A stretch of 64,000 nt of DNA, taken from NCBI GenBank assembly GCA_023423995.1, contig JAFAEL010000098.1:62001-126000 (forward strand), in the 5' to 3' direction. Shown piece by piece: positions 1 to 64,000 of the stretch. The notes beneath the pieces were generated by a model that saw only the letters and a list, made by a program, of their open reading frames with translations, ran no database searches and was not told the origin of the DNA. Positions within the stretch are counted from its first letter, which is position 1, and each line of letters starts with the position of its first letter. Source of the DNA: Pseudomonadota bacterium (GTDB lineage Bacteria; Pseudomonadota; Alphaproteobacteria; Rhizobiales; Beijerinckiaceae). The position numbers and the translations under genes were made by a program.

Positions 1-254
1 GAAGCCCGGGCTGGCCGCCTCCGTGGCCTTGACGTTCAGACCGGCGCTCTGATCCAGCGCGGCCGGAGAGGATCAGCGCGCCGCCGCGGAGCGCAGAAGC
101 CATACGATCGCTGCGACTTCGCAGATGATGGCATCGAGCTTCTGACCGATCCTGTCCATGACCTTCCCCTGTGTTTCGGACAGGTTCGTTTTTTAACATC
201 CTGGAAAGAATTGCAGTGTGGCCGCGCACATGAGCGGCGCGGCCCCGCGCCTTT

Positions 255-1892
255 TCAGATCTTGTTCCGGCGCAGGAGGAGCACCCAGCCGATCCCGAAG
301 ATCGCGATCAGGGCCGTCACCACCGCGAAGAAGGGCGTCCCGAGATCGACGAGGCGCGGGGCGACCTGGATGGCGAAGGCCGCGACGACGATCGCGATGG
401 ACACCCGGGCGGCCGCACGCTCGATGCCGTTCGTCAGCTTGTCGATACCCTTTATCTCGATCTCGACCGTGACCTTGCCCTGCTTGAGGCGGACCAGCAT
501 CAGGTGGATGAGGCTGGGCAGCTCGGTTGCGGCTCCGAACATGCTGGCGCCGAGCTGCTCCGCCTTGTGGCGGAACCCCGAGAAGGAGAAGCGCGCCTTC
601 ATCTTGCGCTGAACGGTGGGAGCGGCCGCCGCGAAGAGGTCGAAGCTGGGATCGAGCTGCCGCATCACCCCGTCCCAGGTGATGAGCGCCTTGAACAGGA
701 TCGCGAGGTCTGTCGGCATCGCGAGGTCGTTCTCGCGCGCCATCGTCATGAAGTCCTCGAGCACCAGCCCTATGTTGAGCGGCTTCTTCGAATGGCGGAC
801 CACGAAATTGTGCGCGGCCGCGTCGAGCTTGGTCAGGTCGGGATTGGTCGCCCCCGTCCAGGCCAGGAGGACGCCCATGAGGCCGTCCGCATCCTGCTTC
901 AGCATCGCGCCGATCAGGATCAGGAGCTGCGATCGGCGCCGCTCCGTGAGCCGGCCGACGAGGCCGAAATCCAGATAGGCGATCCGGTTGCCCGGGAGAG
1001 CCAGGAGATTTCCCGGATGGGGATCGGCGTGGAACACCCCCTCCACGAGCGCCATGTGCAGGAAGGCGTTGGTGATGTTCTGGGCCAGCGCCGCCGGGTC
1101 CAGCCCGGCCTCGCGCACGCGCTGCTTGTCGGTCGGCGGAATACCGTCGATGTATTCCTGCACGATCACCTGCTCGCTCGTGTATTCCCAGTAGATCTTC
1201 GGGAAGATCACGTCCTCGCTGTCCGGGAAGATGGAGGCGAGCAGCTCGCAATTGGTGCCTTCGCTCATCAGGTCCAGCTCGCCGGCGATGCCGGTTGCGA
1301 GTTGCTTGAGCTGTTCCTGAGGCTTGTAGCGGGTGAGCTCGGGCCATTGGCGCTCGACGAGCGAGGTCGCGTGCCCGAGAAGCCGCAGGTCCGCCTCGAT
1401 CGTCGGGCGCAGCCCCGGCCGCAGCACCTTCACGACGACGTCGTCGCCGTTCATCAGGCGCGCGCGATACACCTGGGCGATGGATGCCGACGCGATGGCG
1501 TTCCGGTCGAACTCCGCGAAGATGTCCTCGGGCGGGCAGCCGAGTGCCGCCTCGAGCTGCGGGGCCATGTCATCCCAGGGGAGCGGCGCGACCTGGCTGT
1601 GGAGCTTGCCGAGCTCGTTCGTCCAGGCGGGCGGCAGGAGGTCCGTGCGGCTGGCGAGGATCTGCCCGAGCTTGATGAAGGTCGGGCCGAGGGTCTCGAT
1701 GGCGCGGCGGACGCGCTCCGGCTGCGACAGGCGGGAGACGTCGACGGCCGGCGTGCGCCATCGCGCCAGGGGCGCCACGGCGCGCAGGCCAAGCTTGTCG
1801 ACGACGTTCGTGACGCCGTACGCGATGAGAACGCCTACGATCTGCTGGAGGCGCTGCCGGTCGCGAGCAGCCGCAAAGGCCGATTTCAGCAT
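255..1892 (-). CDS. UbiB/AarF (ABC1) family atypical kinase
   Basis: The 545-residue protein belongs to the ABC1/UbiB atypical kinase family, whose members support ubiquinone biosynthesis or lipid homeostasis at the membrane. The family KxGQ motif is at about residues 74-77 (FIKLGQ), the A-rich nucleotide loop near 133-140 (IASASIAQ), the VVVKV lysine near 155, HADPHPGN at about 288-295 and the LDFG metal motif at 307-310. Two hydrophobic segments end the protein at roughly residues 500-541, as in membrane-anchored UbiB. No ubiquinone gene lies nearby, so assignment as UbiB itself is not proved. Family call firm, exact role uncertain. Confidence 0.9.
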   Translation of the reverse strand: MLKSAFAAARDRQRLQQIVGVLIAYGVTNVVDKLGLRAVAPLARWRTPAVDVSRLSQPERVRRAIETLGPTFIKLGQILASRTDLLPPAWTNELGKLHSQVAPLPWDDMAPQLEAALGCPPEDIFAEFDRNAIASASIAQVYRARLMNGDDVVVKVLRPGLRPTIEADLRLLGHATSLVERQWPELTRYKPQEQLKQLATGIAGELDLMSEGTNCELLASIFPDSEDVIFPKIYWEYTSEQVIVQEYIDGIPPTDKQRVREAGLDPAALAQNITNAFLHMALVEGVFHADPHPGNLLALPGNRIAYLDFGLVGRLTERRRSQLLILIGAMLKQDADGLMGVLLAWTGATNPDLTKLDAAAHNFVVRHSKKPLNIGLVLEDFMTMARENDLAMPTDLAILFKALITWDGVMRQLDPSFDLFAAAAPTVQRKMKARFSFSGFRHKAEQLGASMFGAATELPSLIHLMLVRLKQGKVTVEIEIKGIDKLTNGIERAAARVSIAIVVAAFAIQVAPRLVDLGTPFFAVVTALIAIFGIGWVLLLRRNKI

Positions 1893-1998
1893 ACGGACAC
1901 GCGCGCCTCGATAAGGGGCGGGGAGGCTAGCAGCGTACGCCGCTGGTCGTCGACAGCCGGAAACCCGGCTGTCCCCACAGATTGAGCCAGGGCAATTC

Positions 1999-2454
1999 TC
2001 ACCGGCCCCCGCCGGAATACCCGGCGGCGAGGTCGGGTTGGGACCTGCCGCGACCGCCTTTCGGGATCGCTGCTTTGCGGCCTAATTCCGGCTTGGCCGC
2101 CTTGGCGGGCTCGGGATCGGCTCCCTTCGGCCGCGACTTCTTCTTCGGTCGGGCCGGTCGCGCGACCGTCGCCTCGGCGAGCTTCTTCAGCGCCGCCTCG
2201 ACCTCGGGAGGGACATCGGTGTCCGGGTTCGTACCGGCTGGCGAGAGGGGTTTTTCCCTCGGGATCTCGGCCCGATCGCCCGCGCCGGCGTCCTCGCCGC
2301 CGGAGGCCTCGGCGAGGGGCGCATCTCTGCGAGCCGACAACAAGGCGAGGCCGAGCAGCGGCAGCGCCGTGAGCCCGACGGCCAGCCGTGTGGCGAGCCG
2401 GACGCCTTCCCGCGCAATCTGGTCGAGGCCGGGTGGCCGCGCTTTTTCGGTCAC
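1999..2454 (-). CDS. Hypothetical single-pass membrane protein
   Basis: An unrecognised protein of about 151 residues. I choose the GTG at 2454 because GGAG lies 8 bases upstream; an ATG at 2481 in the same frame lacks such a site. A hydrophobic segment near residues 20-40 is followed by a long low-complexity tail rich in Pro, Lys, Ala and Arg that ends in Gly. This suggests an N-terminal membrane anchor with a charged disordered tail. It stands alone between the UbiB-like gene and the phasin gene, which points the other way. Function unknown; low-complexity high-GC ORFs can be spurious. Confidence 0.5.
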   Translation of the reverse strand: MTEKARPPGLDQIAREGVRLATRLAVGLTALPLLGLALLSARRDAPLAEASGGEDAGAGDRAEIPREKPLSPAGTNPDTDVPPEVEAALKKLAEATVARPARPKKKSRPKGADPEPAKAAKPELGRKAAIPKGGRGRSQPDLAAGYSGGGR

Positions 2455-2640
2455 CCGAATCGCTCCAGTCCGGGGGCACAATCCGTGAGAACGGCCGCAA
2501 AGTCATGCCGGCGAAACCGGACGAGCTTGTGGCGAAGGAACGCAGCAGCTCCCGGGGCGCTGCCTTGACCAGCAAGCACGGCCGCAGCACCCTGCGCGCA
2601 GATGCTCGCCCTGTTGGCGTGCCGGTCGAAGGGATCAGCG

Positions 2641-3015
2641 ATGACCACCAAGAAGATGGGCACCGAGAAGGGAGACACGGGGACACCCTTCCGCGATTTC
2701 GCCGACAAGGGCGTGGAGCAGGCGCGGGGGGCTCTCGGGACGCTGCTCGAGACGGCTCAGAAGGCAGCCGAGTCGATCCAGTCCGCCACCAAGACCGCAG
2801 ACACTCCCGAAGGGAAGGCGGTCGCGCGGGGCTTCGGGTATGCGCAGCAGAACATCTCGGCGATCCTCGATTTCGCGCAGCAGCTGGTCCGGGCTCCCGA
2901 CATGAAGGAGGCGGCGAGGCTCCAGGCGGAGTTCGTCAAGGAGCAGGCGGCCGTGATGGAAAAGCAGGTCGAGGAGCTGAAGACCATCACGCAGCCGCAG
3001 GCTCCGAAGGCCTGA
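2641..3015 (+). CDS. Phasin family protein
   Basis: A 124-residue, mostly helical protein of the phasin type, which coats polyhydroxyalkanoate granules. The body reads as amphipathic helix rich in Ala, Gln, Glu and Lys (FADKGVEQARGAL, then AQQNISAILDFAQQLVRAP and FVKEQAAVMEKQVEELK), with no signal peptide or membrane segment. The ATG at 2641 has AAGGGA 7 bases upstream and is preferred over an in-frame ATG at 2602. No PHA synthase or depolymerase gene is near, so the granule role rests on family resemblance. Confidence 0.82.
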   Translation: MTTKKMGTEKGDTGTPFRDFADKGVEQARGALGTLLETAQKAAESIQSATKTADTPEGKAVARGFGYAQQNISAILDFAQQLVRAPDMKEAARLQAEFVKEQAAVMEKQVEELKTITQPQAPKA

Positions 3016-3048
3016 TTCGGCTGCGACGGCGTAGAAGACGGACGGAAT

Positions 3049-3600
3049 ATGGATCCGGAAACGATCGAGAGACCTGCGCCGAAGCTCGATATGAGCAAGG
3101 TCGCGTACCAGCGGCCGCAGCCCATCGGCATGATGCCGGATGTGTTCCTGAGCGGCGGCCTGTCCCTCGACGGCGACGAGCGGGACTGGGTGCCGCAATC
3201 GGACGACGTGTCCTTCAAGCCCCTGATCCTCAGTGTCAGCCAGGGCTACTACGTGAACATCCTGCGGGTGCGTGCGTCGGGCGTCCTGTCCCGCCACCGC
3301 CATAGCGGGCCGGTTCATGCCTTCACGCTCCGGGGAAGCTGGCATTATCTCGAGCATGACTGGGTCGCGCAGGCGGGCGACTATGCCTTCGAGCCGCCGG
3401 GCGAGACGCATACGCTGGTCGTGCCGGAGGGCGTGGACGAGATGGCCACCCTGTTCCACGTGACGGGCGGCTACACCTATGTCGACCCCTACGGGACGGC
3501 GGTCGGGTACGAGGACGTGTTCACGAAGCTGGAGAACGTCCGCAGGCATTACGAGCGGATCGGGCTCGGGGCGGATTACGCCAACCGGCTCGTGCGATAA
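3049..3600 (+). CDS. Cupin protein of the 2,4'-dihydroxyacetophenone dioxygenase type
   Basis: A 183-residue single-domain cupin. The metal-binding first cupin motif is at residues 82-99 (RHRHSGPVHAF, then a further His), with another His near 121 in GETHTL. The sequence pattern fits the family annotated as 2,4'-dihydroxyacetophenone dioxygenase, non-heme iron enzymes that cleave aryl ketones. The substrate here is unknown, since no aromatic-acid pathway lies directly beside it. It follows the phasin gene by 33 bases and precedes a GST gene on the same strand. Family confident, reaction not. Confidence 0.75.
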   Translation: MDPETIERPAPKLDMSKVAYQRPQPIGMMPDVFLSGGLSLDGDERDWVPQSDDVSFKPLILSVSQGYYVNILRVRASGVLSRHRHSGPVHAFTLRGSWHYLEHDWVAQAGDYAFEPPGETHTLVVPEGVDEMATLFHVTGGYTYVDPYGTAVGYEDVFTKLENVRRHYERIGLGADYANRLVR

Positions 3601-3652
3601 AGGCCGGGCCGCGGTGCCGGCCTGCTGACATACCGGAACCAGGAGATCCTGC

Positions 3653-4273
3653 GTGAACGAAGAGCTCGTCTTCTACACGAACCCGATGTCGCGCGGCCGG
3701 ATCGTGCGCTGGATGCTGGAGGAGATCGGGCAGCCGTACCGGACCGAGGTCCTCGAATACGCGGCCATGAAGGATCCGGCCTACCTGGCCGTGAACCCGA
3801 TGGGGAAGGTGCCCGCGATCTCCCATCGCGGCGCCGTTGTCACGGAAGCGGCCGCGATCTGCGCCTATCTGGCTGACGCCTTCCCCCAGGCGGGGCTCAC
3901 GCCCGCGCCCGGGGATCCGCTTCGGGGCACCTACTATCGATGGCTGTTCTTTGCCGCCGGTCCGCTGGAAGCCGCTGCGAGCAACAAAGCGCTCGGCTTC
4001 GAGGTGCCGCCGGGTCGCGAGAAGATGATGGGCTACGGCACCTATTCCGATGTGTTGGGAGCCCTGGAAAGCGCGGTGTCCGGCCGCGAGTTTCTGGTCG
4101 GCGACCGGTTCACGGCCGCCGACCTCTATCTCGGCTCCCACCTCAGCTGGGGCATGATGTTCGGCACGGTCGAGAAGCGGCCGGCCTTCGAGGCCTACTG
4201 GAACCGCCTCGCCATGCGGCCCGCCCACCAGCGCGCCGAAGAGATCGACAATGCGCTGATCCCGCCGGCCTAG
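3653..4273 (+). CDS. Glutathione S-transferase family protein
   Basis: A 206-residue two-domain GST. The N-terminal thioredoxin-like half opens with FYTNPMSRGRIVRWML, holds the cis-proline motif KVPAI near residue 52 and the glutathione gamma-Glu contact TEAAAI near 65. The C-terminal half is helical, with FTAADLYLGSHL as the N-capping region. The start is GTG with AGGAG upstream. It resembles generic bacterial GSTs rather than maleylacetoacetate isomerase, so I do not assign it to the tyrosine pathway nearby. Its last four bases overlap the end of the convergent downstream gene. Confidence 0.88.
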   Translation: MNEELVFYTNPMSRGRIVRWMLEEIGQPYRTEVLEYAAMKDPAYLAVNPMGKVPAISHRGAVVTEAAAICAYLADAFPQAGLTPAPGDPLRGTYYRWLFFAAGPLEAAASNKALGFEVPPGREKMMGYGTYSDVLGALESAVSGREFLVGDRFTAADLYLGSHLSWGMMFGTVEKRPAFEAYWNRLAMRPAHQRAEEIDNALIPPA

Positions 4274-5223
4274 CCTCGTTCAGGGGCCGAGCGCTCGAAG
4301 GCCAGGATCGCGGCCGCGAGGTCCTCCGCGGCAGCGCCGGTCGACTTGAACAGGGTGATCTCGTCAGCTGCGCACCGTCCGGGGTGCTGGCCGCGGGCCA
4401 GCGCCGGCAGGTCGGCGAGGATCCCGCTCTCGTCGAGGACGCCGGAGCGGAGCGGAACGACGATGTCGCCGGCCTCCTTGCGGGCGCCCTCCGTGTCGAT
4501 GAAGACGGAAGCCCGCCGAACGGCTTCGTCATCGGCCTCGCGCATGAGCGGCGTGAACCCGCCGATCAGGTCGAGATGGGTGCCCGGCCGCAGCCACTCG
4601 CCCCGGACGAGCGGTTCGCGCACGAGCGTCGCGCAGCTCACGATGTCCGCTTCCGCCACGGCGGAGGGGAGGTCGGCGACGGGCTCTGCCTCGAAACCCT
4701 CCGTGGCAAGCTTCCGCGCAAGCTCGGCCGCCTTGGCGGCGTCACGGCCCCAGACGCGGACCTGCCGGATGGGGCGCACGGCGGCGTGGGATTGCGCCAG
4801 GTGGCTTGCGAGCTGCCCCGTCCCGACGATGAGGAGGCGCGACGCGTCCGGGCGCGCGAGGTAGCGAGCCGCGACGGAGGAGGCGGCGACGGTGCGCCGC
4901 GTCGTCAGCTCGCCGCCATCCATCGTGGCGAGCAGCTCGCCCGTCCGGCCGGAGAACAGGAGATAGAGCGACTGCACGGCCGGGAGCCCGACCGTGCCGT
5001 TGTCCGGAAAGACGTTGGCGATCTTCGTTCCGACGAAGCGCCCGGGAACCCAGGCCGGCATGAGAAGCAGCGTCGCGTCCGAGCCGCCCGGCACGGCCAC
5101 CGTATGATGGTGCCGGACCGGCGCCTCGCACCCCTCCCTGAACATCGCCTCGATCGCATCGACCAGAGACGTGCGGTCGAGAAAGCGGCTGAGGTCCTGG
5201 GCGGTGAGAGTCAGCAAGGTCAT
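4270..5223 (-). CDS. Ornithine cyclodeaminase / mu-crystallin family protein
   Basis: A 317-residue NAD(P)-dependent protein of the ornithine cyclodeaminase/mu-crystallin family. Members deaminate ornithine or reduce or dehydrogenate alanine and cyclic imino acids. The Rossmann motif LLIVGTGQLASHLAQ is mid-protein, the catalytic region TLLLMPAW and the conserved GELLATMDGGELTTRRT follow the family pattern, and HLDLIGGFTP marks the second half. The in-frame ATG at 5223 begins the conserved N-terminus, so the extension to 5277 is omitted. Gene ends overlap the GST gene in a convergent arrangement. Substrate not resolvable from sequence. Confidence 0.88.
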   Translation of the reverse strand: MTLLTLTAQDLSRFLDRTSLVDAIEAMFREGCEAPVRHHHTVAVPGGSDATLLLMPAWVPGRFVGTKIANVFPDNGTVGLPAVQSLYLLFSGRTGELLATMDGGELTTRRTVAASSVAARYLARPDASRLLIVGTGQLASHLAQSHAAVRPIRQVRVWGRDAAKAAELARKLATEGFEAEPVADLPSAVAEADIVSCATLVREPLVRGEWLRPGTHLDLIGGFTPLMREADDEAVRRASVFIDTEGARKEAGDIVVPLRSGVLDESGILADLPALARGQHPGRCAADEITLFKSTGAAAEDLAAAILAFERSAPERG

Positions 5224-5310
5224 GTCCCATCGAAACGGCGCGGCGGAGCTTAGCAGCGCCCGCACGGCGCGATACAAGCCCCCGATCGCTTTGCCCGAAC
5301 AGGACGGACC

Positions 5311-6495
5311 ATGAAGCCCTTCACCTTCCAGACCTCGCCCAACATCCTGTTCGAGCCCGGCGCGGCCGGGAAGATCGCGGAGACGGTCGCGTCGTTCGGC
5401 GCGAGCCAGGTGATGCTCGTGACCGATCGCGGCGTGCGCGGCGCCGGCCTGACGAGGACGGCCGAGGAGGCGCTCGCCAAGGCCGGGCTGACGTTGTCCG
5501 TGTTCGAGGACGTCGTCGCCGACCCGCCCTCCGAGGTGGTCGAGCGGGCGGCCGCGCAGGCGCGGGAGACGGGAGCCGAGCTCGTCCTTTCCATCGGCGG
5601 CGGCAGCGCGCTCGATACGGCCAAGCTAGTCGCCTATCTCGCCGTGAACGACGAGGGTCTGGACGGCATCTACGGGGTGGGGCTCGCGAAGGGGAAGCGG
5701 CTGCCGCTCGTGCTGGTGCCCACCACGGCCGGGACCGGCTCCGAGGTGACGCCGATCGCCATCGTGACGACGCCCACGACGGAGAAGAAGGGCGTCGTCG
5801 CGCCGCGCCTCCTGCCCGATTGGGCGATCCTGGATCCGGAGCTGACGCTGGGCCTTCCGGCACACGTCACCGCCGCGACCGGCATCGACGCGATGGTCCA
5901 TGCGATCGAGGCCTATACGAGCCGGCACCGGAAGAACCCGATGTCGGACCAGCTCGCGCGCCAGGCGCTGGCGCTGCTGTCGTCCAACATCCGCACGGCC
6001 TACCGCGACGGCGCGAATCTCGAGGCGCGGTCCGCGATGCTGCTCGGCTCGATGCTGGCCGGCATGGCCTTCGCGAATGCGCCTGTCGCCGCCGTCCACG
6101 CGCTGGCCTATCCGATCGGGGCGATCTTCCACGTCCCCCACGGCCTTTCCAATGCGCTCGTGCTGATGGGAGTGATGCGCTTCAATCTGGAAGCCGCGGA
6201 GGCGGAGGCGGCCTATGCCGAGCTCGCCCCGATCCTCGATCCGTCCGCAGCGGGCCTGCCCAGGGCGGAGGCCGCGTCTCGCTTCGTGGAGAGCCTGGCG
6301 GCGATCTGCCGGGATTGCGGCGTGCCGGCCCGGCTGTCCGAGGTCGGCGTGAAAGAAGCGGATCTGCCTCGGCTCGCGGAAGACGCGATGAAGCAGACCC
6401 GCCTCCTGGTGAACAATCCGCGCGAGGTGACCTACGCGGATGCCTTCTCGATCTACTCGGAGGCGCTCGACGGAAAGCTCCGCCGGGCCGAGTGA
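5311..6495 (+). CDS. Iron-containing alcohol dehydrogenase
   Basis: A 394-residue group III metal-dependent dehydrogenase. The NAD-binding GGGSALDTAK loop is at 96-105 and TTAGTGSEVTP at 139-149. The predicted metal ligands are Asp194, His198, His264 and His278, matching the FucO-type pattern. Length is normal for the family. The gene is divergent from the ornithine-cyclodeaminase-family gene, with 87 bases between start codons, so a shared promoter region is plausible. The alcohol or aldehyde substrate cannot be read from the sequence. Confidence 0.92.
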   Translation: MKPFTFQTSPNILFEPGAAGKIAETVASFGASQVMLVTDRGVRGAGLTRTAEEALAKAGLTLSVFEDVVADPPSEVVERAAAQARETGAELVLSIGGGSALDTAKLVAYLAVNDEGLDGIYGVGLAKGKRLPLVLVPTTAGTGSEVTPIAIVTTPTTEKKGVVAPRLLPDWAILDPELTLGLPAHVTAATGIDAMVHAIEAYTSRHRKNPMSDQLARQALALLSSNIRTAYRDGANLEARSAMLLGSMLAGMAFANAPVAAVHALAYPIGAIFHVPHGLSNALVLMGVMRFNLEAAEAEAAYAELAPILDPSAAGLPRAEAASRFVESLAAICRDCGVPARLSEVGVKEADLPRLAEDAMKQTRLLVNNPREVTYADAFSIYSEALDGKLRRAE

Positions 6496-6502
6496 AGCGG
6501 GG

Positions 6503-7159
6503 CTAGAGCCCCGCAACCCTCTGCAGGTGCGGCCAGAGCTCGACCAGACCCCGATAGATCATCTCGCCCGAGACGTAGAGGATGATGGCGAGGCCCACAT
6601 AGGCGATCCAGCGGTGCTTGTGCAGCAGCCGTGCGATGAAGGTCGCCGCAAGGCCCATGAGGGCGATGGAGAGCGCCAGGCCGAAGACGAGGATGATCGG
6701 GTGCTCGCGCGCAGCGCCCGCGACCGCGAGCACGTTGTCGAGCGACATCGAGACGTCGGCGATGACGATCTGCCAGGCGGCCTGGGCGAAGCTCTTCTTC
6801 GGTGCCGTGACCTCGGTCGGCCGGCCCGTCGCGTCGTCGAGCGCGTCCGCCGCCTCGTGCTCTTCATGGTGGCTGGTGCGCAGCTCGCGCCACATCTTCC
6901 AGCACACCCAGAGCAGGAGCACGCCGCCCGCGAAGAGGAGGCCGACGATCTGCAGCAATTGGGTGGTGACGGCCGCGAACCCGATACGCAGCACGGTCGC
7001 TGCGATGATGCCGATCAGGATCGCCTTCTTGCGCTGCTCGGCAGGCAATCCGGCTGCGGCGAGGCCGATGACGATGGCATTGTCGCCGGCAAGAACCAGG
7101 TCAATCATGATGACCTGGAGAAGCGCTGTCAGCGCTTCCGTTGTCAGCAATTCACTCAC
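6503..7159 (-). CDS. TerC / YjbE family integral membrane protein
   Basis: A 218-residue polytopic membrane protein of the TerC family, whose members are linked to metal ion (often manganese) efflux or tellurite resistance. Two related halves carry the family acidic motifs, LVLAGDNAIVIGLA near residue 25 and ADVSMSLDNVLAVAG near 140. A charged cytoplasmic loop with His and Glu (HHEEHEAADALDD) separates them. The start is GTG. I looked upstream for a yybP-ykoY riboswitch, common before this family, and could not support one. Confidence 0.88.
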   Translation of the reverse strand: MSELLTTEALTALLQVIMIDLVLAGDNAIVIGLAAAGLPAEQRKKAILIGIIAATVLRIGFAAVTTQLLQIVGLLFAGGVLLLWVCWKMWRELRTSHHEEHEAADALDDATGRPTEVTAPKKSFAQAAWQIVIADVSMSLDNVLAVAGAAREHPIILVFGLALSIALMGLAATFIARLLHKHRWIAYVGLAIILYVSGEMIYRGLVELWPHLQRVAGL

Positions 7160-7390
7160 GGGCCCTCCCTAGAGCTCTGCGCACTCCGCGCGTCGAAGAT
7201 CCGAGTCCCCCCAACCGGGACCCCCGCGCTGCGCAAAGGAGAGACAGGGCGGCGGGGCCAACCGGTCGCTCGCCGCAACGAGGTATGGGATCACATGGGT
7301 GGGAGGGTTCGGTTCGTCGAGAGCATCCCGCGGCGCGAAAATCAAGCTCGACAGGATAGGAACGCCCTGCGGCGGATCGGCAACAGTCCC

Positions 7391-7420
7391 GATCCGGCAG
7401 CCCGCGCAAGCTGCCGGATC
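7391..7420 (-). terminator. Inverted repeat downstream of fahA, probable transcript end
   Basis: A perfect 10-base inverted repeat (GATCCGGCAG and CTGCCGGATC) with a 10-base loop lies 20 bases beyond the fahA stop. No T-run follows it on the minus strand, so it is not a textbook intrinsic terminator. Apart from it, 7160-7439 holds no gene and should contain the leader of the TerC-family gene. Confidence 0.45.
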
Positions 7421-7439
7421 AGGCAGGTCGCGGCGGCGA

Positions 7440-8759
7440 TCAGCGGACCGGCGGTGCCGGAATGACGGTTGCCCGGCACTCGCCGAAGCCGATCGGGGCG
7501 CAGCCGGCCCGGACGCCGCGGGCCCTGAGGATCACGGTGTCGCCGTCCTCCAGGAACCGGCGCGTCTCGCCGGAAGCGAGCTCGACGGGCTTGCGGCCGC
7601 CGTTCGTCGTCTCCAGCAGGCTGCCGAAGCCGTTCTCCTCGGGGGCCGAGATCGTGCCCGTGCCGACGAGGTCGCCCGGCTGCAGGTTGCAGCCTCCGCA
7701 GGCGTGATGGGCGACGAGTTGCGCAGGCGTCCAATAGAGATGGCGCGCGTTCGACAGCGCCAGGCGATGGGGCGGCAGGCCGCCTTCCTCGAGCCCGGGC
7801 GTGAGCAGCAGCACTTCGAGTTCGAGATCGAGCCCGCCGGCCTTCTGGTCCTCGGCGTCGAGAAGATAGGCCATCGGCTCCGGATCGCCCTCCGGGCGGC
7901 GCGCCTGCGCGATCCGGAACGGCGCGAGCGCTTCGGGCGTCACGATCCAGGGCGAGATGGTGGTGGCGAAGTTCTTGGCCAGGAACGGGCCGAGCGGCTG
8001 GTACTCCCAGCCCTGGATGTCGCGCGCTGACCAGTCGTTCAGGAGGCAATAGCCGGCGATGTGCTCGCCGGCTTCGGCGATCGGGATCGGCTCGCCGAGC
8101 GCGTTCCCGGTCCCGACCCAGATGCCCATCTCCAGCTCGTAGTCGAGATTGCGGGAGGGGCCGAAGGTCGGAACCGCCTCGGCGGCAGGCTTGCGCTGGC
8201 CGTTGGGCCGCCGGACGTCGCCGCCCGACACCCCGATGGAGGAGGCGCGGCCGTGATAGCCGATCGGCACGTATTTGTAGTTCGGCAACAGCGGGTTGTC
8301 GGGCCGGAACTGCTTGCCGACATTCATCGCGTGGTGGATGCCGGCGTAGAAATCCGTGTAGTCGCCCACCCGTGCCGGCATGTGCAGGGTGCATTCGCTA
8401 GCCCAGGAGAGCAACGGCTCCGCCTTGATGCGGTCCGCCGAGCCGGCGGTCAGGATCTCCGACAGCCGGGCCCGCAGCGCCCTCCGCGGCCCGGGTCCGA
8501 GCGCCAGGAAGCCGTTGAGGGTACTGCCCGCGGCGGCTTCGGCCGCCCGGCGGGCCTCGCCGTCGAACAGGCCCTCGGCAAGCGCCGCATGGATGTCGAA
8601 GATCTCGTCCCCGATCGCCACTCCCGCGCGGGGTGCACCGCCATGCCGCGAGAAGATTCCGAAGGGCAGGTTCTGGATCGGGAAATCCGGATGGTCGTTC
8701 GCGGATGCGGCCCAGCTGCGCAGCGCGGGGTCATGAGTCGCGTCGAGCGTTGGGGTCAT
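7440..8759 (-). CDS. fahA: Fumarylacetoacetase
   Basis: A 439-residue fumarylacetoacetate hydrolase, the last step of tyrosine/homogentisate breakdown, giving fumarate and acetoacetate. The N-terminal FAH domain is followed by the catalytic domain with DYTDFYAGIHHAMNVGKQF (catalytic His region near residue 133-150), PIGYHGRASS and LNDWSARDIQGWEYQPLG. Length matches the family. It is third in order after hpd and hmgA on the same strand, but a 191-base spacer full of palindromes separates it from hmgA. No maleylacetoacetate isomerase gene is in this cluster. Confidence 0.97.
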   Translation of the reverse strand: MTPTLDATHDPALRSWAASANDHPDFPIQNLPFGIFSRHGGAPRAGVAIGDEIFDIHAALAEGLFDGEARRAAEAAAGSTLNGFLALGPGPRRALRARLSEILTAGSADRIKAEPLLSWASECTLHMPARVGDYTDFYAGIHHAMNVGKQFRPDNPLLPNYKYVPIGYHGRASSIGVSGGDVRRPNGQRKPAAEAVPTFGPSRNLDYELEMGIWVGTGNALGEPIPIAEAGEHIAGYCLLNDWSARDIQGWEYQPLGPFLAKNFATTISPWIVTPEALAPFRIAQARRPEGDPEPMAYLLDAEDQKAGGLDLELEVLLLTPGLEEGGLPPHRLALSNARHLYWTPAQLVAHHACGGCNLQPGDLVGTGTISAPEENGFGSLLETTNGGRKPVELASGETRRFLEDGDTVILRARGVRAGCAPIGFGECRATVIPAPPVR

Positions 8760-8870
8760 GGGTCCTCATCCTCCGCCCGGACCGGCGAGAGCCGATACCC
8801 AGGTTCGCGTTGTCCGGACCCGGCTTCCGCGGCGTGGGCAATCCCAGGTCCGTAGCGCAAGCGGAAGCGC

Positions 8871-8937
8871 AACCCGGGTCTCCGGGTCAAGTCCGAGGAT
8901 GACGGCCGGGGAGGCTGGACCCCGGCTTTCGCCGGGG
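8871..8937. repeat. Palindromic intergenic repeats in the hmgA-fahA spacer
   Basis: The spacer 8760-8950 contains no gene. Read on the minus strand, 8905-8871 begins CCGTCATCCTCGG and continues with nested CCGGGT/ACCCGG arms, the style of dispersed repeats in rhizobial genomes. At 8920-8937 there is a perfect hairpin, CCCCGGC-TTTC-GCCGGGG. The GTCATCCTCGG opening is shared with the longer elements at 12074 and 12728. The hairpin just after the hmgA stop could attenuate transcription into fahA. Confidence 0.65.
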
Positions 8938-8950
8938 TGAGCGGCGACGC

Positions 8951-10309
8951 CTACGGCCGCGTCGGGTCGAAATGCTTCCGCAGCTTCCGGCCATAGGCCT
9001 TGTAGTCCTTCTGGAAGGCGTCGAGCCCGGCCGCATAGGCCGTGACCCGCTGCGGAAAGCGGGTCTCGAACATGAAGGCCATGGTGCCTTCCAGCTTGTG
9101 CGGCTTGAGCTCCACGTTCGAGTTCTTCTCGAACGCCTCCTCGTCCGGCCCGTGCGGCAGCATCATGTTGTGCAGCGACACGCCGCCCGGCACGAAGCCT
9201 TCCGGCTTCGCGTCATAGCGGCCGTAGATCAGGCCCATGAACTCGCTCATCACGTTCATGTGGTACCAGGGCGGCCTGAAGGTGTTCTCGGCGACCATCC
9301 AGCGGTCGGGGAAGATGACGAAGTCGATATTCGCCGTGCCCGGCGTCTCCGACGGCGAGGTCAGGACGGTGAAGATCGACGGGTCGGCGTGGTCGTAGAG
9401 GACCGGCCCGACCGGCGAATAGCGGCGGAGATCGTATTTGTAGGGGGCGTAGTTGCCGTGCCAGGCGACGACGTCCAGCGGCGAGTGGTCGATGTCCGTC
9501 ACCCAGAGCGTGCCGCCCCATTTGACGTACAGCTTGGACGGCGCGTCGCGGTCCTCATAGGCCGCCATGGGCGTGAGGAAATCGCGCGGGTTGGCGAGGC
9601 AGTTCGCGCCGATCGGCCCGCGCTCGGGCAGCGAGAAGGCGCCCCCATAGTTCTCGCAGAGATAGCCGCGCGCCGGCCCGCCCAGCAGCTCGACCCGGAT
9701 CTTCACGCCGCGCGGGATGATGGCGATCTCGCCAGGCTCGATGTCGATGATGCCGAATTCGGTCGCGAGCCGTAGCCGCCCCTCCTGCGGCACGAAGAGC
9801 ATCTCGCCATCGGCATTGTAGAAGTACTCGTCCTCCATGGATCGCGTGCAGAAGTAGAGATGCGCGCCCATGCCGGCCTGCGAGCCGGCATCGCCGGCCG
9901 TCGTCATCGTGCGCACGCCCTCCACGAAGGAGAGCGGCTCCTCCGGGATCGGCACGGGCGACCAGCGCATCGGCGCGATCGGCACGTCCACCTCATGCGC
10001 GGGCGCCGTGCGCCACAGGCCGATATCCGCCTTCTCGAAATCGCCCCAATAGGCGACGGTCGGCCGGATCCGGTACAGCCACGTGCGCTCGTTGGTTGTG
10101 CGCGGCGCCGTGAAGGGCGAGCCCGAGAGCTGCTCGGCATAGAGCCCGTAGGGGCATTTCTGCGGCGAGTTGCGCCCGATCGGGAGGGCGCCCGGCAGCG
10201 CCTCCGTCTCGAAACCGTTGCCGAAGCCCGACATGTAGCCGGGCTCGAGCGCGCTCTGGCCGGTGCGTCCCTGGTCGAGCGCGAAGCCGGACGGGTTCTG
10301 CACGTTCAT
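8951..10309 (-). CDS. hmgA: Homogentisate 1,2-dioxygenase
   Basis: A 452-residue non-heme Fe(II) dioxygenase opening the homogentisate ring to maleylacetoacetate. The conserved N-terminal region [19 protein letters not shown], the central [11 protein letters not shown] and the iron-ligand regions [12 protein letters not shown] (His and Glu) and [14 protein letters not shown] (His) are all present. Full length. It starts 39 bases after the hpd stop and is probably cotranscribed with it. fahA follows after a palindrome-rich spacer. Confidence 0.98.
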
Positions 10310-10348
10310 GGGACGCTCTCCTCGCCTATGTCGTTGCCGCGGCGCCGG

Positions 10349-11464
10349 TCAGGCCGGCTCCGCCTTCAGCACCCCGCGGCGGATCTGGTCTTCCTCGATC
10401 GACTCGAAGAGCGCCTTGAAGTTGCCCTCGCCGAAGCCGTCGTCACCCTTGCGCTGGATGAACTCGAAGAAGATGGGCCCGATCGCGGTCTGGCCGAAAC
10501 GCTGCAGCAATACCTTGGTGAAGCCACCCTCGACCACCCCCTCGCCATCGATCAGGATGCCGTTGCGCTGCAGGCGCTCCACGTCCTCGCCATGCTTCGG
10601 CAGGCGCTTGTCGATGCGGGCATAATAGACGTCGTTCGGGGCCGGCATGAACTCGACCCCGCTCGCCAGCAGCGTCTCGATCGACTCGTAGAGATCGCGC
10701 GAGCCGAGCGCGACGTGCTGGATGCCCTCGCCCTTGTATTCCTTGAGGTATTCCTCGATCTGGCCCTGCTCGCCGGCATCCTCGTTGATCGGGATGCGGA
10801 TCTTGCCGTCCGGGCTCGTCATGGCGCGCGAGTGCAGGCCGGTGAGCTTTCCGGCGATGTCGAAGTAGCGGATCTGCCGGAAGTTGAAGAGCTTTTCGTA
10901 GAAGCCCGCCCATTCGTTCAAGCGGCCGCGATGGACGTTGTGCGTCAGGTGGTCGATGTACCAGAGCCCGGCGCCCTCGGGATGCGGATCCTTCTCGCCC
11001 GTCCAGGTGAAGTCGATGTCGTAGATCGACCCTTTGGCTCCGTATCGGTCGACCAGGTAGATGTGCAGCCCGCCGATCCCCTCGATGACCGGGATGGTCA
11101 GCTCGCCCGCCGCAACCTCCCGCTCGACGGGCTTTGCGCCGAGCGCGATCGCGCGCTCATAGGCCCTCTTCGCGTCGACGACCCGGAACGCCATGGCGGG
11201 TGCCGACGGCCCGTGCTCGGCCGCGAACCGGGCCGCGAAGGAGCCGGGCTCCGCGTTCAGGAGGAGGTTGATGTCGCCCTGGCGGTAGAGCGTGACGTCC
11301 TTCGAGCGGTGCCTGGCGACGGCGGAAAAACCCATCTGCCGGAACAGCCGGTCGAGCGCGGCGGGGTCCGGGTGGCAGAACTCCACGAATTCGAAGCCGT
11401 CCGTTCCCATCGGGTTCTCGTCCGAGATCGCGGGCGGGGGAGCGTCGTGCGGAAAGGGACCCAT
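10349..11464 (-). CDS. hpd: 4-hydroxyphenylpyruvate dioxygenase
   Basis: A 371-residue Fe(II) dioxygenase converting 4-hydroxyphenylpyruvate to homogentisate. The metal ligands fit HLTHNVHRG (His), [13 protein letters not shown] (His) and the C-terminal FFEFIQRKG (Glu). The ATG at 11464 has a strong AAGGAGG site, so the longer in-frame extension to 11563 is rejected. It is first in the hpd-hmgA-fahA order and is divergent from an Lrp-type regulator whose start is 113 bases away. Confidence 0.97.
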
Positions 11465-11577
11465 TCGAACCTCCTTGGGGGAGCGGGGATTCCAGCACGC
11501 CCTGCCCGCATGGTGCGTGCGAAGTTGACGGAACGAGGCGCTCCTGCTGCAAGAAACGCGCAAGGAGGCATTCTGTT

Positions 11578-12063
11578 TTGCTCGACACGGTCACGCTGGA
11601 TGGGTTCGACCTCAAGATCCTCGCAGCTCTGCAGCGCGACGGGCGCCTGACGAACCAGGAACTCGCGGACGAGGTCGGGCTGTCGGCGAGCCAGTGCTCT
11701 CGGCGGCGTCTCGCCCTCGAGGAGAAAGGCGTGATCCGCGGCTACCCGGCCCAACTCGCGCCGGAGCGGCTGGGCCTCGGCGTCACGGTGTTCACGCAGG
11801 TCACGCTCGCCCGGCACAGCCCCGACAACGCCCGCCGCTTCGCCGAACTCGTCCGCCGCCTCGACTTCGTCCTGGAGGCCCACGCGCTCACGGGAGACGC
11901 CGATTACCTGGTCAAGATGATCGTGCCGGACCTGCCGACCTTGTCGGAGGTCGTGAACGAGCACCTCCTGCCGCACGAAAGCGTCGCCAACGTCCGCTCG
12001 GCCGTTGTGCTGCAGACGCTGAAGACCGGCACGGCCCTGCCGCTGGGGTGGATGAGGGGGTAG
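11578..12063 (+). CDS. Lrp/AsnC-type regulator of the homogentisate genes
   Basis: A 161-residue Lrp/AsnC family regulator: an N-terminal helix-turn-helix (residues about 8-60, [20 protein letters not shown]) and a C-terminal ligand-sensing domain with [13 protein letters not shown], the conserved core of this fold. Translation begins at TTG with AAGGAGG nine bases upstream. Its divergent position beside hpd makes it the likely regulator of the tyrosine pathway, responding perhaps to tyrosine or a pathway intermediate; that is inference. Its stop is 10 bases from the left repeat of the GIY-YIG cassette. Confidence 0.9.
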
Positions 12064-12073
12064 CGGGCGGCCC

Positions 12074-12226
12074 GTCATCCTCGGGCGGCGCGCAGCGACG
12101 ACCCGAGGACCGCTTGCGGAGGGCACTCTGAATGAGATGGCCGGCTTGAGGCCGACCATGACGGCCCGCTCCGCCGTCATCATCGGCCGGAGCGAAGCGG
12201 AGAGCCGAGGGCCTCTTGAAGGATGA
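12074..12226 (+). repeat. 153-bp triple-hairpin repeat, left copy
   Basis: Three hairpins in a row. The first has CCTCGGG/CCCGAGG arms, the second GGCCGGC/GCCGACC arms (imperfect), the third TCGGC/GCCGA arms. The first 38 bases match the reverse complement of the right copy at 37 of 38 positions by my alignment, and hairpins two and three match with only a few changes. The spacers between hairpins diverge. It ends 3 bases from the stop codon of the nuclease gene. Confidence 0.8.
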
Positions 12227-12229
12227 TCG

Positions 12230-12532
12230 CTACTCCGGCGCGAGGCCGGACATCTCGAAGAAGAGGTCGCGCCAAGTTGGATTGTCGCGCTCGACCAGAT
12301 CGATCTTCCAGTCGCGATACCAGCGCTTGAGGCTCTTCTCGCGCTGGATGGCGACACGAACATCCTCGTGAACCTCGTACCAGACGAGGCGCGTGCAGTT
12401 GTACTTGCTGCTGAAGCCGGGGATGAGCGACTGCCGGTGTTCAGAGATGCGGCGGACGAGATCGGTCGTAATACCGATGTAGAGCACGCCGCGCGGCTTG
12501 TTCGTGACGATGTAGACGAACGAGAACTTCAC
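12230..12532 (-). CDS. Small GIY-YIG nuclease domain protein
   Basis: A 100-residue stand-alone GIY-YIG endonuclease domain of the UvrC N-terminal/YhbQ type. VYIVTN and LYIGITTDLVRRISEHR form the signature, and IQREKSLKRW carries the later conserved acidic/basic helix. There is no extra DNA-binding domain. The start is GTG with no good ribosome site, and codon choice is less GC-biased than in the neighbours (for example KFSFVYIVTNK). It is tightly enclosed by inverted repeats, suggesting that it belongs with them rather than with the metabolic genes. Activity and target are unknown. Confidence 0.85.
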   Translation of the reverse strand: MKFSFVYIVTNKPRGVLYIGITTDLVRRISEHRQSLIPGFSSKYNCTRLVWYEVHEDVRVAIQREKSLKRWYRDWKIDLVERDNPTWRDLFFEMSGLAPE

Positions 12533-12575
12533 GAGCGGAGCTTAGCGGGACGGTTCAGCTCTGCAAGGAGCCATT

Positions 12576-12728
12576 CTCGTCCTGAGGTCCTCGGCTCTAC
12601 GCTACGCTGCGGCCGAGGATGACGGCGGGATGGTGCGCCGTCATGGTCGGCCTTGAGCCGACCATCTCGTGCAAATTGCACTTGGCTGGAGGTCCTCGGG
12701 TCGTCGCTGCGCGACGCCCGAGGATGAC
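12576..12728 (-). repeat. 153-bp triple-hairpin repeat, right copy (inverted)
   Basis: This is the reverse-complement partner of 12074-12226, of identical length. Its second hairpin is cleaner, with ATGGTCGGC/GCCGACCAT arms, and its third has CCTCGGC/GCCGAGG arms. It ends two bases before the stop codon of the GntR gene, so it may also act as that gene's transcript end. Confidence 0.8.
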
Positions 12729-12730
12729 GC

Positions 12731-13396
12731 TCACCCATAGCTCGCCAAAATCAGCTCGGCCTTGCCGCGGATGTGGCGGCGCATGAGGGCGGCGAGGGCC
12801 TCGCCGTCGCGTGCCTTCAGCAGCCGCAGCATCTCCTCGTGTTCTTCCAATGCGCGCTGCCACTGCTCCGGGGTCTTGTGGGCCGCATAGCGGGCGCGCT
12901 GGATGCGGCCGGAGAGCGTCGCGTAGATGCCCTGGAGCGTGGCATTGCGTGAGGCGGCCATGATGGCCTCGTGGATCTCGCGGTTGAGGGTGAAATAGGC
13001 GACGTTGTCGCCGGCCCGGAACGCCTCGACCATGCGGGCGTGCCGTTCTGCAATGGCGTCGATCTCCTCGTCCGTGATCGACCTGCAGGCGAGCTCGGCG
13101 GCGGTTCCTTCCAGGCCTGCCACGACCTCGATCATCTCGTCCGTCTCTTCCGGCGAGATGGACGCAACCCGCGCCCCCTTGTTCGGCAGGAGCTCCAGCA
13201 GGCCTTCCGTCGCCAGGATCTTGATCGCCTCGCGCAGCGGCGTACGCGAGATGCCGAAGCGCTCGGAGAGCTCCAGCTCGTTCACGCGGGCGCGCGGCTC
13301 GAGCTCGCCCTCGCGGATCAGTTCGCGAATGCGGTCCGCCACCTCGTCATGGAGGTAGCGCTTGCTGATCGGGGCCTTGTGGAGCGGCTGGCTCAT
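12731..13396 (-). CDS. GntR family regulator (FadR subfamily, FCD domain)
   Basis: A 221-residue regulator with an N-terminal winged helix (residues about 12-78; ELSERFGISRTPLREAIKIL) and a C-terminal all-helical FCD ligand domain whose likely metal-binding His and Asp/Glu residues lie in LNREIHEAIM and EEHEEMLRLL. Its ATG overlaps the stop of the upstream FAD/Fe-S dehydrogenase gene (ATGA), so both are one transcript. By position it probably controls that dehydrogenase and the divergent aminotransferase, with a 2-hydroxy or 2-keto acid as effector; this is inferred. Confidence 0.92.
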   Translation of the reverse strand: MSQPLHKAPISKRYLHDEVADRIRELIREGELEPRARVNELELSERFGISRTPLREAIKILATEGLLELLPNKGARVASISPEETDEMIEVVAGLEGTAAELACRSITDEEIDAIAERHARMVEAFRAGDNVAYFTLNREIHEAIMAASRNATLQGIYATLSGRIQRARYAAHKTPEQWQRALEEHEEMLRLLKARDGEALAALMRRHIRGKAELILASYG

Positions 13397-16320
13397 GCGG
13401 CCCTCAATGCCCCGTCGAGCACGCGGGCGACATGGACCGCATCGCGCCCCGCGCCGTCATGGATCTGGTGGCGGCAGCTCGTCCCGTCGGCGACGACGAG
13501 GTCGTCCGGTCCCGCCTTTCGGAGTGCCGGGAGAAGTGAGATTTCGGCCATGGCGAACGAGACGTCGATGGTCTTCGCACCGTAGCCGAAGGCCCCGGAC
13601 ATTCCGCAGCAGCTCGACTCGACGGTCCGAACCTCCAGGCCGGGCACGGCTTTCAGCACGGTCTCGACCGCTCCCATCACGCCAAAGGATTTTTGGTGGC
13701 AATGGCCGTGCAGGTGGGCAACCCGTCCGTTCTGACCGGAGAGCGGCAGCGCAATGCGCCCCGACGCGAGGTCGGCCGCGAGCGCTTCCTCGAAGAGCAG
13801 CGTGGCTTGCGCGAGAGGTTCGACCTCGGCCTTGGGCAGCAGCGCGAAGAACTCGTCCCGGAAGGTGAGCAGGCAGGAAGGCTCCAGCCCGACCACGCGG
13901 GCGCCTTTGGCTACATAGGGCGCGAGAGCGTCGAGGGTGCGGCGCGCCTCCGCGCGAGCCTCGTCGACGAGGCCGGCCGACAGGTAGGTCCGGCCGCAGC
14001 AGAGCGGGCGCTTGCCGTCCTGCGGCGCGACCCGGTGCAGGCGGTAGCCGGCGGCGCGGAGCACGCGCTCGGCCGCCTCCAGGTTCTCGCGCTCGTAATA
14101 GCGGTTGAAGGTGTCGCCGAAGAGCACGAGGTCGAGCCCGCCGCCGGCGACATCCGCTGGGGAAGCGGCAGGTCCGCCCTCGGCCCAGGGTCGGCCCCAT
14201 TTCGGCAGGGTCCGCCGGGCCGAGAAGCCGAGATAGCGCTCGGTCGCACGCGCCACCGGGCCGATGCGGTCGCGCAGGTTGAGCAGCGGCGCGAGTTTCG
14301 ATGCCACGGGCGCATAGCGGGGCAGGTGCGCGATCAGCCGCTCCTTCAGGGGCAGGCCGTGCCGGGCGTGATAGTGGTGCAGGAACTCGATCTTCATCCG
14401 GGCCATGTCGACGCCCGTCGGGCATTCGCGGCGGCAGCCCTTGCAGGAGACGCAGAGGTCGAGCGTCTCCTTCATTTCGGCCGACGTGAACGCGTCCGGC
14501 CCGAGCTGGCCGGAAATGGCGAGGCGCAGCGAGTTGGCGCGCCCGCGGGTGACGTGCTGCTCGTCGAGCGTCGCCCGATACGAGGGGCACATCGTGCCGG
14601 CGAGCGTCTTCCGACAGGTGCCGTTGTTGTTGCACATCTCGACCGCCTGGCCGAACGAGCCCCATTCGGACCAGTCCAGCACGGGCTTCGCCGGCTCCAC
14701 GGTTTGGTAGCCGGGCGGAAAACGCATCAGCGACCGGTCGTCCATTCGGTGCGGGCGGACGATCTTCGAGGGGTTCAGGCGGTTCTCCGGGTCGAACCCA
14801 TCCTTCACCTCCTCGAAGGCGCGGACGAGCCGCGTGCCGAACATCCGCTCATGGAACTCCGAGCGGGAGATGCCGTCGCCGTGCTCGCCCGAATGCGAGC
14901 CCTCGAAGCGGCGGACGAGGTCGTAGGCCGCTTCCGCAATCTCGCGCATGGCGCGCGCGCCGGCCTCGTCCTTCATGTTCAGGATCGGCCGCACATGCAG
15001 GCAGCCGACCGAGGCATGCGCGTACCAGGTGCCGACCGTGTCGTAGCGGCTGAAGAGCTCGGTCACGGCGTCGGTGTAGTCGGCGAGGTGCTCCAGCGGC
15101 ACCGCGCAATCCTCGATGAAGGAGACGGGTTTTCCGTCCCCCTTCATGGACATCATGATGTTGAGGCAGGCCTCGCGCACCTCCCAGACGGAGCGCTGGC
15201 GCGGCGGCTCGGTCACCTCGACCACGGCATCCGGAAAGCCGTGGTCGGCCATGCAGGCATCGAGGCGGCGCAGGTCCCCCCGCAGGCTCGCGAGGTCGTC
15301 CCCCGCGAATTCGACGAGCAGGAGGCAGTCCGGCTGGCCCTTGGTGATGTCGGCGAGCGTGCGGCGGAAAAGCGGGATGTCGGCCCCGAGCACCAGCACG
15401 TTGTTGTCGACGAGCTCGACCGCGACCGGCCCGAGCTCGACGAGGTGGCGCGTCGTCTCCATGGCCGAGCGGAAGGACGGGAAGTGGCAGACGCCCATCA
15501 CGCGATGCGTCGGCAGGCGCGAGAGCTTCAGCGTCACCTCGGTCGTGAAGGCGAGGGTGCCTTCCGAGCCGACGAGGAGATGGGCGAGGTTCGGATGCTC
15601 AGGAAGGAGCGCGTCGAGATTGTAGCCGCCGACCCGCCGCTGCACCTTCGGGAACATGCGCAGAATCTCGTCGTGCTCGCGGTCGGCCAGCGCGACCATG
15701 CGGTCGGCGAGGTCGGCCGCGCGATCCGATCCGGCGAAGCCCGCCGCGTTGCCGCCGCGCGGCCCGGCCGTGATCTCGTCGCCCTCGGGCAGGAGCGCCC
15801 GGATCCCGAGCACGTTGTCGACCATCTTGCCGTAGCGGATCGAGCGAGCGCCGCAGGAATTGTTCCCCGTCATACCGCCGATCGTGCAGCGGCTCGCCGT
15901 GGAGGGCTCGACGGGGAAGAACCAGCCGTCGCCCTTCAGCCGCCCGTTCAGGTGCTCGAGCACAAGCCCAGGCTCGACGACCGCGATCCCTGCCGCGACA
16001 TCGACCGAGCGGATCGCCTTCAGGTGGCGCGAGCAATCGAGCACGAGGCCGGAGCCGATCGGCTGGCCGTTCTGGGAGGTGCCCCCGCCGCGCGCGATGA
16101 CGGGCACGCCATGCTCGCGCGCGATCGTGAGCGCCGCCTGGATGTCGGCCGTGCTCTTCGGAAACAGCACGCCGGCCGGCATGATCTGGTAGATCGAGGC
16201 ATCCGTCGCGTAACGCCCGCGTGTGAAGGCGTCGAAGCGGACCTCGCCCTCTAGAGCTTTCGAAAGGCGGCGCTCCAGGCCAAGATCGCGCGACGTTCCG
16301 GCCGCGTTCAGGGTGTTCAT
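13393..16320 (-). CDS. FAD-linked 2-hydroxyacid dehydrogenase with Fe-S C-terminus (YdiJ-like)
   Basis: A 975-residue fusion. The N-terminal half is a PCMH-type FAD domain (ARGGGTSQNG and the FAD loop GGMTGNNSCGARSIRYG) with a glycolate/lactate oxidase C-terminal domain. A ferredoxin-like region follows (CNNNGTCRK, then CVSCKGCRRECPTG) and a CCG-type heterodisulfide-reductase-like end (LCCGRTYLSAG, SSCCGMSGAFGYG). This matches YdiJ-type D-2-hydroxyglutarate dehydrogenases and large D-lactate or glycolate oxidases. Divergent from an aminotransferase acting on glyoxylate-like keto acids, which fits oxidation of a 2-hydroxy acid. Exact substrate unknown. Confidence 0.88.
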   Translation of the reverse strand: MNTLNAAGTSRDLGLERRLSKALEGEVRFDAFTRGRYATDASIYQIMPAGVLFPKSTADIQAALTIAREHGVPVIARGGGTSQNGQPIGSGLVLDCSRHLKAIRSVDVAAGIAVVEPGLVLEHLNGRLKGDGWFFPVEPSTASRCTIGGMTGNNSCGARSIRYGKMVDNVLGIRALLPEGDEITAGPRGGNAAGFAGSDRAADLADRMVALADREHDEILRMFPKVQRRVGGYNLDALLPEHPNLAHLLVGSEGTLAFTTEVTLKLSRLPTHRVMGVCHFPSFRSAMETTRHLVELGPVAVELVDNNVLVLGADIPLFRRTLADITKGQPDCLLLVEFAGDDLASLRGDLRRLDACMADHGFPDAVVEVTEPPRQRSVWEVREACLNIMMSMKGDGKPVSFIEDCAVPLEHLADYTDAVTELFSRYDTVGTWYAHASVGCLHVRPILNMKDEAGARAMREIAEAAYDLVRRFEGSHSGEHGDGISRSEFHERMFGTRLVRAFEEVKDGFDPENRLNPSKIVRPHRMDDRSLMRFPPGYQTVEPAKPVLDWSEWGSFGQAVEMCNNNGTCRKTLAGTMCPSYRATLDEQHVTRGRANSLRLAISGQLGPDAFTSAEMKETLDLCVSCKGCRRECPTGVDMARMKIEFLHHYHARHGLPLKERLIAHLPRYAPVASKLAPLLNLRDRIGPVARATERYLGFSARRTLPKWGRPWAEGGPAASPADVAGGGLDLVLFGDTFNRYYERENLEAAERVLRAAGYRLHRVAPQDGKRPLCCGRTYLSAGLVDEARAEARRTLDALAPYVAKGARVVGLEPSCLLTFRDEFFALLPKAEVEPLAQATLLFEEALAADLASGRIALPLSGQNGRVAHLHGHCHQKSFGVMGAVETVLKAVPGLEVRTVESSCCGMSGAFGYGAKTIDVSFAMAEISLLPALRKAGPDDLVVADGTSCRHQIHDGAGRDAVHVARVLDGALRAA

Positions 16321-16342
16321 TCTTGTCGTTGTCCAGACCGGC

Positions 16343-16370
16343 TTGACGTGCCCGCCGGCAAAGATAATAC
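16343..16370 (+). promoter_or_regulatory. Candidate sigma70-type promoter for the aminotransferase
   Basis: TTGACG at 16343-16348 and TAATAC at 16365-16370 are separated by 16 bases. A transcript start near 16377 would fall after the in-frame ATG at 16374 and supports the GTG at 16410 as start. The AT-rich stretch here, unusual for this window, is also a plausible site for the GntR regulator. Confidence 0.4.
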
Positions 16371-16409
16371 AAAATGCAATCCGGGCAACCGCCCATCGGG
16401 GAGGGTTCA

Positions 16410-17603
16410 GTGAGCTACCAGGCCGGCCGTCATTTCCTGCAGATCCCGGGGCCCACGAACACGCCTCTTCCGGTGCTCGCCGCCATCGCGAAGCCGACCA
16501 TCGACCATCGCGGGCCGGAATTCGGCAAGCTCGGCCGCGAGGTGCTGGCCGGCATCAAGACGATCTTCAAGACCGAGAACCCGGTGATCATCTATCCGGC
16601 CTCCGGCACCGGTGCCTGGGAAGCGGCGCTCTGCAACACGCTCTCGCCCGGCGACCGCATCCTGATGGCCGAGACCGGCTGGTTCTCGACGCTCTGGAGC
16701 CGCATGGCGAAGAAGCTCGGCCTCGAGGCGGAAGTCATCCCGGGCGATTGGCGCCACGGCGTCGATGCCGGCGCGATCGAGGCGCGGCTCGCGGAAGACA
16801 AGGGCCGGTCCATCAAGGCCGTCTGCATCGTGCACAACGAGACCTCGACGGGCGTGACCTCCGGCGTCGCGGCCGTGCGGCGGGCGATCGACAAGGCGGG
16901 CCATCCGGCCCTCCTCCTCGTGGATACGATCTCCTCGCTCGGCTCGATCGACTACCGCCACGACGAATGGGGCGTAGACGTCACCGTCGGCGGCTCGCAG
17001 AAGGGCCTGATGCTGCCGCCAGGGCTGTCCTTCAACGCCATTTCGGACAAGGCGCTCGCCGCCTCCAAGTCAGCGAAGCTGCCGCGCTCGTTCTGGGACT
17101 GGGAGGAGATGCTGGCGATCAACGCCAAGGGCTTCTTCCCCTACACGCCCTCGACGAACCTCCTTCAGGGCCTGAACGTCGCGATCGGCATGCTGCACGA
17201 GGAAGGTCTCGACAACGTGTTCGCCCGGCACGACCGCGCCGCGGAGGCAACGCGCCGCTGCGTGCGCCACTGGGGCTTCGAGATCCAGTGCGCCGAGCCG
17301 GCGGAGTATTCCTCCTCGCTCACGGCCGTCCGCTTGCCCGAAGGCCATTCCGCCGACAATCTCCGGGCCGAGATCCTCGAGCGGTTCAACATGTCGCTCG
17401 GCAACGGCCTCGGGCCGCTCGCCGACAAGGTCTTCCGCATCGGCCATTTGGGCGACTTCCATAACCTGATGGTCACGGGCGTGCTCACCGGGGTCGAGAT
17501 GGGCCTGCGCGTCTGCGGCATCCCGCACAATTCCGGGGGCGTCGAGGCCGCGATGAGCTATCTCGCCGGAAATGCCGCGCCTGGCGCGATGCCGGCCAAT
17601 TGA
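16410..17603 (+). CDS. Class V aminotransferase, serine/alanine-glyoxylate type
   Basis: A 397-residue PLP enzyme of the serine-glyoxylate/alanine-glyoxylate aminotransferase family. The cofactor lysine is in TVGGSQKGLMLPPG, the opening FLQIPGPTNTPLPVL and YPASGTGAWEAAL are typical, and the end keeps RIGHLGDFHNLMV. The GTG at 16410 has GGGGAGG six bases upstream; the ATG at 16374 lacks one. It would transaminate glyoxylate or hydroxypyruvate, matching the divergent 2-hydroxyacid dehydrogenase. No other serine-cycle genes are here. Confidence 0.92.
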   Translation: MSYQAGRHFLQIPGPTNTPLPVLAAIAKPTIDHRGPEFGKLGREVLAGIKTIFKTENPVIIYPASGTGAWEAALCNTLSPGDRILMAETGWFSTLWSRMAKKLGLEAEVIPGDWRHGVDAGAIEARLAEDKGRSIKAVCIVHNETSTGVTSGVAAVRRAIDKAGHPALLLVDTISSLGSIDYRHDEWGVDVTVGGSQKGLMLPPGLSFNAISDKALAASKSAKLPRSFWDWEEMLAINAKGFFPYTPSTNLLQGLNVAIGMLHEEGLDNVFARHDRAAEATRRCVRHWGFEIQCAEPAEYSSSLTAVRLPEGHSADNLRAEILERFNMSLGNGLGPLADKVFRIGHLGDFHNLMVTGVLTGVEMGLRVCGIPHNSGGVEAAMSYLAGNAAPGAMPAN

Positions 17604-17614
17604 GGGACGAAACC

Positions 17615-18040
17615 ATGCTGACGCTCGACCAGGCCCACGCCGTCCTGCATGCCGCGATTGCCGAGGCCGGCAAGCGGGGCCTCAAGCCGCTCGCCGTGCT
17701 GGTGCTCGATGCACGCGGCGCGCTCAAGGCCGCCCTCGTGCAGGACGGCTCGTCGCTGTCGCGGGACAAGGTGGCGTTCGGCAAGGCTTATGGGGCGCTG
17801 TCGCTGGGGATCGGGTCGCGCGCGCTGCACAAGCGCGCCGAGGAGCAGCCCTATTTCGTCTCGGCCGTGAACGGCCTCTTGGGCGGCGCGCTGATCCCAG
17901 TTCCGGGTGGCGTGCTGGTCAAGGATCAGGCCGGCGCCGTGCTCGGAGCCGTGGGCATTTCGGGCGACACCTCGGACAACGACGAGGCCTGCGCCACGGC
18001 CGCCATCGCGGCCGCTGGGCTCGTAGCAGACGCCGGCTAG
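17615..18040 (+). CDS. GlcG/HbpS family heme-binding-type protein
   Basis: A 141-residue GlcG/HbpS-fold protein. Hallmarks are AHAVLHAAIAEAGKRG, the VLDARGALKA strand, DKVAFGKAYGALSLG and the Gly-rich GGVLVKDQAGAVLGAVGISGD. GlcG-type genes often accompany glycolate oxidase genes, and here it follows the aminotransferase by 11 bases in a 2-hydroxyacid cluster. The ATG at 17615 has GAGGGA 7 bases upstream. Molecular role is not established. A second member lies at 48806-49231. Confidence 0.85.
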   Translation: MLTLDQAHAVLHAAIAEAGKRGLKPLAVLVLDARGALKAALVQDGSSLSRDKVAFGKAYGALSLGIGSRALHKRAEEQPYFVSAVNGLLGGALIPVPGGVLVKDQAGAVLGAVGISGDTSDNDEACATAAIAAAGLVADAG

Positions 18041-18589
18041 GCAGCTCGAGAAAGACAGGATCTCCGTCCCGGGCACCATGCCGCTGTCGGGGATTGTGAG
18101 GGCGCGCCGCTCCGAGACGGGCCGGGGGCTTGGCTCGACGGCGCACCCTCTTCCTCCGTCGTCCCGACCGCGCTTTGCTCCCGGGGCGCAATGAGAGAGT
18201 AAGTCGGTCCCTTGCTCGGGGGCGTTTCAGCGTTCTCACCAGTAGATTGGGCGGGCAGTTCGTCCTGTCCGCCGGACCCCGCCCACCCGTCAGGCTGGCG
18301 CGGGCGACACAGCCGGGAGGCCGAGGGCTCAGGCGGCTCGTTCGGGGATGCGCGAAAGGTCCGGCCGATCTCGCCGGCTCGGGGCGCCAGAGACGCCCCA
18401 AAAACAGAATGATCGAACGCCCTGCGCCCTTGGCGGCCCTTCGACCTTGAGTTGTCGAAAGCCATGAAGGTTGTTCACCCGGCCTGGGCTATGAGGCCGG
18501 GCAGCGAAGCCAACCATCCCTGACGGAATGCCCGATGAGTTCCTCGTTCTGGGGCGGGGGCGCGCAGCAAGTTGCGAGACATTGTCTGA
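18041..18589. other. 549-bp intergenic stretch without an assigned gene
   Basis: No coding frame here convinces me. A minus-strand frame (18465 to 18037) is open for 142 codons but uses a mixed third base and a low-complexity Pro/Ser/Arg composition unlike the neighbouring genes. Several hairpins are visible: GGGGCG/CGCCCC at 18381-18399, TCGAC/GTCGA at 18441-18458, and CCCGGCCT/AGGCCGGG at 18478-18501. It could hold a structured RNA, a repeat or a decayed gene. Confidence 0.5.
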
Positions 18590-19921
18590 ATGACGGAAAC
18601 CGTTACCGACCGCGCCTCCATCCGGCTCCTCCGTGACATCGTCGCCGAGCATGGGACCGTCCTGGTGGCGCGGTTCTACGATGTGCTGCTCCAGGACGCC
18701 GAGGCGCGGAGCTTTCTCAGCCACTCGGTCGTGCATGACCGCTTGAGCGCTTCCTTGCTCAAATGGCTGATCGCGCTGCTCGGCGAGGACGACATCCGCA
18801 TGTCGGATGAGCTTCGGGGGCAGCAGAAGACGATCGGCGAGGTGCATGCCCGGATCAAGGTGCCGATCCATCTCGTGATGGAGGGCGCGATCGTCATCAA
18901 GGAGGGCCTTGCCGAGTTCCTGGTGGCGGCAGGCGACATCGAGGCCTCCTCGGCGATGGGCGCGGCGCGGCTGGCCAATGTGCGGATCGACACCGCCATC
19001 ATGCTGATGAGCCAGGCCTACGTGAACGACGCCACCGCCCGCGCGCGTCTCGATGAGGCCTATCGCCTGTTCTCGATCGACCAGGATGTCGCGACCGAGC
19101 GCGAGGCGCAGCGGGCGAGCCTGATGGAATGGAGCCAGAAGACCCTGTTCGGCCTGCTGCGCGGGCAGGCTCAGGTGGGCCTCGACCGGCTCGCCCACTC
19201 GCCCTTCGGCCTGTGGCTCCGTCACCGGGCGGAATTCATGTTCGAGAAGTCTGGGCGGTTCCAGGAACTTCTGGCGGAAACGCATCGGATCGACGGGACG
19301 CTGCTGCCCCAGTTGGAGGATATGGGCCAGCATAACCGGCAGGCCGCTGCCCTGACCGATCTGCAGGCGGCGGTCGACCGCGTCGCCTATCTCCTAGGTG
19401 AGCTCTTCCAGACGCTCACCGCGCTCGAGAATGGGCGGGACCCGCTGACCCGTGCGCTCAACCGCCGCTTCCTGCCGGCGATCCTGGGCCGGGAGATCAG
19501 CTTCGCCAACCAGAGCAAGACCCCGCTCTGCATCATCCTGCTCGACGTCGATCACTTCAAGGCGATCAACGATCGCCATGGGCACCAGACCGGCGACGGT
19601 GTCCTGCGGCAGGTCGCGCAGGTCATCATGGATCATGTCCGGCCGAGCGACTTCGTGTTCCGCTACGGCGGCGAGGAGTTCCTCGTGGTGCTGACCGAGA
19701 CCGCGGTCGGCGATGCCCAGATCGTGGCCGAGCGCATCCGGCTCGCCCTGGAGATCACAAAGTTAGACACGGGCACGTCCGAGGCACTCGCGATAACGGC
19801 CTCGTTCGGCATCGCCGCCCATGGCGGCCACCCGGATCAGCAGTATCTCATCAAGGCAGCGGACCAGGCGCTCTATGCAGCCAAGTCTGCCGGACGGAAC
19901 CGGATCGAAATCGCGACGTGA
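18590..19921 (+). CDS. Globin-coupled sensor diguanylate cyclase
   Basis: A 443-residue protein of DosC/YddV type. An N-terminal sensor globin (residues about 5-160) has the proximal heme ligand His86 in EVHARIKVP and a distal-side FYD tyrosine at residue 30. A helical middle domain leads to a C-terminal GGDEF domain with GGEEF at 360-364. RPSD at 351-354, five residues upstream, is the inhibitory RxxD site. It should make c-di-GMP in response to oxygen or another heme ligand. It lacks a membrane segment. It is convergent with the following gene. Confidence 0.93.
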   Translation: MTETVTDRASIRLLRDIVAEHGTVLVARFYDVLLQDAEARSFLSHSVVHDRLSASLLKWLIALLGEDDIRMSDELRGQQKTIGEVHARIKVPIHLVMEGAIVIKEGLAEFLVAAGDIEASSAMGAARLANVRIDTAIMLMSQAYVNDATARARLDEAYRLFSIDQDVATEREAQRASLMEWSQKTLFGLLRGQAQVGLDRLAHSPFGLWLRHRAEFMFEKSGRFQELLAETHRIDGTLLPQLEDMGQHNRQAAALTDLQAAVDRVAYLLGELFQTLTALENGRDPLTRALNRRFLPAILGREISFANQSKTPLCIILLDVDHFKAINDRHGHQTGDGVLRQVAQVIMDHVRPSDFVFRYGGEEFLVVLTETAVGDAQIVAERIRLALEITKLDTGTSEALAITASFGIAAHGGHPDQQYLIKAADQALYAAKSAGRNRIEIAT

Positions 19922-19950
19922 GGGTGTTCCCGGCGTGACGGCCCAGGTCG

Positions 19951-19966
19951 CCCGGCTGAAGCCGGG
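19951..19966. terminator. Tetraloop hairpin between convergent genes
   Basis: CCCGGC-TGAA-GCCGGG lies 29 bases after the cyclase stop and 6 bases before the end of the opposing monooxygenase gene. It is similar in form to the CCCCGGC-TTTC-GCCGGGG hairpin at 8920 and may be a repeat used as a two-way terminator. Confidence 0.45.
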
Positions 19967-19972
19967 TTCCGA

Positions 19973-20311
19973 TCACTCCGCGGCCTGCGACCGGCTCTCG
20001 CGGCTCAGCGTCTGGAGGACCTCGAAACCTTCGAATTGCGGATGGCCGGCATAGAGCTGCCGGGTGCCGGGCGCGCGACCATGCGCCTTCCGGAACTGCT
20101 CGGACCGGGTCCAAGCCTCGAAATCCGCCTTCGATGCCCAAACCGTGTGCGAGGAATACAGGATGTGGTCCTCGTGCTCCGGCCCGCGCAGCAGGTGGAA
20201 TTCGACGAAGCCCTTCATCTCGTTGAGGTGGCTGTCCCGGTTGCGCCACACCGCCTCGAACTCGTCCGTGGCGTCCTTGAGCACTTTGAAGCGGTTCATG
20301 GCGATGAACAC
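19973..20311 (-). CDS. Antibiotic-biosynthesis-monooxygenase / IsdG-like protein
   Basis: A 112-residue ABM-domain protein beginning FIAMNRFKV, typical of IsdG/HmoA-like dimeric alpha-beta barrel heme-degrading monooxygenases. The GTG at 20311 has GGAG eight bases upstream. FVEFHLLRGPEHEDHILY and SSHTVWASKADFEAW complete the fold; heme-ligand His candidates are in SSHTVW and KAHGR. It lies 222 bases downstream of a transporter binding-protein gene, beyond a strong terminator hairpin, so it likely has its own promoter. Heme degradation is inferred from family. Confidence 0.82.
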   Translation of the reverse strand: MFIAMNRFKVLKDATDEFEAVWRNRDSHLNEMKGFVEFHLLRGPEHEDHILYSSHTVWASKADFEAWTRSEQFRKAHGRAPGTRQLYAGHPQFEGFEVLQTLSRESRSQAAE

Positions 20312-20465
20312 CGTCTTCTCTCCCTGCTGAGCGGGCTCGCCGACCGGCACTACCATCCGGCGCCGAGCGAAAGACGAGGCTCCCCTGCCGCGCCGCGATA
20401 GGCGGGTCAATGGGACATGATCGCCGCCTCGTCTTCCGTCCGGTGCTGGATCGCTCAACAGGGAA

Positions 20466-20489
20466 AGCCGGCCCGCAGGCGGGCCGGCT
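20466..20489 (-). terminator. Terminator of the binding-protein gene
   Basis: An 11-base perfect inverted repeat (AGCCGGCCCGC/GCGGGCCGGCT) lies about 44 bases beyond the stop at 20533 and is followed on the minus strand by TTTCCCTGTT. A second GC-rich palindrome lies between it and the stop codon. Confidence 0.65.
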
Positions 20490-20532
20490 CGGTGCTGTCG
20501 GTTGGCCGGCCCGGGCGGGCCGGGCCTGGACC

Positions 20533-21759
20533 TTAGTTGGCGGCGAGCATCGGGCAGCGGCCATCGGCGATAGGCCGGAAGGCTTCGGCGGCCGGGATGG
20601 TCTGGACGAGCTTGTAATAGTCCCACTGCCCCTTCGATTCCGCAGGCGTCTTCACCTGGAAGAGGTACATGTTGTGGATGTGGCGGCCGTCCTCGCGCAC
20701 CTTGCCTTCGCCGAAGAGCGGATCCTTCGAGGGCAACTCCTTCATCTTGGCCACGACCGCCTTGCCGTCCGTCGTGTTCGCGGCCGCGACGGCCCGCAGG
20801 TAATGCAGCGTGCCGGCATAGACGCCGGCCTGGTTCGCGGTCGGACGCCGGCCCTTCATGGCGGCCGCGAAGCGGTCGGCGAAGGCGCGCGTGCCCTCGT
20901 TCGTGTCCCAGTAAAAGCCTTCGGTCAGGTAGAGGCCCTGGGCATCCTTGAGGCCGATCGCATTCACGTCGGTGAGCTGCATCAGCAGCGCCGCGAGGTT
21001 CTGTCCGCCGGCCGTGATGCCGAATTCGGCTGCCTGCTTCACCGAGTTGATCGTGTCGCCGACCGCATTGGCCAGCGCGATGACCTGCGCCTTCGATCCC
21101 TGCGCCTGGAGCAGGAACGAAGAGAAATCGGCGGCCGCCGAAGGATGGCGCACGCTCCCGACGATCTTCCCGCCTTCCGTCTTCACGACGGCCGCGGCAT
21201 CCGCCTCCAGGGCATGGCCGAAGGCGTAATCCGCGGTGAGGAAGAACCAGGTCGTCTTGCCGGCTCGCAGCAGCGCCAGCGCGGTGCCGTGCGAGAGGGC
21301 CCAGGTGTCGTAGGTCCAGTGGACCGTGTTGGGCGAGCATTTCGGGCCGGTGAGGTCGGAACTGCCAGGGCCCGAGGCGACGAACACCGCCTTGGAATCG
21401 CGCACGACCTCCTGGACGCCGAGCGCGACCGAAGAGAACGGCACGTCGAGGATCGCGTCGACCCCTTCCTGGCCCACCCAGCGCCGCGCCGTCGCGGTGC
21501 CGATATCCGGCTTGTTCTGGTGGTCGGACTGGATCAGCTCGACCTGGATCTTGCCGTTCTCCTTGGCGAAATCCTCAATGGCGAGGCGCGCAGCGACGAC
21601 GGAGCCTTCGCCGGTGGAGTCCGACGCGAAGCCGCTGAGGTCTGTGAGCACCCCGACCTTCACCTTGTTGCCGGGGATCTCCGCTCGGGTCAGGCCGGTC
21701 GTCGCCATGAGGGCGAGGGCCGCCGTCAGGCCGATGCCCCATCTCGTTCGTCTCACCAT
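20533..21759 (-). CDS. Branched-chain amino acid type ABC transporter binding protein
   Basis: A 408-residue periplasmic binding protein of the LivJ/Peripla_BP_6 family. The ATG at 21759 has an excellent GGGAGGA site and opens a signal peptide (GLTAALALMATTGLTRAE). The mature part begins KVKVGVLTDLSGFASDS, a family signature, and contains FVASGPGSSDLTG and the ligand-cleft region WFFLTADYAFGHALEADA. No permease or ATPase genes accompany it. It lies 34 bases downstream of the degradative HMG-CoA reductase gene and is probably cotranscribed with it, so the ligand could be related to mevalonate. Confidence 0.92.
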   Translation of the reverse strand: MVRRTRWGIGLTAALALMATTGLTRAEIPGNKVKVGVLTDLSGFASDSTGEGSVVAARLAIEDFAKENGKIQVELIQSDHQNKPDIGTATARRWVGQEGVDAILDVPFSSVALGVQEVVRDSKAVFVASGPGSSDLTGPKCSPNTVHWTYDTWALSHGTALALLRAGKTTWFFLTADYAFGHALEADAAAVVKTEGGKIVGSVRHPSAAADFSSFLLQAQGSKAQVIALANAVGDTINSVKQAAEFGITAGGQNLAALLMQLTDVNAIGLKDAQGLYLTEGFYWDTNEGTRAFADRFAAAMKGRRPTANQAGVYAGTLHYLRAVAAANTTDGKAVVAKMKELPSKDPLFGEGKVREDGRHIHNMYLFQVKTPAESKGQWDYYKLVQTIPAAEAFRPIADGRCPMLAAN

Positions 21760-21793
21760 CGTCGTTCCTCCCGTGGTTGTTCGTTCGCGAATG

Positions 21794-23080
21794 TCAGCTT
21801 TTGCGGAGGTCCTGGAGGACCTTTTCCGCAACGTCGACGCGGACCGTCCCGCGCTCGACGAGCGTGCGGGCGACCGTCTCGATCTCGTCCCCGACCGCCC
21901 CGGCCATCATAGCGATGTTCTGCGCATGGAGAGCCATGTGGCCCTTCTGGATGCCCGTCGTGGCGAGCGCCTTCAGGGCGGAGAAGTTCTGGGCCAGGCC
22001 CACCGCCGCGATGATGCGGGCCAGACGCTCGGCCGTGGTGACGCCCAGAATCTTCAGGCAGGCTTGCGCGGTCGGGTGCAGCTTGGTCGCGCCGCCCACG
22101 AGGCCAACGGCAAGCGGCAGCTCGATGGAGGCGGACAGGTCTCCCTCTGCCGTCGTCTCGTAGCGGGTCAGGCTCGTGTAGCGGCCGCTCCGGGCGGCGT
22201 AGGCATGCGCGCCGGCCTCGATCGCGCGGGTGTCGTTCCCGGTTGCGAGCACCACGGCGCTGATGCCGTTCATGATGCCCTTGTTGTGTGTGGCCGCCCG
22301 GTACGGATCGGCCTCGGCGAAATGGTAGGCGCTGAGGATCCCGTCCCTGACCTCCGGCCCGCCGATCTCCGCCGTACGCCACACGGCGTGCGCGCGGGCC
22401 AGCCGCCTGTCCGCAAGGTTCGACAGGATGCGCAGATAAACCCGCCCGCCGCTCCAGCGTGCGACGTGAGGCGCGATCGTCTCCGCCATCGTGTTGACGG
22501 CGTTGGCCCCCATGGCGTCACGCGTGTCCACGATGAGGTGGGTGACGACCATCGGGCCACCCAGCGTGTCGAGGACCCGAATCTCGAGATCGCGGAACCC
22601 GCCGCCGAGCCGGACCAGAACCGGATCGCATCCGTCGCAGATCGCCTGGATCTCGCTCCGCCGCTCCAGGATCCGGATGCGGGCCGCATGCGGATCGCTG
22701 ATCCCGACCGCCTGGACCTGGGCGATCATCAGGTTGCCGGACACGGAGGTGACGAAGCCGGTGTCGTAGTTCTGCCGCGCCGCGTTGCAGACCGCGGCGA
22801 CGACCGAGGATTCCTCCGTCGCCATGGGGACGAGGACGTCCTCGCCATCGACCTTCATGTTCGTGGCGACGCCGATCGGGATGTTCATCGTCGAGACGAC
22901 GTTCTCGATCAGGCGGTCCCCGAGATCCGACGGCAGGTTGCCGAAATCCGAAAGCCGCTCGACGACATCGGGCGCGAGGTCGGCGAAGCTCCCCACGAGG
23001 TCGAGGCGCTCGCGCGGGCTCTTCTTGTGAAAGCCCGCGATGCGCGAGCTGCGGTTGGGAAGTGGGGTTCCGTCTGTCAT
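21794..23080 (-). CDS. mvaA: Hydroxymethylglutaryl-CoA reductase, class II (degradative)
   Basis: A 428-residue class II HMG-CoA reductase, the length of the Pseudomonas mevalonii enzyme, which oxidises mevalonate to HMG-CoA. Motifs: ENVVSTMNIPIGVA and ATEESSVVAA (catalytic Glu), RAATHNKGIMNG (catalytic Lys), TGNDTRA (Asp) and GHMALHAQN (His). The ATG at 23080 starts at the usual family N-terminus. No mevalonate-pathway synthesis genes are nearby, and alphaproteobacteria normally use the MEP route, so a catabolic role is likely. Divergent from a MocR regulator. HMG-CoA lyase is encoded 23 kb away. Confidence 0.93.
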   Translation of the reverse strand: MTDGTPLPNRSSRIAGFHKKSPRERLDLVGSFADLAPDVVERLSDFGNLPSDLGDRLIENVVSTMNIPIGVATNMKVDGEDVLVPMATEESSVVAAVCNAARQNYDTGFVTSVSGNLMIAQVQAVGISDPHAARIRILERRSEIQAICDGCDPVLVRLGGGFRDLEIRVLDTLGGPMVVTHLIVDTRDAMGANAVNTMAETIAPHVARWSGGRVYLRILSNLADRRLARAHAVWRTAEIGGPEVRDGILSAYHFAEADPYRAATHNKGIMNGISAVVLATGNDTRAIEAGAHAYAARSGRYTSLTRYETTAEGDLSASIELPLAVGLVGGATKLHPTAQACLKILGVTTAERLARIIAAVGLAQNFSALKALATTGIQKGHMALHAQNIAMMAGAVGDEIETVARTLVERGTVRVDVAEKVLQDLRKS

Positions 23081-23210
23081 CGCCCAGCCTTCGTTCGGCA
23101 TGGGGCAGCTGAGCCGGACAGGAGTGGCGGCAAAGGCCGGCGGATCATGCGGCCGGACTTCAGCCGGCCATCCATCCCCCCTGAACCGGGCTTTGCTGCC
23201 CGTTGCGGAA

Positions 23211-23291
23211 ACCGTACCCGTCGGCATCCCGGCCGCAAGGTATGGTTTGCGCCGATTCCGGAGGCACCGTACCCTCGGCGGCATGGGTACG
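23211..23291. promoter_or_regulatory. Repeated ACCGTACCC operators between mvaA and the MocR gene
   Basis: ACCGTACCCGTCGGC at 23211-23225 recurs as ACCGTACCCTCGGC at 23266-23279, a direct repeat with starts 55 bases apart. An imperfect inverted copy lies between (23236-23250) and the core appears again inverted as GGGTACG at 23285-23291, overlapping the MocR start codon. MocR-family regulators typically bind direct repeats in such divergent regions. Confidence 0.6.
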
Positions 23292-24683
23292 ATCTCACCC
23301 GGTGATGGGCCCCCGCGTCAGGTCGACCGCGTTTTCGACGCTCTGGTCGACCGGATCGAAAGCGGTGCTCTGCCCGTGGGGAGCAAGCTTCCCTCGATCC
23401 GAGCGGCGGCGACATCGTTCGGCGTCTCCAAGAACACGGCGATCAATGCCTATGAGAGGCTGGTCGCGTCGGGGCGGGTCGAGAGCCGGCCGGGATCGGG
23501 CTTCTACGTTTCTGGCCGCAAGCCGCTTCCGCCCCCGGCGCTGCAGCCGGCCGCGATCGAGGCCGTGGACAGCGTCTGGCTGCTGCGCGAGCAGCTCGAG
23601 CGCCATTACGAGGTCCGGGTGGGCGACGGCCGCCCACCACCGTCCTGGATGGAAGGGTCGGAGGTGGGCCGGCACCTGTGGGGGCATTCGGGACGGGGCC
23701 GTGCCCTGCAGGAGAGCTATGGCTCTCCGTTCGGCTACCTGCCGCTCCGCCAGGCGCTCGCCCTGACCCTGGCGGAACGCTCGATCCGGGCTGTCGCGGA
23801 CAACATCCTGCTGACCGCGGGTGCGAACCACGCGCTCGACCTCATCGTGCGCCAGCTCGTTTCGCCCGAGCAGCCGGTGCTTGTCGACGCTCCCGGCTAT
23901 TACCCGCTCTTCGGAAAGCTGCATCTCGCCCGGGCCAGGCTCGTCGGCGTTCGCCGCAGCGAGGACGGGCCCGACCCCGAGGACCTCGCCGCCAAGATCG
24001 CCGCGACAGGCGCGAAGCTGTTCTTCACGCAGTCGCTGGCGCACAACCCGACGGGCTGCTCGATCACGCTTCCGGTCGCGCACCGAATCCTCGGGATCGC
24101 CGGGGCGGCCGGCCTGCAGGTCGTCGAGAGCGATCCGTTCGGCGACGTGCTGCCGGCCATGAGCCCGCGTCTTGCCGCGCTCGATGGGCTGGAACGGGTG
24201 ATCTATGTAGGCACCTTCGCCAAGACCCTGTCCGCGAGCCTCAGGTCCGGCTTCATCGCGGCAAACGCCGCCCTGCTGGGCAGCCTGCTCGATCTGAAGA
24301 TGGTCACGACCGTCAACAGCTCCGGCTTCGTCGAGCGGGCGCTCCATGGCCTCATCGAGAGAGGGCATTATCGGAAGCACCTCCGACGGCTTTCGGCCCG
24401 CATCGAAGCTGCGGCCGGGCAGGCGCAAGGCGTCCTCGGGCGGCTTGGGCTGCCGGTCTTCGGGGCCCCCGCGGGCGGGTTCTACATCTGGTGCGAACTG
24501 CCCTCCGGCACCGACCTGGAGGAGCTCTCGCGCCGCGCGGCGGCGGAAAGCATCCTGTTCGCGCCCGGAACCATCTTCAGCCCCGACGGACATTCCACGG
24601 CACCGACGACCCGGCTCAACGTCGCCCATGTGGGCGATCCGCGTTTCGAGGCCTTCATGCGACGGGAGTTGAAGGCGCCGTGA
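23283..24683 (+). CDS. MocR/PdxR family regulator (GntR HTH plus aminotransferase domain)
   Basis: A 466-residue chimera: a GntR winged helix at residues about 10-80 (GSKLPSIRAAATSFGVSKNT) joined to a fold-type I aminotransferase domain with ILLTAGANHALDLI, AHNPTGCSI and the cofactor lysine in GTFAKTLSASLRSGF. Such proteins use PLP adducts as effectors. The divergent position next to mvaA makes the mvaA/binding-protein operon its likely target, though an amine effector is not obvious for mevalonate. The start at 23283 puts the winged helix at the usual position. Confidence 0.92.
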   Translation: MGTISPGDGPPRQVDRVFDALVDRIESGALPVGSKLPSIRAAATSFGVSKNTAINAYERLVASGRVESRPGSGFYVSGRKPLPPPALQPAAIEAVDSVWLLREQLERHYEVRVGDGRPPPSWMEGSEVGRHLWGHSGRGRALQESYGSPFGYLPLRQALALTLAERSIRAVADNILLTAGANHALDLIVRQLVSPEQPVLVDAPGYYPLFGKLHLARARLVGVRRSEDGPDPEDLAAKIAATGAKLFFTQSLAHNPTGCSITLPVAHRILGIAGAAGLQVVESDPFGDVLPAMSPRLAALDGLERVIYVGTFAKTLSASLRSGFIAANAALLGSLLDLKMVTTVNSSGFVERALHGLIERGHYRKHLRRLSARIEAAAGQAQGVLGRLGLPVFGAPAGGFYIWCELPSGTDLEELSRRAAAESILFAPGTIFSPDGHSTAPTTRLNVAHVGDPRFEAFMRRELKAP

Positions 24684-24752
24684 GCCTGCAGGGCCGCGCG
24701 CCCAGCGCGCCGCTCCGCTATAAGGACGCAACAACAAATCCAGGGTACGGGG

Positions 24753-25214
24753 ATGAAAATGCGCACAGAGGTGGACGGAGATGGGAGGCTGGCCTCTGCA
24801 TCTTCCCGGGAGGACAGACCGCGTGGCGATCTGACTGTGCGAACCATCGCCATGCCCGCCGACACGAATGCGAATGGCGACATCTTCGGCGGCTGGGTGA
24901 TGGCCCAGATGGATATCGCGGGCGGCATCGCGGGCGTCGAGCGTGCGCAGGGGCGCGTCGTCACGGTCGCCGTGGATGCGATGACCTTCATCCGCCCAGT
25001 CCGCGTCGGGGACGTGCTGTGCGTCTATACGCGCGTCACCTCCGTGGGCCGGACGTCGATGAAGATCGAGATCGAGGCCTGGGCCCGGCGCTTCCGCCAG
25101 GATTATCGGGAGAAGGTGACAGAGGCGACGTTCACCTTCGTGGCCATCGACGAGGAGGGCCGCCCGCGCCCGGTTCCCGCCCTGATGGCCGGCACCTCCG
25201 ACCACGTTCTCTGA
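24753..25214 (+). CDS. Acyl-CoA thioesterase, hotdog fold (YciA-like)
   Basis: A 153-residue hotdog-fold thioesterase. The core motif MPADTNANGDIFGGWVMAQMD (residues about 34-54) includes the Asn/Asp active-site region of YciA, followed by VTVAVDAMTFIRPVRVGD. It would hydrolyse short- to medium-chain acyl-CoA in the cytoplasm. The N-terminal 25 residues are extra and of low complexity. It is followed with one base between by a small hypothetical gene. Confidence 0.9.
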   Translation: MKMRTEVDGDGRLASASSREDRPRGDLTVRTIAMPADTNANGDIFGGWVMAQMDIAGGIAGVERAQGRVVTVAVDAMTFIRPVRVGDVLCVYTRVTSVGRTSMKIEIEAWARRFRQDYREKVTEATFTFVAIDEEGRPRPVPALMAGTSDHVL

Positions 25215-25215
25215 G

Positions 25216-25746
25216 ATGGCACGCGCGCCGAAGCTGAAGGTCTATTGCGCGCCGATGGGCTTCCACGACGCGCTCGTCGCCGCGCCGAGTCAGAAAGCGG
25301 CGCTCAAGGCCTGGGGCACGACGACGGATCTCTTCGCTGCGGGCCGGGCGTCCATCGTGGAGGACCCGGAGTTGCAGAAGCTGGCGCTCGCGCGTCCGGG
25401 CGAAGTGGTCAAGCATTCGCGCGGGAACGAGGCGGCGATCCTGCAGGATATCGAGGCGACCGAGGGAAAGCGGAAGCCGTCGCGGGCCAAGGCGCCGGCG
25501 CCCAAAACCAAGGCAGCGCCGCCGCCGGACCGGTCGAAACTCGAGGGTGCGGAACGAGAATTGGACGCTGCGAAACGGGCACTGGACGCCCGCCTCGCGG
25601 AATTGGCACGGCAGCGCACCGAGCTGGACGCGGAGGAGCGCACCGCCCGGCAGGATGGCGAGGCGCGCATCTTCGAACTCGAACGGGCGAGAGCAAAGGC
25701 CGCCCGCGACTACGAAGCTGCCCTCAAGCGCCACGCCCGAAGCTGA
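25216..25746 (+). CDS. Hypothetical coiled-coil protein
   Basis: A 176-residue protein I do not recognise by name. The N-terminal 75 residues look folded (KVYCAPMGFHDALVAAPSQ, then KAWGTTTDLFAAG), a Lys/Pro/Ala linker follows, and residues about 110-170 form a charged coiled coil. It starts one base after the thioesterase stop, so both are translated from one message. Similar architectures are often labelled cell-envelope biogenesis protein TolA, but no membrane anchor or TolA domain is visible. Confidence 0.7.
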   Translation: MARAPKLKVYCAPMGFHDALVAAPSQKAALKAWGTTTDLFAAGRASIVEDPELQKLALARPGEVVKHSRGNEAAILQDIEATEGKRKPSRAKAPAPKTKAAPPPDRSKLEGAERELDAAKRALDARLAELARQRTELDAEERTARQDGEARIFELERARAKAARDYEAALKRHARS

Positions 25747-25779
25747 TCGGAGGACCTGCGCGACGAGTCTGCGCGGTGT

Positions 25780-26082
25780 CTAGCCCGCCTCGGCGCCCGA
25801 CCGCCGGTTCGCCAGTTCGAGCAGCACGTCGGCATGGCAGGGCTGATCGAGCCGGCACCAGCAGGCGAGGTTCCTGCCGCGGAGCGGATCGAGCCAGTCG
25901 GGCCGGACCTCTAAAATCTCGTCGGCGTGCAGGCGGAAGAGCCGGATGCTCTCCTCGCGGCTGCTCTCGGGGCCGATCGCGTAGGGGTTGCCCCAGATCG
26001 TGCTCCGGTCGACCTTCACGGTCCCGGGCGGCATGCGCCAGCCCTGGCGACGGCTGAGCTGGATCCGGACCGGCAGCGTCAT
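25780..26082 (-). CDS. DUF4326 domain protein
   Basis: A 100-residue small protein with the DUF4326 pattern: an N-terminal PVRIQLSRRQGWRMPPGTV, then VDRSTIWGNPYAIG, and a C-terminal GRNLACWCRLDQPCHADVLLE whose Cys and His could bind a metal. Members occur in phages and bacterial chromosomes; biochemical function is not established. It points opposite to its neighbours. Confidence 0.82.
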   Translation of the reverse strand: MTLPVRIQLSRRQGWRMPPGTVKVDRSTIWGNPYAIGPESSREESIRLFRLHADEILEVRPDWLDPLRGRNLACWCRLDQPCHADVLLELANRRSGAEAG

Positions 26083-26252
26083 GGCGCCCTTCTCATGCTC
26101 GGCGTCCTCCTGGTTCCCTCGACCGATTGAGCCGCTGCCGGCCGCCGCGCCGGCTCGGATGCGATTTCAGATGAAACGCGACGGCCCTCAGCTGCAACAG
26201 GGAGGACACCCATACAGGGGAGAAGCAGATCGTTGCCAAGCTGGAGACGATC

Positions 26253-26645
26253 ATGCCTCTGACCTTCACGAATACGCTGTCGGGATCTGCGAAGCGGCAG
26301 CATTCGGGCCCGAAGCAGCTGCGGTCCGGCCTGCTGCTGGGATCGGCGGTCGCGGGGCCGCTGGTCGTCGGTCTCGCCGAGCTTCGCGCGGAGGCGGCCC
26401 CGGCGGCCGGCACGCAGCAGCATCGGACAGGCGCCGAGATGGCGACCCGGGCCTCCTTCTATGGCGGCGGGCACTGGCATGCCTACGGCACCGGCCCGGG
26501 CAGGAAGCCCTCCGGCAAGGACGCCGCCCGGATTGAGGCGCCTTCCGCCGAATTCCTCAGCACCCGGCCGTCGCGCGAGCACGGCGAGCGGCGAGGGCGG
26601 TCGCGCGCCCGTGGCGACACGGCCAATGAGCGCAATGCCCGGTGA
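26253..26645 (+). CDS. Hypothetical small secreted or membrane protein
   Basis: A 130-residue unrecognised protein. GGAG precedes the ATG by nine bases. A hydrophobic stretch near residues 26-48 (GLLLGSAVAGPLVVGLAEL) could be a signal or anchor, then a Gly/His patch (FYGGGHWHAYGTGPG) and a basic disordered tail. The FYGGGHWHAYGTGPG patch resembles small rhizobial secreted proteins with repeated Gly-His. No partner is evident. Confidence 0.5.
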   Translation: MPLTFTNTLSGSAKRQHSGPKQLRSGLLLGSAVAGPLVVGLAELRAEAAPAAGTQQHRTGAEMATRASFYGGGHWHAYGTGPGRKPSGKDAARIEAPSAEFLSTRPSREHGERRGRSRARGDTANERNAR

Positions 26646-26847
26646 CTCGATCGCCCGCATGCGCGGGCTCAGGCGCAGATCGGGCCGGCCTCGCGGTGCA
26701 AATCCGCGGCGGACCAGCGGCGACCCAGTCGGGCTCCTGATGTCGGGCCGCATTGCGGTCGCGAACCAGGAGCGAGCTTGCGATGCCTTGCCAGCCGAAA
26801 GTCGATGTCGGGACCGAAGCGAGTACACGAGCCGGGGCGAGAGCGAC

Positions 26848-27576
26848 ATGACGTCCCTGCTTCGAGGCCTGTCCTCCATCCTGCCCACCCGGAAGAGCGC
26901 GCGAGCCAGCCCGCCGGACCGTCCGAAACCTCCTCGCGTCTGTCCGGGGGAGCGCACCTGGCCAGTGCTGCTGCGTGCACCGCCTGACGCCATCCGGCGC
27001 AAGGCCGCGATCCTGTTCATCGACCTCTCCGGCTTCACGGGGGTGAGCGAGCGCATCGGTCTCGACGGGACACTTGCGATCCTCGCCGACTTCTACGGCA
27101 TCGTGGAGACGACGGTTCTCGACGAGGGCGGAGTGGTCCTGAACTACCTCGGCGACGGCGCCCTGGTCGCCTTCGGGGGCGGGCCAGAGTGCGAGGACGC
27201 GAGAAGTGCCGTCCAGGCGGCGCGGCGCCTCCTCGAGCGCGTGTCGGACTGGATCTCCCGGCAGCCGGAGCACAGGGCGCTGGCAGGCGTGCGCATCGGC
27301 GCGCATGTCGGCGAGGTGCTCGTCGCCCGGTTGGGCGAGGTGGCGCACAGGCCGATGACGATCCTCGGCGACAACGTGAACGTCGCGAGCCGGCTTCTCG
27401 AGCTCGCGCCGGCGCGGGGATCGGCGATCGTCTTCTCGAAGCCGCTGCTGGATGCCGCAGGTCCGGCACTTCCGGAGGGGGCGCAGCAGCTCCTGCGCGC
27501 CGGCCGTCTCGCCGCGATCCGCGGCAGGTCGGAGCGGCTGGTGGTCCACATCTGGACCGGAACCAGCATGTGCTGA
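26848..27576 (+). CDS. Class III adenylate/guanylate cyclase domain protein
   Basis: A 242-residue single-domain nucleotide cyclase. The first metal Asp is in LFIDLSGFTGVSERIG, the second in VLNYLGDGALVAFGGG, and GDNVNVASRLLEL carries the later conserved Asn and Arg. At the position where many adenylate cyclases have the base-recognising Lys (KxxGD), this protein has Asn. A basic N-terminal 45 residues has no known domain. The start is chosen at the ATG before TSLLRGLSS; an upstream in-frame ATG at 26740-26760 is possible. A cAMP-receptor-like site lies just downstream. Confidence 0.85.
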   Translation: MTSLLRGLSSILPTRKSARASPPDRPKPPRVCPGERTWPVLLRAPPDAIRRKAAILFIDLSGFTGVSERIGLDGTLAILADFYGIVETTVLDEGGVVLNYLGDGALVAFGGGPECEDARSAVQAARRLLERVSDWISRQPEHRALAGVRIGAHVGEVLVARLGEVAHRPMTILGDNVNVASRLLELAPARGSAIVFSKPLLDAAGPALPEGAQQLLRAGRLAAIRGRSERLVVHIWTGTSMC

Positions 27577-27589
27577 GCCGAAGACGCGC

Positions 27590-27604
27590 GGGTGCCGGGC
27601 ACCC
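27590..27604. terminator. Hairpin after the cyclase gene
   Basis: GGGTGCC-G-GGCACCC lies 13 bases after the cyclase stop, with further GC complementarity outside. It has no T-run. It may end cyclase transcription or be part of the regulatory block before the response regulator. Confidence 0.35.
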
Positions 27605-27614
27605 ACGCGTCGAG

Positions 27615-27630
27615 TGTGACGTCGGTCACA
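27615..27630. promoter_or_regulatory. CRP/FNR-type palindrome TGTGA-N6-TCACA
   Basis: TGTGA at 27615-27619 and TCACA at 27626-27630 with a 6-base spacer match the classical CRP core exactly. It sits 87 bases before the response regulator start and directly after a nucleotide cyclase gene. Binding by a Crp-family protein is inferred. Confidence 0.55.
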
Positions 27631-27666
27631 GCGCCCCTCCTGTCGCACGCGATCAGATGTTCCCGA

Positions 27667-27698
27667 CGCAACGGCGTGCCCGCACCCACGCCGTTGCG
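27667..27698 (+). promoter_or_regulatory. 11-bp perfect inverted repeat before the response regulator
   Basis: CGCAACGGCGT and ACGCCGTTGCG flank a 10-base loop, ending 18 bases before the ATG at 27717 and just upstream of TTTGGAGGAG. It could be an operator or a leader hairpin controlling translation. Confidence 0.5.
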
Positions 27699-27716
27699 CG
27701 CTGATTTGGAGGAGTC

Positions 27717-28439
27717 ATGCCGAGCAAGCACGTTGTGGTGGTCGACGACGATGCGGTCATGCGCGACCTCATCGGCGATTACCTCGTCCGCCACGCCTTC
27801 AAGGTGAGCCGCGCCGCGGATGGCGCGGCGATGGCGCGGGTGGTGACGCACCTGCCGCCGGACCTCATCATTCTCGACCTGCAGCTTGGGACCGACGACG
27901 GCCTCGAGCTGATGCGATCCATGTCCACCAAGGTCGAGGCGCCCGTGATCATCATCACGGGCAACCGGGGCGAGGAGGCGGACAAGGTCGTCGGCCTCGA
28001 ACTCGGGGCCGACGACTACATCACCAAGCCATTCAGCCTGCGCGAGCTGCTCGCGCGCGTCAGGGCCGTGCTGCGCCGCGCCGAAGGCGCCGGCGCGGCA
28101 GCGCGGCGGAAATCCGACCGCTCCACCTATCGGTTCGGCGGCTGGGAACTGTCCATGAAGGCACGCCGGCTGACCTCGCCGGAGGGAGAGGTCATCCGCC
28201 TCACGGCGGCGGAGTTCAATCTCCTGTCGGCCTTTCTCCGCTCGCCACAGCATGTGCTGTCCCGCGAACAGCTCCTCAATGCGAGCCGCGTGCACGACGA
28301 CGAAGTGTACGACCGCAGCATCGACGTGCTGATCCTCAGGCTTCGCCGCAAGCTCGAGCGGGATCCGCGGCAGCCGACCCTCATCCGGACGGAGCGCGGC
28401 ATGGGCTACGTGCTGTCCACCACCGTCGAGGTGGGCTGA
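27717..28439 (+). CDS. OmpR-family response regulator
   Basis: A 240-residue response regulator. The receiver domain (1-120) has the acidic pocket VVDDD at 8-12, phospho-acceptor Asp in LIILDLQLG near 54, and the conserved Lys in YITKPFSLREL near 104. The C-terminal winged helix (about 135-235) ends RTERGMGYVLS. It has a strong GGAGGAG site. The peroxidase gene starts immediately at the next base after its stop and the kinase gene follows, so all three form one operon. Confidence 0.95.
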   Translation: MPSKHVVVVDDDAVMRDLIGDYLVRHAFKVSRAADGAAMARVVTHLPPDLIILDLQLGTDDGLELMRSMSTKVEAPVIIITGNRGEEADKVVGLELGADDYITKPFSLRELLARVRAVLRRAEGAGAAARRKSDRSTYRFGGWELSMKARRLTSPEGEVIRLTAAEFNLLSAFLRSPQHVLSREQLLNASRVHDDEVYDRSIDVLILRLRRKLERDPRQPTLIRTERGMGYVLSTTVEVG

Positions 28440-29501
28440 ATGCGCGGAGGCTCCCACCGGCTGCTTGCGCCATGGTTCCGGATCCTTCGGGACCCGTTCC
28501 TGGTCGTGCAGATCGCGGGGTGGCTCCTGGTCGCCGGTGGCTTGGTCTTCCTGGCCCGCGCACAGGAAGGCGTGAGCGCACCGGCTCCCGCGAGCCCGGC
28601 TGTGATAACGCCCGTTCGGCCGATTCCGGTGCAGCCGGAGAAGGTGCGGCTCGGCGAGAGGCTGTTCGGCGATGCGCGCCTTTCCGGCAGCGGCAAGCTC
28701 GCCTGCACCTCGTGCCACGACCTGTCCCGCGGAGGCAGCGATGACCAGGCCCGCTCCGAGGCGAGCGGCGACATGCACGACTACAACGCGCTCACCGTCT
28801 TCAACGCCGCCTACAATTTCAGGATGAACTGGCGCGGGAACGCCCGCACGCTCGAGGAGCAGAACAACGCCGTCATCACCGACCCGCGCTTCATGGGGGG
28901 CGATTGGGGCGAGATCCTCAAGAAGCTGGCAGCCGACCAGGCGTATCGCGCGGCGCTCACGACACTCTACGGCCCTCGCTGGAGCAAGGCCGACGTGCTG
29001 GACGCGCTCGCGGAATTCCAGCGTTCCCTGGTCACGCCGGACAGCCGCTTCGACCGGTATCTGCGGGGAGAGCAGGGCGCGATCACGCCCGCGGAGGAGC
29101 GTGGCTTCCGGCTCTTCGAAAGCTACGGCTGCGTCGCCTGCCACCAGGGCAGGAACATCGGGGGCAACCTGTTCCAGAGGTTCGGGATATTCACCGATCC
29201 CTTCAGCGGGCGAACGCCCGCTTCGGCGGCGGATCTGGGCCGCTACACGATTACGGGCCGCGAAGAGGACCGCTTCGTCTTCCGCGTCCCGAGCCTTCGT
29301 AACGTCGCGCTGACCGCGCCCTATTTCCACGACGCCGTCATCCGCAGGCTGGACGAGGCCGTGGCGATCATGGCCCGGACGCAGCTCGGCCGGGAATTGC
29401 CCCCCAACGAGATCGAGCTCATCGTCCGGTTCCTCCGGACGCTGACGGGCGAATACAACGGACGCCCGCTCGATCAGGACAACGGCAGAGGTTCGCCGTG
29501 A
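28440..29501 (+). CDS. Di-heme cytochrome c peroxidase / MauG family protein
   Basis: A 353-residue periplasmic di-heme protein. An N-terminal hydrophobic segment (about 20-40) serves as signal or anchor. The first heme motif is CTSCH near residue 88 and the second is CVACH near 232. Conserved blocks follow the CcpA/MauG pattern (LGERLFGDARLSGSG, YFHDAVIRRLDEAV, RFLRTLTGEY). It could reduce peroxide or oxidise a partner protein. Its place between a response regulator and a kinase suggests a signalling accessory role, which is unusual. Its stop overlaps the kinase GTG start. Confidence 0.93.
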   Translation: MRGGSHRLLAPWFRILRDPFLVVQIAGWLLVAGGLVFLARAQEGVSAPAPASPAVITPVRPIPVQPEKVRLGERLFGDARLSGSGKLACTSCHDLSRGGSDDQARSEASGDMHDYNALTVFNAAYNFRMNWRGNARTLEEQNNAVITDPRFMGGDWGEILKKLAADQAYRAALTTLYGPRWSKADVLDALAEFQRSLVTPDSRFDRYLRGEQGAITPAEERGFRLFESYGCVACHQGRNIGGNLFQRFGIFTDPFSGRTPASAADLGRYTITGREEDRFVFRVPSLRNVALTAPYFHDAVIRRLDEAVAIMARTQLGRELPPNEIELIVRFLRTLTGEYNGRPLDQDNGRGSP

Positions 29502-32005
29502 TCCTGTTTCGCGCATTGGGTCTTGCGGCTGCCGTCGCCCTGCTCTTCTTCGGATTTGTGTTCGCCCGCGATGCCGCGCCGGACCCTGCCGAGCACGAGC
29601 GCCTGCTGACCAGCATGCTCACGGCGTTCCTGGACGACGCGGCGCTGCAGCGGGACGTCCTGCAGGCCCGTACGGGGCGCCTGCGGAACTACGATCCGCT
29701 GAACGAGCGGATGGGCCGTCTCCAGCGGACGGTGACCGACCTGCGGGGGGCAAGCCGGATCGCGAACGGCGATTCGGCGCTCGCCCTCAGGCGCGGCGTG
29801 GAGGAGATCGCCGCGCTGGTCCAGGCGCGCGAGGATACGGTCGAGCGGTTCAAGTCGCGCAACGCCCTGGTCCATAACTCGATCCAGATCTTCAGCCACT
29901 CGGTCGAGCGGGTCACACGCGCGGTGTCCGTCGCCGACCCGACGCTGGTGGCGGATCTCGGCGGGGCCGCCATCGCCATGCTGCGGTTCGTCGACAATCC
30001 CGGCGAGCAGAACCAGGACGAGATCGGGAAGATCCTCGCCCGCCTCAAGGCCCGGGTCCCGACCGACCCAGACCTCCGCGCGATGATTTCGCACGGCTCG
30101 CTGATATCGGCGAGCCTGCCGGTCACGGAGCGCCTTGCAACGGAGCTGCAGACGCCGCTCATCTCCGATCGGGTTCGCGTGCTCCACGCCAATTTCCTCC
30201 GCGCGCGCGCCGCAGTCGAGCTCCGGGCGGGCTGGCTGCAGCGGGGCCTCTATGCTGCGGCGGTGTCGCTCGCCCTTTACATCGCAGCCCTTCTCCTTCG
30301 CCTGCGCTACCAGACGGAAGCGCTGAAGCGCCGGCTCGCGCTGGAACACGCGACGGCCGCCATATCGAGCCACTTCATCGAGCTGCCTTCCGATCGCGCC
30401 AGCGACGGCATGGCGGCCGCGCTCGCCTTGCTCGCCCGCTATAGCGGCGCCGAGGAGGTGCACGTGGTCGCGGCCGACGAAGAGGGAGAGATCCTGCTCG
30501 CCCATCATTGGCCCGAGGAGGTCGGCGAGACCTCCCCCCGTGAATTGTTGGCGCGCGGTGCCGCCGACGCCCGGAGCTTCGCGAGCTTAGACGAGGCCCT
30601 ACCCGGCACCTGCATCTTCCAGCGGCTGGCCGAGCTGAGACGGCGGATGCCGGGCGGCGACGGCTGGTCGGCCTTCCCGCTCCGCGGCCTCGATGCCGGC
30701 TCGGGCTATGTGATGTTCAAGTCGCCGCCCCATATGGCCGGCTGGGCCGCGGAGGACAGGGTGATCCTCGGCATGGCGGCCGAGATCTTCAGCATGGCGC
30801 TGCGGCGCAGCCGCAACGAGGAGGAGCGCCAGGAGCTCGAGCGGCGGCTCGCGCAGGCGCAGCGGCTCGAGTCGCTCGGCACCCTCGCGGGAGGCATCGC
30901 GCACGAGTTCAACAACATCCTGGGCGGCATGTTGGGCCATGCCGAGATGGCGCAGCTGTCGCTTCGCCGGAACTCCCCGACGCGCCGGCACCTCGAGCAG
31001 GTGATCAAGGGGGGCGCACGGGCGCAGGCGGTGATCGACAACGTTCTCGCATTCGGGCGGCGGCGGAGCCGGACGGTCGAGCGGCTCGACCCGGCCCTGG
31101 TCGTGCAGGAAGCACTGGACCTGCTGCGCGCGTCGCTGCCGGATACGATCAGTCTCTCCCCCAGCCTGGCCGAAGGCGCCGCGGTATCCGGGGACACTAC
31201 CGAGCTGCAGCAGGTCGTCCTCAATCTCTGCACCAACGCGGCGCACGCGATGGGCGGAGCGGGCAACATCGCTCTGACCCTCGCCGTGGAGGAGCTCGCC
31301 GTCGAGCGCGCCCTCTCCCACGGCCATCTCGCCCGAGGGCGTTTCGTCCGCCTCGAGGTGGCCGATCACGGATCGGGCATCGCGCCTGCCGTCATGCGTC
31401 GGATGTTCGAGCCCTTCTTCACCACCAAGCAAGCGGGAAGCGGCACCGGGCTCGGGCTGTCCACCGTGCACGGCATCGCGACCGCATGGGGAGGCGGCGT
31501 GCACGTGATCAGCCGGCCGGGGGCCGGCACGAAGGTCCAGGTCTTTCTCCCGACCGCTCCCGAAGAGCAGCCCGGGACCGAGCCGCCCGAAGAGGAAGGG
31601 CGGCCGATGCGAGGCGGCGGGCAGGCGATCCTGCTCGTGCAGCCGCAGCGCAAGCAACTGCTGCTCGACGAGGAGATACTCGCCGCCTTGGGGTACGAGC
31701 CGGTAGGCTTCGAGAGAGCGGAGGATGCCGTCGCCGCGGTCGCCGGCGATCCCGAACGCTTCAGCGCGGCGCTCGTCGACTTGCCGGGGCCGGACGGGCC
31801 GGCACTTTCGCGACAGCTCGCCCAGAGATGTCCGGGGCTGACCGTCATCCTCCTGGCCGACGCGGACGCAGTGCTGGATGGTCCGGCGTTGCGACGTTCC
31901 GGGATCAAGGAGGTGCTGCGGAAACCCGTCCGCTCGCGCGGCCTTTCCGAGTGTCTGGTGCGCCAATTGTCATCCGCCCGGCGCGTGCGGCTCGTCCCGG
32001 TCTGA
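29498..32005 (+). CDS. Hybrid sensor histidine kinase with degenerate receiver
   Basis: An 835-residue membrane kinase. A first membrane segment near 5-22 and a second near 248-268 bracket a helical periplasmic domain of about 220 residues (DAHL-like). A GAF-like region follows (about 285-440). The H-box is LAGGIAHEFNN near 465, the ATPase has LQQVVLNLCTNAAHA (N-box) and GSGTGLGLSTVHG (G2). The C-terminal receiver keeps an Asp (ALVDLPGPDG) and a Lys (VLRKP) but its usual acidic pair is replaced (LLVQPQRKQ). The GTG start overlaps the peroxidase stop. Confidence 0.93.
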   Translation: MILFRALGLAAAVALLFFGFVFARDAAPDPAEHERLLTSMLTAFLDDAALQRDVLQARTGRLRNYDPLNERMGRLQRTVTDLRGASRIANGDSALALRRGVEEIAALVQAREDTVERFKSRNALVHNSIQIFSHSVERVTRAVSVADPTLVADLGGAAIAMLRFVDNPGEQNQDEIGKILARLKARVPTDPDLRAMISHGSLISASLPVTERLATELQTPLISDRVRVLHANFLRARAAVELRAGWLQRGLYAAAVSLALYIAALLLRLRYQTEALKRRLALEHATAAISSHFIELPSDRASDGMAAALALLARYSGAEEVHVVAADEEGEILLAHHWPEEVGETSPRELLARGAADARSFASLDEALPGTCIFQRLAELRRRMPGGDGWSAFPLRGLDAGSGYVMFKSPPHMAGWAAEDRVILGMAAEIFSMALRRSRNEEERQELERRLAQAQRLESLGTLAGGIAHEFNNILGGMLGHAEMAQLSLRRNSPTRRHLEQVIKGGARAQAVIDNVLAFGRRRSRTVERLDPALVVQEALDLLRASLPDTISLSPSLAEGAAVSGDTTELQQVVLNLCTNAAHAMGGAGNIALTLAVEELAVERALSHGHLARGRFVRLEVADHGSGIAPAVMRRMFEPFFTTKQAGSGTGLGLSTVHGIATAWGGGVHVISRPGAGTKVQVFLPTAPEEQPGTEPPEEEGRPMRGGGQAILLVQPQRKQLLLDEEILAALGYEPVGFERAEDAVAAVAGDPERFSAALVDLPGPDGPALSRQLAQRCPGLTVILLADADAVLDGPALRRSGIKEVLRKPVRSRGLSECLVRQLSSARRVRLVPV

Positions 32006-32043
32006 TCCGGTCATCATTGTAGATGACAGAAAGATGAATGGCT

Positions 32044-32061
32044 GCGTTACTTGTGTAACGC
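32044..32061. promoter_or_regulatory. GCGTTAC-N4-GTAACGC inverted repeat
   Basis: A perfect 7-base inverted repeat around TTGT lies 39 bases after the kinase stop and about 160 bases before the DUF1127 gene. It may be a dimeric regulator site. No T-run follows it. Confidence 0.4.
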
Positions 32062-32128
32062 GCTGGTACTTGACCGAAACACCCCTGATCGGTGCGAGGG
32101 GTAACGTCTTCTCGGAAGCAGGGTGAAG

Positions 32129-32146
32129 CATCCTCGGTCGAGGATG
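32129..32146. repeat. CATCCTCG-GT-CGAGGATG palindrome
   Basis: An 8-base perfect inverted repeat with a two-base centre, in the leader region of the DUF1127 gene. Its arms echo the CATCCTCGG ends of the palindromic repeats at 8871 and 12074. Confidence 0.4.
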
Positions 32147-32219
32147 TTCGCCGTCGGCTTCCCCGTTGCGTAGCCGGCGCTCCTCAGGGCGGCGGCACGC
32201 GCGCATGAGGACGATCACC

Positions 32220-32501
32220 ATGGATATCCACACGCCGCAATCGTTCTATGCCGTCTACGGCGCCGGCGCATACCGGCCGCATGCCCCGGGCGAGTGGAGC
32301 GAGGCGGGACTGGGCGCCATCGCCCGGCTGTGGCGCGCCTGGCGCATGCGCAGGATCGCCCGTCGGGCGACGCTTGAGCTCCTCGGGCTGGACGACCGCC
32401 TGCTGAAGGACATCGGGGTACAGCGTTCGCAGATCGGCTACGCCGTCCTGCACGGGCGCGGGGAGCCGGGCGAGGGGCGGCCGTTCTGGTCGCAGTCGTA
32501 G
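32220..32501 (+). CDS. DUF1127 domain protein
   Basis: A 93-residue protein with a C-terminal DUF1127 motif (LLGLDDRLLKDIGVQRSQI). Alphaproteobacteria carry several such small Arg-rich proteins; some influence RNA turnover and phosphate or stress responses. The basic helix WRAWRMRRIARRATLEL precedes the motif. The ATG at 32220 has GAGGA eight bases upstream. Preceded by palindromes at 32044 and 32129. Confidence 0.85.
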   Translation: MDIHTPQSFYAVYGAGAYRPHAPGEWSEAGLGAIARLWRAWRMRRIARRATLELLGLDDRLLKDIGVQRSQIGYAVLHGRGEPGEGRPFWSQS

Positions 32502-32574
32502 CGCGAATCCGCCACGCGAGCCGCTGCGCAAAAGGCGCCCGGGCGAGGCTTCCCTCGTCCGGGCCTTTCTCATT

Positions 32575-33885
32575 TCAGGCGACCGCCACGGTCTCGGCGA
32601 TGCGGGCGAGGTGCTGGGCCTCCACAAGCAATCGATGCGCGTCGCTGTCGTGCATCGCCCGCCGGAACAGGTCGGCCTTCCGACGCAACTGCTCTTCGAG
32701 GTCGGCGGGACGCTCCCCGCGGGCGTCGGGGTAGCCGAGGTCCGGAACGGCCGCGAGGCGCCAGGCCGGCTCGATCAGCGCCTCTGCGCGCGCGAAGAAC
32801 TCCGAGACGATCTCGTCGAGAGTGACCGACGTCCAAACGTGGTTGCGCAGCAGTTCGTGAAGCAGCCTGGCTTCGAGGGCCGCGACGCTCATGCCCTGTC
32901 CGTAGACCGGGTTGAAGCGGCAGATGCTGTCCCCGATCGGCACGAGGCCGGCCGGAAGGCGGCCCGACACGCCGAAATGGCGCCATACGCTCTCCGGGAA
33001 GCGGAACTGTGCGATCTCGCCGACCGGGCGGCCCATCCGGAGCGCCGAGGCGATCGTCGAGGTGGTGAGCAACTCCGCCTGCGCCAGGAATTCAGGCAGG
33101 CTCGCGGGAGGCTGCTCGTCACCGCGTCCCACGAGGAGCACCTGCCAGCGATCCTCGCCGATGCGCGTCATGTAGCCGGTGCGGCTGCTCGCCGGAGCTC
33201 GCGGCTGGGTGACCAGAGCCGTGAAATCGAGCTCGGCGGAAGGCGGGATCATGAAGGTCGCGGTCGAATAGCCGAGATCGATTCCGATCCTCGTCTCGCG
33301 CGGGGGCTGGAGGGCCTTCTGCGCGATGCAGGTCATGGTGGGGAAGGCCCGCCCGGACGCGTCCAGTACGAGGTCGGCCTCGACCGTATCGACCTCCCCG
33401 CCCTCGTTCTCGACGCAGACGCCGACCGCCTTCGCGCCTCCCGGCGTGGTCAGGATCTCCAGAGCACGTGTGTTGCGGCGGAAGGCGACGTTGTCCAGGG
33501 CCGCGACCCTTCGGGCCAGCGCCTGCTCGAGGATCGGCCGGGTCGTCGCAACGCCCATGATGCCGAACTCCCGCTTCGGCAGCGAGCCGATGTCCGGAAG
33601 CTCGCATCGCGCGTCGTATCCGGCATCGAAGGGCAACGCGCCCGCCCGATGAAGATCGTCCTCGAAACCCGGGAAGAGATCGGCAAGGGCCGCGAGCCCT
33701 CCGCCCATGAGCAGGTGCGGCTGTCGCCCCTGCGGGACGCCCGGGCGCGGCCGCTCGGAGGGGGGCGTCCTGTCCCGCTCCAGGATGACGACCTCCTCGA
33801 CGAAATCGGCGACAGCCCGCGCTGCGGCGAGCCCCGCCATGCCGGCACCGATGACGACGGCCTGCCGGCCGATGAGACGCTTCAT
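32575..33885 (-). CDS. FAD-dependent monooxygenase/oxidoreductase
   Basis: A 436-residue flavoprotein. The N-terminal dinucleotide motif is AVVIGAGMAGLAAARA, with the acidic ribose-binding end LERD near 37, a conserved Arg region VPQGRQPHLLMGGGL, LVLDASGRAF in the middle and VPIGDSICRFNPVYGQGM (the GD motif) near 315. It resembles FAD-dependent hydroxylases or halogenase-like oxidoreductases with no substrate assigned. The ATG has AAGGAG upstream. It stands alone, divergent from a GNAT gene 245 bases away; that gap holds nothing I can name. Confidence 0.85.
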   Translation of the reverse strand: MKRLIGRQAVVIGAGMAGLAAARAVADFVEEVVILERDRTPPSERPRPGVPQGRQPHLLMGGGLAALADLFPGFEDDLHRAGALPFDAGYDARCELPDIGSLPKREFGIMGVATTRPILEQALARRVAALDNVAFRRNTRALEILTTPGGAKAVGVCVENEGGEVDTVEADLVLDASGRAFPTMTCIAQKALQPPRETRIGIDLGYSTATFMIPPSAELDFTALVTQPRAPASSRTGYMTRIGEDRWQVLLVGRGDEQPPASLPEFLAQAELLTTSTIASALRMGRPVGEIAQFRFPESVWRHFGVSGRLPAGLVPIGDSICRFNPVYGQGMSVAALEARLLHELLRNHVWTSVTLDEIVSEFFARAEALIEPAWRLAAVPDLGYPDARGERPADLEEQLRRKADLFRRAMHDSDAHRLLVEAQHLARIAETVAVA

Positions 33886-34133
33886 CACTACTCTCCTTGA
33901 GCTGCGTGATGAGCTGTCGTTATCTATTGAACACAGTAGGTGTATTGCGCCAATCTGCTCGTGCTTGTCATCTGTAATGATCGGTCGGATTGGAAGTCGA
34001 TGGATGCTCTGTACGTTCTTACAGGGCTGTCATTACGCCTGAAATCGGGAGGCCATGAGCGCGAAACAGGCCCGTCCGATCCTCCTACCTGCCGCAGCCG
34101 AAAGACCGGCGGCCGGTTCGGAGGCTCTGATCC

Positions 34134-34670
34134 ATGGCCGATTTCACCGACGGGAAGCCGGGCGCGGGCGTTGCGGAACTGCGGGATGGGGTTCGGATCC
34201 TCATCCGTCCGCTGCTCCCGGCCGACGCTGCCGCGTTCCAGGGGTTCGTGCGCAGCCTCTCCGCGGCGTCGCGGCGGGACCGCTATCATGGAGCGTTCAG
34301 CGAGCTCCCGGCGGGACTTCTCGCCCAGCTTACCTGCGTGGATCAGCTGACCCATCTCGCGCTGATCGCCGAAACGCTGGATGGCCAGGATAGCATCATC
34401 GGCGAGGCGCGCTACGCCCGGAAGGGCTTCGAGGATGCGGAGCTCGGCATGGCGGTGGCGGATCGCTGGCAGCGCCACGGCCTCGGCCGCCTGCTGCTCG
34501 GCAGACTTGAGACGACGGCGCGCCAGGCCGGGCTCGCCAGCTTGTTCGGCGATGTGCTCGCCACCAACGACGTGATGCAATCCTTCGCCCGCCGGTCCGG
34601 CTTCAAGCATGATCTCGAATCCGGCGAACCGGGATGCTTTCGCCTGCACAAATCCCTTCGTCCAAGCTGA
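34134..34670 (+). CDS. GNAT family N-acetyltransferase
   Basis: A 178-residue single-domain acetyltransferase. The N-terminal VRILIRPLLPADAAAFQGF and the acetyl-CoA loop RWQRHGLGRLLLGRLETTAR (R/QxxGxG/A motif, about residues 117-136) are clear. The substrate is unknown. Similar domains sit in protein lysine acetyltransferases, but no CoA-ligase part is present here. Confidence 0.88.
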   Translation: MADFTDGKPGAGVAELRDGVRILIRPLLPADAAAFQGFVRSLSAASRRDRYHGAFSELPAGLLAQLTCVDQLTHLALIAETLDGQDSIIGEARYARKGFEDAELGMAVADRWQRHGLGRLLLGRLETTARQAGLASLFGDVLATNDVMQSFARRSGFKHDLESGEPGCFRLHKSLRPS

Positions 34671-35059
34671 CCCGCCGGCGTTTCATTCCAAATCAGTCGG
34701 GTCCTCTTCAAAATTCCCGAGACATCGCGGCGCCGGATGTTCTCTCCGCTTCCGAGCGAGAGAACATAATGTCGAAGTTCATCAATCCACGTCGTTGTAC
34801 TTCATCGGATCTGCGGCGCCGCGAGCTCCGGCCGAGCAGGCGGTATCTCGAAGGCCCGTGGTTGCCGCGCTCGCGCAGGGCGGGCGCCGTCGAGCGGGAC
34901 GATCCAGGGACGGCTCGGCACGGCCCCCTCAGGCGGGTGTTGTCATGGCTGGCGGAAGGCTTCGCAGCGGCAGCCGTCGCGGCTCATCCGACGCTCGCCT
35001 GTTTGCCGCCGGAGGAGCCCGAACGGGACCGCACCCGGAAAGGCGAGGGGGCTCGGCTG

Positions 35060-35362
35060 ATGTGCCTGCCCAGCCTCGCGGTAGTCGGGCTGCTGTCCGC
35101 GCTGGCCCCGCTTGAGGCGGTCGCCGAGGTGCGGGATCCCGCCTATCGCCATTCGGGAACGCATGCGGGTGGGCCCGCGAACGCCTTGCCGAGAGGCTAC
35201 GAGGCAGCCCGCGGACGGGCGGAGCGAATCCGGTCGGATCGGCCCGCGAGCCTGCTGGGGACGCCGGAGGGGCCCCTCCCGGGGATCCGCTGGTCGACGC
35301 CGAACGAATGGGGAAATCTCGGTGGCCCGAACACCGGCGGCAGCTCGGGCGGTAGTCCCTGA
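35060..35362 (+). CDS. Hypothetical secreted small protein
   Basis: A 100-residue frame beginning MCLPSLAVVGLLSALAPLEA, which looks like a signal peptide, followed by a polar Gly/Arg/Pro-rich body ending in NTGGSSGGSP. GAGGGG lies about 10 bases upstream. The same frame is open upstream to an ATG at 34769, giving 197 residues with an Arg-rich N-terminus, so the start is uncertain. The stretch 34671-35059 is otherwise without a recognisable gene. Function unknown. Confidence 0.4.
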   Translation: MCLPSLAVVGLLSALAPLEAVAEVRDPAYRHSGTHAGGPANALPRGYEAARGRAERIRSDRPASLLGTPEGPLPGIRWSTPNEWGNLGGPNTGGSSGGSP

Positions 35363-35421
35363 ACGTGAGGAGATTGCAGGCGCCTCCGCCACGGATACGC
35401 CTGCCTGCCTTCCGCGGGCCG

Positions 35422-36204
35422 TCAGACGGTCGGCACGGTGCCGCCGTCGATGACGTATTCCGTGCCCGTGATGGCGGCCGCCCGCGGCGACACCAGGAAC
35501 GCCACGAGGTCCGCGACCTCGTGCGGCCTGGCGGGACGGCCCAGCGGAATGCCGCCGAGGCTCTTCATGATGATGCTCTTGCCGCCCTCGTAGTCGGTGC
35601 CCGCCTCCTCGGCCAGGCGCTCCGCCAGCCGGACGGCGGCCTCCGTCTCCACCCAGCCCGGCGAGACCCGGAGGACCCGCACGCCCTTTGGCGTGACCTC
35701 CTTCGACAGCGCCTTGCTGTAGGTGGCGAGCGCCGCCTTCGCGGCCGCATAGGCGGTGGTGGATTCCGGTAGCGGCAGCGCGTGCTGAATGGACGTGACA
35801 TGGACCACGACGCCCGATCCGCGCTCCGCCATCCCGGGCACGATCGCCCTGTCGAGGCGCACCGCAGGCATCAGGTTGAGGTTGATCTCGGCCATCCAGC
35901 TCTCGTCATCGAGCGCCGCGAAACCACCGCCGGGCGCGCTGGAGCCGCCGAGCACGTGGACTAGGATGTCCACCCCTCCGAGGATTTCGGTGGCAAAGGC
36001 GGCGAGAGCGGCGCAGCCCTTCGCGGTGGTCAGCTCCGCCGGCAGAAAGTGAACCCCGTCGGGGATGCGCTCCGGCCGGGACCGGGCGCTCGTGACGACG
36101 CGCACGCCCGCCGACAGCAGCGAAGCGACGACCGCTTGGCCGATCCCTTTGGTGCCCGCTGTGACGACGGCGCGGCGGCCCGCCAGATCGATCCAGTCGC
36201 TCAT
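35422..36204 (-). CDS. SDR family oxidoreductase
   Basis: A 260-residue classical short-chain dehydrogenase. The cofactor motif [17 protein letters not shown] replaces the usual TGxxxGIG with [15 protein letters not shown] marks strand 4, the catalytic Ser is in [10 protein letters not shown], and Tyr/Lys are in [18 protein letters not shown]. It ends [10 protein letters not shown]. Its ATG shares one base with the stop of the NTF2-like gene upstream. The pair is divergent from an HxlR regulator, which probably controls it. Confidence 0.92.
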
Positions 36205-36527
36205 CACTCGATCTCCAGCGCGCTGATCCGCCCGTCGCGGAGCGTGAAGCGGTGCTCGAGGGTGAGCGGGCTGCCGGGGAAGGAACCCGAGACCTCCGTC
36301 GGGACGACCACGCGGCCCTTCCGCTCCTCCACGCGGAGCGGGCGGGCCGTGAACGGCGTGCGGGCCATCGTGTCGATGCGCCAGGTCCGGATCGCCGCCA
36401 ACCCGCGATGCGTCCGGGCTTCGTCCTTGACGATGGCATCGGGGGTGAAGATGGCGCCGAGCGCCTTGAGATCGGCAGCCGTGTCCGACGAGAAATAGGC
36501 GGCTACGGGCTCCGGCAGATCAGGCAT
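36204..36527 (-). CDS. NTF2-like / SnoaL-type protein
   Basis: A 107-residue protein of the nuclear-transport-factor-2-like fold: [27 protein letters not shown] at the start and [18 protein letters not shown] at the end. Such proteins are small hydrolase, isomerase or binding units. It is the first gene of a two-gene operon with an SDR and lies divergent from HxlR with 57 bases between starts. Confidence 0.82.
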
Positions 36528-36584
36528 CGGCTCATGTTCCTGCGATCGTTGCGAACGCGGGGGATTTCGCCATTACTGCCCATC

Positions 36585-37001
36585 ATGACAAGAACAGACG
36601 AAAAAGTTCGGTACTTACCCGAAGGTAAGGCCGTCGCTCACACGCCGTTCTCGGCCGCGTCCGGGGTCGAGGAGGTCATCCGGATGCTCGAAGGGCGGTG
36701 GAAGCTCGTGATCCTGTTCCACCTATTCGGGGGAAAGGTCCTGCGCTTCTCCGATCTCGAGCGGGCAATCCCGGCCATTTCGCAGAAGATGCTGATCCAG
36801 CAGCTGCGGCAACTGGAGCGCGACGGGATCGTGACGCGGATCGTGCATCATCAGGTGCCCCCGAAGGTCGAATATCGCCTCACGGCCTGGGGCCAGTCGC
36901 TGTGCCCGGCCCTGGATGCGCTCCTGCAATGGGCCGAGACACGGCCTCCTGCCGAGGCCGTGGGCACGGCCGGAGCCGTGGATGGTGCGTTCCAGACGTA
37001 A
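36585..37001 (+). CDS. HxlR family regulator
   Basis: A 138-residue winged-helix regulator of the HxlR type: IRMLEGRWKLVILFHLFGGKVLRFSDLERAI and ISQKMLIQQLRQLERDGIVTR, then the wing VEYRLTAWGQSL. It has no obvious N-terminal redox cysteine; a Cys follows QSL in the last helix. Divergence from the NTF2-SDR pair suggests it represses or activates them. A perfect inverted repeat lies inside its first codons. Confidence 0.9.
   Translation: MTRTDEKVRYLPEGKAVAHTPFSAASGVEEVIRMLEGRWKLVILFHLFGGKVLRFSDLERAIPAISQKMLIQQLRQLERDGIVTRIVHHQVPPKVEYRLTAWGQSLCPALDALLQWAETRPPAEAVGTAGAVDGAFQT
36614..36629. promoter_or_regulatory. CTTACC-CGAA-GGTAAG inverted repeat inside the HxlR gene
   Basis: A perfect 6-base inverted repeat with a 4-base spacer, 29 bases into the HxlR coding region and 87 bases from the divergent NTF2-like start. 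The size and TTAC/GTAA arms fit HxlR-family operators. Confidence 0.5.
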
Positions 37002-37099
37002 GGGAGAGACCAGGCGGGATCCAACTCCGTTCGCCTGGCCGGACCGGCGGAGCCCATGCTCCGTCCGCGAACCGCGCCGGATTGGGCAGTGGCATTTGC

Positions 37100-37885
37100 T
37101 CAGCGCGATGCCCGGCCCGTGCCTTGAGCCGCCCGGTCGATGACGTCGGCCACCGCCTTGGGCTTGGTCAGGAAGACGACGTGGCTGCCGGCGACCTCTT
37201 CCGTGACGGCTCCGATCCGGCGCGCGGCCTGGCGCAGCAGCCTTGGATCGATCGCCGCATCCTCGGTGGCGACCACGGCCCAGCTCGGCTTGGTTCGCCA
37301 AGCGGCCTGGGTGAGCTTGGCGGTCAGCGCGCCGAACGCGATCGAAACCTGGGAGTCCCGGAGGAAGGCCGCGTCGGCATCGCTCGTATCACCGGCGAAG
37401 CCGCTCTTGAACTTCGGCCCGTTCACGAAGGCGAACCCGTCCGACTGCTCCTCGATCACGAAGGTCTTCGGCAGCGGGAACTCGGCGTATTGGTCGAAGG
37501 TGGATTCGCCGACATCGGGGGCGTGCGCCGCCACATAGACGAGGCCGGTCACCTTGGGGTCTGTCCCGGCCTCGGTGATCACCGAGCCGCCATATGAGTG
37601 CCCGACCAGGATCGTCGGCCCGTCCTGCCGGTTGAGCACGCGACGGGTGGCCGCCACGTCGTCCGCGAACGAGGTCAGCGGGTTCTGCACGATGCTGACG
37701 CGGTATCCTCTCGCGGTCAGCTCGTCATAGACGCCGCGCCAGCCCGAACCGTCCGCAAAGGCGCCGTGCACCAGGACGACGTTCTTCGCCGGCTGCGCCG
37801 GGGCGCCGGCCGGGCCCGGCTGGGCGTGGGCAACGGCGACGCAGGCTGCGAGAGCGGCGGCCGCGATGACATTCCGAATCCTCAT
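37100..37885 (-). CDS. Secreted alpha/beta hydrolase
   Basis: A 261-residue hydrolase with a signal peptide (IAAAALAACVAVAHAQ). The oxyanion region is VVLVHGAFADGSGW and the nucleophile Ser is in LVGHSYGGSV near residue 98; the likely catalytic His is in GSHVVFL near the end. It resembles the salicylate-esterase/EstC-like lipases of the alpha/beta family. The second ATG (37885) has AAGGA nine bases upstream and is preferred over 37891. Divergent from a MarR/OhrR gene. Confidence 0.88.
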   Translation of the reverse strand: MRIRNVIAAAALAACVAVAHAQPGPAGAPAQPAKNVVLVHGAFADGSGWRGVYDELTARGYRVSIVQNPLTSFADDVAATRRVLNRQDGPTILVGHSYGGSVITEAGTDPKVTGLVYVAAHAPDVGESTFDQYAEFPLPKTFVIEEQSDGFAFVNGPKFKSGFAGDTSDADAAFLRDSQVSIAFGALTAKLTQAAWRTKPSWAVVATEDAAIDPRLLRQAARRIGAVTEEVAGSHVVFLTKPKAVADVIDRAAQGTGRASR

Positions 37886-37942
37886 GGTCATGGATCCTTC
37901 AGGAGCGTGAGCGGGTGTAGGTCCCGATACAGCGATAAATAG

Positions 37943-38004
37943 TATCGCGATATCTTTTCTAGTGAGCTCGCCCTAACGTGTCAAGCGCGATCCTTATCGC
38001 GACA
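37943..38004. promoter_or_regulatory. Two TATCGCGAYA sites between hydrolase and MarR genes
   Basis: TATCGCGATA (37943-37952), a perfect 10-base palindrome, and TATCGCGACA (37995-38004) lie in an AT-rich divergent region with starts 52 bases apart. This is the expected layout for a MarR-family operator pair. Confidence 0.6.
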
Positions 38005-38029
38005 TTTATGTTTGCGGAGGACGGGTTAT

Positions 38030-38521
38030 ATGCAGCCCGGAGTGCAAGCCATGACAGACGAACCGAACCGCCCTCCCGACCTGGAGGACCAGCTCTGCTA
38101 TTCGATCTACTCTGCAGAAATCGCGATCCAGCGCGCATACAAGCCTTGGCTGGACTCGCTCGGGCTGACCTATCCGCAGTACCTCGTGCTGAACGTCCTG
38201 TGGGGACAGGACGGACAGAGCGTCGGCAGGATCGCCGAGCAGCTGGCGCTCGAATCGAGCACCGTCACGCCTTTGCTCAAGCGGCTCGAGGCCGCCGATC
38301 TGGTCCGCCGGGCCCGCAACCCCGAAAATGAGCGGCAGGTGATCGTCGCGTTGACCGATCGGGGGCGCGCGCTGCAATCGAGGGCCGGCTGTCTCGGCGA
38401 CGCCCTGCTGAGGGCCTCCGGCCAATCCGCGGACGAGCTCGGAGAGCTGAACCAGCTCGTGAAGCGCCTCCGCGATGCAATCTACAGCAGCATCGGGGGC
38501 TGGAGCCTGGCCCGTTCCTGA
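38030..38521 (+). CDS. MarR family regulator, OhrR-like
   Basis: A 163-residue MarR regulator of the OhrR type. The OhrR signature begins DLEDQLCYSIYSAEIAIQRA, in which the Cys matches the peroxide-sensing cysteine, followed by YKPWLDSLGLTYPQYLVL. The winged helix is VGRIAEQLALESSTVTPLLKRLE. Starts at 38030 and 38051 both have GGAG-type sites; I use the first. It is divergent from the secreted hydrolase. No OsmC/Ohr peroxidase gene is adjacent, so the target may differ from classical OhrR. Confidence 0.88.
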   Translation: MQPGVQAMTDEPNRPPDLEDQLCYSIYSAEIAIQRAYKPWLDSLGLTYPQYLVLNVLWGQDGQSVGRIAEQLALESSTVTPLLKRLEAADLVRRARNPENERQVIVALTDRGRALQSRAGCLGDALLRASGQSADELGELNQLVKRLRDAIYSSIGGWSLARS

Positions 38522-38685
38522 TTTCGGCGGATGGCTGCGGGCCTGCCGCGTTCGCGTCCCGACGAGTAGCGCGGGCACGGAACCTCGGCCCAGCCATTCC
38601 CGCCCGGTCTCGCCGCGGTTCAGACCGGACCTGAACCTTCCGCCTCCCTTGCGCGTCAAGCTACCGAACGGGAGACCGGAGACGG

Positions 38686-39720
38686 ATGCACAGGGACGGA
38701 TCGGGCGTGGTCATGGTGACGGGCGCCTCCGCGGGAATCGGGCGCGCCGTGGCGACGGCTTTCGGCGAGATGGGCTGGTCCGTCGGCCTCCTGGCGCGCG
38801 GCCGGGATCGCCTGGAGAGCGCCGCCCGGGAGGTCGAGCGCGCGGGCGGGCGGGCGCTCGTGCTGCAGGCCGATGTCGCCAATCCCGACGACGTGGACGA
38901 GGCGGCGGACCGCCTCGTTGCCGCCTTTGGCGGGGTCGACGTGTGGGTCAACAACGCCATGGCGACGATCTACGCGCCCGTCGTCGAGCTCACCCCCGCC
39001 GAGATCCGGCGGGTCACGGACGTCACCTATCTCGGCCAGGTGCATGGGACGCTCGCCGCCCTGCGCCTGATGCGGCCGGCGGATCGCGGGACCATCGTGC
39101 AGGTGGGTTCCGCTCTCGCCTACCGGTCGATCCCGCTGCAATCGGCCTATTGCGCTGCCAAGGCCGCGGTTCGCGGCTTCACGGACTCGCTGCGCAGCGA
39201 GCTCCTGCACGAGGAGAGCGGCATCCGGCTCACGATGGTGCAGCTGCCGGCCGTCGACACGCCGCAATTCGACTGGGCCCGAAGCCACCTGCCGCGCGCC
39301 CTGCAGCCCGTCCCGCCGATCCATGAACCGCACGGCATCGCAGGGGAGATCGTCCGGGCCGCCATCGAGGCGCCGCGCGAGCTCTGGATCGGCAAGCCCG
39401 CCATCGAGGCGATCCTGGGAACGATGGTCGCCCCGTCCCTGATGGACCGCATGATGGCGCGCCGCGCCTGGCCCGGGCAGATGACGGAGGAGCCGGCGAA
39501 GCCCCGACCGGACAACCTCTTCGAGGCACCTCCTGGCGATCCCGGGGCGGCCGGTCGGTTCGGCGCGCATGCGACGGCTCGCGGGCTTTCTGAGACGACG
39601 GTGCGAGCGGGTCTCGGGCTCGCCTGCACGGCCGCACTCGTCGGTGTTTCGGCGCTCGCCTACCGTTTCGGACAAAGGCGATCGAGAGCACTCCTTCGCG
39701 TGGGACGGGACGCCCGCTGA
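38686..39720 (+). CDS. SDR family oxidoreductase with C-terminal membrane segment
   Basis: A 344-residue SDR. The cofactor motif is VTGASAGIGRAVATAFGEMG, with NNA in VNNAMATIYA, catalytic Ser in VGSALAYRS and YCAAK as Tyr/Lys site. After the 250-residue SDR core comes a Pro-rich linker and a hydrophobic helix near 312-328 (GLACTAALVGVSALAY) followed by basic residues, a likely membrane anchor. Substrate unknown. Confidence 0.9.
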   Translation: MHRDGSGVVMVTGASAGIGRAVATAFGEMGWSVGLLARGRDRLESAAREVERAGGRALVLQADVANPDDVDEAADRLVAAFGGVDVWVNNAMATIYAPVVELTPAEIRRVTDVTYLGQVHGTLAALRLMRPADRGTIVQVGSALAYRSIPLQSAYCAAKAAVRGFTDSLRSELLHEESGIRLTMVQLPAVDTPQFDWARSHLPRALQPVPPIHEPHGIAGEIVRAAIEAPRELWIGKPAIEAILGTMVAPSLMDRMMARRAWPGQMTEEPAKPRPDNLFEAPPGDPGAAGRFGAHATARGLSETTVRAGLGLACTAALVGVSALAYRFGQRRSRALLRVGRDAR

Positions 39721-39873
39721 GGGAACGCGAGCTTGGCCTCGCCCCAGATGCGGCGAGTTTCGGGGAATGCCTCCACGCGCTGTTAAGCACGCCTGATTCC
39801 GGGGGAGCGGCGTTAAGATCGCCTTCGCTCCTTGCGCCCTCTTTATGGCCGGCTCTTCCAACCGGAACCGCGC

Positions 39874-42261
39874 ATGTTCACCGTCATCGGCTGCCTCAGG
39901 GACGCGCACGACCCGTGGCTTGTCGGGCTCGCAGCATCCATCTGCGCGCTCTCCGCCATCACGACCATCCAGCTCCTCCGGCATGCCCGCAAGAGCGGCA
40001 GCCTGCGCGGGCGCGCGCTCTGGATCGCGATCGGCGCCCTGTCGGGCGGGTCCGGCATCTGGGCGACGCATTTCATCGCCATGCTGGCCTTCGAGCCGGG
40101 CTTGCCGAGCGGTTACAATCTCCCGCTGACGGTCCTTTCGCTCGTCTATGCCGTCACGCTGACCGGCGCCGGACTCAGCATCGCCCTTACGCGCGGCTTG
40201 CCCGGCGCGGCCCCGATCGGCGGCGTGGTGCTGGGCGCCGGCATCGCGGCCATGCACTACACGGGGATGGCCGCCTACGAGGTCAGCGGGCAGATCTCGT
40301 GGGATCCGATCCTCGTCGCGGCGTCGCTTCTTCTCGGCGCCAGCCTTGGTGCGGGGGCCCTCGCGCTCTCCTCGACGGGAAGCGCGCCACGATCTCACCT
40401 CGTGGCCGCGCTCCTGCTCGTTCTCGCCATCTGCAGCCATCACTTCACCGCGATGGGCGCGGTCACGATCGTTCCGGACGGGTCCGTGGAGATCTCCGCC
40501 GCGGCCGTTCCGCCGCGCTGGCTGGCGGCGGTCGTTGCGCTTGCGAGCTTCGCGATCCTGCTGCTCGCCTGCGCGGCCGTCGCCCTCGACATCCGCGACC
40601 GCCGGCATGCCTCAAGAGAGCAGGACCGGCTGCGCAGTCTCGCCAACGCGGCCGTCGAGGGCCTTCTGGTCTGCACGGGGGACGCGATCGTCAGCGCCAA
40701 TGACAGCTTCGCGAAGCTGGTCGGCACCACGTCGTCCGACCTCATCGGAGCCTCGCTCTCGAACTTCCTCGCGGACGGGCCGACGCGCCTGTCGCTCGCG
40801 GCCAATCCGGACCAGGCCTTCGAAACGGAGCTCCGGGAGACCGGCGGTGCAAGGATCCCCGTCGAGGTGATCTTCCACCCGGTCTCCTACGGTGCCCAGC
40901 CGCATTATGCCGTGGCGGTCCGGGATCTCCGCGCACGGCGACGGGCCGAAGGGCAGATCCGGTATCTGGCTCATCACGATCCGCTCACCGGCCTTGCAAA
41001 CCGGGCCAGCTTCCACCGGCACCTCGATCAGGAGATCAAGCGCGCGAAGCTGGCGGGCACCAAGATCGCGGTGCTCTGCCTCGACCTCGACCGTTTCAAG
41101 GAGGTCAACGACCTGTTCGGGCACGCGGCGGGCGACAACATGCTCGTCCATGTCGCCAAGCTCGTGACCTCGGCGCTCGACGAGGCGAACCTTCTCGCCA
41201 GGCTCGGGGGCGACGAGTTCGCCATCATCGCGGAATGCGACCACGCCGTGTCCGCCGGGCGGCTCGCGGAGCGCATCCTCGAGGAGCTGCGGCGTGCGAA
41301 TGCCGAAAGCTCCGGTCCGCTCGCCGCCATGAGCATCGGCATCGCCCTTTTCCCCGACGACGCTGGCGACCGGGAGGTGCTGCTCAGCTACGCCGACACC
41401 GCTCTTTACCGGGCAAAGGCCGAGGGCCGGGGCACATACCGTTTCTTCGAGCAGAAGATGGGCGCCGAGGTGCGCGAGCGCCGCCTGATCGAACACGACC
41501 TCCGGCACGCGGTCGCCCGCTGCGAGATGCGCGTGGTCTTCCAGCCCCAGACCGACGTCAGCACGGGCGAGGTGGTCGGGTTCGAGGCGCTGCTTCGCTG
41601 GCACCATCCCGAGCGGGGATCGGTGTCCCCGGGGGTCTTCATCCCCATCGCGGAAGAGAGCGGTTCGATCCTGCAGATCGGCGAATGGGTCCTTCGGCAG
41701 ACCTGCCGCGAGGCCGCGAGCTGGCCGAGGCCCCTGTCCGTCGCGGTGAACGTCTCGGCCGTCCAGATCCACAGCCCTCATTTCGTCCAGACCGTGCACG
41801 AGATCCTGTTCGAGACCGGGCTCAAGCCGGCCCGCCTCGAGATCGAGATCACGGAAACCGCCCTGATCCGGGACCCCAGCCGGGCGCAGGCGACCTTGCG
41901 CCAGCTGAAGGCGCTCGGCGTGCGCATCGCCATGGACGATTTCGGGACCGGCTACTCGTCGCTCTCGAACCTGCGCGCCTATCCATTCGACAAGATCAAG
42001 ATCGACGGCTCGTTCATCCGCGCCGTCGACACGAACGAGCAGACCGCCGCGATCGTGCGCTCGGTGCTCGGCCTCGGCCGCGGGCTCGGCCTGCCCGTCC
42101 TGGCCGAGGGCGTGGAGACCGACGGCGAGCTCAGGTTCCTGGCTGCCGAGAACTGCACGGCGGCGCAGGGCTACCTCATGGGCCGTCCCTCGCCGATCGA
42201 GACGTTCAGGGTCCACACGCATGGCGGCGGGGAGCCGCCGGACGAGCGCGCCGCCGCCTGA
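39874..42261 (+). CDS. MHYT-PAS-GGDEF-EAL c-di-GMP protein
   Basis: A 795-residue membrane protein. Seven hydrophobic segments (about 15-240) form an MHYT sensor with ATHFIAM near 65, AMHYTGM at 126-132 and SHHFTAM near 188, proposed to bind copper and sense O2, CO or NO. A PAS domain follows (about 255-350), then GGDEF with intact GGDEF at 445-449 but no RxxD inhibitory site, then EAL with EAL at 571-573 and DDFGTGYSSL later. Both domains look catalytically competent. The gene ends 12 bases from the convergent acyltransferase gene. Confidence 0.94.
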   Translation: MFTVIGCLRDAHDPWLVGLAASICALSAITTIQLLRHARKSGSLRGRALWIAIGALSGGSGIWATHFIAMLAFEPGLPSGYNLPLTVLSLVYAVTLTGAGLSIALTRGLPGAAPIGGVVLGAGIAAMHYTGMAAYEVSGQISWDPILVAASLLLGASLGAGALALSSTGSAPRSHLVAALLLVLAICSHHFTAMGAVTIVPDGSVEISAAAVPPRWLAAVVALASFAILLLACAAVALDIRDRRHASREQDRLRSLANAAVEGLLVCTGDAIVSANDSFAKLVGTTSSDLIGASLSNFLADGPTRLSLAANPDQAFETELRETGGARIPVEVIFHPVSYGAQPHYAVAVRDLRARRRAEGQIRYLAHHDPLTGLANRASFHRHLDQEIKRAKLAGTKIAVLCLDLDRFKEVNDLFGHAAGDNMLVHVAKLVTSALDEANLLARLGGDEFAIIAECDHAVSAGRLAERILEELRRANAESSGPLAAMSIGIALFPDDAGDREVLLSYADTALYRAKAEGRGTYRFFEQKMGAEVRERRLIEHDLRHAVARCEMRVVFQPQTDVSTGEVVGFEALLRWHHPERGSVSPGVFIPIAEESGSILQIGEWVLRQTCREAASWPRPLSVAVNVSAVQIHSPHFVQTVHEILFETGLKPARLEIEITETALIRDPSRAQATLRQLKALGVRIAMDDFGTGYSSLSNLRAYPFDKIKIDGSFIRAVDTNEQTAAIVRSVLGLGRGLGLPVLAEGVETDGELRFLAAENCTAAQGYLMGRPSPIETFRVHTHGGGEPPDERAAA

Positions 42262-42273
42262 TCTCAGCCCTCC

Positions 42274-45200
42274 TCACGCGGCGGCACGATCGGCTTCCCC
42301 GTCCATCGAGCTGGCGAGGCCGGCATAGTCGGTCTTGCCGGTTCCGAGCACCGGGATCGTGCGGCCGGCGAGGACCTCGCGCGGCAGCATGATCTCCGGC
42401 ACGCCCTGCTCGGAGGCGACGCGCTGGAGGGTGGCGCGCGACAGGTCGGGATCCTCGCTCAGGAGCACCACCGCCTCGCCCTTGCGCGCGTCCGGTCGGG
42501 CGATCGCCGCGTGGCGGAAGCCCGGGGAGGCGCGGGAAGCGAGGTCCTCCACGGCGCCGAGAGACACCATCTCGCCCGCGATCTTGGCGAAGCGCTTGGC
42601 GCGCCCCTTGATCGCGAGGAAGCCTTCCTCGTCGATCGCCACGATGTCGCCCGTGTCGTACCAGCCATCCTCGACGGGCTCGAGCTGGCCCGGCGCGGCG
42701 TCGCGGTAGTAGCCGGCCATCACGTTCGGCCCGCGCACCACGAGCCGCCCGCCCTCGGGGATGCCCTGCACCGGCTCCAGCCGATGCTCGATGCCGGGCA
42801 TGAGCCGGCCGACAGTGCCCGCCTTGAAGTGCATGGGCGTGTTGAAGGCGATGACGGGCGCGGTCTCGGTCGCGCCGTAGCCTTCGAGAATGCGCACCCC
42901 GAAGCGCTCCGACCACGTCCGGCGCGTCTCGTCCGACACGCGCTCGGCGCCCGCCCCGACGATGCGGACGGAGTGGAAGTCGTAAGGATTCGCCATCCGG
43001 GCATAGCCGCGCAGGAAGGTGTCCGTGGCGAAGAATACGGTCGCGTTGGTCTGGTAGATGAGCTCCGGCACGATCCGGTAATGGAGCGGGGAGGGGTACA
43101 GGAAGGTCTTGATCCCGGCGAAGACGGGCAGGAGCGTCCCGACCGTCAGGCCGAAGGAGTGGAACATCGGCAGCGCGTTGAAGACGATGTCGCGCGTGTT
43201 GAAGGCGATGCGGGCGCCGACCTGATGCCGGTTCGCGTGCAGGTTCCGGTGAGTCAGGACGACCCCCTTCGGCGTGCCTTCCGAGCCTGACGTGAACAGG
43301 ACGACCGCGGGCGCGTCGGGGTCGCGGCGACGCGCGAAGGACCGCGGCGCAAAGGACTTGGCAAGGCCGGCGAGCTTGTCGAAGGTGCCGATGACCTCGC
43401 GCACATCCTCCAGGTAGACGATCCGCACCGATTTCGAGAGCTCGTCGGCGACCGCCTGGAGCTTGCCCTTCTCGATGAAGCGGCGGGAGGAGAGCACGGT
43501 CTCGACGCGCGCGATCCGGCAGGCGGCCGCCATGCCGGCGGCGCCGGCCGAGACGTTCAGCATCGCGGGCACGCGGCCGGTCGCCTGGAGGGCGAAGAAG
43601 GTGACGGCGGCGCCGACCGAGTTCGGCAGCATGATCCCGACCGTCTCGCCCGGCTGTGCCTCGCGCCGCAGCTTCGCGCCGAGCACGAAGGCGCCGGTCA
43701 GGAGACGGCCATAGGTGAGCGGGGCGAAATCGATGTCCTCGAGGATGGCGTGCCCCCGCCCGTGGAGCGAGGCGGCATCCGCGAGGGCGGCGAACAGCGT
43801 CCGGTCGATGGCGGAGGTGACGAACATCATCTCCGACATCACGTCGTAGAGCCGCTGCCCGGCCGCCTTGCGCCGTGCCCGGCCCTTGAGCTCGGGCGGG
43901 ACGGGGAGTCGCCGCGGCGGCAGGATCGTCATCGTCACCTTGGGCAGCGCGCGCCGGGCGACCCGGCCGGCGAGCCGCGTGAAGGCCGTATGCTGCAGCC
44001 CGTCGAGCCGCACGGGGATGATGTCCGCGCCGCTTCGGTCGGCCACAAGGCCGGGCCCGTCATAGACCTTCATCAGCGACCCGGTGACGGTCAGCCGACC
44101 CTCGGGGAAGATGACGAGCGTGCGGCCCTTCTCGACCTCGCGGGTGAGGGTCTTCAGGGCCATCGGATTCGCCGGGTCCACGGCCGCGAAATCGACCAGC
44201 GACAGCAGCGGCTTCACCCACCAGCGCTTCGCAATCAGCGTGTCCACGGCAAAGACGGGATCGCCCGGCGTGAAGGCCGCGATGACGAGCCCGTCCAGGA
44301 AGGAGCTGTGGTTGGCGACGATGACCCGGCGCTCGCCCGCAAGGGCCAGATTCTCCTCGCCGCGGACCTCGACGTCGTAGAGCGCCGACAGGATCGCGCG
44401 CGTCACCGTCTTCAGCACCAGGCGGGAGAGGAGACGCAGCATGATGAAGGCGGCGACGAGGTTCAGGGCCGCGAGAACGAGGGCCAGCGCCGGAACCGTG
44501 AGGCCGAGCCCGGAGGACAGGATCGCCGTCACGACCGCGCCCGCCACCATCATCAGCGAGTTGACGATGTTGTTCGCCCCGATCGTGCGCGCCTTGGCGT
44601 CCTCCGGGGCGGCATGCTGCAGGATCGCGAAGAGCGGGACGGCATAGAAGCCCGCGACCGTCGCCAACCCGAACAGGATGGCGCCGATCAGGAGCGCGCC
44701 GGGCGTGGCAAAGACCGCGGCGACGGATTGGCCCATGGCGGCGGGAGCCGGGAGGGCGGCCGCAGCGGCCGCGAAGACGGCGAGGCCGAACGACAGCGCG
44801 AGCGCCGCGAATGGCACCGGGCGAGGCGTGATCTCGCCCTTGAGCCGCTTCGCGCAGAGCAGCGATCCGGCCGCGATCCCGACCGAGAATATGGCGAGGA
44901 GGCAGCTCGCGACGGCCTCGCTGCCGCCGAGGTAATCCCGGGCAAGCGGGGGCACGAAGGACAGAAGCGTCGCGCCGATCACCCAGAACCAGGAGATCCC
45001 AAGGATGGAGAGCCAAACGGTGCGGTTTCCGCGCGCCTCCCGCAGGACGGCGAGCGTCCCGGTCCCGTGCGGCGCCGCCTCGGCCGGGAGCGCCTGCGGG
45101 ATGAAGCGCGAGGCGAGATAGCCAGCGGCCGCGAAGACCAGGAGCGCGCCCGACACGATCGCCGCGCCGCCCTGCGAACCAATCAGGGATCCGCCCAGGA

Positions 45201-45690
45201 TACTGCCGAGCAGGATCGCCACGAAGGTCGCGCTCTCGACGAGTGCGTTGCCGGAGACGAGTTCCTCCGGCCGCAGATGGGCTGGCAGGAGCGCGTATTT
45301 GACGGGGCCGAACAAGGCGGCCTGGCAGCCGAGCAGGAACAGGACCGCGAAGAGCGGCACGAGATGGCCGCTGAGCAGCGCGCCGGCCGCCAGGACCATC
45401 AGGGCAATCTCGAGGAGCTTCAGGCGGCGGGCGAGGACCGCCTTGTCCATGCTGTCCGCGAGCGTCCCCGCGAACGCCGACAGGAAGATGAAGGGCGCCA
45501 CGAAGGTCGCACCCGCCAGCGCCGTGAGCGATGCCGGGTCCAGGCCGGATGCGGCGCCCGCCTGGAACGCGACCAGGAGCGCCATCGCTTGCTTGAAGAG
45601 GTTGTCGTTGAAGCCGCCCAGCGCCTGCGTCCAGAACAGCGGGGCAAAGCGGCGGGTCCGAAGAAGGTGAGCCGGAGCGCTCTGGTCCAT
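42274..45690 (-). CDS. Fused lysophospholipid transporter / acyltransferase / acyl-ACP synthetase
   Basis: A 1138-residue three-part protein. Residues 1-420 are an MFS transporter of LplT type. Residues about 430-610 are a PlsC acyltransferase with N-H-x4-D at 460-466 (ANHSSFLD) and FPEGR near 528-532. The last 480 residues are an AMP-forming ligase with FTSGSEGTPKG near 799-809 and GYGATETAPV. In enterobacteria lplT and aas are separate genes that recycle lysophosphatidylethanolamine; here they are one chain. Divergent TetR with clear operators suggests lipid-responsive control. Confidence 0.93.
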   Translation of the reverse strand: MDQSAPAHLLRTRRFAPLFWTQALGGFNDNLFKQAMALLVAFQAGAASGLDPASLTALAGATFVAPFIFLSAFAGTLADSMDKAVLARRLKLLEIALMVLAAGALLSGHLVPLFAVLFLLGCQAALFGPVKYALLPAHLRPEELVSGNALVESATFVAILLGSILGGSLIGSQGGAAIVSGALLVFAAAGYLASRFIPQALPAEAAPHGTGTLAVLREARGNRTVWLSILGISWFWVIGATLLSFVPPLARDYLGGSEAVASCLLAIFSVGIAAGSLLCAKRLKGEITPRPVPFAALALSFGLAVFAAAAAALPAPAAMGQSVAAVFATPGALLIGAILFGLATVAGFYAVPLFAILQHAAPEDAKARTIGANNIVNSLMMVAGAVVTAILSSGLGLTVPALALVLAALNLVAAFIMLRLLSRLVLKTVTRAILSALYDVEVRGEENLALAGERRVIVANHSSFLDGLVIAAFTPGDPVFAVDTLIAKRWWVKPLLSLVDFAAVDPANPMALKTLTREVEKGRTLVIFPEGRLTVTGSLMKVYDGPGLVADRSGADIIPVRLDGLQHTAFTRLAGRVARRALPKVTMTILPPRRLPVPPELKGRARRKAAGQRLYDVMSEMMFVTSAIDRTLFAALADAASLHGRGHAILEDIDFAPLTYGRLLTGAFVLGAKLRREAQPGETVGIMLPNSVGAAVTFFALQATGRVPAMLNVSAGAAGMAAACRIARVETVLSSRRFIEKGKLQAVADELSKSVRIVYLEDVREVIGTFDKLAGLAKSFAPRSFARRRDPDAPAVVLFTSGSEGTPKGVVLTHRNLHANRHQVGARIAFNTRDIVFNALPMFHSFGLTVGTLLPVFAGIKTFLYPSPLHYRIVPELIYQTNATVFFATDTFLRGYARMANPYDFHSVRIVGAGAERVSDETRRTWSERFGVRILEGYGATETAPVIAFNTPMHFKAGTVGRLMPGIEHRLEPVQGIPEGGRLVVRGPNVMAGYYRDAAPGQLEPVEDGWYDTGDIVAIDEEGFLAIKGRAKRFAKIAGEMVSLGAVEDLASRASPGFRHAAIARPDARKGEAVVLLSEDPDLSRATLQRVASEQGVPEIMLPREVLAGRTIPVLGTGKTDYAGLASSMDGEADRAAA

Positions 45691-45800
45691 GGCGGCCTCA
45701 ATGTCCCTCTGTCGTCCTGCCTGTCGGAAGCCTGACCCGCGGTGTGAAAAACCTGGGCCCGATCATCCCGGCCGGACGGCCACGATCGGCGGATGTTATT

Positions 45801-45869
45801 TGAACATCGTTCATGAAACGCCTAGAACGGGGTGCCGGCCCGTTCAAGAGGAAAAATGAACGTCGTTCA
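45801..45869. promoter_or_regulatory. Paired TGAACGNCGTTCA-type TetR operators
   Basis: TGAACATCGTTCA at 45801-45813 and TGAACGTCGTTCA at 45857-45869 are near-identical 13-base palindromes 56 bases apart. The second overlaps the ATG of the TetR gene. Together they would control both divergent transcripts. Confidence 0.8.
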
Positions 45870-46500
45870 AAAAAAAGCACGAGGGCGTCCGCGGAAGGAT
45901 TCGACGCAGAGAAACGCCGATCGTGCCGCCCTGGTCGCGGCTGCCGCGGAAATTCTGCGTGAGGGCGGGTCGCCAGCCTTCAGCGCGAGGGCCGTCGCAG
46001 AGCGAGCCGGGAGCGCCGTCGGCTCGGTCTATACGCAGTTCGAGAGCCTGGAGGCGCTGCGCCTCGAAGCCAATGCCGTGACCATGCGCGAGCTGCGCCT
46101 CACGCTCGCCGACGCGCTGCCGGGCTGCCAGAGTGAAGCCATGGAGGATCGGCTCCTCTGCCTTGCGGAGGCCTATCTCCGTTTCGCGGCCGACAACCAC
46201 AATGCCTGGGCGGCGCTGTTCGAGCCGAGCACGATGACGGCGCCTCCCGAGATCGCCGCCGACATCTCGGCCCTGTTCGCGATCCTGGAGAGCGTGCTGA
46301 GGGAAGGGGGCGTCGCGGACGAGGCCGAGATTTCCGTCATGGCGCGGACGCTTTGGTCGAGCGTCCACGGCATGGTCTATCTCGGCGAGACCGGCGGGCT
46401 TAGGCCGATCGGCCCGGAGGACGTCCGGCCGATGATCCACGCGCTCGTCCACGCGGTCGTAAAGGGCCTGTCCGTCGCGGCCGGGGCTTTGCCGGGATGA
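45856..46500 (+). CDS. TetR family regulator
   Basis: A 214-residue TetR-type repressor. The N-terminal helix-turn-helix runs about residues 22-70 (FSARAVAERAGSAVGSVYTQF) after a basic RGRPRKD arm. The C-terminal domain is helical with a LETR-like ligand pocket (RTLWSSVHGMVYLGETGGL). The ATG at 45856 has GAGG five bases upstream. It faces away from the acyltransferase fusion gene with palindromic operators between, so it likely regulates that gene and itself in response to an acyl-CoA or fatty acid. Confidence 0.92.
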   Translation: MNVVQKKARGRPRKDSTQRNADRAALVAAAAEILREGGSPAFSARAVAERAGSAVGSVYTQFESLEALRLEANAVTMRELRLTLADALPGCQSEAMEDRLLCLAEAYLRFAADNHNAWAALFEPSTMTAPPEIAADISALFAILESVLREGGVADEAEISVMARTLWSSVHGMVYLGETGGLRPIGPEDVRPMIHALVHAVVKGLSVAAGALPG

Positions 46501-46573
46501 TGGGGGGATCCCGCTCGCGGGGAGCGGGATCCGGAGAATGCTGGCCCGCCGGACCTGTCGGCCCGGCGTGCGA

Positions 46574-47497
46574 TCAGGCGGCCTGGAGCGCCGGCGGGAA
46601 CAGGCTCACATGCGCGGTCTGCGCGGGCAGGCGGCGGCTCATCTGCTCCTCGAGCCAGAGCGTCGTAGCCCGGAGCCCCTCGAAGGAGGCACCGGACGCG
46701 ACGCCCGTGCGGTCGAGCATGTAGACAAGGTCCTCGGTGCCGATATTGCCGGTCGCCTCCGGCGCGAAGGGGCAGCCGCCGATCCCGCCGAGGCTCGCAT
46801 CGAGCGCCGAGACGCCGGCCCGCAGGGCCGCGTCGGCATTGGCGTAGCCGGTGTTGCGCGTGTTGTGAAAATGCGCGCGCAGCTTCATGCCCGGCAGGGC
46901 CTCCCGGACGGCCGTGAAGCGGGTCTCGACGTCATACGGCGTGCCGACCCCGATCGTGTCGGCCAGCGACAGCTCGTCGGTTCCGATCTCCGCGATGCCG
47001 CGCGCGAGCTCCACCACGCGTTCGACCGGCACCTCGCCCTCGAAGGGGCAGCCGAAGGCCGCCGCGATCGTGACCGAGCGGAAGAGGCCCGCCGCCTTCG
47101 CGCGCGGCCCGATGGCTCGCCAGGTGTCCAGGTTCTGCTGGACCGTGGTCCCCTGGTTGCGCTGGCTGAAGGTCTCGCTGGCGACCGCCGCGAAGGTAAT
47201 CTCCGCGAAGGCCCCCGTGGCGAGCGCCCGATCGAAGCCGCGCTCGTTCAGGACGAGACCCGAGAGGCTGACCCCGGGGAGGCCCGCGACCCCCCGCATC
47301 ACGTCCTCCGCGTCCGCCATCTGCGGCACGCGCTTGGGATGAACGAAGCTCGTCGCCTCGATGCGGCGCAGGCCGTTCTCGGCCAGCCTGCGGATCAGCT
47401 CGATCTTGATCTCGGTCGGAAGGAGCTGGCGATCGTTCTGGAGCCCGTCGCGCGGGCCCACCTCGACGATCTCAACCTGTTTCGGTCGCGCCTGCAT
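46574..47497 (-). CDS. mvaB: Hydroxymethylglutaryl-CoA lyase family protein
   Basis: A 307-residue HMGL-like (DRE-TIM) enzyme cleaving 3-hydroxy-3-methylglutaryl-CoA to acetyl-CoA and acetoacetate, or a related 3-hydroxyacyl-CoA. Catalytic residues fit VEVGPRDGLQND (Arg, Asp), LRAHFHNTRNTG (metal His) and GIGGCPFAPEATGN (active-site Cys loop), all intact. The ATG at 47497 has AAGGA seven bases upstream; earlier ATGs overlap the CoA-transferase stop. Last gene of a sigma54-driven operon. With CaiB it could process HMG or another branched dicarboxylate. Confidence 0.92.
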   Translation of the reverse strand: MQARPKQVEIVEVGPRDGLQNDRQLLPTEIKIELIRRLAENGLRRIEATSFVHPKRVPQMADAEDVMRGVAGLPGVSLSGLVLNERGFDRALATGAFAEITFAAVASETFSQRNQGTTVQQNLDTWRAIGPRAKAAGLFRSVTIAAAFGCPFEGEVPVERVVELARGIAEIGTDELSLADTIGVGTPYDVETRFTAVREALPGMKLRAHFHNTRNTGYANADAALRAGVSALDASLGGIGGCPFAPEATGNIGTEDLVYMLDRTGVASGASFEGLRATTLWLEEQMSRRLPAQTAHVSLFPPALQAA

Positions 47498-47514
47498 TGC
47501 GGTGTCCTTCGTCA

Positions 47515-48765
47515 TCATGCCGCTTTGCGCTGGCCCTGCCCGATCACGCCGGTCCGGGCAAGCTCGGCCATCCGGTCGGCCGTCATGCCCAGGAGGCCGC
47601 CGAACACCTCGTCATTGTGCTCGCCGAGATCCGGGCCGGCCCGCTTCACCTCGCCGGGGGTCATCGAGAGCCGCGGCGCGACGTTCTGCATCTTCAGCAT
47701 TCCGAGCCGCGGATGAGCGACCTGGACGATGGTCTCGCGCGCCTTGAAATGCGCATCTTCCAGCATCTCGGGCGCGCGGTAGATGTCGCCGCGCGGCACG
47801 CCGTGGCTGTCCAGCAGGGCTCCGAGCTCCTCGCGCTCGAAGCCGGCCGTCCATTCCGCGATCATGGCGTCGAGCTCGGCCTGGCGCTGGCCGCGCGCCG
47901 TGTGCGTGGCGTAGCGCGGGTCCTCGGCCAGCTCCGGCCGGCCCATCGCGGCCGCGAGGCGCTTGAACACCGTATCCTGGTTGGCGGCGATCAGGACGAA
48001 CACGCCGCTCTTCGTCGGGTAGACGTTGGAGGGCGAGATGTTCGGCAGGATGGAACCCGTGCGCTCACGGATGTAGCCGGTCTTGTCGTACTCGGTGACG
48101 AGGTTCTCCATCACGGCGAGGACCGCCTCGTAGATGGCGCTGTCGACGATCTGGCCATGGCCGGTGCGGTCACGCGCATGCAGGGCCATGAGGCCGCCGA
48201 GGCAGGCGAAGGTCGCCGCCAGCGTGTCGCCGATCGAGATGCCGGTGCGGGACGGCGGGTTCGACGGGTCGCCGACCACGTAGCGCAGGCCGCCCATCGC
48301 CTCGCCGATCGCCCCGTAGCCGGCATTCTTCGAATAGGGCCCCGTCTGCCCGTAGCCGGAGACGCGGATCATGATCAGGCGCGGATTGATGGCCGACAGC
48401 GCCTCGTAGCCGAGGCCCCACTTCTCCATCGTGCCGGGGCGGAAATTCTCGATCAGGATATCCGAGCGCCGCACGAGTTCGCGGATGACGTCCTGGCCCT
48501 CGGGCACGCGGGCATTGATCTCGATCGACTTCTTGTTGCGGGCGATGACGGGCCACCAGAGCGACTGCCCATGCGGCTTCTCGCGACCCCATTCGCGCAT
48601 CGGGTCGCCGGCGCCGGGCTGCTCGATCTTGATCACCTCGGCCCCGAAATCGGCAAGGAGCTGGCCGCAGAAGGGGCCGGCGAGGAGTTGTCCCATCTCC
48701 AGCACGCGCAGGTCGGAGAGGGGGCCGCCCTGGACGGGCTTTGGGGAGGTGGTGGCGTCGCTCAT
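47515..48765 (-). CDS. CaiB/BaiF (class III) CoA transferase
   Basis: A 416-residue class III CoA transferase. LRVLEMGQLLAGPFCGQLLADFGAEVIKIE opens the fold, and the catalytic Asp fits DRTGHGQIVDSAIYEA near residue 185-195. RPGTMEKWGLGYEAL is the conserved middle block. Enzymes of this family move CoA between dicarboxylic acids, such as succinyl-CoA to glutarate or HMG. Directly upstream of HMG-CoA lyase, which makes activation of a 3-hydroxy dicarboxylic acid the natural proposal. Confidence 0.93.
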   Translation of the reverse strand: MSDATTSPKPVQGGPLSDLRVLEMGQLLAGPFCGQLLADFGAEVIKIEQPGAGDPMREWGREKPHGQSLWWPVIARNKKSIEINARVPEGQDVIRELVRRSDILIENFRPGTMEKWGLGYEALSAINPRLIMIRVSGYGQTGPYSKNAGYGAIGEAMGGLRYVVGDPSNPPSRTGISIGDTLAATFACLGGLMALHARDRTGHGQIVDSAIYEAVLAVMENLVTEYDKTGYIRERTGSILPNISPSNVYPTKSGVFVLIAANQDTVFKRLAAAMGRPELAEDPRYATHTARGQRQAELDAMIAEWTAGFEREELGALLDSHGVPRGDIYRAPEMLEDAHFKARETIVQVAHPRLGMLKMQNVAPRLSMTPGEVKRAGPDLGEHNDEVFGGLLGMTADRMAELARTGVIGQGQRKAA

Positions 48766-48805
48766 TCGTGTCTCTCTGTTCTTGTTGGTTACAGGGCGCG
48801 ATCGT

Positions 48806-49231
48806 TCAGGTGATGTCGGCTTCGACGGCGGAGAGTGCCGCGCGGGCAACCTCCATGTCTTCCGAATAATGCCCGCCGCTGACCCCTATCGCGCCGATCA
48901 TCTCGTCGTCGATGCGGATCGGATAGCCACCACCGAAGATCGTGAGTCGTGGCGTGTGGGTTATTCCGTGCAGAAGCGGTGGGTCGTTCTTCACGAAGTC
49001 CCACCAGACGTGAGTCGCGATGCCGAAGGCACTTGCTGTATAGGCCTTGTCCTGCGCGATGCCAATCGACAGGTGCGCGGCACCGTCCATGGCGAGGAAA
49101 GCCTTGAGCTGTCCGGCCTCGTTCGTGATCGCGATGCACATCTTCTTCTTGAGTTCTTCGGCCTTGGCGACCGCCGCCTTGATCATGCGTTTGGCGGTTT
49201 TCTCGTCGATGGTGTGCTTCACGATCGGCAT
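48806..49231 (-). CDS. GlcG/HbpS family protein
   Basis: A 141-residue GlcG/HbpS-fold protein: KRMIKAAVAKAEELKKKMCIAITNEAG, DGAAHLSIGIAQDKAYTASAFG and FGGGYPIRIDDEMIGAIGVSGG. The ATG at 49231 has GGAGG upstream; an earlier ATG at 49255 is possible. Second family member in the window (other at 17615), here between an old-yellow-enzyme-like gene and a CoA transferase gene. Role within the pathway is unknown; some members bind heme or cobalamin. Confidence 0.87.
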   Translation of the reverse strand: MPIVKHTIDEKTAKRMIKAAVAKAEELKKKMCIAITNEAGQLKAFLAMDGAAHLSIGIAQDKAYTASAFGIATHVWWDFVKNDPPLLHGITHTPRLTIFGGGYPIRIDDEMIGAIGVSGGHYSEDMEVARAALSAVEADIT

Positions 49232-49261
49232 TACGTCGTCTCCTCCTTCGGCCATGGCCGA

Positions 49262-51229
49262 TCAGACCTTCCGGGCGATGCTGTGGGCTTCGACGAGCGC
49301 CACCGGCAGCCGCCTTGGCGCGTAGGCGTCCCCGACCAGGAAAGTCCGGTCGAAACCGGCTGCCTTCAGCTCGCGATGAAGCGCGTTGCGGGCCCGCTGG
49401 TAGCCCGTCCAGATCACGGCGCTCGTGTGTGGCAGGACGACCTCGCGGCCCGTCAGGTAGTGCTTGAGCACCGCCGCGCCGTTCTCGACGCGGTCGACGA
49501 ACATGGAGGTCCTCTGCTCGGTGCCCGCCTCGTCGAGCGCCTTGAGGGTCGCGATGCGGGACACCATCGGGAGCTCGCGGAAATTCTCGAAGAACCGCGA
49601 CGTGACCGTGAACGACAGGCCGTAGCTGCGCGCGAGGGCGGCGGCGGCCTCGGCGATGGAGGAGGCCCAGAAGTATCCGTCCTCGTCCATGAGGACGAGG
49701 TTCCGTCCGAGGGACGGGACGCGCTTCAGGTCGTCGGGCCCGGTGGCGGCGATCACCGGGACGGAGCCGTCTCCGGGGAGCGTCGGCGCAAGCGCCTCGG
49801 CGCCGGCCGCGATGATGACGGCGTCCGGGGCGTCCTCCTGGATCCGGGCGAGGGTCGCCTCCTGCCCGAGCCGGATCTCGACGCCTTTCCGGCCGGCCTC
49901 CGGGATGAGGAAATCGATCACATGGCGCAGTTCGGCGTTGTTCGGCAGCCGATGCGACCAGGCGACCTTGCCGCCGAGCACGTGGGATTTCTCGTAGAGC
50001 GTCACGCGGTGCCCGCGCTCGGCCGCGACCCGGGCCGCCTCCAGTCCTGCGGGTCCGCCGCCGACGACGACGATCCGGGTGGGCGGCGCCGGGGAGTGGT
50101 GGCGGAAGGCATGCTCTCGCCCTGCGACCGGATTGGTGGCGCAGCCGATCGGCTCGCCGGACGAGATCCAGTCCCAGCACTGGTTGCAGGCGATGCAGCG
50201 CCGGATCTCGGCCGTGCGCCCCGTCTGCGCCTTGGTCGGCCATTCCGGGTCGACGATGAGCGCGCGGCACAGGCCGACCATGTCGCCGTCGCCGGACGCG
50301 ATGATGTCCTCCGCCTGGTCCGGCATCTGGACGCGGGTGCTCTGGACGACCACGGCATCGCCCACGGCCGCCTTGATGCGGCGCTGGATGTCCCGGTAGC
50401 TCTCCTGCGGCCAGTGGCGATCCGGCAGGTGCGTCTCGATCGTGTTGAAGTTGCCCTGGCTCAGCGAGATGTAGTCGACCAATCCCTCAGACACGAAGAG
50501 CTGCGCGATCTCGCAGGCGTCGTCGATCGTGATGCCGCCCGGGGTGAATTCCTCCACGCCCATCCGGTAGCCGATGACCGAGCTCGGCCCGAGGCGCCTG
50601 CGGACAAGCTGCAGGATCTCGCGCGGGAAGCGCAGCCGGTTCTCGAGCGAGCCGCCGTAGCGGTCCGTCCGCGTGTTCGAGAAGGGCGACACGAACTGCC
50701 CGATGAGGTGGCCCTGCGCGCCGTGGATCTCGACCCCGTCCGCATCGGCGTCGCGGGCGTTCACGGCGGCGCTCGCGAACCACTCCACCATCTCCTCGAC
50801 CTCCTTGGTCGAGAGGGCGTGCGGGGTTCCGCCGCTGCGCGGGCAGGCGATCTCGGACGGTGCCAGGAGGGTCCCGACCCGCCGGCCGAGATGCTGCCGC
50901 CCGCCGTGGTTCAGCTGGACGACGAAGAGCGATCCGGCCTCGTGCAGCGCGTCCGATATCCTCCGCAGGCCGGGGATGACGCCGCGGTCGAAGAGCGGGA
51001 TCGCGTTCGGCACCACGGCTTCGAGCGGATGCAGCCGGACCGCCTCGCTGACGATCGTGCCCGCGCCGCCCTGCGCGACGGTCCTGTAGAAGGCGAGCAT
51101 CCTGCCGCGCACCCTGTGACGCTCGGCAAGATTCGAGGTCGTTGCCACGCGCATCACGCGGTTCTTGGCAACCTTCGGTCCGAGCCCGATGGGCGAGAAC
51201 AGGTGCGGATATGTTTCAGTGTACGCCAC
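49262..51229 (-). CDS. NADH:flavin oxidoreductase with Fe-S and FAD domain (FadH/TMADH type)
   Basis: A 655-residue enzyme of the 2,4-dienoyl-CoA reductase/trimethylamine dehydrogenase group. An FMN TIM barrel (about 1-345) opens with YPHLFSPIGLG and carries EIHGAQGHLIGQFVSP; the 4Fe-4S cluster is CIACNQCWDWISSGEPIGC; an FAD/NAD(P)-binding region begins RIVVVGGGPAGLEAARVA near 385. It probably reduces an enoate or enoyl-CoA double bond. The GTG start lies 12 bases after a sigma54 promoter -12 element, implying an almost leaderless message. Confidence 0.93.
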   Translation of the reverse strand: MAYTETYPHLFSPIGLGPKVAKNRVMRVATTSNLAERHRVRGRMLAFYRTVAQGGAGTIVSEAVRLHPLEAVVPNAIPLFDRGVIPGLRRISDALHEAGSLFVVQLNHGGRQHLGRRVGTLLAPSEIACPRSGGTPHALSTKEVEEMVEWFASAAVNARDADADGVEIHGAQGHLIGQFVSPFSNTRTDRYGGSLENRLRFPREILQLVRRRLGPSSVIGYRMGVEEFTPGGITIDDACEIAQLFVSEGLVDYISLSQGNFNTIETHLPDRHWPQESYRDIQRRIKAAVGDAVVVQSTRVQMPDQAEDIIASGDGDMVGLCRALIVDPEWPTKAQTGRTAEIRRCIACNQCWDWISSGEPIGCATNPVAGREHAFRHHSPAPPTRIVVVGGGPAGLEAARVAAERGHRVTLYEKSHVLGGKVAWSHRLPNNAELRHVIDFLIPEAGRKGVEIRLGQEATLARIQEDAPDAVIIAAGAEALAPTLPGDGSVPVIAATGPDDLKRVPSLGRNLVLMDEDGYFWASSIAEAAAALARSYGLSFTVTSRFFENFRELPMVSRIATLKALDEAGTEQRTSMFVDRVENGAAVLKHYLTGREVVLPHTSAVIWTGYQRARNALHRELKAAGFDRTFLVGDAYAPRRLPVALVEAHSIARKV

Positions 51230-51240
51230 GCCGGGTTCAC

Positions 51241-51256
51241 GGCAATGTGCGTGCCA
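51241..51256 (-). promoter_or_regulatory. Sigma54 promoter for the flavoprotein operon
   Basis: On the minus strand TGGCACGCACATTGCC matches the -24/-12 consensus TGGCACG-N4-TTGC exactly. The -12 GC is at 51243-51242. Transcription would start near 51230-51231, at the GTG of the first gene. Confidence 0.85.
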
Positions 51257-51320
51257 CGCGCGGTGCTGCGTAAGTCTTTGTTTTTGCTTCGAGTTGACGG
51301 AGTGCCTGTCGGGCGTGCTA

Positions 51321-51355
51321 CGTTTCAGGGCGGCGCGTGAGACGCCGTTGAAACG
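51321..51355. promoter_or_regulatory. CGTTTCA/TGAAACG inverted repeat, candidate activator site
   Basis: CGTTTCA at 51321-51327 and TGAAACG at 51349-51355 form an inverted repeat with a 21-base gap, upstream of the minus-strand sigma54 promoter and just before the activator gene. The same half-sites form a contiguous palindrome at 53309. Confidence 0.6.
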
Positions 51356-51380
51356 CGGGGGACAGCTAGTGCAAGGGCGG

Positions 51381-53345
51381 ATGGCGGAAGCGGACGGCCG
51401 GATCAGGCTCTGCTTCCTGAGTTATCGCCATCTCAGCCGTCTCGCCCGATCGGTGATCGAGGAATACGAGGACCGGGCCGAGATCGAGGTCATCGACGAG
51501 TCCTTCGAGGCCGCGCTGGCGATCGCCCGGGCGCGGGAGCGCAGCGGCAGCATCGACGCCTTCATCAGCGCCGGCGCCAATGCCAGCTTCCTGCGCGGAT
51601 CGCTCGCCACTCCGGTCGCCGTCATCAAGGTGACGGGCTACGACACGCTGCTCGCGATGCTGAAGGCGCGCGAGATCACGAAGCGGGTCGCCGTCGTCAA
51701 TTACCGCCAGACGGTGCCCGAACTCGACCAGGTGCGCGACCTGCTGCGGATCGAGGTCGCCCAGAAGGCCTATCGCACGCCCGGCGAGGCGCAGGAGGCG
51801 GTGCGCGAACTCGCCGCGCAGGGCTATCCGGTCGTGATCGGGTCGAGCATCGTCTGCGAGAGCGCCGAACGGGAGGGGCTGGCCTCCATCCTGTCTTATT
51901 CGCTCTCGTCCGTCCGCCAGGGCATCGACGACGCGCTCGAACTCGGACGTGTCGCGCGCCTCGAGGCCGCCCGCTACGCGCAGCTCAACGGGGTGCTCCA
52001 GAGCCTGGACGAGGCGGTGCTGGCCGTGGATCGGCACCATCGCATCGTCGCCCTGAACACCCCGATGGAGCGCCTGCTGGGTGGCAGCCGGCCGGAACTG
52101 CTGGGCGAGCGCCTCGACAGCTACGATCAGGAATTGTCGCTTCTCGACACGCTCGAAAGCGGCCAGCCCGAACGCGGGCGGGTGATCCGTGTCGCGCGCC
52201 GCGACTGGATCCTCGGGCGAACGCCGATCAGGGAGCGCGGCCAGATCACGGGCGCGGTCCTCACCCTGCACGATGCCCGCTCGATCCGCGAGGCGGATAC
52301 GAGCCTCAGGACGCAGAAGCGGCGGGAGAAATCCCCGACCGCCCGCTACAGCTTCGCCGACCTCAAGGGCAGCTCGCCCGCGCTCCTGCGTGCGCGGGAC
52401 ACAGCCCGGCGCTTCTCCGCGACCGACATCACGGTGCTCCTCTCGGGCGAGAGCGGCACCGGCAAGGAGCTCTTCGCCCAGGCAATCCACAGCGCGAGCC
52501 GGCGGGCCGACCGGCCCTTCGTGGCCGTCAATTGCTCTGCCTTCCCGGAGACGCTGCTCGAGAGCGAGCTCTTCGGCTACGAGGAGGGCGCCTTCTCCGG
52601 GTCGCGCCGCGGCGGCAAGCCGGGCCTCTTCGAGGCCGCCCATACGGGCACGCTGTTCCTGGACGAGATCGGCGACATGGCTCCCGCGCTCCAGACCCGC
52701 CTGCTGCGGGCGCTGCAGGAGCGCGAGGTCGTCCGGCTCGGCGGCGTCGCGCCGATCCCCGTCGATGTCCGCATCATCGCCGCGACGCACCAGCCGCTCG
52801 ACATCCTCATCCAGGAGCGGCGGTTCCGGTCGGACCTCTACTATCGCATCAACATCCTGCGGCTGCAGATCCCGCCTCTGCGGGAGCGGGCGGAGGACGT
52901 GGAGGAACTCGCCAGGACCTTTCTGGTCCGGTGCCTGCGGCGGCTCGGATCGGAGCTCGACGAGGGCGCATTCGCGGCGCTCCTCCCGCGCTTCCTCGCC
53001 TATGGCTGGCCCGGGAATGTCCGGGAACTCGAGAATATGTGCGAGCGCCTGGCGGTGCTGCTGGCCGGCGGCGGCGACGGGGAGATCGCGGCTTTCTCGC
53101 CGGAGGCCCTGGCCCAGGACTGCCCGGAACTCTTCGCGCCGGCCGAGAGGGACCAGCCGATCGCGCATGCGGGTGATTGGCGTGAGCGCCTCGACCAGGT
53201 TCTCGCCGAGACCGGCGGGCATCGTCAGGAGACGGCCCGCCGCCTCGGGATCAGCCGGGCCACGCTCTGGCGGCATCTGCAGGCTATGGGACGGGACGGG
53301 ACCGACCCTGAAACGTTTCACGAGACGGGTCTGGTTGCGCCGTGA
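51381..53345 (+). CDS. PrpR-type sigma54-dependent activator
   Basis: A 654-residue enhancer-binding protein. The N-terminal PrpR sensor domain (about 5-190) resembles the propionate regulator, a PAS domain follows (about 195-305), then the AAA+ domain with Walker A GESGTGKE at 356-363 and ELFGYEEGAFSG, where the sigma54-contact loop is GAFSG instead of GAFTG. A Fis-type helix-turn-helix ends the protein (HRQETARRLGISRATLWRHL). The start could also be GTG 51369. It lies between two sigma54-driven operons and presumably activates both. Confidence 0.94.
   Translation: MAEADGRIRLCFLSYRHLSRLARSVIEEYEDRAEIEVIDESFEAALAIARARERSGSIDAFISAGANASFLRGSLATPVAVIKVTGYDTLLAMLKAREITKRVAVVNYRQTVPELDQVRDLLRIEVAQKAYRTPGEAQEAVRELAAQGYPVVIGSSIVCESAEREGLASILSYSLSSVRQGIDDALELGRVARLEAARYAQLNGVLQSLDEAVLAVDRHHRIVALNTPMERLLGGSRPELLGERLDSYDQELSLLDTLESGQPERGRVIRVARRDWILGRTPIRERGQITGAVLTLHDARSIREADTSLRTQKRREKSPTARYSFADLKGSSPALLRARDTARRFSATDITVLLSGESGTGKELFAQAIHSASRRADRPFVAVNCSAFPETLLESELFGYEEGAFSGSRRGGKPGLFEAAHTGTLFLDEIGDMAPALQTRLLRALQEREVVRLGGVAPIPVDVRIIAATHQPLDILIQERRFRSDLYYRINILRLQIPPLRERAEDVEELARTFLVRCLRRLGSELDEGAFAALLPRFLAYGWPGNVRELENMCERLAVLLAGGGDGEIAAFSPEALAQDCPELFAPAERDQPIAHAGDWRERLDQVLAETGGHRQETARRLGISRATLWRHLQAMGRDGTDPETFHETGLVAP
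53309..53320. promoter_or_regulatory. TGAAACGTTTCA palindrome, candidate activator site
   Basis: A perfect 12-base palindrome inside the last codons of the activator gene, about 120 bases upstream of the rightward sigma54 promoter. A further TGAAAC half-site overlaps the stop codon at 53343. Half-sites are the same as at 51321-51355. Confidence 0.65.
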
Positions 53346-53436
53346 AACAGGCGTGAGGAGCTGGGCCGGCGGTGGCCGGCCTGGGATTGTCTCGTTCCTA
53401 CAATGACATAGGGGGTGCGGGCGAGATTCTGGGCCG

Positions 53437-53451
53437 TGGCACGGCGATTGC
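53437..53451 (+). promoter_or_regulatory. Sigma54 promoter for the tct operon
   Basis: TGGCACGGCGATTGC fits TGGCACG-N4-TTGC perfectly. Transcription would start near 53463, about 50 bases before the TctB start codon, a normal leader. Confidence 0.85.
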
Positions 53452-53512
53452 GCTCACCGGGGCGGATGCGAGTATCCGCCGAGAGCAAGACGCTCCGGCC
53501 AGGGAGGAATGG

Positions 53513-53965
53513 TTGAGGCAGCTCGACCTCTTGTTCAACGCCGTATGGCTGCTGGTCGGAGTCGCGGTCTGCGCGACCTCGCTCAGCCTCGGCGTGCTCG
53601 GCCCCTCCGGCCCGGATTCCGGTTTCTTCCCGCTCCTCGCCGGGCTCGCCATGGCGGTCGGAGCCTCGCTCCTGCTCGCCACCCGCGCCCACGCTCATTC
53701 CGATTTCGAGCCGTTCTTCCCCGAGCCGACTTCGCTGCGGCGCGTTCTGTTCGTGCTCGCCACGATGGTCGCCATGGTGGCGGCGCTGCCGTGGGTCGGC
53801 TTCAACCTCTCCGGTATCCTGGGAATGCCGCTCCTGATCAGGACGGTCGGCCGGCCGAGTTGGATCTTCTCTGTCCTATTCGGCCTAGTCTCGACGCTGG
53901 TCGTCTTCTACGTGTTCAACACCCTGCTCGGGATGACGCTCCCGCGCGGGCCATTCGGGTTCTAG
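53513..53965 (+). CDS. tctB: Tripartite tricarboxylate transporter, small membrane subunit TctB
   Basis: A 150-residue protein with four hydrophobic segments, the TctB/DctQ-like small subunit of the tripartite tricarboxylate transporter. LGPSGPDSGFFPLLAGLAMAVG is the family hallmark. Translation starts at TTG with GGAGG five bases upstream; the longer frame from 53372 begins before the promoter and is rejected. TctA follows after two bases. First gene of the rightward sigma54 operon. Confidence 0.87.
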   Translation: MRQLDLLFNAVWLLVGVAVCATSLSLGVLGPSGPDSGFFPLLAGLAMAVGASLLLATRAHAHSDFEPFFPEPTSLRRVLFVLATMVAMVAALPWVGFNLSGILGMPLLIRTVGRPSWIFSVLFGLVSTLVVFYVFNTLLGMTLPRGPFGF

Positions 53966-53967
53966 CG

Positions 53968-55464
53968 GTGGAAGCTGTCTCGGGCCTCGCGAACGGCTTT
54001 GCCCAGGTCCTCACCGGGACCAATCTCTATTACTGTTTCATCGGCAGCCTGGTCGGGACGCTGATCGGCGTCCTGCCTGGCATCGGCCCGCTCGCGGCCA
54101 TGTCGCTGCTTCTGCCCGCGACCGCGGCCCTGACCCCGGTCGCCGCCATGTCGATGCTCGCGGCGCTCTTCTACGGCGCCATGTATGGCGGCTCGACGAC
54201 CTCCATTCTCGTTCGGATCCCCGGGGAAGCGGCCTCGGTGGTCACCTGCCTCGACGGCTACGAGATGGCCAAGCGGGGCCGGGCGGGCGCGGCGCTCGGC
54301 ATGGCGGCCCTGGGCTCCTTCATCGCCGGAACGCTGAGCCTCGTCCTCCTGACGTTCTTCTCGCCGATGCTGAGCGAGGTCGCCCTGAGCTTCGGGCCGC
54401 CTGAGAACGCCGCGCTCATGCTCCTCGGCCTCGTCTGCACGATCCTTCTGATCGAGGGCTCGGCCCTGAAGGGCCTCATCATGATCGGCTTCGGGGCCTT
54501 CCTGGCCTCGATCGGCATGGACAACGTGACCGGCACCGAGCGCTTCACGCTCGGCACCGTGAACCTCACGGGCGGCATCGATCTCCTGGCGCTCGTGATC
54601 GGCCTCTTCGGCATTTCGGAGATCCTGGCCAACGTCGAGACCCAGATCCGTGCGCAGGTGGTCAAGGCGAAGATCGGCAGTCTTCTGCCGTCGCTCGACG
54701 AATGGCGCCGTTCGGCAGTGCCGATCGTGCGCGGGAGCGGGCTCGGCTTCATCCTGGGCCTGATCCCGGGCGGGGGGCCGGTCACGGCGGCCTTCATGTC
54801 ATACGCGGTCGAGAAGCGGCTCTCGCGGCATCCGGAGCGCTTCGGCAAGGGTGAGATCGCCGGGGTGGCGGGGCCGGAATCGGCGAACAACTCCGCAGTC
54901 GCGGCCGGCATGATCCCCCTGATGTCCCTCGGCCTGCCCGGCAACGCGGTCACGGCGCTGCTGATGGGCGCCCTCGTGATCCAGGGCGTCCAGCCGGGCC
55001 CGATGTTCATCGTGCAGAAGCCGGAAGTGTTCTGGGGCGTCGTTGCCAGCATGTACATGGGCAACGTCTTCCTGCTGATCCTCAACCTGCCGCTGATCGG
55101 ATTGTGGGTGCAGCTCCTGCGCGTGCCCTACCACGTGCTGTTCCCGCTCATCCTGCTGTTCTCGATCGTCGGCGCCTATTCGGCGAACAAGAACGTCTTC
55201 GACCTCTGGGTCATGCTGGGCCTCGGCGTTCTCGGCTACGTGCTGCGCAAGCTGCGCTACGAACTCGCGCCGCTCGTCCTCGCCTTCGTGCTCGCGCCGA
55301 TGCTCGAACAGGCGATCCGCCAGTCGATGGTCATGTCGCCGGAGGGCGCAGCCATCTTCGTCACCCGCCCATTGTCGCTCGGGCTGCTCGGCCTTGTGGC
55401 GGCCCTGGTCGGTTACGTCCTGTTCAGCCGAAGAAGAATCCAGTTTCAGGGAGGGGAAATATGA
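53968..55464 (+). CDS. tctA: Tripartite tricarboxylate transporter, large membrane subunit TctA
   Basis: A 498-residue polytopic permease of the TctA family, about 12 membrane segments. Hallmarks: GTLIGVLPGIGPLAAMSLLLP near residue 30, FYGAMYGGSTTSILVRIPGEAAS near 75, and the matching GLIPGGGPVTAAFMSYAVEK and ESANNSAVAAGMIPLMSLGLPG in the second half. The GTG at 53968 follows the TctB stop by two bases; no strong ribosome site, so translation may be coupled. TctC overlaps its end by four bases. Confidence 0.93.
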   Translation: MEAVSGLANGFAQVLTGTNLYYCFIGSLVGTLIGVLPGIGPLAAMSLLLPATAALTPVAAMSMLAALFYGAMYGGSTTSILVRIPGEAASVVTCLDGYEMAKRGRAGAALGMAALGSFIAGTLSLVLLTFFSPMLSEVALSFGPPENAALMLLGLVCTILLIEGSALKGLIMIGFGAFLASIGMDNVTGTERFTLGTVNLTGGIDLLALVIGLFGISEILANVETQIRAQVVKAKIGSLLPSLDEWRRSAVPIVRGSGLGFILGLIPGGGPVTAAFMSYAVEKRLSRHPERFGKGEIAGVAGPESANNSAVAAGMIPLMSLGLPGNAVTALLMGALVIQGVQPGPMFIVQKPEVFWGVVASMYMGNVFLLILNLPLIGLWVQLLRVPYHVLFPLILLFSIVGAYSANKNVFDLWVMLGLGVLGYVLRKLRYELAPLVLAFVLAPMLEQAIRQSMVMSPEGAAIFVTRPLSLGLLGLVAALVGYVLFSRRRIQFQGGEI

Positions 55465-56480
55465 GTTTCACCCGTCGCGCCGCCGTTGCGCTTGGCCTGT
55501 TCGCTGCCGCAGTCGCACCGAGCTGGGCTCAATCCGCCGATCCGAAAGCCGAGATCGCGAAGGCCAAGCCCAAGGACTTCCCGACGCAGCCGATCGAGCT
55601 CACGGTCGTCTATCCCGCCGGCGGCGGCATGGACATCAATGCGCGCTTGGTCGCCCGCTTCATGGAGAAGTGGAGCGGCGACCGCGTCATCGTGAACAAC
55701 CGGACGGGAGGCGCCGGCCTGATCGGCCATTCCTGGCTCGCCATGCAGGCGCCGAAGGACGGCTATAGCGTCGGGATCATCGCCAGCCTGATCTTCTCCG
55801 ACTCGATGCTCCGCGCGAACAAGCGCTGGAGCCACACGGACATGGAGCCGCTCACGTTCCTCAACAACGAGGGCCTGAACCTCGTCGTGAACGCGGACGG
55901 CCCGTACAAGGACAAGAGCTTCAAGGACATCCTGGCGGCCGCCAAGGAGAAGCCCGGCACGGTTCGCTTCGGCACGGTGCCGGGGTCCATGTACGACTAC
56001 ATGATCGACCAGCTCGAGAGCGAGACGGGCGCCAAGTTCCTGCGCGTTCCGTTCCAGGGCGGCGCCCCGGGAATCGCGGCACTTCTCGGCAACAACATCG
56101 ATGTGGGGATCGGCTTCTGGGGTGAGGTCTCGAGCTACCTCGAGGCGAAGAAGCTGAAGCCCGTCGCCGTTTCCAGCATGGACCGTTCCCCGTTCCTCCC
56201 CGACGCGCCGACACTTGGCGAGGTGCTGGGCAACAAGGACGTCGTCTGGATGGCGACCCGATGGGCGGCCGTGCCGGCGGGTGTCCCGGCCGACAGGAAG
56301 GCCTATCTGGTTGCCGTCCTGAACGCGGCAGCGGCGGATCCCGAGCTCCAGGAGGAGTTCAAGAAGCTCGGCGCCATTCCGGACCCCTCGATCAACACGC
56401 CTGAGAAGCTGGCCGAGCGGGTGAACCGGCTCGCCGAGCTCGAGCGCGAGTTCTACGTCAAGACCGGCCGGCTGAAGTAA
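55461..56480 (+). CDS. tctC: Tripartite tricarboxylate transporter substrate-binding protein TctC (Bug family)
   Basis: A 339-residue periplasmic binding protein. A signal peptide (RRAAVALGLFAAAVAPSWAQS) precedes PIELTVVYPAGGGMDINARL, the carboxylate-binding loop, and NNRTGGAGLIGHSWLA; GGAPGIAALLGNNIDVG is the second domain block. Its ligand, probably a di- or tricarboxylate, should define the pathway. GGGAGGGG precedes the ATG, which overlaps the TctA stop. Confidence 0.93.
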   Translation: MSFTRRAAVALGLFAAAVAPSWAQSADPKAEIAKAKPKDFPTQPIELTVVYPAGGGMDINARLVARFMEKWSGDRVIVNNRTGGAGLIGHSWLAMQAPKDGYSVGIIASLIFSDSMLRANKRWSHTDMEPLTFLNNEGLNLVVNADGPYKDKSFKDILAAAKEKPGTVRFGTVPGSMYDYMIDQLESETGAKFLRVPFQGGAPGIAALLGNNIDVGIGFWGEVSSYLEAKKLKPVAVSSMDRSPFLPDAPTLGEVLGNKDVVWMATRWAAVPAGVPADRKAYLVAVLNAAAADPELQEEFKKLGAIPDPSINTPEKLAERVNRLAELEREFYVKTGRLK

Positions 56481-56491
56481 GGCCCGGCCCG

Positions 56492-57244
56492 ATGACGGAC
56501 GTCCTCGGCTGGCGCTGCACCTTCGGCGTGGTCACGCCGTCGACCAACACGGTGGTGCAGCCGGAATACGACGACATGCGGCCGGCTGGCGTGACGAACC
56601 ACGTCGCCCGCATGCACATCCCGGACGATCCGATCGGGAGTGACGGGGATTTCGACGAGCTGATCCGGCGGATCGACGTCGCGCTCGAGGCGGCGCTCGA
56701 GCGCGTGATGACGGCGAAGCCCGACCACGTCGTGCTCGGGATCTCTGCAGAGAGCATCTGGGGCGGCGGTCTCGCCGCCGCCGAGGCCATCAAGGCGCGC
56801 GTCGACCGGCTGACTGGAGGACTTCCCTTCACGCAAGCCGCGGACGCGCTCCCGGCGGCTCTGCGGGCCTTCGGCGTCACGGGCCCCATCGGAATCGTGA
56901 CGCCCTACTTCCCCGTCGCCGAGAAGCATCTCGTCCGCTTCGCGGAGGAAACCGGTTTCGTGGTGGCCGCCACGAAGCATCTCGCCCGCACGAGCCCGGT
57001 CGAGATCGCCCGCACGCCTCTGGAGATGCTGCGGGACGCCCTCGTCGAGGTGAACAGGCCCGAGGTGGAAGCCATCATCCAGTTCGGCGCGAACCTTCCG
57101 ATGGGCCGCCTTGCGGCGGCCGCCGAGCTCTGGCTCGGCAAGCCCGTTATCGCGGTGAACACCGCCACCTATTGGCACGCCCTGCGGAGCCGCGGCATCC
57201 ACGACCGGGTGCAGGGCTACGGCCGCCTTCTCCTGGAGCACTGA
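56492..57244 (+). CDS. Asp/Glu racemase / maleate isomerase fold protein without catalytic Cys
   Basis: A 250-residue protein of the Asp/Glu racemase superfamily, nearest maleate cis-trans isomerase and arylmalonate decarboxylase (FGVVTPSTNTVVQPEYDDM, GIVTPYFPVAEKHLVRFAE, IAVNTATYWHALR). In these enzymes two Cys, or one, do acid-base chemistry. Here the two sites read LGISAESIWGG (near 83-92) and IIQFGANLPMG (near 196-205), with no Cys at either. The only Cys is at residue 9. So it either uses a different mechanism or is not an isomerase. Sits between the transporter and lyase genes. Confidence 0.82.
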   Translation: MTDVLGWRCTFGVVTPSTNTVVQPEYDDMRPAGVTNHVARMHIPDDPIGSDGDFDELIRRIDVALEAALERVMTAKPDHVVLGISAESIWGGGLAAAEAIKARVDRLTGGLPFTQAADALPAALRAFGVTGPIGIVTPYFPVAEKHLVRFAEETGFVVAATKHLARTSPVEIARTPLEMLRDALVEVNRPEVEAIIQFGANLPMGRLAAAAELWLGKPVIAVNTATYWHALRSRGIHDRVQGYGRLLLEH

Positions 57245-57246
57245 GC

Positions 57247-57717
57247 GTGAGCGCCGAACAACGTCTTCGCGAACTCGGGATCGAGCTTCCGCCTCCGTTC
57301 AAGGACGAGGCGAACCGGGTGCGCGCGCTCCGGTCCGGCTCGCATGTCTACATGAGCGGCCACGGCCCCCTCGGCCCGGGGAACGTGCCCTACGTGGCTG
57401 GCAAGCTCGGGCGGGAGCTGACGATCCCGCAGGGCCGGGAGGCGGCGCGGCTCACGGGGCTGTGCTGCCTCTCCACGCTCCGCACCTATCTCGGGACGCT
57501 CGACACCGTGACGCGGGTCGTGCGCGTCGTCGGGTTCATCAATTGCGCGCCGGGCTTCAACACGCCGTCCGACGTGCTGCATGGGTTCTCGGACCTGATG
57601 GTCGAGATCTTCGGCGAGAGCGGCCGCCATGTCCGCTCCGCCATCGGCGTGGCTGAGCTCTACGCCGACATTCCGATCGAGGTGGAAGCCTTGTTCGAGG
57701 TCGCGGACGGACGCTGA
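57247..57717 (+). CDS. RidA / YjgF family protein
   Basis: A 156-residue RidA-superfamily protein of the longer type: RVRALRSGSHVYMSGHGPLG near 22-42, CLSTLRTYLGTLDTVTRVVRVVGFINCAPGF in the middle and HVRSAIGVAELYADIPIEVEALFEV at the end. The Arg that contacts substrate in RidA (SAR...) is present as RSAIG. GTG start two bases after the racemase-like stop. Could hydrolyse an enamine/imine or stabilise an enol intermediate; role in this pathway not known. Confidence 0.85.
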   Translation: MSAEQRLRELGIELPPPFKDEANRVRALRSGSHVYMSGHGPLGPGNVPYVAGKLGRELTIPQGREAARLTGLCCLSTLRTYLGTLDTVTRVVRVVGFINCAPGFNTPSDVLHGFSDLMVEIFGESGRHVRSAIGVAELYADIPIEVEALFEVADGR

Positions 57718-57741
57718 AAGTAATCAGGAAGGATGACAAGA

Positions 57742-58626
57742 ATGAACGCTGCCGACACTCTTGCCGGGCGGCTGAAAAGCGGACCGATGGTCGTCGCTCC
57801 GGGCGCCTATGACTGCATCACGGCGCGCCTCGTCGCGCAGGCCGGGTTCGGGGCCGTGTACATGACGGGCGCCGGGACGGCCGCGACGCTGGGCTTCCCC
57901 GATTACGGCCTCGTCAGCATGAACGAGATGACGGACAATGCCGGCCGGATCGCCGACGCGGTTGGTGGGATTCCGGTCATCGCGGATGCCGACACGGCGT
58001 TCGGCAACGAGCTCAACGCCACCCGTACGGTGCGCGAATACGAGAAGAACGGCGTCGCCGCGATCCATATCGAGGACCAGGAGTTCCCCAAGCGCTGCGG
58101 TCACCTCGACAACAAGGTGATCATCCCGCTCGAGGATTACGTCGCGAAGATCCGGGCGGCCGTCGCCGCGAGGCAGAACCCGAACTTCACCATCATCGCC
58201 CGGACCGATTCCCGCGCCGGCATGGGCCTCGACGAGGCCGTTCGCCGCTGCAACGCGGCGCTCGAGGCGGGCGCCGGCATGGCGTTCCTCGAGGCGCCGC
58301 AATCGGTGGAGGAGATCGCGGCCATCCCCAAGCTCGTGAAGGGGCCCTGCCTCCTGAACCTCGCCTGGGCCGGGAAGACGCCCCAGGTCGATCTCGCCGA
58401 GGCCGATCGCATGGGCTACCGACTGGCCATCCTGCCGGGCATCCTGATGGCGGCCGTGATCAGCCGCTGCGACGAGGTCCTGGCGGACCTGCGGGAGAGC
58501 GGCCGGCATCCGCAACTCGATGCCAAGATGTCGCCGGGCGAGATGTTCCGCCGGATGGGCTCCGCGGATTGGGATCCGCTGCGCGATCAGTTCCGCACGC
58601 CCACGCCTCGCGTCGCGGCCGAGTAA
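57742..58626 (+). CDS. Isocitrate lyase / PEP mutase family lyase
   Basis: A 294-residue enzyme of the PEP mutase/isocitrate lyase superfamily. Metal-binding ADADTAFG is near residue 82, [18 protein letters not shown] near 105-122 includes the catalytic Cys of lyases, and [11 protein letters not shown] is downstream. The PKRCGH loop marks a C-C lyase (2-methylisocitrate, 2,3-dimethylmalate or oxaloacetate cleavage) rather than a phosphonate mutase. The ATG at 57742 has GGAAGG nine bases upstream; ATG 57733 is too close to the site. Followed 11 bases later by LeuC-type genes. Confidence 0.9.
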
Positions 58627-58637
58627 GGAACGGCCGC

Positions 58638-60053
58638 ATGGGCACGCCCAGGACACTCTTCGACAAGATCTGGTCCTCGCACGTCATCCTCGAGCGCGAG
58701 GATGGCTCGACGCTCCTGCATGTCGACCGGCACCTGATCCACGACATCGCCGGAATCATCATCTCGGAGCTCGCGGAGCGCGGCCTGCCGGTCCGGCGCC
58801 CCGACCGCACCTTCGCGGTTCCCGATCACTACACGCCGACGCGCGGGCGCTCCGGGCCCGACCCGCTCGCCGGATCGCCGCATGCCGGGCATATTCGCAC
58901 GCTCGAGAGCGAGGCGCGGCGCACCGGCATGACGCTCTTCGCGCTGGACGATGTCCGTCAGGGGATCGTGCACGTGATCGGGCCGGAGCAGGGCATCACC
59001 CAGCCTGGCACCATCCTGGTGTGCGGCGACAGCCACACGGCGACACACGGCGCGCTCGGAGCGCTGGCCTTCGGCATCGGCGCGTCCGAGATCGCGCATG
59101 TGCTCGCGACCCAGGCGCTCTGGCAGAAGAAGCCGAAGACCATGCGGGTCACCATCGACGGCACGCTCGCGCCGGGCGTCCAGTCGAAGGACGTCATCCT
59201 GGCGCTCATCGGCAAGATCGGGGCCGCGGGCGGCACCGGCTATGTGATCGAATATGCGGGCTCCCTCATTCGGAGCCTCTCGGTCGAGGCGCGTCTCACG
59301 ATCTGCAACATGTCGATCGAGGCCGGCGCGCGCGCCGGCATGATCAGCCCGGACGAGACGACCTTCTCGTATCTCCAGGGGCGGCCCTTCGCGCCCAAGG
59401 AACACGAGTGGGACGCGGCCCTGGCGCATTGGCGTACGCTGCCGACCGAGGAAGGCGCCCGTTTCGACCGCGAGGTGACGCTCGACGCCTCCGCCATCGC
59501 CCCCATGGTGACGTGGGGGACGAGCCCCGAGGCGGCGTTGCCGATCACCGACCGCGTGCCGGACCCGAGCGAGGTTCCCGACCGCGAGCGCCGCGCCAAC
59601 ATGGTCCACGCGCTGGATTACATGGGGCTGACGCCGGGCACGCCGCTGGACGGGATCACGATCGATCGCGTTTTCATCGGCTCCTGCACCAACAGCCGCA
59701 TCGAGGACCTTCGGGAGGCCGCGCGGGTCGTCGACGGCCGCAAATCCGTCGTCCCCGCGATGGTCGTGCCCGGATCGGGCCTCGTGAAGGCGCAGGCAGA
59801 GGCCGAGGGCCTCGACGTCATTTTCAAGAAGGCGGGCTTCGAATGGCGGGACGCAGGTTGCTCGATGTGCGTGGCCATCAACGGCGACGTGGCGGCCCCG
59901 GGAGAACGCTGCGCGTCTACCTCAAACCGAAACTTCGTCGGCCGGCAGGGGAAGGGGGCGCGGACGCACCTCGTGAGCCCACCGATGGCGGCTGCCGCGG
60001 CCGTGACGGGACGACTGACCGATGTTCGCCGGCTCATGGAGGGCCACGCCTGA
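58638..60053 (+). CDS. Aconitase-family hydro-lyase large subunit (LeuC type)
   Basis: A 471-residue LeuC/dimethylmaleate-hydratase large-subunit-type protein. The 4Fe-4S ligands are in FIGSCTNSR and [33 protein letters not shown] is the substrate loop. The ending [20 protein letters not shown] is normal. It could act in leucine synthesis, but no leuA or leuB is near and it is embedded in an inducible transport/lyase operon, so a catabolic hydratase for a methylated malate or maleate is more likely. One base overlaps the small subunit start. Confidence 0.9.
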
Positions 60054-60655
60054 TGGAGCCCTTCCGTACGCTCGACGCCGTTGCGGCGCCGCTGCCCGCG
60101 GCCAACGTGGACACCGACCAGATCCTGCCGGCTCGCTTCCTCTTCAAGGCGCGCAAGGAGGGCTTCGCCGAGGAGCTCTTCGGCGACCTGCGCGAGGCGG
60201 CGCGGGCCGGAGGCGATGCGTTCCTCCTCGACCGGCCGGAATACCAGGAGGCCAGAATCCTGGTCGCGGACCGGAATTTCGGCTGCGGCTCCTCCCGCGA
60301 GCACGCGGTCTGGGCCCTCTGGGACGCCGGGATCAGGACGGTTCTGGCGCCGAGTTTCGGCGACATCTTCTTCAACAACTCGCTGAAGAACGGCCTCTTG
60401 CCGGTGGTGCTCTCCGAGGCGCGCATCGGCGAACTCCTCGATCACCTGCGTGAGCATCCCGGGAGCCGGATCGTGGTCGACCTCGCGGGGCAGATGGTCA
60501 CGGGGCCGGACGGGCGCGTGGACAGTTTCGACATCGCGCCGCTCCCGAAGGAATGCCTGCTGGAAGGGCTGGACGACATCGAACTGACCCTCCGCTATCG
60601 CGACAGGATGGACACGTTCGAGAAGGAGCACGAGCGCCGGCTTCCCTGGCTGTGA
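60053..60655 (+). CDS. Aconitase-family hydro-lyase small subunit (LeuD type)
   Basis: A 200-residue swivelling-domain subunit pairing with the upstream LeuC-type protein. NVDTDQILPARFL near residue 18 and ADRNFGCGSSREHAVWAL near 75-92 are the family blocks, with the catalytic Ser/Arg in GSSREH. Translation is coupled to the large subunit (TGATG). Last gene before a hairpin that separates it from the ABC transporter genes. Confidence 0.9.
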   Translation: MEPFRTLDAVAAPLPAANVDTDQILPARFLFKARKEGFAEELFGDLREAARAGGDAFLLDRPEYQEARILVADRNFGCGSSREHAVWALWDAGIRTVLAPSFGDIFFNNSLKNGLLPVVLSEARIGELLDHLREHPGSRIVVDLAGQMVTGPDGRVDSFDIAPLPKECLLEGLDDIELTLRYRDRMDTFEKEHERRLPWL

Positions 60656-60669
60656 CCGGGATTTGAGGC

Positions 60670-60698
60670 TGCCGGGGTTGCCGTCCGCAGCCCCGGCA
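60670..60698 (+). terminator. Hairpin after the LeuCD-type genes
   Basis: TGCCGGGG (60670-60677) pairs with CCCCGGCA (60691-60698), extended inward by TGC/GCA. It lies 14 bases past the small-subunit stop. No T-run follows, so termination may be partial and the ABC genes may still be cotranscribed. Confidence 0.5.
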
Positions 60699-60748
60699 TG
60701 GAACTAGGGCCAAGGGGCGCCGGAAGCGCTCCACAGAGGGAGAGTAGA

Positions 60749-61723
60749 ATGCGCAAATGGGCTATGGCGGCAGCATTCGCTGTCGCAACCGCCACGGGCT
60801 CGCAGGCGGTGGACCTGAACGTCGCCCATTTCGGGACCGGCATGTATGGCGTTCCCTACGCGGTCGCCAAGGAGAAGGGCTACTTCAAGGAGGCCGGGCT
60901 CGATGTGACCGGCTTCCTGACCTCGGCGGGCGGCGGCACGACCGTGCGCAACACGCTCGCCTCCGAACTTCCCTATGGCGAGGTCGCCCTTCCGGCCGTG
61001 ATCGCGGCCGCGCAGCAGGGCATCGAGATGACGATCGTGCATGGCGGCGTCCTGAGCGTGTCGGACCAGGTCTGGGTGACGCGCAAGGACGACGAGCGGA
61101 TCAAGACGGTGCAGGACCTGAAGGGCAAGAAGCTCGGCTATTCCAGCCCGAAATCCGTGACCGACATGATCACCTCGATGATGCTGGAGGACAACAAGCT
61201 CACGGGCCAGGTGGAGCGTCGGCCGGTCGGCGGCGTCGGCGCCGGCGTCGCAGCGCTCCGCGAGGGCGGGGTCGACATGATCTACATCACCCAGCCTGTC
61301 TGGGCGAAGGAGAAGGAGAACTTCCGCCAGGTCTTCAACTCGACCGATTGGGCGCCGCGCGTGACGCAGACCGTGGGCGTCGTCAGGACCGACTTCCTCA
61401 AGAAGAACCCCGACCTCATCCGCAAGCTCATCGTCGCCCGTCGCAAGGGCGTCGAGTTCGTCAAGCAGAACCCGGCGGAAGCCGCCACCATCATGGCTAA
61501 GGAGTACAAGATCCCCCTCGAGCACGCGAAGGCCGCGATCCAGGACATCCTGGCCACGAAGGGCGACTACTGGAGCCTCGGCGGCTTCGATTACGAGGGC
61601 ATGGACGTCATGCTCCGCGGCCTGCAACTCGTGAAGGCCGTCGAGCCCGGTCCGTTCGATTGGAGCAAGTATGTCGACGAGAGCTATCTTCCCGACGACC
61701 TGAAGCGGAAGCCGAAGTCCTGA
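60749..61723 (+). CDS. NMT1/SsuA-type ABC transporter substrate-binding protein
   Basis: A 324-residue periplasmic binding protein of the NMT1/THI5/SsuA group. A signal peptide (KWAMAAAFAVATATGSQA) precedes LNVAHFGTGMYGVPYAVAKEKGYF, and GGGTTVRNTLASELPYGEVALP and LKGKKLGYSSPKSVTDM follow. Such systems take up sulfonates, nitrate, pyrimidines or aromatic acids. GAGGGAG precedes the ATG. First gene of an ABC cluster on the same strand as the preceding operon; the ligand may relate to it. Confidence 0.92.
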   Translation: MRKWAMAAAFAVATATGSQAVDLNVAHFGTGMYGVPYAVAKEKGYFKEAGLDVTGFLTSAGGGTTVRNTLASELPYGEVALPAVIAAAQQGIEMTIVHGGVLSVSDQVWVTRKDDERIKTVQDLKGKKLGYSSPKSVTDMITSMMLEDNKLTGQVERRPVGGVGAGVAALREGGVDMIYITQPVWAKEKENFRQVFNSTDWAPRVTQTVGVVRTDFLKKNPDLIRKLIVARRKGVEFVKQNPAEAATIMAKEYKIPLEHAKAAIQDILATKGDYWSLGGFDYEGMDVMLRGLQLVKAVEPGPFDWSKYVDESYLPDDLKRKPKS

Positions 61724-61728
61724 CGATC

Positions 61729-62535
61729 GTGACCTCAAACTTTTCCATCCAGGCAAGTCTCTCCGGCGTCACACGGGTCTACCCGGCCGGAGGGACCGGA
61801 AAACCGGTTCATGCGCTCGGGCCGATCGATCTCGATCTCAGGGCCGGCGAGTTCTTCTCCGTGGTCGGACCGTCCGGCTGCGGGAAGTCGACGCTGCTCG
61901 ACGTGCTGGCGGGGCTCGCCCCGCCATCCGCCGGCAGCGTCACCTTCGAGGGCAAGCCCGTGCGCGGCCAGGTGCCGGACGGGATCGGCGTCGTGTTCCA
62001 GGAGGATGCGAGCTTCCCCTGGCTGACGGCGTACGACAACGCGGCCTTCGCGGCACGTCAGGCGGGCCTGCCTGAGAACGAGGTGCGGGCCCGCGTGGAG
62101 CATACGCTGTCCTTCATGGGCCTGATGCCATTCGCGCAGGCCTATCCGGCCCAGCTCTCCGGCGGCATGCGCCAGCGCGTCTGCATCGCCCGCACGCTCG
62201 TGACCCGGCCACGGCTGATCCTGCTGGACGAGCCATTCGGCGCGCTCGACCAGCAGACCCGGCTCCTGATGGGGGACGAACTGCTCGCCCTCTGGCGCGA
62301 CACCAACGCGACCATCCTTCTGATCACCCACTCGCTCGACGAGGCCGCGCTCCTCTCGGACCGGATCGGCGTGATGTCCGCGCGGCCCGGCATCTTCATC
62401 GATCTCGTCGAGACCGGATGGCCACGCGATCGCGACAGCCGCATCGTATCCCATCCGGAATTCGGCCAGCTCACCGGCCGCATCTGGGCCGGCCTGCGCG
62501 AGCAGTCGATGCGCGCGCTGGCGAGTGCTCGATGA
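61729..62535 (+). CDS. ABC transporter ATP-binding protein (SsuB/TauB type)
   Basis: A 268-residue ATPase. Walker A GPSGCGKST near residue 47, Q-loop VVFQEDASFPWL near 88, signature LSGGMRQRVCIART near 143, Walker B LILLDEPFGALD near 165 and the His switch LLITHS near 197 are intact. The GTG start is five bases after the binding-protein stop. Its end overlaps the first permease by four bases (ATGA). Confidence 0.94.
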   Translation: MTSNFSIQASLSGVTRVYPAGGTGKPVHALGPIDLDLRAGEFFSVVGPSGCGKSTLLDVLAGLAPPSAGSVTFEGKPVRGQVPDGIGVVFQEDASFPWLTAYDNAAFAARQAGLPENEVRARVEHTLSFMGLMPFAQAYPAQLSGGMRQRVCIARTLVTRPRLILLDEPFGALDQQTRLLMGDELLALWRDTNATILLITHSLDEAALLSDRIGVMSARPGIFIDLVETGWPRDRDSRIVSHPEFGQLTGRIWAGLREQSMRALASAR

Positions 62536-63284
62536 CCCGCGCCGGAATCATTCGGCTCGGCGTCCTTGTCGGCGCCGTCGCCGTGCTCGAGGCTGCCTGC
62601 CGGGCCGGATATGTCAGCCGGCAGGCCGTCATCGCGCCGAGCGAGATGGTGCGCGGCGCCTGGCGCGTGCTGGGGACTCAAGAAGCGCGCGGCCACATCG
62701 TGGAGACGCTCACGACGGTCTCACTGGCCTTTGCCCTGTCCGTCATCGGAGGGTTCGCGATCGGGGTCCTGCTTCATCGCCTGCCCCGGTTCCGGCGGGC
62801 CGTCGATCCGCTGCTGGCGAGCTACTACGCGGTTCCGACGTTCGTGTTCTATCCGGTCTTCATCGTGCTGTTCGGCCTCAATCGCTGGCCGCTCGTGGCG
62901 ATCGGCTTCCTGTTCGCGGTGGTGGCGGTGGCGATCAACACGCTGGACGGGCTCGACCGGCTGCCGCGCGTCTTCATGCGCACCGCCCGGGCCTTGCGCA
63001 TGAGCCCGACCCAGACACTGTTCAGGATCACCATCCCGGCCATCGCGCCATGGCTGTTCACGGCCATCAAGTTCGCGGTCGCCTATTCGTTCATCGGCGT
63101 GATCGCCGGCGAGTTCGTCCAGGCCGGCTCGGGGATCGGGTTCGCGATCGCCTTCGCGTACAATTCCTTCGACAATCTCACCATGTACGGCCTGATGCTG
63201 CTCCTGTTCGCGTTCGTCTGCACGCTGAACATGGGCCTCTGGACCTGGGAGCAGAAGCTCTATGCGCGCCGCGGCGGACGTTGA
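62532..63284 (+). CDS. ABC transporter permease (SsuC/TauC type)
   Basis: A 250-residue permease with about six membrane segments and the EAA-type loop TARALRMSPTQTLFRITIPAIAPW near 152-175. Start ATG overlaps the ATPase stop. The next permease gene begins 23 bases before this one ends, so the two are translationally linked. Confidence 0.92.
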   Translation: MTRAGIIRLGVLVGAVAVLEAACRAGYVSRQAVIAPSEMVRGAWRVLGTQEARGHIVETLTTVSLAFALSVIGGFAIGVLLHRLPRFRRAVDPLLASYYAVPTFVFYPVFIVLFGLNRWPLVAIGFLFAVVAVAINTLDGLDRLPRVFMRTARALRMSPTQTLFRITIPAIAPWLFTAIKFAVAYSFIGVIAGEFVQAGSGIGFAIAFAYNSFDNLTMYGLMLLLFAFVCTLNMGLWTWEQKLYARRGGR

Positions 63285-64000
63285 CGTTCCACTCCCGGCC
63301 GCCTCGCCCGCGAAACGCAGGGCGAGCCGCCTGGGAGACACTGCCCTCGTGCTGCTGGGCGTCCTGGCGCTATGGCAGCTCGGAAGCTGGGGCGTGGGCC
63401 CGGCTATCCTCCCGGCCCCCGGCGCCACGGTCACGAAGCTCTGGGCGATCATGTCCTCGTCCGACTTCGGCGGCCATGCCTGGGAGACGGGGCGGGCCTT
63501 CCTGTCGGCGCTGGCCATCGCGTCCGTGGCGGGCCTTGCGATCGGCCTGATCCTCGGCGCCCACCGCCTCTCGGCGGAGGTCGCGGAGCCGATCCTCGTC
63601 GCCGTCTATGCGATCCCGAAGATCACGCTCTACCCGATCATCCTCCTGCTGTTCGGCCTCGGCCTCTCGGCGAAGATCGCGTTCGGCGTGATCCATGGCG
63701 TCGTGCCCATCGCGGTGTTCACCATGGCGGCCGTGCGCAACATCCGGCCCGTGTATTTCCGCGCTGCGCGCGCGATGCACCTCACGCCCCTCCAGACGGC
63801 GAGGCAGATCATGCTGCCGGCCGCGCTGCCCGGCATCGTGTCGGGCCTCAGGATCGGGTTCGCGCTCACCCTGCTCGGGACGCTCATCGGCGAGATGTTC
63901 GCCTCCCAGCGGGGCATCGGCTACATGCTCGTGAAGGCCATGGAGACGAACGACGTCTCCACCGTGCTCGCGCTGGCGCTTCTCCTGATCGTGATCGCAA
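63262..64000 (+). CDS. Second ABC transporter permease, cut by window end
   Basis: An open frame starting ATG-CGC-GCC inside the end of the previous gene and still open at 64000 (246 codons seen). After a basic N-terminus it has membrane segments and the loop ARAMHLTPLQTARQIMLPAALPG near 172-194, the same type as the first permease. Two permeases with one ATPase suggest a heterodimeric channel. Confidence 0.9.
   Translation, partial: MRAAADVDVPLPAASPAKRRASRLGDTALVLLGVLALWQLGSWGVGPAILPAPGATVTKLWAIMSSSDFGGHAWETGRAFLSALAIASVAGLAIGLILGAHRLSAEVAEPILVAVYAIPKITLYPIILLLFGLGLSAKIAFGVIHGVVPIAVFTMAAVRNIRPVYFRAARAMHLTPLQTARQIMLPAALPGIVSGLRIGFALTLLGTLIGEMFASQRGIGYMLVKAMETNDVSTVLALALLLIVIA

Follow-up and report, generated by a model that had tools for sequence, protein, structure and literature searches.

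We find that a small gene for a stand-alone GIY-YIG endonuclease, enclosed by inverted arms of CGTC-tagged hairpins, probably forms a REPtron-like unit in the window (the whole 64,000-nucleotide stretch analysed here, from a contig of the Beijerinckiaceae), and that its family, judging by sequence comparisons, is probably the cognate partner of the CGTC REPs, including dRS3 of Neisseria. REPs are common repeats of bacterial genomes, and most of them fall into the GTAG or CGTC superfamilies (Di Nocera, De Gregorio and Rocco 2013, PMC3733652). As described there, CGTC REPs are chiefly alphaproteobacterial, carry a CGTC or TGTC tag, occur mostly as dimers and include dRS3; they show no association with a transposase gene, a dedicated transposase is "apparently" missing, and what spreads this half of the REPs was left open. 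For GTAG REPs, spread via a RAYT-type transposase has been proposed (Nunvar 2010, PMC2817692). Separately, Dunin-Horkawicz and colleagues (2006) raised the question of whether further members of the GIY-YIG nucleases might be molecular parasites. A single gene family would offer one testable answer to both questions: our genomic comparisons suggest that the stand-alone GIY-YIG family fills the enzyme gap of the CGTC REPs.

The unit in the window, its neighbours and a second pair of similar hairpins are as follows.

8876..8943, - strand: two further look-alike hairpins downstream of hmgA, with no nuclease gene; seen by eye, CCGTCATCCTCGGACTTGACCCGGAGACCC and CACCCCGGCGAAAGCCGGGGTCC on the reverse strand.
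11578..12063, + strand: Lrp/AsnC regulator gene (lrp), left neighbour, stop at 12063; PF01037, PF13412.
12072..12112, + strand: REP L1, outermost left, long CGTC-tagged hairpin, CGTCATCCTCGGGC...GACCCGAGGACC; -15.4 kcal/mol (DNA parameters), 37 of 38 bases equal to R1.
12135..12163, - strand: REP L2, CGTC-tagged, a shorter hairpin of different type in opposite orientation; reverse strand CGTCATGGTCGGCC-TCAAG-CCGGCCATC.
12175..12214, + strand: REP L3, CGTC-tagged, stem decayed, CGTCATCATCGGCC...GAGCCGAGGGCCT; not called as a hairpin, 89% pairing with R3, weak alone (-4.5).
12230..12532, - strand: GIY-YIG endonuclease gene, stand-alone, 100 aa, GTG start; PF01541, E 7.1e-18.
12584..12625, - strand: REP R3, long CGTC-tagged hairpin closest to the gene start; reverse strand CGTCATCCTCGGCCGCAGCG...GAGCCGAGGACCT.
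12639..12667, + strand: REP R2, shorter CGTC-tagged hairpin with a 9-bp stem, AT first and a 5-base loop; CGTC-ATGGTCGGC-CTTGA-GCCGACCAT.
12690..12729, - strand: REP R1, outermost right, long CGTC-tagged hairpin; reverse strand CGTCATCCTCGGGCGTCGC...GACGACCCGAGGACCT; -17.3.
12731..13396, - strand: GntR/FCD regulator gene (gntR), right neighbour, convergent, stop at 12731; PF00392, PF07729.

The two arms, the left one starting at 12074 and the right one ending at 12728, match as inverted repeats, with a gapped identity of 82.8% over 145 bp (E 4e-38); paired without gaps, they show 80% complementarity across 112 nt. As the original prediction had it, the outer 38 bases of the arms, read from the sequence, are identical at 37 positions, the left arm begins 10 bases past the stop codon of lrp, and the right arm reaches to 2 bases short of that of gntR. 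The arms are also inverted as described, but the length of 153 bp assigned to each depends on the cut points, the aligned parts being 142 and 145 bp with gaps. Three hairpins had been predicted in each arm; CGTCAT does start all six stretches, but only five are called as hairpins, and we accept the decayed L3 as a REP because of its tag and its likeness to R3. Reading by tag alters the earlier picture: each arm consists of two long tagged hairpins with a shorter, oppositely oriented one in the middle, and the order of CGTCAT across the unit is +,-,+, then the gene, then -,+,-. Allowing up to 2 mismatches, we count 16 occurrences of the 13-mer GTCATCCTCGGGC in the window against 5.4 expected, a number that none of 100 shuffles reaches. 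A strict caller finds four tagged hairpins in the window, all inside the unit, compared with a mean of 1.05 and a maximum of 3 in 20 simulated windows; an Rfam search of the window returned nothing at gathering scores. REP-like copies beyond the unit come to one pair, that at 8876-8943, in which one hairpin is CGTC-tagged and the other has a decayed tag; the pair is visible by eye and was missed by the strict caller.

These repeats are of the CGTC-tagged REP kind. An unpaired CGTC stands at the hairpin end in the five called hairpins and in the decayed sixth, and the hairpin, the apparent dimers and the alphaproteobacterial bias are likewise those of the published CGTC REPs with their CGTC or TGTC tags, among them dRS3 and RPE (Di Nocera 2013). 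That class is described by a stem of 8-9 bp starting with AT, a 4-5 base loop and a tail near CCA; R2 resembles it in stem and loop. The outer repeats of the window differ from it in their longer, imperfect stems and have CCG or CCT tails, so that any assignment to the four published CGTC families is tentative. No transposase gene was found in association with the published set, and the GIY-YIG partner is new in the present analysis.

The protein itself is, as predicted, a 100-residue stand-alone GIY-YIG domain, PF01541 being the sole Pfam family reported for it. An alignment of 39 family sequences shows Y18, R28, H32, E65 and N84 as invariant and Y7 as almost invariant; we take Y18, R28, E65 and Y7 to be the GIY/YIG tyrosines, the central arginine and the catalytic glutamate. 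The catalytic residues of the family are intact. Its structure is predicted with a pLDDT of 94, and the closest solved folds are those of the branch-cutting Slx1 and UPF0213, which share the minimal single GIY-YIG domain; a sequence search against solved structures gave nothing convincing (best E 0.57). Slx1 has a RING domain and the partner Slx4, whereas a protein of one 100-aa domain is too short to include a RING. Slx1 is also said (PMC1564403) to be without the C-terminal asparagine that is invariant in the present family, provided that the positions are equivalent, as we assume. The nuclease matches homing endonuclease families weakly. Unlike GIY-YIG homing endonucleases such as I-TevI, the gene lies in an intergenic gap with no intron or intein, and the protein has no NUMOD-type DNA-binding tail; it consists of the nuclease domain without a further DNA-targeting domain. 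The HUH motif and catalytic tyrosine of the Y1 transposase domain are absent from the window protein by Pfam search, and PADLOC has no family for it at E 0.01. In other genomes, family members are commonly annotated as "GIY-YIG nuclease family protein" or "putative endonuclease".

To follow the arrangement in other bacteria, we used a family profile built from the 39 sequences for all searches, together with a flank test in which 350 bp from one flank of a gene are compared with the reverse complement of the opposite flank. The passing score of 16 was chosen after viewing the controls of the first set (143 ORFs, largest score 15.4). In that set, 42/68 nuclease genes pass, compared with 0/143 ORFs of the same loci and 38/600 swapped pairs. 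In an enlarged set, 65/96 nuclease loci pass against 1/172 control ORFs. Loci with a flank below 350 bp on a side (300 in the first set), identical copies and profile scores below 70 (40 in the first set) were excluded throughout, as were partial copies in the enlarged set. We also drew the best-scoring matches by class, up to 30 per search, with the class taken from the record title of the centre genome. Matching inverted repeats flank 17/27 loci in Alphaproteobacteria (neighbouring ORFs 0/18), 12/26 in Bacteroidia (0/17) and 21/24 in Gammaproteobacteria (0/17), so that 0/52 neighbouring ORFs pass in the three draws together. In a plasmid collection, 10 of the 13 loci examined (from 34 matching records) pass, among them that of Neisseria gonorrhoeae, which has CGTCATTCCCGCG repeats, and those of Spirosoma and the cyanobacterium Planktothrix. 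One locus, L115, passes in the plasmid set and fails in the enlarged set, where the end of the gene was placed elsewhere. Enclosure of a GIY-YIG gene by an inverted pair is therefore seen repeatedly, across Alpha-, Beta- and Gammaproteobacteria and Bacteroidia as well as on a cyanobacterial plasmid, and the objection that it might occur nowhere else falls away.

A first hairpin caller missed most repeats because it demanded 8-bp stems. A second found some repeat within 350 bp of 103/172 neighbouring control ORFs, partly because those ORFs share the nuclease gene's gap; in view of this high control rate we relied on the two-sided flank score and on random genes instead. A uniform orientation of the nearest tags was considered as a further feature and rejected.

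Three observations from these searches are of separate interest. In Neisseria gonorrhoeae NZ_CP119140, a nuclease relative is located among dRS3-type repeats, which suggests a partner for dRS3. On a Planktothrix agardhii plasmid, a relative with TGTCATTCTGAG repeats sits between restriction (MmeI) and DISARM genes. Lastly, one alphaproteobacterial genome (G611) has ten nuclease copies, 6/10 of which pass the flank test, with visibly different repeats by locus.

The relationship between gene and repeat can be followed most closely in Devosia. The family is matched at E 1e-12 or better in 54/75 genomes, with strong copies in 50, and 72/87 family loci with full flanks pass the flank test, compared with 3/283 random genes taken from 20 arbitrary 20-kb stretches of 20 genomes. 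Strict REPs stand on both sides of 19/53 nuclease loci and of 0/283 random Devosia genes. Matching repeats went undetected at 15/87 family loci, which may reflect decayed repeats, overlooked ones or repeats of another type.

The type of repeat tracks the clade of the nuclease. We assigned types by eye from the sequences before building the tree, and on the protein tree of 39 typed loci (3/42 were untyped and excluded) the types A, B, C, D, E and A with B require 5 changes, which is the minimum, against 20.2 after shuffling (0/200 as low). With one locus per flank-homology group, 22 loci require 4 changes, again the minimum, against 11.7 (0/200 as low). An automatic label applied to all 92 copies gives 16 changes, where the least possible is 5 and shuffling gives 55.5; 20 copies are untyped by this label, ten of which make up one clade, and 2 are mixed. 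Clade C comprises 25 copies, 21 of type C and 4 untyped; clade D has 9 of type D and 1 untyped, and clade B 16 of type B and 1 untyped, with one type B copy outside clade B. In one genome, G003, copies of three types (A, C and D) each adjoin their own repeat. The untyped clade of ten consists of L093, L209, L296, L304, L305, L308, L317, L319, L325 and L326; the repeats of the first two resemble GTCCTCGGG or GTCTTCCCTCGGG hairpins.

The number of repeats in a Devosia genome goes chiefly with the cognate clade. Type C repeats have a median of 82 in the 21 genomes with clade C, 15 in the 29 with other clades only (P 0.001) and 2 in the 25 with none (P 2e-7), kinship being ignored. The A group gathers the 30 copies that belong neither to clades B, C and D nor to the untyped ten, and is not a single supported clade. 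Matches to the type A pattern, which also captures part of type B, have medians of 79.5 where the A group is present (26 genomes), 17.5 in the 24 others (P 0.007) and 12 in the 25 with none (P 1e-5), again ignoring kinship. Cross comparisons give P 0.60 for type C by A group, P 0.52 for type A by clade C and P 0.13 for type C by clade B, and built-in control patterns occur 0 or 1 times per genome and strand. Specificity is incomplete, in that type C repeats are commoner in genomes with only other clades than in those with none (P 0.008), and six genomes have at least 60 type C repeats without clade C. A further exception, the Devosia genome G070, holds 156 type A and 207 GTAG-type repeats with no match to the nuclease family or to the Y1 transposase. 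Loss after spread, or assembly gaps, might account for the six genomes and for G070.

If a RAYT or another transposase spread the CGTC REPs, the GIY-YIG gene would be a passenger trapped among repeats. GTAG REPs have been proposed to spread in this way (Nunvar 2010, PMC2817692), and REP-rich intergenic regions could accumulate repeats. We nevertheless consider a passenger gene highly improbable. The Y1 transposase PF01797, the only transposase family searched, occurs in 3/75 Devosia genomes (G034, G085 and G017), none of them repeat-rich (8, 1 and 3 type A matches; 15, 1 and 1 type C matches). In addition, random Devosia genes are seldom flanked (3/283), and a clade-specific repeat is not expected of a passenger.

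The copy numbers bear in turn on a role in host housekeeping, in which the nuclease would act as a resolver, trimming or repairing REP cruciforms, and the adjoining repeats would regulate the gene as terminators or autoregulatory sites. Given the Slx1-like fold, the position of the window gene between convergent genes and the capacity of hairpins to terminate transcription, such a role has its attractions. However, repeats increase rather than decrease with the number of nuclease copies (Spearman 0.55), and the distribution looks selfish: at E 1e-25 the family is found in 82/289 alphaproteobacterial, 78/247 Bacteroidia and 53/229 gammaproteobacterial genomes, it is patchy within Devosia as well (54/75), genomes hold up to 10 copies, and some copies of the family have inner stops. 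A housekeeping function is therefore distinctly unlikely.

The arrangement resembles the REPtrons of RAYT/TnpAREP in several ways. In both, an enzyme gene lies between inverted tagged hairpins, each clade has its own repeat type with several clades per genome, and repeat number is linked to the enzyme, with the repeats occurring as dimers; for the present family this is seen in the Devosia relatives. Linkage, cognate specificity and abundance match the criteria that made RAYTs the partners of REPs. The earlier suggestion that a GIY-YIG endonuclease plays a RAYT-like part for this repeat family is supported, by genomic criteria, through recurrence and the co-variation of type and clade. In contrast, RAYT/TnpAREP is an HUH tyrosine transposase with a GTAG tag, whereas the window has a GIY-YIG enzyme and a CGTC tag, and its gene, at about 100 codons, is unlike a RAYT gene. 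RAYTs are defined in addition by cleavage of single-stranded REP DNA at the tag. Because the enzyme class differs, we call the unit REPtron-like and not RAYT. Insertion sequences are marked by terminal inverted repeats together with a target duplication; the unit has inverted repeats, and the site comparisons below allowed no duplication to be read. Among the matches listed in our literature search, which took in few subscription papers and left out preprints, there was no report of a link between GIY-YIG and REPs; the only paper searched with both whole words "GIY-YIG" and "RAYT", PMC9465073, has them as separate gene items.

Based on these comparisons, we propose a likely mechanism by which the nuclease would disperse REPs. 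A REP, with its unpaired CGTC tag and hairpin, would fold in single-stranded DNA or extrude as a cruciform; the nuclease would recognise tag and hairpin and nick at the hairpin foot; and repair or copying of the nicked repeat could then place REPs and REP dimers at new intergenic sites. The nuclease gene itself would move rarely and would later be lost, leaving the REPs behind. The cognate enzyme-repeat pairs from this analysis are at hand for the study of this mechanism.

Comparisons of occupied and empty sites bear on whether the gene instead homes into existing repeats. In the first example, on an Azospirillum lipoferum 4B plasmid (L116:2820-3500), a nuclease gene flanked on both sides by a REP dimer separates sufB from sufC at the operon junction, and A. 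oryzae, A. ramasamyi and strain B510 have a short sufB-sufC gap only. In a second example, REP-gene-REP separates fnrL from a response-regulator gene in Sphingobium TomTYG73 (where the copy appears frameshifted, in two pieces) and in TomMM7A, while the same spot holds a single REP palindrome in TomTYG64 and TomTYG74 and other sequence in TomTYG72. In a third, Sinorhizobium meliloti Ak57 carries, between gltA and lpxB, one full copy of the gene and a fragment, together with several REPs, and Sinorhizobium K101 has one palindrome where the gene lies in Ak57. Both gene gain and deletion between repeats fit the Sphingobium and Sinorhizobium patterns, and no target duplication could be read in the three comparisons. 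For the window copy, we compared the window DNA with 397 genomes drawn from the order and 18 from a family search, and the proteins with the collected loci; no searched genome has lrp beside gntR, and hence no empty site was found.

Under homing, the nuclease gene would be a selfish element that cuts gene-free CGTC REP palindromes, gene conversion would copy the gene with its flanking repeats, and the REPs would be landing sites spread by another agent. The bare palindromes in TomTYG64, TomTYG74 and K101 opposite occupied sites are what this predicts, and the weak matches to homing endonuclease families agree with it, so we regard homing as a real though minority possibility. However, the bare palindromes are equally explicable as deletions between short direct repeats within two REPs, the three aligned Azospirillum relatives have no tagged hairpin at the site, and TomTYG72 has other sequence there. 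Homing also leaves the increase of REPs with the cognate clade unexplained, and the 100-aa protein has no DNA-targeting domain besides its nuclease domain.

Dispersal by the nuclease may extend beyond CGTC REPs. As an intended negative control we chose divergent Devosia GIY-YIG genes, and 15/19 ORF pieces of this set pass the flank test, three of the loci being truncated copies of the main family. In the divergent clade proper (L330-L342), 12/13 loci pass with a different repeat, and the GTAG tag GTAGCCCTC occurs in the flanks of 6/13. This result extends, and does not limit, the link between nucleases and repeats. Since the divergent clade is also flanked, the sole clean negatives within the superfamily are three UPF0213-like genes without flanking repeats (L034, L036 and L038; scores 9.0, 10.4 and 10.8). 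GTAG repeats have a median of 26 in the 13 Devosia genomes with the divergent clade, one of which has a broken copy only, and of 3 in the other 62 (P 3e-4); four of the most GTAG-repeat-rich Devosia genomes are without this clade. On balance we lean, by a little, towards stand-alone GIY-YIG nucleases being a second class of enzymes, unrelated to HUH tyrosine transposases, that generates and disperses REPs and would serve the whole CGTC superfamily and, via the divergent Devosia clade, some GTAG repeats. If so, hairpin DNA would be copied by a minimal structure-specific nickase, a transposition-like chemistry that would be new. The tag found at the divergent clade, GTAG, is one hitherto linked to RAYT transposases.
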